Source: an uncultured Eubacterium sp.
GTDB taxonomy: Bacteria; Bacillota_A; Clostridia; Lachnospirales; Lachnospiraceae
Direction: 5' to 3'
DNA: 14,869 nucleotides
Assembly: GCA_948560485.1 (NCBI GenBank)
Contig: CAOXUF010000026.1
Span: 1-14,869, forward strand
In this document: positions 1 through 14,869 of the stretch, piece after piece
Numbering within the stretch: position 1 is the first letter of the stretch
Layout of the letters: every line of letters starts with the position of its first letter
The notes under the pieces: model-generated
What the model saw: the letters and a program-made list of their open reading frames with translations, nothing else
Told to the model about the DNA's origin: nothing
Database searches by the model: none
Position numbers and translations under genes: made by a program

Positions 1-156
1 TGCGCTGGCTCCGCCAGCTACCCCTTTGTGGACTTGCCGCACAGAATCTTCTTGCACTGCCATCTATTTTAAGTCTGGCAAGTTTTGAAATTCTGGCTGA
101 AATTCTTCCCGCCATTCTTGAAATGTGATATATTCAAAAATATTTGAAATTACCTA

Positions 157-187
157 TTGACCCTCACGGAACGTCATGGGTTAGAGT
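157..187 (+). promoter_or_regulatory. MerR-type promoter/operator of the TipA-like regulator
   Basis: A -35 box TTGACC (157-162) and a -10-like TAGAGT (182-187) are separated by 19 bp. This is the long spacer characteristic of promoters that MerR-family proteins activate by distorting the DNA. The spacer holds an imperfect dyad, ACCCTCACG-gaa-CGTCATGGGT, as in other MerR operators. The promoter lies directly upstream of the merR-type gene, so autoregulation is the natural inference. A second controlled gene is not seen nearby. Confidence 0.7.
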
Positions 188-217
188 GGATATATCAAGA
201 ACAGGAGGCCGACAGCT

Positions 218-1066
218 ATGAGGACAGTAAAAGAAGTATCAAACTTAACAGGTATCAGCGTGCGTACGCTCCACTATTATGATGAAATCGGACTGTTAAA
301 GCCGACTGGCAAAAGTGAAGCGGGATACCGGCTTTATGACGATAAAGCATTGGAAACATTACAGCAAGTGCTGTTCTTTCGTGAGTTTGATATTCCCCTG
401 AAGGAAATCAAAGCGGTTATGGCGAACCCGGCTCTTGACAGGAACCAGATTTTACAAATGCAGAGGAAAATGCTGACAGCAAAAAAGGAGCGTATGGAAC
501 GCCTGATTGCCAGCATTGACGACATCCTGAAAGGAGAAAACAAAATGGATTTTGCAGTTTTCAGTAAAACAGAGATTGAGGAAATGTTCCAGACTATGAT
601 GGAGCATATGCCAGAAAACATGAGAAACATCGCAATAAAAGAATTTGGGAGCATTGAACAATGGAAAAAGCATTACATGGAAGCCGTATCTTCTGAAAAA
701 ATGCAGAAAAGATATGCAAAGGTAGTTGAATGGTATGGCGGGAAAGACAAATTTTTATCTGTCGCCCAGAACCCCATCAGTAAAGAAGTTGCAGAAAGCT
801 ATAACAAACGGATTGAAGCAATTCTGCAAAAACTAATCGCTAAACGGGATTGTGCCGTGGATTCTTTTGAAGTAAAAGAGATAGTCGGGGAATACGGCTT
901 TGTTATGAAACAACTCTCACAGGTAAAAGAGGAAAAAGGATTCATGCTGGCGCAGGCACAGTATTACCGCAATGAAAAAATCAAGCCGATGACGGATGAA
1001 AAGTACGGAGATGGGGCTTCGGATTTTTTCGCACAGGCGATTGAAGCCTTTTATGGGAACGAATAA
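218..1066 (+). CDS. MerR-family transcriptional regulator with TipAS ligand-binding domain
   Basis: Predicted cytoplasmic transcription activator that would bind its own promoter dyad and respond to a bound small molecule. Residues 1-40 form the MerR winged helix-turn-helix (VKEVSNLTGISVRTLHYYDE, then GLLKP and GYRLY). Residues about 70-105 form the dimerisation coiled coil. The rest (about 115-282) matches the TipAS antibiotic-recognition domain (FGSIEQWKKHYMEAV, YGGKDKF, FMLAQAQYYRN). The length of 282 aa is normal for TipA/Mta-type proteins. The ATG at 218 follows AGGAGG (203-208) with a 9-base gap. In the family, TipAS domains bind thiopeptides or other drugs and the protein often switches on an efflux pump. 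No pump lies next to it here, because an IS element begins about 57 bases after the stop, so a former neighbour may have been lost. The ligand cannot be told from sequence. Confidence 0.9.
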   Translation: MRTVKEVSNLTGISVRTLHYYDEIGLLKPTGKSEAGYRLYDDKALETLQQVLFFREFDIPLKEIKAVMANPALDRNQILQMQRKMLTAKKERMERLIASIDDILKGENKMDFAVFSKTEIEEMFQTMMEHMPENMRNIAIKEFGSIEQWKKHYMEAVSSEKMQKRYAKVVEWYGGKDKFLSVAQNPISKEVAESYNKRIEAILQKLIAKRDCAVDSFEVKEIVGEYGFVMKQLSQVKEEKGFMLAQAQYYRNEKIKPMTDEKYGDGASDFFAQAIEAFYGNE

Positions 1067-1123
1067 AGAAAAGGACAACTAAATATCAGCCATCCATCAA
1101 TGGCGGCAAAGAGCAGGAAGAGG

Positions 1124-1143
1124 GTGTAAAAAATTCTGTGTCT
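1124..1143 (+). repeat. Left terminal inverted repeat of the IS256-family element
   Basis: This 20-base end pairs with 2729-2748 on the opposite strand at 17 of 20 positions. GTGTAAAA at the outer edge and TGTGTCT at the inner edge are identical in the two copies. It is the presumed transposase binding and cleavage site. Confidence 0.7.
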
Positions 1144-1400
1144 ATAGGATTTTAAGATTCCTTGATAAGAATTCGATATGTAAGATTTCGCTGTCGATTT
1201 TTTGAATTTCCTGTTGTCGATGGCTCCTTCTATTTATAGTATAACCATCATTGGAGTGTTTATACATCCGATTCGGATTTTTTTGCATCAAAAGAACAGC
1301 ATCTCAAGAACTGCTTTTTTGTGGGCTCTGCCCACACCCGGCCTCTGGAATAAGACTGGGCTTTTCTGGCAATCCTTTAAATGCCGATGGAATAAGGCTG

Positions 1401-1443
1401 GGGCGGCTCTTCGATTAGGGCAAGCCGCCCTGGCTTTTTCTTT
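1401..1443 (+). terminator. Rho-independent terminator pointing toward the transposase 3' end
   Basis: A perfect 8-bp stem (GGGCGGCT at 1401-1408, AGCCGCCC at 1423-1430) with a 14-base loop is followed by a T-rich tail (tggctttttctttc). In this orientation it would stop plus-strand transcripts, for example read-through from the regulator at 218-1066, before they run antisense into the transposase gene. On the minus strand the stem is not followed by a T-run. Confidence 0.55.
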
Positions 1444-1444
1444 C

Positions 1445-2659
1445 TTATAAATACTCAGTCAGCCTTTCCCCATACAATACGATCAGCTGGTTCAGCACCT
1501 GATCCCAGCCCCGGTATCTCTGCGTCCATTTTTTTGTGATGTTTTCACTGGCCAGATACAGCATTTTCTCTAAAGGCTGGTCACTGGGAAATACATTTTT
1601 GGTTTTTGTTACCTTTCGATACTGGCGGTTCAGCCCCTCCAGAATATTTGTCGTGTACATGATCTTTCTGATTTCTTCTGAGAACTGGAAAAAGGAACTT
1701 ACATCCTCCCAGTTATTCTCCCAATTCCGGATTGCATAGGGGTATTTTCGTCCCCACTTTTCCTTGAGCCCTTCCAGCTCGGCATATGCTGCCGTTTCAT
1801 TGGGGGCATTATATACCGCTTTGAAATCGCTGGAAAATTTCTTTAAGCCACTGTAGTTGACATACTTAAATGAATTCCGCAGCATATGAATGACGCACCT
1901 TTGGATCTGGGCCTGGGGATAGGCTGCGCTGATGGCTTCCTTAAAACCGGACAGCCCATCGACATAAAAGAACAACACATCCTTTAATCCGCGGTTTTTC
2001 AGGTCATTTAACATCCCCAGCCAGAATTTACTGGTCTCATTTGCTCCTACGGTGATACTAAGGATTTCCTTATAACCTTCGGTGGTAACTCCCAGCGCCA
2101 CATAAGCTGCCCGGCTGAGTATCCACCCATCTTCCCGTACTTTATAATGAATACAGTCCATAAATACAAAGGGATAGATAGGAGACAGGGGACGGGATTG
2201 CCACTCCTTGACCTGAGGCAGGATCTTATCTGTGATCTTGCTGACCATCTCTGCGGATAATTCAATCCCATAGAGTTCCTGAAGCTGGTCGTGGATATCA
2301 CGTGTACTCATTCCCCGGGCATACAGGGAGATGACTTTCTCTTCGATGCCGGAAATATCCCGCTGATATTTAGGAATGAGCCTGGGTTCAAACTCTCCAT
2401 TGCGGTCCCTGGGCACATCTACTTGAAATTCCCCATATTGGCTTTTGAGGGTCTTAGGGGAATGGCCGTTACGTTTATTGGTGGTGGTCAGATCCCCCTT
2501 CTGATTTTTTTCATATCCAAGGGAAGCATCCAGCTCTGCTTCCATAAGTTCCTGGAGAATATCTTTAAAACTTTCCTTGAGAAGGGAATAGACATCTGCA
2601 ACGCTGGAAATGTTGTTTTCCGAAATAATCTGTCGAATCTGCTCCTTAGCTACTGCCAT
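1445..2659 (-). CDS. IS256-family transposase (mutator type, DDE)
   Basis: This 404-aa protein is the expected size for IS256/Mutator-type transposases, which cut and rejoin the IS ends with a DDE active site. The visible catalytic candidates are D168 (in FVFMDCIHYK), D234 (in FFYVDGLSGFKEAI) and E341 (in NILEGLNRQYRK), with the conserved QRCVIHMLRN segment (253-262) between them. The N-terminal part carries ELDASLGYEK and RNGHSPKT, typical of the family's DNA-binding region. The ATG at 2657-2659 follows GGAG (2667-2670 on the opposite strand) at 6-7 bases. The frame has no internal stops, so the enzyme looks active. It is the only gene of the insertion sequence. Confidence 0.95.
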   Translation of the reverse strand: MAVAKEQIRQIISENNISSVADVYSLLKESFKDILQELMEAELDASLGYEKNQKGDLTTTNKRNGHSPKTLKSQYGEFQVDVPRDRNGEFEPRLIPKYQRDISGIEEKVISLYARGMSTRDIHDQLQELYGIELSAEMVSKITDKILPQVKEWQSRPLSPIYPFVFMDCIHYKVREDGWILSRAAYVALGVTTEGYKEILSITVGANETSKFWLGMLNDLKNRGLKDVLFFYVDGLSGFKEAISAAYPQAQIQRCVIHMLRNSFKYVNYSGLKKFSSDFKAVYNAPNETAAYAELEGLKEKWGRKYPYAIRNWENNWEDVSSFFQFSEEIRKIMYTTNILEGLNRQYRKVTKTKNVFPSDQPLEKMLYLASENITKKWTQRYRGWDQVLNQLIVLYGERLTEYL

Positions 2660-2677
2660 AAAAATACTCCTTTTCGA

Positions 2678-2703
2678 TAAGAATTGTCATATCTGAATTC
2701 TTA
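2678..2703. repeat. Inverted repeat in the transposase leader
   Basis: TAAGAATT (2678-2685) and AATTCTTA (2696-2703) form a perfect 8-bp dyad with a 10-base loop. It lies between the right IS end and the transposase ribosome binding site. It could be a site limiting transposase expression or subterminal transposase binding. The motif GATAAGAATT recurs near the left end at 1164-1173, which slightly favours a subterminal binding role. The function is inferred only. Confidence 0.4.
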
Positions 2704-2728
2704 CCAAAAAGGAGCCATTTTTTTCCAA

Positions 2729-2748
2729 AGACACAAACTATTTTACAC
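2729..2748 (-). repeat. Right terminal inverted repeat of the IS256-family element
   Basis: This is the mate of the left end at 1124-1143, with 17 of 20 positions identical when read on the minus strand. The DNA immediately outside (from 2751) is the interior of an integrase gene. Confidence 0.7.
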
Positions 2749-2750
2749 TA

Positions 2751-3194
2751 CCTACGCTTCACATCGCCGTCTTTGGTTCCCCTTACCATCTCATGTTCGA
2801 AAAAGGATTTGGTATAGGGAAAAATGTGGTCATGCTTGTGGAGGCCGTAAAGGCGTTCTGTGTAGCTTTTCAGCTCGTCCCGGGAAATTCCGGAATGAAT
2901 ATGGTCCGGACGCTTTTGGGGGTCTTAGGCGGCGTAATCACATCCCTGTTGCCTATACGCTGGAAGGATTTGTTGACGGTCAGGGAACAGTCCTTAAAAT
3001 TAATGTCCCCATATTCCAAGGCAAGCAGTTCCCCGGTACGCAGCCCGGTATAATACAGGGTAAGGAATCCGGCCCTTGCCTTCACGCTGGAATTTAAAAC
3101 CACGCTTCTTTTTCTGCTTTTGTGCTCCGGTGTAGTCTGTGTAGTAAAATTTACAGAACCACGTTCCGGTTTTCTGGTCTTTATATGCTGGCAT
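2751..3194 (-). pseudogene. int: Tn916/Tn1549-type tyrosine recombinase (integrase), broken
   Basis: The gene starts well, with ATG at 3192-3194 behind AAAGGAG, and encodes MPAYKDQKTGTWFCKFYYTD..QKKKRGFK, the N-terminal arm-binding domain of conjugative-transposon integrases. Around 3085 the frame jumps. The core-binding domain is missing and a second frame carries FLTLYYTGLRTGELLALEYG, which includes the first catalytic arginine, then continues to SVRTIFIPEF. Near 2883 one base appears to be lost, and a third frame continues RDELKSYTERLYGLHKHDHI through GTKDGDVKR. The gene then stops at the IS256 right end, so the C-terminal H-x-x-R and tyrosine catalytic region is absent. Three lesions (internal deletion, 1-base frameshift, IS truncation) make it inactive. 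In intact elements this enzyme inserts and excises an integrative conjugative element, so the region is likely a relic of one. Confidence 0.88.
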
Positions 3195-3340
3195 GTCAAT
3201 ATTCTCCTTTCATCCGGCTGGGGCGGGCGTGAGATGGCTGGAAGGATGATTGACATATTTTCATAAACTGATATAATAGATTTAACAGGACAGCCAGAAG
3301 GTGAGCGCGATTCACCCGACCCGGCGAATAGATTTAACTA

Positions 3341-3392
3341 TAAGAAATAGTCGTCTACTTTTCCAGGAGCAGGACGGCTATTTCTTATTTTT
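3341..3392 (+). terminator. Strong long-stem intrinsic terminator
   Basis: TAAGAAATAGTCGTC (3341-3355) pairs with GACGGCTATTTCTTA (3373-3387). Of the 15 positions, 14 are Watson-Crick pairs and one is a U-G wobble in RNA. The loop is 17 bases and TTTTT (3388-3392) follows. No plus-strand gene ends just before it, so it was probably left behind when its gene was lost, or it insulates the integrase region from plus-strand transcription. I have an impression of similar hairpins from Tn1549-like elements, but this is unverified. Confidence 0.7.
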
Positions 3393-3996
3393 CATGTTCA
3401 GAATTGCTACGGTCAGAAGACTGGCGGTAGACGGTTCCGATCAGGAGCGCTGCGGGGCTTCCCGGCCCAGTCTGGATCGGGAAGCCTGCGGAACGGATCA
3501 GGACTCAAGATTGCGCTGGCGCAATCAGGCAGCCTCGGGGGATTTTCCCTACGGCGCAACCGGGGACAAGTGTCCGCCGTTGAGCCGGGGCCCAGATGGG
3601 GCTGAGGTCTGCCGGATCAGCAGACCGGAGCATTTGTCCGGCAGGTGTCAACCATTTTGTGGTCAGTAATTGAATTATTTTTTCTGAGTTTTTCCAATTC
3701 TGAAATGTAGTAGCCAGATGAGTGGAAGTAGGATCGGGATGTGCTTTTGCCTGGACGGGGCCCTGGCAATCCACAGCAGCCCCAATTAGCGTTTTATCCC
3801 CAGCCCTGAGCATACGGCCCGAAGTGTGCGGATATGGAAGAAGAGCCGGCTTTTTTCGCATTGCTTTTACAGGCGCTGTACGGGAGTGTGGATTTTCTAG
3901 TGGTGTGACAGTTTGCTAAAACAGCGGATATGTTCATCGTCTGTATCAACAAGATCGCCGAGGCGAGAAAACAGAAAAGATCCTCCTAAGCCGATT
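3393..3996. other. GC-rich gene-free stretch with several hairpins, likely remnant of a mobile element
   Basis: I find no gene here with a believable start, ribosome binding site and recognisable protein. The DNA is clearly richer in G+C than the operon to its right. It contains compact inverted repeats: GGCTTCCCG/CGGGAAGCC (3456-3464 and 3478-3486), GATTGCGC/GCGCAATC (3509-3516 and 3519-3526) and GGTCTGC/GCAGACC (3606-3612 and 3620-3626). Open frames exist on both strands but resemble nothing I know. A short frame ending at 3989 (from ATG 3930, ending ARKQKRSS) may be the tail of a lost gene. The best guess is eroded conjugative-element DNA continuing from the integrase remnant. Confidence 0.4.
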
Positions 3997-4063
3997 GGCA
4001 GAGTGGCGGTGGAGGTTCGTTTCCATAAGGACTATATGTTTGAAAAATTTAAACCACTCTGCC
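3997..4063. repeat. 10-bp perfect inverted repeat at the left edge of the defence operon
   Basis: GGCAGAGTGG (3997-4006) and CCACTCTGCC (4054-4063) are exact inverted copies 47 bases apart. Composition changes from GC-rich to AT-rich across this stretch, just before the operon promoter. It may be a recombination junction, an element end, or a transcript hairpin. No T-run follows the second arm, so it is not a typical terminator. Confidence 0.5.
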
Positions 4064-4120
4064 TAAGTATTTCATAATAAAAATGGGATGAAAATCGGAA
4101 TGGAAAACTTCAATATCTGG

Positions 4121-4149
4121 TTGCTATTGTTCCGATAGTGGAATATAAT
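4121..4149 (+). promoter_or_regulatory. Sigma-70/SigA-type promoter of the restriction operon
   Basis: TTGCTA (4121-4126) and a perfect TATAAT (4144-4149) have the ideal 17-bp spacing. They lie 25 bases before the first start codon, with GGGAGG between. TGCTAT (4122-4127) and ATAGCA (4152-4157) form a 6-bp dyad around the -10 box, a possible operator for the small DNA-binding protein encoded first. That last point is inference. No other promoter of this quality was seen within the operon. Confidence 0.7.
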
Positions 4150-4174
4150 AGATAGCAGTAGGGAGGATTCGCAT

Positions 4175-4357
4175 ATGGAGTATTTAACAACTGTAGAAAT
4201 GTCAAAAAAATGGAATATTTCCTCCAGAAGAATAGGTGTTTTATGTACAGAGGGAAGAATTGAGGGCGCAGTTAAGAAGGGTAAAATGTGGCTTATCCCA
4301 GCAGATGCAGTTAAGCCGTTAGATGGAAGATTTAAGCAGAATAAAGCAGAGGAATAG
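4175..4357 (+). CDS. Small excisionase-like helix-turn-helix protein, first gene of the operon
   Basis: This 60-aa protein is mostly one DNA-binding domain. A helix-turn-helix at residues 4-25 (LTTVEMSKKWNISSRRIGVL) is followed by a short wing (EGRIEGAVKKGKMWLIPADA), the layout of MerR-like or excisionase-like mini-regulators. The KMWLIPADAVKP ending is typical of this group. The start at 4175 has GGGAGG (4161-4166) eight bases upstream. It is the first gene after the promoter and lies 60 bases before the helicase, so it most likely controls the operon's expression, as controller proteins do in some restriction systems. An excisionase role for the nearby integrase remnant is possible but less likely, given orientation and distance. 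Confidence 0.8.
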   Translation: MEYLTTVEMSKKWNISSRRIGVLCTEGRIEGAVKKGKMWLIPADAVKPLDGRFKQNKAEE

Positions 4358-4417
4358 ATTGCAGCCTCATAATTAGAGAAATAACCTACATTGACTACGA
4401 AAGAAGGTGTGGATTTG

Positions 4418-7400
4418 ATGGAGCTTATTGATAATGTCAATAAAACTTTAAAGGATGATTTGGCGGTTACTATCCATAATGATAGTAAAGTATCTATTGC
4501 TGCGGCTTGTTTTTCAATCTACGCATTTCAGGAGCTTAAGCGAGAATTGAAGAGTGTGGATGAGTTGCGTTTTATATTTACGTCGCCTACATTTATTAAG
4601 GAAAAGGCTGCAAAAGAGAAGAGAGAATTTTATATACCAAGACAGACAAGGGAGCGTAGTCTGTATGGTTCTGAGTTTGAAGTAAAACTTAGGAACGAAA
4701 TGATGCAGAGAGCCATTGCAAAGGAGTGTGCTGAATGGATTCGTAAGAAAGCCACATTTAAGTCAAATGTTACAAGTGAAAATATGATGGGCTTTATGAA
4801 TGTGGATTCCAATAGCTATATGCCGATTAATGGTTTTACCACTATTGATTTGGGATGTGAACGTGGTAATAATGCTTATTATCCAATACAGAAGACGGAT
4901 ACTCCAATGAGTCAGTTTTATTTGGATTTGTTTGAACAGATTTGGAATGATGAATCCAGACTTCAGGAAGTTACTGATGAAGTGATTGATAGTATCACAA
5001 CGGTATATAATGAAAATTCTCCCGATTATATTTATTTTGTGACCCTATATAATATCTTTAATGAATTTTTGGAGGATGTATCAGAAGATGTGTTGCCGAA
5101 TGAAGCAACAGGATTTAAAGATAGTAAAATATGGAATTTATTGTATAACTTTCAGAGAGATGCAGTATTAGCAATTATTAATAAATTGGAAAAGTATAAT
5201 GGATGTATTCTTGCGGATTCGGTAGGACTTGGTAAGACATTTACATCCTTGGCAGTTATTAAATATTATGAGAACCGCAATAAATCTGTTTTGGTATTAT
5301 GTCCAAAGAAGCTGGCAAATAACTGGAATACCTATAAGGATAACTATGTGAATAATCCCATAGATGCTGACAGAATGCGTTATGATGTTTTATTCCATAC
5401 TGACCTTAGCAGGGAAGATGGTACATCAAATGGATTGGATTTAGACCGATTGAATTGGGGTAATTATGATTTAGTAGTAATTGATGAGTCTCACAATTTT
5501 CGAAATGGTGGAAGAGTATCGCAGGATGGATATAAAGAAAACCGCTATTTAAAATTGTTAAACAAGGTAATTAGAAAAGGTGTAAAGACGAAGGTGTTAA
5601 TGCTTTCAGCTACACCGGTTAATAATAGATTTGTTGATTTGAAAAATCAGATAGCCCTTGCCTATGAAGGTGAGAGCAGTGTTTTAGATAGCAAGTTAAA
5701 TACCAGTAGGAGTATTGAAGATATTTTTAAGCAGGCTCAGGGAGCATTTAATGCATGGGGCAAGTTGGAACCACAGGACAGAACAACTGCAAGGTTGCTT
5801 AAAATGCTCGATTTTGATTTCTTTGAGTTGTTGGATAGTGTGACTATTGCAAGGTCACGAAAACATATTGAGAAATATTACGACACATCGGATATTGGAA
5901 CATTCCCTAAAAGAAATATTCCAATATCAAAAAGACCAGGGCTTACAGACCTTGATACTGCTATTAACTACAATGAAATTTTTGAACAACTTAGTATGTT
6001 GCAGTTGTGTATCTATACACCGACATTATTTATCTTACCGTCAAAGCTTGAAAAATATATGAGTAAGTATGACAGCAGACAGGTTAAGGGAGGTCTTACA
6101 CAGTCAGGTCGTGAGCAGGGTATCAGAAGACTTATGGCAACAAATTTGATGAAACGTATGGAAAGTTCTGTATATGCGTTCCGACTGACTTTGGTGCGAA
6201 TCAAGGATTATATCGATAAGACAATAGAGACAATTACAGAATTTGAAAATACATCCCATTCACAGAGCATGGTATTCAGTGATATAACCAATATTCAGGA
6301 AACAGAGTTTGATGGCGATGATATAAATGATGATGCTCTTGCAATTGGTAAGAAGGTTAAAATTGACCTTGCTGACATGGACTACAAAACATGGAAGCAT
6401 GAGCTGGAAAAGGATAAGGAAATCTTGGATTTGCTGGTGTGCATGATTGCGGATATAACGCCTGAACATGATAGTAAGTTACAGGAATTGTTTGATGTAG
6501 TTGATGAAAAACAGAAACATCCGATTAACGCCGGCAATAAGAAAATCATTATCTTTACAGCATTTGCAGATACCGCAGATTATTTGTTTGAGACAGTATC
6601 TGTTTATGCTAAGAAGAAATTCAGCTTAGACACGGCATTGATAACAGGCTCTGTAGATGGCAAAACAACTATTTCAGGTCTTAAGACAGATTTGAATACC
6701 GTGCTTACATGTTTCTCACCCATATCTAAAGGGAAGAATTTGCTCCTGCCGAATCATACCGATGAGATAGATATTTTGATTGCTACTGACTGTATTTCAG
6801 AAGGTCAGAATCTTCAGGATTGTGATTACTTGATTAACTATGATATTCATTGGAATCCGGTCAGGATTATACAGCGATTTGGACGAATTGACCGTATCGG
6901 TAGTAAAAATGAGTGCATTCAGCTTGTGAATTTTTGGCCGGACTTGACACTGGACGAGTATATTAATCTGAAAGCCAGAGTAGAAACGAGGATGAAGATT
7001 GTGGATATGACTGCAACTGGTGATGACAATGTATTAAGTCCGGAGGAAAAAGGTGACTTGGAATATCGGAAACAGCAGCTTAAGCGATTACAGGAAGAAG
7101 TGGTGGATATTGAAGAAATGTCTTCAGGAATATCTATTATGGACTTGGGATTAAATGAATTTCGTTTAGATTTGCTGGATTATATGAAAACACACCATGA
7201 TGTCGAGAATGCACCATATGGAATGAATGCAGTAGTAAAAGGCAATGATGAACTACCGCCTGGAGTTATCTTTGTTCTCCGTAATGTGAAGAATGAAATA
7301 AACATTAACAGTCAGAACCGATTGCATCCGTTCTATTTGGTTTATATGTCAGATGATGGAGAGGTGGTCATTGACCATTTATCACCGAAAGAAATGCTGG

Positions 7401-7720
7401 ATTCATTCAGATACCTTTGTAAAGGTAAAACAGATCCTGATAAAGTATTGTGTACGGCTTTTAATGAAGAGACACAGGATGGGCGGAATATGAGTAAGTA
7501 TTCTGAACTATTGGGGGATTCCATTGCATCTATCATAGAAGTAAAAGACGAGAATGAGATGGATCGTTTCTTAAGCGGTAAGCAAATGAGCTTTTTATCA
7601 GAAACCATAAATGGACTGGATGATTTTGAATTAATCAGCTTCTTGGTTATCAAGTCAAATACCCCGCTGCAAGCAACGGGGCATCAAATTTGTAGCGCTG
7701 CAGAGCAGCGGGGTATTTGA
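4418..7720 (+). CDS. SNF2-like superfamily 2 helicase/translocase
   Basis: Large ATPase expected to move along double-stranded DNA. With start ATG 4418 (AGAAGGTG at 4403-4410, about 7 bases upstream) it is 1100 aa. An in-frame TTG at 4391 has no ribosome binding site. Motif I is ADSVGLGKT (266-274), motif II DESH (356-359), motif III SATP (397-400), and motif VI QRFGRIDRIG (819-828) follows ATDCISEGQNL. The N-terminal 230 residues resemble the part seen in phospholipase-D-like helicases (VSIAAACFSIYAFQ) but show no HKD catalytic motif, and I see no nuclease motif elsewhere. The enzyme may therefore act as a motor or remodeller rather than a cutter. It precedes DUF4391, Mod and Res in one operon. 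The last 22 residues (from S1080) come from a palindromic repeat inserted at the gene's end, so its natural C-terminus has been replaced. Confidence 0.9.
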   Translation: MELIDNVNKTLKDDLAVTIHNDSKVSIAAACFSIYAFQELKRELKSVDELRFIFTSPTFIKEKAAKEKREFYIPRQTRERSLYGSEFEVKLRNEMMQRAIAKECAEWIRKKATFKSNVTSENMMGFMNVDSNSYMPINGFTTIDLGCERGNNAYYPIQKTDTPMSQFYLDLFEQIWNDESRLQEVTDEVIDSITTVYNENSPDYIYFVTLYNIFNEFLEDVSEDVLPNEATGFKDSKIWNLLYNFQRDAVLAIINKLEKYNGCILADSVGLGKTFTSLAVIKYYENRNKSVLVLCPKKLANNWNTYKDNYVNNPIDADRMRYDVLFHTDLSREDGTSNGLDLDRLNWGNYDLVVIDESHNFRNGGRVSQDGYKENRYLKLLNKVIRKGVKTKVLMLSATPVNNRFVDLKNQIALAYEGESSVLDSKLNTSRSIEDIFKQAQGAFNAWGKLEPQDRTTARLLKMLDFDFFELLDSVTIARSRKHIEKYYDTSDIGTFPKRNIPISKRPGLTDLDTAINYNEIFEQLSMLQLCIYTPTLFILPSKLEKYMSKYDSRQVKGGLTQSGREQGIRRLMATNLMKRMESSVYAFRLTLVRIKDYIDKTIETITEFENTSHSQSMVFSDITNIQETEFDGDDINDDALAIGKKVKIDLADMDYKTWKHELEKDKEILDLLVCMIADITPEHDSKLQELFDVVDEKQKHPINAGNKKIIIFTAFADTADYLFETVSVYAKKKFSLDTALITGSVDGKTTISGLKTDLNTVLTCFSPISKGKNLLLPNHTDEIDILIATDCISEGQNLQDCDYLINYDIHWNPVRIIQRFGRIDRIGSKNECIQLVNFWPDLTLDEYINLKARVETRMKIVDMTATGDDNVLSPEEKGDLEYRKQQLKRLQEEVVDIEEMSSGISIMDLGLNEFRLDLLDYMKTHHDVENAPYGMNAVVKGNDELPPGVIFVLRNVKNEININSQNRLHPFYLVYMSDDGEVVIDHLSPKEMLDSFRYLCKGKTDPDKVLCTAFNEETQDGRNMSKYSELLGDSIASIIEVKDENEMDRFLSGKQMSFLSETINGLDDFELISFLVIKSNTPLQATGHQICSAAEQRGI

Positions 7721-7780
7721 CCCTCGCGGCAGTCGCCAAATGTGCATGCAGGCATGCCCGTTTGGCTCGTTGCTCGCGGG
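7655..7780. repeat. Interspersed palindromic repeat at the helicase-DUF4391 junction
   Basis: There are two back-to-back inverted repeats. The first is perfect over 16 bp (TCAAATACCCCGCTGC at 7655-7670, mate at 7705-7720) and encloses a GC-rich core. The second is imperfect (about 7721-7749 against 7751-7780; CGCCAAATGTGCATGC faces GCATGCCCGTTTGGC). The DNA is far more GC-rich than the genes on either side, as expected for a mobile REP/BIME-like unit. I have an impression of similar GC-rich palindromes recurring in Lachnospiraceae genomes, unverified here. The unit carries the helicase stop codon (TGA 7718-7720). It could fold into strong RNA hairpins that affect the balance between the helicase and the downstream genes. 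Its exact outer limits are uncertain. Confidence 0.75.
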
Positions 7781-7812
7781 AATAAAAATAGCTGTAGAAT
7801 GAGAGGTTACAG

Positions 7813-8433
7813 ATGAGCGTACGTGGGTTGCCAAGCAGCACAGAAATAAGAAAACCGGTACATAAAAAAATACTCTATGCTAAATTTCCTATTGAATTGA
7901 GTGGCGAGAAAAGAAAACAATTTGATGATGATATTGGTAGAATTATTATAACGAATGAGATTTCGCCTGTATCAGTCAATATTAAAGAAGGTGAACAGGT
8001 CAAATCGATTTTTGTATTGCAAGTAGAGCTTAAGAATAAAGTGTACAATGAAAGAAACATTGTGCTTATAGCAAAATTGTTTGGACAGCATCTTTTAATA
8101 GTGCTGAAATATGCAGATGAAGTACAGTTTGCAACCTATCAGACAAGGTTGTTGCATTCTGAGTGGATGGAAGCAGATCATGCTTGTATTAAATTATCGG
8201 GGCTTGATTTAGATGCAGTCTGGGAGAATTTGGTTACACAAATATCGGGAATTGTAGTTACTGATGGGCATAGTCTGGACGAGCAGATAGTTATTGAGCA
8301 GGAGAAAGCTAAGCTGATGAAGCAGATAGAAGAGCTGGAGAAGAAAGCACGCAAGGAAACGCAGGCTAAGAAGAAATTTGAGATGTTCCAGAGACTGAAG
8401 GAATACCGGAAACGATTGGAGGAGATGAATTGA
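7813..8433 (+). CDS. DUF4391-family protein with C-terminal coiled coil
   Basis: This 206-aa cytoplasmic protein of unknown biochemical function matches the DUF4391 pattern as I remember it. The N-terminus is RGLPSSTEIRKPVHKKILY, the middle segment runs ..ISPVSVNIKEGEQVKSIFVLQVELKNK.., and then come LLIVLKYADEVQFATYQ and a conserved tryptophan (HSEWME). Residues about 155-206 are charged and helical (KLMKQIEELEKKARKETQAK..), a likely coiled coil for oligomerisation or for binding a partner. The ATG at 7813 follows GAGAGG (7801-7806). It lies between the SNF2-like helicase and the type III methylase, and from memory DUF4391 is often found beside such genes. It could be an adaptor linking the two motors. 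No catalytic motif is visible. Confidence 0.85.
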   Translation: MSVRGLPSSTEIRKPVHKKILYAKFPIELSGEKRKQFDDDIGRIIITNEISPVSVNIKEGEQVKSIFVLQVELKNKVYNERNIVLIAKLFGQHLLIVLKYADEVQFATYQTRLLHSEWMEADHACIKLSGLDLDAVWENLVTQISGIVVTDGHSLDEQIVIEQEKAKLMKQIEELEKKARKETQAKKKFEMFQRLKEYRKRLEEMN

Positions 8434-8570
8434 AGAAAAGTAAATATATTCTTATCAGTGTATGCTCTATCTGTGGTGCTTTAATTATCGCTTTTGTTGT
8501 TAATATTTTGTTTTTCTATGGTCATGAACTGAAAAACAGAAATGAAATACAAGTGTTAGGAGAAGAATAA
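8430..8570 (+). CDS. 46-aa single-pass membrane protein, TTG start
   Basis: The TTG at 8430-8432 overlaps the DUF4391 stop (TTGA) and has a near-perfect GGAGGAG (8418-8424) five bases upstream. The stop (8568-8570) is directly followed by the Mod ATG at 8571. The product begins MKKSKYILIS, has a hydrophobic stretch at residues 7-30 (VCSIC, ALIIAFVVNILFFY) and ends with a short charged tail (GHELKNRNEIQVLGEE). The positive N-terminus suggests either one transmembrane helix or an uncleaved signal anchor. The exact fit between two genes, good ribosome binding site and hydrophobic pattern make it a credible gene, although it is short and uses TTG. I know of no described family for it. A role tying the system to the membrane, or a toxin-like effector, is speculation. 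Confidence 0.72.
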   Translation: MKKSKYILISVCSICGALIIAFVVNILFFYGHELKNRNEIQVLGEE

Positions 8571-10502
8571 ATGGATAAGATGAAAATGCATACGAAGAAT
8601 ATGGCAGATGAGAATTATGCGGCATTAGCGAGATTGTTCCCGAATGCTTTAACTGAAACAATTGTTGGTTATGAGGAGGACGGAAAAGCTATTGTTGAAA
8701 GAGCTATTGATGTAGATGTGCTGAGACAAGAGATATCTTGTAGTGTTGTGGAAGGTAGAGAAGAGAGATACCAGTTTACATGGCCTGACAAGAAGAAGTC
8801 GGTTTTACTTGCTAATGCTCCAATCAACAAAACGCTTCGACCTTGCAGAGAGGAAAGCGTTGATTTTGACAATACCGAAAACCTTTATATTGAGGGTGAT
8901 AACCTTGAGGTTTTGAAGCTGTTGCAGGAAACATATCTCGGCAAAATTAAAATGATTTACATAGATCCTCCGTATAATACGGGGAATGATTTTGTCTATG
9001 AGGACGATTTTGCTCAAAGCACAGACGAATACATTGAAAACAGCGGACAATTTGATGAAGAAGGCAACCGCCTTGTAAAAAATCTTGACAGTAATGGTCG
9101 CTTTCACACAGATTGGCTGAATATGATATATCCAAGGCTGAAACTGGCGAAAGATTTATTGAGTGATGATGGGGTTATTTTTATTAGTATTGATGATAAC
9201 GAAATCGATTCATTAAAAAATATATGTAACGAGATTTTTGGCTTGCGTAATTTAGTCGCAGAGATTCCTTGGCAATCAAGAGCATCTATTCAAAATGATA
9301 CAGATTTCAGTGTAAATCACGAGTATATTTGTGTTTATGCCAAAAACAGAAGACAAGAAAACAGAAGATTAAAGGAAAGCAATTATGTTGAATGGCATAG
9401 TAAAGATAGTTTTGTTTGCAAACCGCTGTCATTAGATAAAAGTAAGTTTGATAATCCGGATAATGACCCAAGAGGACTTTGGAAAGCGGACCCATTTGAT
9501 GCTCCTAATCTCAGACCAAATCTTACATATACTGTTACAAATCCACTTACAGGGGAGCAGCACCTCCCTCCAAGAGGGAGGCACTGGAGAATTTCTGAAG
9601 ATAAATTCTCCAGTGCCTTGGCTGATGGAAGAATAATATTTGGAAAAAATGGAACTGGTCGTCCTCAAATGAAATCTTTTTATGAAGAAAAGAAAGAGTT
9701 TGGATCTATTGATAATTCGTGGTTTAGTGCAGAACGAGTAGGAACGACAACAAATGGCACGAAAGAAGTTATGAATTTATTTGATGGTAAGCCTTATTTT
9801 GATAAACCAAAGCCATCAACTTTGCTATTGAAACTTATTGATTTAGCTAATGTTAGTAGCGGAGAAATAATTCTCGACTTCTTCTCTGGTTCTGCAACCA
9901 CCGCCCATGCTGTTATGCAGCTGAACGTTGAAGACGGCGGAAACCGCAAGTTTATTATGGTGCAGTTGCCCGAAGAAACAGACGAAAAAAGTGAAGCAAA
10001 CAAAGCTGGATACCAAAATATCTGTGAAATTGGCAGGGAGCGTATTCGTCGTGCCGCTAAGAAAATTGCTGATGAAAATTCCGAAGCAAAATTTGACAGT
10101 GGTTTTCGTGTACTGAAATGCGACACCTCCAACATGAAAGACGTCTACTACAATCCATCTCAAATGGAACAGCAGACATTATTTGCTTCTACTGATAACA
10201 TCAAAGAAGACCGTACACCGGAAGATTTATTATTTCAGGTAATGTTAGATTTAGGTGTCCTGCTTTCAAGTAAAATCGAAGAAAAGGTAATTGCAGGTAA
10301 AAAGGTATTTAATGTAGCAGAAGGATTTTTAATTGCATGTTTTGATAGTGATATTACGGAAGAGACGGTAAAAGCGGTAGCACAGGAGAAGCCTTATTAT
10401 GCAGTATTCCGAGACAGCAGTATGGCAAATGATAGTGTTGCGACAAATTTTGAGCAGATATTTGCCACCTACAGTCCTGGGACAGTAAGGAAGGTGCTGT
10501 AA
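8571..10502 (+). CDS. mod: Type III restriction-modification DNA methyltransferase (Mod)
   Basis: This 643-aa enzyme transfers a methyl group from S-adenosylmethionine to adenine N6 in the recognition site, which it also specifies for the complex with Res. The catalytic motif DPPY lies at residues 132-135 (YIDPPYNTGNDF), and the SAM-binding motif DFFSGSATT comes later, at 436-444. This DPPY-first order defines the beta class to which type III Mod enzymes belong. The stretch between (about 200-410) should be the target recognition domain. It contains the conserved LPPRGRHWRIS and is visibly richer in A+T (about 30% GC by hand count at 9181-9420) than the flanking catalytic parts (about 38% and 46%), a sign of domain exchange. 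AGGAGA (8558-8563) precedes the ATG by 7 bases. No simple-sequence tract for phase variation is present. Confidence 0.95.
   Translation: MDKMKMHTKNMADENYAALARLFPNALTETIVGYEEDGKAIVERAIDVDVLRQEISCSVVEGREERYQFTWPDKKKSVLLANAPINKTLRPCREESVDFDNTENLYIEGDNLEVLKLLQETYLGKIKMIYIDPPYNTGNDFVYEDDFAQSTDEYIENSGQFDEEGNRLVKNLDSNGRFHTDWLNMIYPRLKLAKDLLSDDGVIFISIDDNEIDSLKNICNEIFGLRNLVAEIPWQSRASIQNDTDFSVNHEYICVYAKNRRQENRRLKESNYVEWHSKDSFVCKPLSLDKSKFDNPDNDPRGLWKADPFDAPNLRPNLTYTVTNPLTGEQHLPPRGRHWRISEDKFSSALADGRIIFGKNGTGRPQMKSFYEEKKEFGSIDNSWFSAERVGTTTNGTKEVMNLFDGKPYFDKPKPSTLLLKLIDLANVSSGEIILDFFSGSATTAHAVMQLNVEDGGNRKFIMVQLPEETDEKSEANKAGYQNICEIGRERIRRAAKKIADENSEAKFDSGFRVLKCDTSNMKDVYYNPSQMEQQTLFASTDNIKEDRTPEDLLFQVMLDLGVLLSSKIEEKVIAGKKVFNVAEGFLIACFDSDITEETVKAVAQEKPYYAVFRDSSMANDSVATNFEQIFATYSPGTVRKVL
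9563..9615. repeat. Two consecutive perfect inverted repeats inside mod
   Basis: CCTCCCTC (9563-9570) and GAGGGAGG (9574-9581) have a 3-base loop. They are followed at once by CACTGGAGAATTT (9582-9594) and AAATTCTCCAGTG (9603-9615), a perfect 13-bp repeat with an 8-base loop. The stretch encodes the conserved LPPRGRHWRIS part of Mod and the residues just after it. In mRNA these would form two stacked hairpins in the middle of the target-recognition part. Chance is possible for each, but a 13-bp exact dyad next to an 8-bp one is unusual in coding DNA. Confidence 0.6.
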
Positions 10503-11527
10503 TGAGTAAAAAATATGAAATATCTGAGCTTGGAGATATGCTCATATATCAGAATGAAAAAGGTGATACCAGGGTAGATGTGTATTTTTTTGAATCTGAT
10601 GTATGGATGAGCCAGGCGGCTATTGCTCAGATGTATAACACAACACCACAAAACATAACCATGCATATCAAAAACATTTATAAAGATGGTGAGCTGGATG
10701 AAAATTCAACTTGTAAGGAATTCTTACAAGTTCAAACAGAAGGTACAAGACAGATAAAGCGTAAAAAAAAACATTATAATTTCCGTATGATTTTGGCAAT
10801 CGGTTACAGAGTGCGTTCTAATGTTGGTATTCATTTCAGAAACTGGGCATCCGGGATATTGGAAGAATACACCAGAAAAGGTTTTGCAATGAATGATGAA
10901 CGTCTCAAGAATCCGAAACAGTTTGGCGAGGATTATTTTGATGAACTGTTAGATAGAATCCGTGAAATCCGTGCCTCGGAAAAACGATTCTATCAGAAGA
11001 TATGCGATATTTATAAAACATCCATTGATTACAGTAGTAATGATGAAGAAGCCAAGTTATTTTTTAAGACAGTGCAGAATAAAATCCATTACGGTGTACA
11101 TGGACATACAGCTGCTGAATTGATTATGAAAAGAGTGGATGCATCCAAGGATAATATGGGATTAACTGTATTTGAGGGCGCTAAAGTTCGCAAAAAGGAT
11201 GTGGATATTGCCAAGAATTATCTGAATGAAGAGGAGATGACAGAGCTTAACCGGGTGGTTGCTATGTATCTTGATTTTGCAGAGGATCAGGCAAGAAGAC
11301 ATATTCCGATGTATATGAAAGACTGGGAAGGAAAGCTGAATGCTTTCTTGAATATGACCGGACGTGAAGTATTATCAGGTGCAGGGCATGTGTCTGCAGA
11401 ACAGGCAAAGAAGTATGCTTTAGAGCAATATGCGTTATATGATAAGTATAGATTACAACAGCACGAGGAATCGGTTGTAGATGATTTGGTGCAGAGTGCA
11501 GAGGATATTAAAAAACAAAAGAAGTAG
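10502..11527 (+). CDS. RhuM-family protein lying between mod and res
   Basis: This 341-aa protein matches the RhuM family, first named for a Salmonella pathogenicity-island gene of unclear function. The N-terminal part has a helix-turn-helix-like segment (WMSQAAIAQMYNTTPQNITMHI, about 35-56). It is followed by the family signature AIGYRVRSNVGIHFRNWAS (99-117), a helical middle, and HGHTAAELI (200-208). Its ATG overlaps the mod stop by one base (TAATG at 10500-10504), with AAGGAAGG (10487-10494) upstream, so translation is coupled to Mod. RhuM genes are often found embedded in restriction loci, from general knowledge. The helix-turn-helix suggests DNA binding, perhaps regulation of Res or a toxin-like role. 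There are no strong catalytic clues. Confidence 0.88.
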   Translation: MSKKYEISELGDMLIYQNEKGDTRVDVYFFESDVWMSQAAIAQMYNTTPQNITMHIKNIYKDGELDENSTCKEFLQVQTEGTRQIKRKKKHYNFRMILAIGYRVRSNVGIHFRNWASGILEEYTRKGFAMNDERLKNPKQFGEDYFDELLDRIREIRASEKRFYQKICDIYKTSIDYSSNDEEAKLFFKTVQNKIHYGVHGHTAAELIMKRVDASKDNMGLTVFEGAKVRKKDVDIAKNYLNEEEMTELNRVVAMYLDFAEDQARRHIPMYMKDWEGKLNAFLNMTGREVLSGAGHVSAEQAKKYALEQYALYDKYRLQQHEESVVDDLVQSAEDIKKQKK

Positions 11528-11539
11528 GAGGTGTTCGTT

Positions 11540-14500
11540 TTGAAGTTTAATTTTAAAATTCAACAGTATCAGACGGATGCCGCCCGCAGTGTGGTTGGAG
11601 TGTTCCAGGGACAGCCTTATTCCGATCCTGTAAATTATAGAAGGGATATTGGTAAGGGAAAGGGTGGCGTTTCTTATTCTCAGATGTCTTTTGCAGATTC
11701 TATGTATGAACAGCAGGAATTGGCACTGACAGATGATTATGATGATGCAGGTTTTAAGAACGAGATAGTAGCATTATCTGATGCAGTATTGCTTTCTAAT
11801 ATTCGAGAGATTCAACAGAATAATAATGTGAAGATTTCTGAAAAGTTAGTAAATAATCTGGGCAGATGTTCCCTTGATGTGGAGATGGAAACAGGTACAG
11901 GTAAAACATATGTGTATATTAAGACCATGTATGAGCTGAATAAGCATTACGGTTGGTCTAAGTTTATTGTGGTTGTACCATCTGTTGCAATTAGAGAAGG
12001 TGTAAAGAAATCCTTTGAAATTACTCAGGAGCATTTTATGGAGCAGTATGGGAAAAAAGTTCGCTTCTTTGTATATAACAGTAGTAATCTGAATCAGCTG
12101 GATGCTTTTTCCAGCAACTCAGGTATCAATGTTATGATTATTAATATGCAGGCTTTTAATACATCCATGAAAGAAGGCGGCAAGAGCAAGGAAGCACGTA
12201 TTATCTACGATAAAAGAGATGAGTTCGGAAGTAGAAGGCCAATAGATGTAATTAAAGCGAATAATCCGATTATTATTTTGGATGAGCCACAGAAGATGGG
12301 CGGAGATGCAACACAGAAAGCATTACAGAATTTTAATCCTTTGTTTTGTTTGAATTATTCAGCAACCCATAAGGAACATCATAATTTGATATATGCATTG
12401 GATGCGGTAGATGCATACAATCAGAGATTAGTTAAGAGGATTGAAGTAAAGGGCTTTCAGGTCAAGAACTTCCGTGGTACGGACAAGTATCTGTATCTGG
12501 AGAGTATTATTGTATCGCCCAAGCATCCGCCAAGAGCACGCATTGAGTTCGAGGTGAAGTACGATAAATCCATTAATCGGGAAATGAGAATCCTGAGTGT
12601 TGATGATAATTTGTATGAATTATCCAAGAACATGGAGCAGTATAGAGGATATCGTATTTCAGAGATTGACCCAATAGCAGGTTCTGTGACTTTTACTAAT
12701 GGAGAAGTCATTCATAAAGGTGATGTGGTTGGTGATATTTCCGAAAAGGATATGAGAAGAATCCAGATTCGAGAGACTATTATTTCCCATATGGAGAAGG
12801 AAGAAGAACTTTTTAATAGGGGCATTAAAACCCTGTCACTATTTTTTATTGATGAAGTTGCTAAGTATCGTGCATATGATGAGGAAGGTACAGAATTGCT
12901 TGGGGAGTATGGACAGATGTTCGAGGAAGAATATCATGATGTGGTAAATGCTTATATTACACTCTTTGACACGCCTTATCAAAAATATTTAAAAAGTATT
13001 GGAGTAGAAGATACCCATAAGGGCTACTTTAGCATTGATAAGAAAGGCCGTGTGGTAAACAGTAGTATTAAACGAGGTTCCGATTTTTCGGATGATATTT
13101 CGGCTTATGATTTGATTTTGAAAAACAAGGAAAGATTGCTTAGTTTTGCTGAACCTACACGATTCATATTCTCACATTCAGCACTTAGAGAAGGTTGGGA
13201 CAATCCGAATGTATTCCAGATTTGTACCTTAAAACATAGTGACAGCGCCACAATGAAGCGGCAGGAGGTTGGACGTGGACTTCGTTTGTGCGTAAATCAG
13301 GATGGCTTCAGAATGGACGAGCAGAGTCTCGGTAAAGATTTAGTACATAAGGTAAATAGGCTTACAGTTGTTGCCAATGAGAGTTATAAAGAATTTGTGA
13401 CAGATTTACAGAGACAGATTAAAGAGGTTCTGTATGACAGACCCACAAAGGCATCCAAGGAATACTTTGTCGGTAAGACAGTACAAGTGGATGGTATTCC
13501 ACAGAAGATTTCTGACCGGCAGGCTACTGCCATTTACAGATATTTGCTTAAGAATGATTATATTGATGACAATGAGCATATTACAGACCAGTATAGAGCT
13601 GATTTGGACAATAATGCTTTGGCACCGCTTGCGGACGAATTAAAACCGATATCAGAGGGTATCCATAAGCTGATTCAGAGCATCTTCAATGATAAGATAC
13701 TTGAGGATATGATTGGTAATGGTAATGAAACCACAGTACCAAGCAATGATTTAAATGAGAATTTTGCAAAGAAGGAATTTCAGACATTATGGAATTATAT
13801 CAATCACAAATATGCTTATACCGTTGATTTTGATAGTATTGAGCTTATCAGAAAGTCAATAGAGCAGATTGATAGGGGGTTATTTGTATCTCAGTTGCAA
13901 TATACGGTATCGAAATCGGAGCAGAGGGATGTAATGGATGTTAATATGGTAAGGGAAAGCAATTCTTTCTATGAGGCAAAATCCAGCACTACAACATTGA
14001 AGCATTCCGAAACCAGTCAGATTAAATATGACCTGATTGGTAAGATTGCAGAGGGTACAGTGCTTACCAGAAAGACAGTTGCTGCTATTTTACAGGGTAT
14101 CAGTCCGATTAAGTTCGCTATGTTTCAGTATAATCCGGAAGAATTTATTACAAAGGTTATTAGGCTTATCAAAGAGCAGAAAGCAACCATGATTGTGGAA
14201 CATATTTCTTATGACCAAATTGAAGGGACTTATGATAGTTCCATTTTTACGGCAGAGAAACATGCAAGTTTTGATAAGGCTTATAGGGCAGAAAAACATA
14301 TTCAGGATTATGTATTTACAGATGGTACGGCTGAAAAGAGTGTGGAGCGGAAGTTTGCAGAAGAATTGGACGGGGCAAAAGAAGTATGTGTATATGCTAA
14401 GTTACCGAAGGGATTTGCCATTCCAACCCCTGTAGGCAGTTATTCACCTGACTGGGCCATTGCATTTTATGATGGTACGGTTAAGCATATTTACTTTATA

Positions 14501-14668
14501 GCAGAGACCAAAGGCACTATGGAGAGTCTGGAGCTTAGACCGATAGAAAAAGCAAAAATTTCTTGCGCAAGAAAGCTGTTTAATGAGATTTCCACAGAGA
14601 ATGTGGTGTATCATGATGTGGATAGTTATCAGAGTCTGCTTAATATTATGAATAGTATTGAGAAGTGA
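11540..14668 (+). CDS. res: Type III restriction enzyme subunit (Res): helicase plus PD-(D/E)XK nuclease
   Basis: The best start is TTG 11540, six bases after AGGAGGTG (11526-11533), giving MKFNFKIQQYQTDA as in homologues and 1042 aa. The GTG at 11531 lies inside the ribosome binding site. Superfamily 2 motifs are METGTGKT (116-123), DEPQ (248-251), SAT (274-276), ALREGWDNPNVFQ, and QEVGRGLR (575-582). The C-terminal nuclease shows SPDW with D971, then E989-T-K991 (AETKG), a complete PD-(D/E)XK site. In type III systems Res pairs with Mod, uses ATP to move or signal along DNA, and cuts about 25-27 bp from the recognition site when two unmethylated sites are suitably arranged. All motifs are intact, so restriction should work. 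The gene follows the RhuM gene by 12 bases, and its ribosome binding site overlaps the upstream stop. Confidence 0.95.
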   Translation: MKFNFKIQQYQTDAARSVVGVFQGQPYSDPVNYRRDIGKGKGGVSYSQMSFADSMYEQQELALTDDYDDAGFKNEIVALSDAVLLSNIREIQQNNNVKISEKLVNNLGRCSLDVEMETGTGKTYVYIKTMYELNKHYGWSKFIVVVPSVAIREGVKKSFEITQEHFMEQYGKKVRFFVYNSSNLNQLDAFSSNSGINVMIINMQAFNTSMKEGGKSKEARIIYDKRDEFGSRRPIDVIKANNPIIILDEPQKMGGDATQKALQNFNPLFCLNYSATHKEHHNLIYALDAVDAYNQRLVKRIEVKGFQVKNFRGTDKYLYLESIIVSPKHPPRARIEFEVKYDKSINREMRILSVDDNLYELSKNMEQYRGYRISEIDPIAGSVTFTNGEVIHKGDVVGDISEKDMRRIQIRETIISHMEKEEELFNRGIKTLSLFFIDEVAKYRAYDEEGTELLGEYGQMFEEEYHDVVNAYITLFDTPYQKYLKSIGVEDTHKGYFSIDKKGRVVNSSIKRGSDFSDDISAYDLILKNKERLLSFAEPTRFIFSHSALREGWDNPNVFQICTLKHSDSATMKRQEVGRGLRLCVNQDGFRMDEQSLGKDLVHKVNRLTVVANESYKEFVTDLQRQIKEVLYDRPTKASKEYFVGKTVQVDGIPQKISDRQATAIYRYLLKNDYIDDNEHITDQYRADLDNNALAPLADELKPISEGIHKLIQSIFNDKILEDMIGNGNETTVPSNDLNENFAKKEFQTLWNYINHKYAYTVDFDSIELIRKSIEQIDRGLFVSQLQYTVSKSEQRDVMDVNMVRESNSFYEAKSSTTTLKHSETSQIKYDLIGKIAEGTVLTRKTVAAILQGISPIKFAMFQYNPEEFITKVIRLIKEQKATMIVEHISYDQIEGTYDSSIFTAEKHASFDKAYRAEKHIQDYVFTDGTAEKSVERKFAEELDGAKEVCVYAKLPKGFAIPTPVGSYSPDWAIAFYDGTVKHIYFIAETKGTMESLELRPIEKAKISCARKLFNEISTENVVYHDVDSYQSLLNIMNSIEK

Positions 14669-14691
14669 GGATACAATTTGTGTTGAAATGA

Positions 14692-14869
14692 AAAAAGATA
14701 GATGAAGAATTACCTACATATAAGGCTAAGGCGGGGAGACTTAAAACAAGAAAAAATATAATCGGCAGATTGCAAGGCGCACATGACTCCATGACTGGAA
14801 TTATTGATATAGCTATGGCTGGTTCGCTATGCAAAAGGGGTGAATACCATGATTTGTTGAATCAATATG
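14692..14869 (+). other. Open frame without a start at the right edge, possible gene remnant
   Basis: After a stop at 14689-14691, one frame stays open to the window end and reads KKIDEELPTYKAK..., then HDSMTGIIDIAMAGSLCKRGE. It has protein-like composition, but its first ATG is at 14791 and no ribosome binding site precedes it. It may be the middle of a gene that lost its start when the operon was inserted, or a gene starting at 14791 or beyond. I do not recognise the product. The operon has no clear terminator between 14669 and here. Confidence 0.3.

Follow-up and report, generated by a model that had tools for sequence, protein, structure and literature searches.

A four-gene unit of SNF2-type helicase, DUF4391 protein, Mod and Res at a type III restriction locus of an uncultured Eubacterium sp.

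Organization of the locus

The window (the whole stretch of DNA analysed, 14,869 nucleotides of contig CAOXUF010000026.1) contains a cluster of seven named genes, all of them reading frames on the + strand as defined by open reading frame listing and profile scans. A first-pass annotation had described these as an enlarged seven-gene type III restriction operon with a common strand, common promoter and tight spacing. The frames and the shared strand are as described, and spacing is short across the cluster with the exception of 92 bp between the helicase and DUF4391 genes; a single common promoter is plausible, with a promoter-like site (10/12 match) at 4121-4149 and promoter-like sites no commoner in the window than in shuffled sequences (29 versus a mean of 38.4). 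Conservation covers fewer genes than the operon contains, namely the SNF2 helicase, DUF4391, Mod and Res genes in fixed order and strand; the RhuM gene, the helix-turn-helix (HTH) gene and a small peptide gene are not core members. GC content reaches 0.51 before position 4000, compared with 0.34-0.40 within the cluster. The left part of the window includes an IS256-family transposase gene (1445-2659, - strand), which is mobile DNA adjoining the cluster, a frame beside it (2870-3256) that by eye resembles a piece of a tyrosine integrase, and a MerR-type regulator with a TipAS antibiotic-recognition domain (218-1066; Pfam).

The first gene (4175-4357) codes for a small HTH protein (HTH_17, 25.3 bits, below the Pfam cut-off of 27). 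It is likely a local regulator and not conserved, and the gene looks interchangeable; a relative lies upstream of the helicase only in locus L062, giving 2/81 loci with the window included. The 46-residue hydrophobic peptide (8430-8570) starts at a TTG that overlaps the DUF4391 stop codon and is lineage-specific, with no relatives in 80 helicase loci (phmmer E <= 1) and five matches among the approximately 5.8 billion proteins searched. With relatives so nearly absent, nothing supports the membrane sensing layer that had been suggested for it, and it is probably outside the system.

The helicase gene is listed from TTG 4391 to 7720, but most aligned relatives begin at or near the methionine at 4418, and translation from ATG 4418 is more likely. 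The motor motifs GLGKT, DESH, SAT and QRFGRIDR are present. The N-terminus has a phospholipase-D (PLD) fold that lacks the HKD residues, so the earlier description of a motor without a visible nuclease holds for catalysis and not for the fold. None of 64 aligned N-termini (a subset thinned at 85% identity) has HxK at the catalytic place, L178 having HxR there, and a loose HxK...GSxN pattern is found in only one of 81 full helicases (L016), elsewhere than the aligned place. With the HKD residues missing throughout, the helicase has no evident cutting activity. At the other end, the window protein extends about 20 residues beyond the end of 16 of the 17 other aligned rows. The seventeenth row, P0035 (1219 aa), joins helicase sequence (97% identity across 84% of the query) to a part that aligns with the C-terminal nuclease region of Res, and would be the product of either a fusion by deletion or misassembly.

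Two adjacent hairpins (7654-7721 and 7723-7780) occupy the end of the helicase gene and the gap before the DUF4391 gene, the first with a perfect 17-bp stem. The region folds with a z-score of -6.18, and none of 200 shuffles is equally stable. Partial matches (77-81%) occur in two faecal phage records. The region 7654-7780 resembles a small palindromic insertion and could influence the expression of genes inside the operon.

The DUF4391 protein (7813-8433; PF14335, 116.8 bits) is modelled with a pLDDT of 95.3 as an alpha/beta domain followed by a C-terminal helical hairpin, at the turn of which are the near-invariant residues E182 and Q184. The fold has no significant match in the PDB or viral libraries.

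Mod, an N6-adenine methyltransferase (8571-10502; N6_N4_Mtase), and Res, an SF2 motor with a C-terminal PD-(D/E)XK nuclease (11531-14668; ResIII, RE_endonuc), form a type III core with complete motifs, as first annotated. In Mod, DPPY is at 132 and FFSGS at 437, giving the type III order of DPPY before the SAM motif with the part that varies among E. coli Mods between them, and the family matches agree. Res has TGTGKT, DEPQ, SPDWA and ETKG and is encoded close to Mod, with the RhuM gene intervening. The PADLOC screen proposed in the first-pass annotation identifies Mod (MTase_III, 794 bits), Res (REase_III, 980 bits), the helicase (C3a139) and RhuM (PDC-S05), but leaves the three DUF4391 proteins scanned without a match.

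Conservation of the four core genes

The four-gene arrangement is seen in two samples. The helicase-centred sample was drawn from one-per-species genomes and consists of the best 80 of 571 confirmed relatives, and is hence tilted to near relatives; its loci span the Bacillota, Bacteroidota, Pseudomonadota, Spirochaetota, Verrucomicrobiota, Synergistota, Fibrobacterota and others. Downstream of the helicase among these best 80 of 571 are DUF4391 in 78/80, Mod in 70/80 and Res in 64/80, and inspection places a contig end less than 2 kb away in every one of these loci missing DUF4391, Mod or Res.

The DUF4391-centred sample is less biased and covers 894 genomes (299 Bacillota, 299 Pseudomonadota and 296 Bacteroidota), including in each phylum one centre genome (G001, G008 and G004) picked for having the system. 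PF14335 is found in 25/299 Bacillota, 19/299 Pseudomonadota and 19/296 Bacteroidota genomes (17/296 over the cut-off), with 75 matches in total, 60 of them full-length (at least 180 profile positions) and 15 partial matches tallied separately. Same-strand helicase sequence lies upstream of 55 of the 60 full-length genes (52/57 with the three centre genomes removed), and the remaining five have less than 170 bases of contig upstream. Mod is within 1.5 kb in 51/60, with none in that distance in six and a contig edge in three. The random co-occurrence that the first-pass annotation named as a refutation is thus not seen in the neighbourhood comparison it called for, and its view that the locus holds more than a classical type III system is borne out, with helicase and DUF4391 accompanying Mod-Res across phyla.

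The 15 partial PF14335 matches include five with a helicase, four without, three at edges and three (L149-L151) missed by the custom profile. Those without an upstream helicase (L146, L147, L148 and L155) are all from Bacteroidota and have Mod downstream in three of the four; remnants or a shortened variant are the suggested readings. At a contig edge in L114 (2223-2564), the last 59 helicase residues continue in frame into a RhuM-like fragment that shares 55% identity with the window RhuM over 40 residues; this locus was tallied as helicase-positive. Loci L003 and L010 each have a tandem pair of Mod genes.

Over 58 loci, mean identity is 61% for the helicase, 51% for Res, 46% for Mod and 30% for DUF4391, the least conserved of the four. 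Divergence is correlated among the core proteins, a correlation calculated with no control gene and which may partly reflect common descent.

Res genes also occur on their own with Mod. A survey of the Bacillota sample, scoring at most two candidates per genome, gave 45 genes of the PADLOC family of the window Res (48 rows, three of them second pieces). DUF4391 is within 10 kb in 23 of these, on another contig in two, and absent in 20. Fifteen of the 20 unlinked loci were fetched and none of the 15 has DUF4391, though contig ends truncate L161, L164 and L165, and these three may be linked; weak helicase-profile matches (32-121 bits) are present in L160, L162, L163, L166 and L171. In a Res tree built by a quick method and including 15 rows labelled unlinked, the linked/unlinked label changes 8 times, compared with 14.0 in shuffles. 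Because Mod-Res pairs of a related kind exist without DUF4391, the helicase-DUF4391 pair is not required for every Res of the family. The relationship is thus asymmetrical, with the helicase-DUF4391 pair seeming to rely on Mod-Res and not conversely.

The pairs lacking extra genes also bear on the simplest account of the locus, an ordinary type III system with passenger neighbours that have no joint function. The membrane peptide and the HTH gene could plausibly be such passengers, but order and strand are kept across phyla in nearly all assessable loci, which is strong evidence against it for the helicase and DUF4391, and the correlated divergence of the core proteins argues the same way; we consider it very improbable for the cluster as a whole.

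Variation in Mod and in the gaps between core genes

An E. coli plasmid operon (L109) matches 10 of 5,426 complete E. coli genomes, nine of them across 80% or more of the operon, with its own record counted. Across four E. coli copies (L109 and L179-L181) the helicases are 98.6-99.5% identical, the DUF4391 proteins 91-99% and the Res proteins 99.6-99.9%, whereas the Mod proteins are only 62-72% identical, falling to 14-40% at residues ~250-400. This is the stretch we take to be the place of the type III recognition domain, so the copies seem to differ in recognition and to have kept everything else. On this reading the helicase and DUF4391 would serve any specificity. The plasmid copy also makes the system open to tests in laboratory E. 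coli.

Other variation is found in the gaps between core genes. Same-strand ORFs of at least 85 aa within the core were called mechanically in 65 complete loci including the window, leaving out second Mod copies and Mod/Res pieces; extra ORFs are present in 40/65 loci and absent from 25/65, with the Mod-Res gap occupied in 27, the DUF4391-Mod gap in 26 and the helicase-DUF4391 gap in nine. Pfam scans of 30 of the 75 cargo ORFs gave 16 with matches above the curated cut-off, six with matches only below it and eight unmatched. Families above cut-off include Fic, Schlafen/AlbA, Abi_C, Abi_2, YhcG nuclease, PDDEXK_3, GmrSD_N, AAA_13 (presumably PrrC-like), AAA_21 and DUF4238.

In the window the Mod-Res gap is filled by the RhuM gene (10502-11527), whose product matches PF13310 at 368.5 bits against a cut-off of 33.7. 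RhuM is in this position in 5/65 complete loci (the window, L004, L016, L041 and L064), and upstream of the helicase in L063. It is an interchangeable accessory and possibly a backup toxin; one report proposes RhuM as a toxin on the basis of restriction-modification gene neighbourhoods (PMC3710099). The varied cargo together with this proposal fits exchangeable backup effectors of predicted function.

Relationship to known systems and possible roles

The textbook type III system has two genes, and our comparisons suggest that this picture is incomplete. The classical enzyme is a Mod2Res complex with ATP-dependent cleavage at two inverted unmethylated sites. For EcoP15I, ATP triggers sliding and two inverted sites are required for cleavage (PMC4490356). 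The window Res matches EcoP15I Res (E 7.5e-67, best stretch 67-687) and Mod matches EcoP15I Mod (1.4e-66) and the solved Mod 6k0w (9.5e-78), with motifs intact. Unlike EcoP1I and EcoP15I, the window system adds two conserved subunits, one a second ATP motor, and systems of its type hold extra effectors in their gaps.

The reading that we favor, with middling confidence, is a type III variant made of four subunits. Restriction by Mod-Res would be assisted by a dsDNA translocase whose nuclease domain is dead and which DUF4391 docks, and swappable slots would carry backup effectors; both the translocation and the docking are what we infer. Mod would recognise and methylate the site and Res would cut, as in EcoP15I. 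DUF4391 would be the adaptor, possibly using its helical hairpin to attach the helicase to Mod-Res. The helicase would be a true dsDNA translocase that grips DNA through the dead nuclease domain and either promotes communication from site to site or strips proteins from the DNA. Cleavage would then be faster, or less reliant on two inverted sites, and the gap genes (here RhuM) would supply exchangeable toxins as a backup against blocked restriction. If a widespread branch has four genes, many loci now classed as ordinary type III systems are wrongly described, a motor whose part in type III restriction is debated gains a partner, and DUF4391 (PF14335) acquires a first testable role. A stronger version, which we think rather doubtful, is a two-motor restriction class in which Mod-Res, SNF2 translocase and DUF4391 adaptor are one machine that breaks the classical rule of two inverted sites and diffusive sliding, for example by cutting at a single site or at sites in any orientation, with plug-in suicide effectors triggered by blocked cutting.

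The helicase itself has relatives in several other defences. Its best structural match is SauUSI, with which it shares an N-terminal PLD fold and an SF2 helicase; SauUSI is an ATP-dependent nuclease, however, whereas the window protein combines the PLD-helicase fusion with loss of the HxK...GSxN catalytic residues, has a motor of SNF2 type, and is accompanied by a methylase and a separate nuclease. By profile it resembles the DrmD, PLD_Helicase and BrxH motors. The DrmD score (153 bits) is far under the NCBIfam cut-off of 610 and DrmB and DrmC have no match among six window ORFs scanned (for the helicase, among the best 25 of 41 families), where the only likeness is of helicase type, so the locus does not fit DISARM. 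PADLOC C3a139 (HKD+Snf2) matches the window helicase over its whole length (446 bits), and its top match in the Bacillota sample (1263 bits) sits in the four-gene order of L175; C3a139 is a protein family label only, and the HKD it names is not conserved in the aligned N-termini. BREX-related type-2 systems have an HKD and SNF2 helicase, an N6 methylase, DUF499 and DUF3780 (PMC12839542). The window shares with them a PLD-SNF2 helicase, an adenine methylase and auxiliary effectors, but has type III Mod and Res and a nuclease fold without HKD, and DUF499 and DUF3780 have no Pfam match in eight window ORFs.

These likenesses, with the SauUSI-like architecture and the adjoining methylase, could mean that helicase and DUF4391 make up a second effector, parallel to Res. 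It would rely on the methylation mark of Mod to tell self from non-self and attack invading DNA without Res, along the lines of helicases of DISARM, BREX-related or SauUSI type. We regard this as unlikely, as HKD is gone in 64/64 aligned N-termini, leaving no evident cutting activity, and Res is also there wherever contigs extend far enough.

SNF2 proteins often evict bound proteins. A remodeller lacking a catalytic nuclease might therefore serve as a control module, removing or restraining Mod-Res where self DNA is unmodified, as it may be on arrival in a new host, and limiting self-damage. Toxicity during establishment would matter for a system carried on plasmids and other mobile DNA, as this one is, but many Mod-Res pairs do without helicase and DUF4391, and candidate HTH or WYL control genes are present in several loci; such a role has, in our judgement, a low probability. 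Helicase relatives at E <= 1e-50 are on 109 of 72,556 plasmid records, and all four core genes are present in the two of these plasmid loci examined, L109 and L110, and in the record of Erysipelothrix phage phi1605 (L111).

Several of these mobile loci have features of their own. In L110 two genes separate DUF4391 from Mod, one annotated as an ATP-dependent endonuclease and the other a DUF2130 gene. A WYL-domain gene replaces the HTH gene of the window before the helicase in L110, L179 and L180 (enterobacterial plasmids), and is incomplete in the latter two. In L111 the four genes are flanked by annotated recombinases, with annotated macrolide efflux genes on the same stretch, and the DUF4391 gene (74 bits, custom profile) is annotated there as a chemotaxis protein. 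In the open-access literature there is no description of the four-gene system among the matches listed, and DUF4391 was found in one paper, in a table of domain enrichments. A report on a Cronobacter element lists type III genes and an SNF2 helicase among its cargo (PMC12757443).
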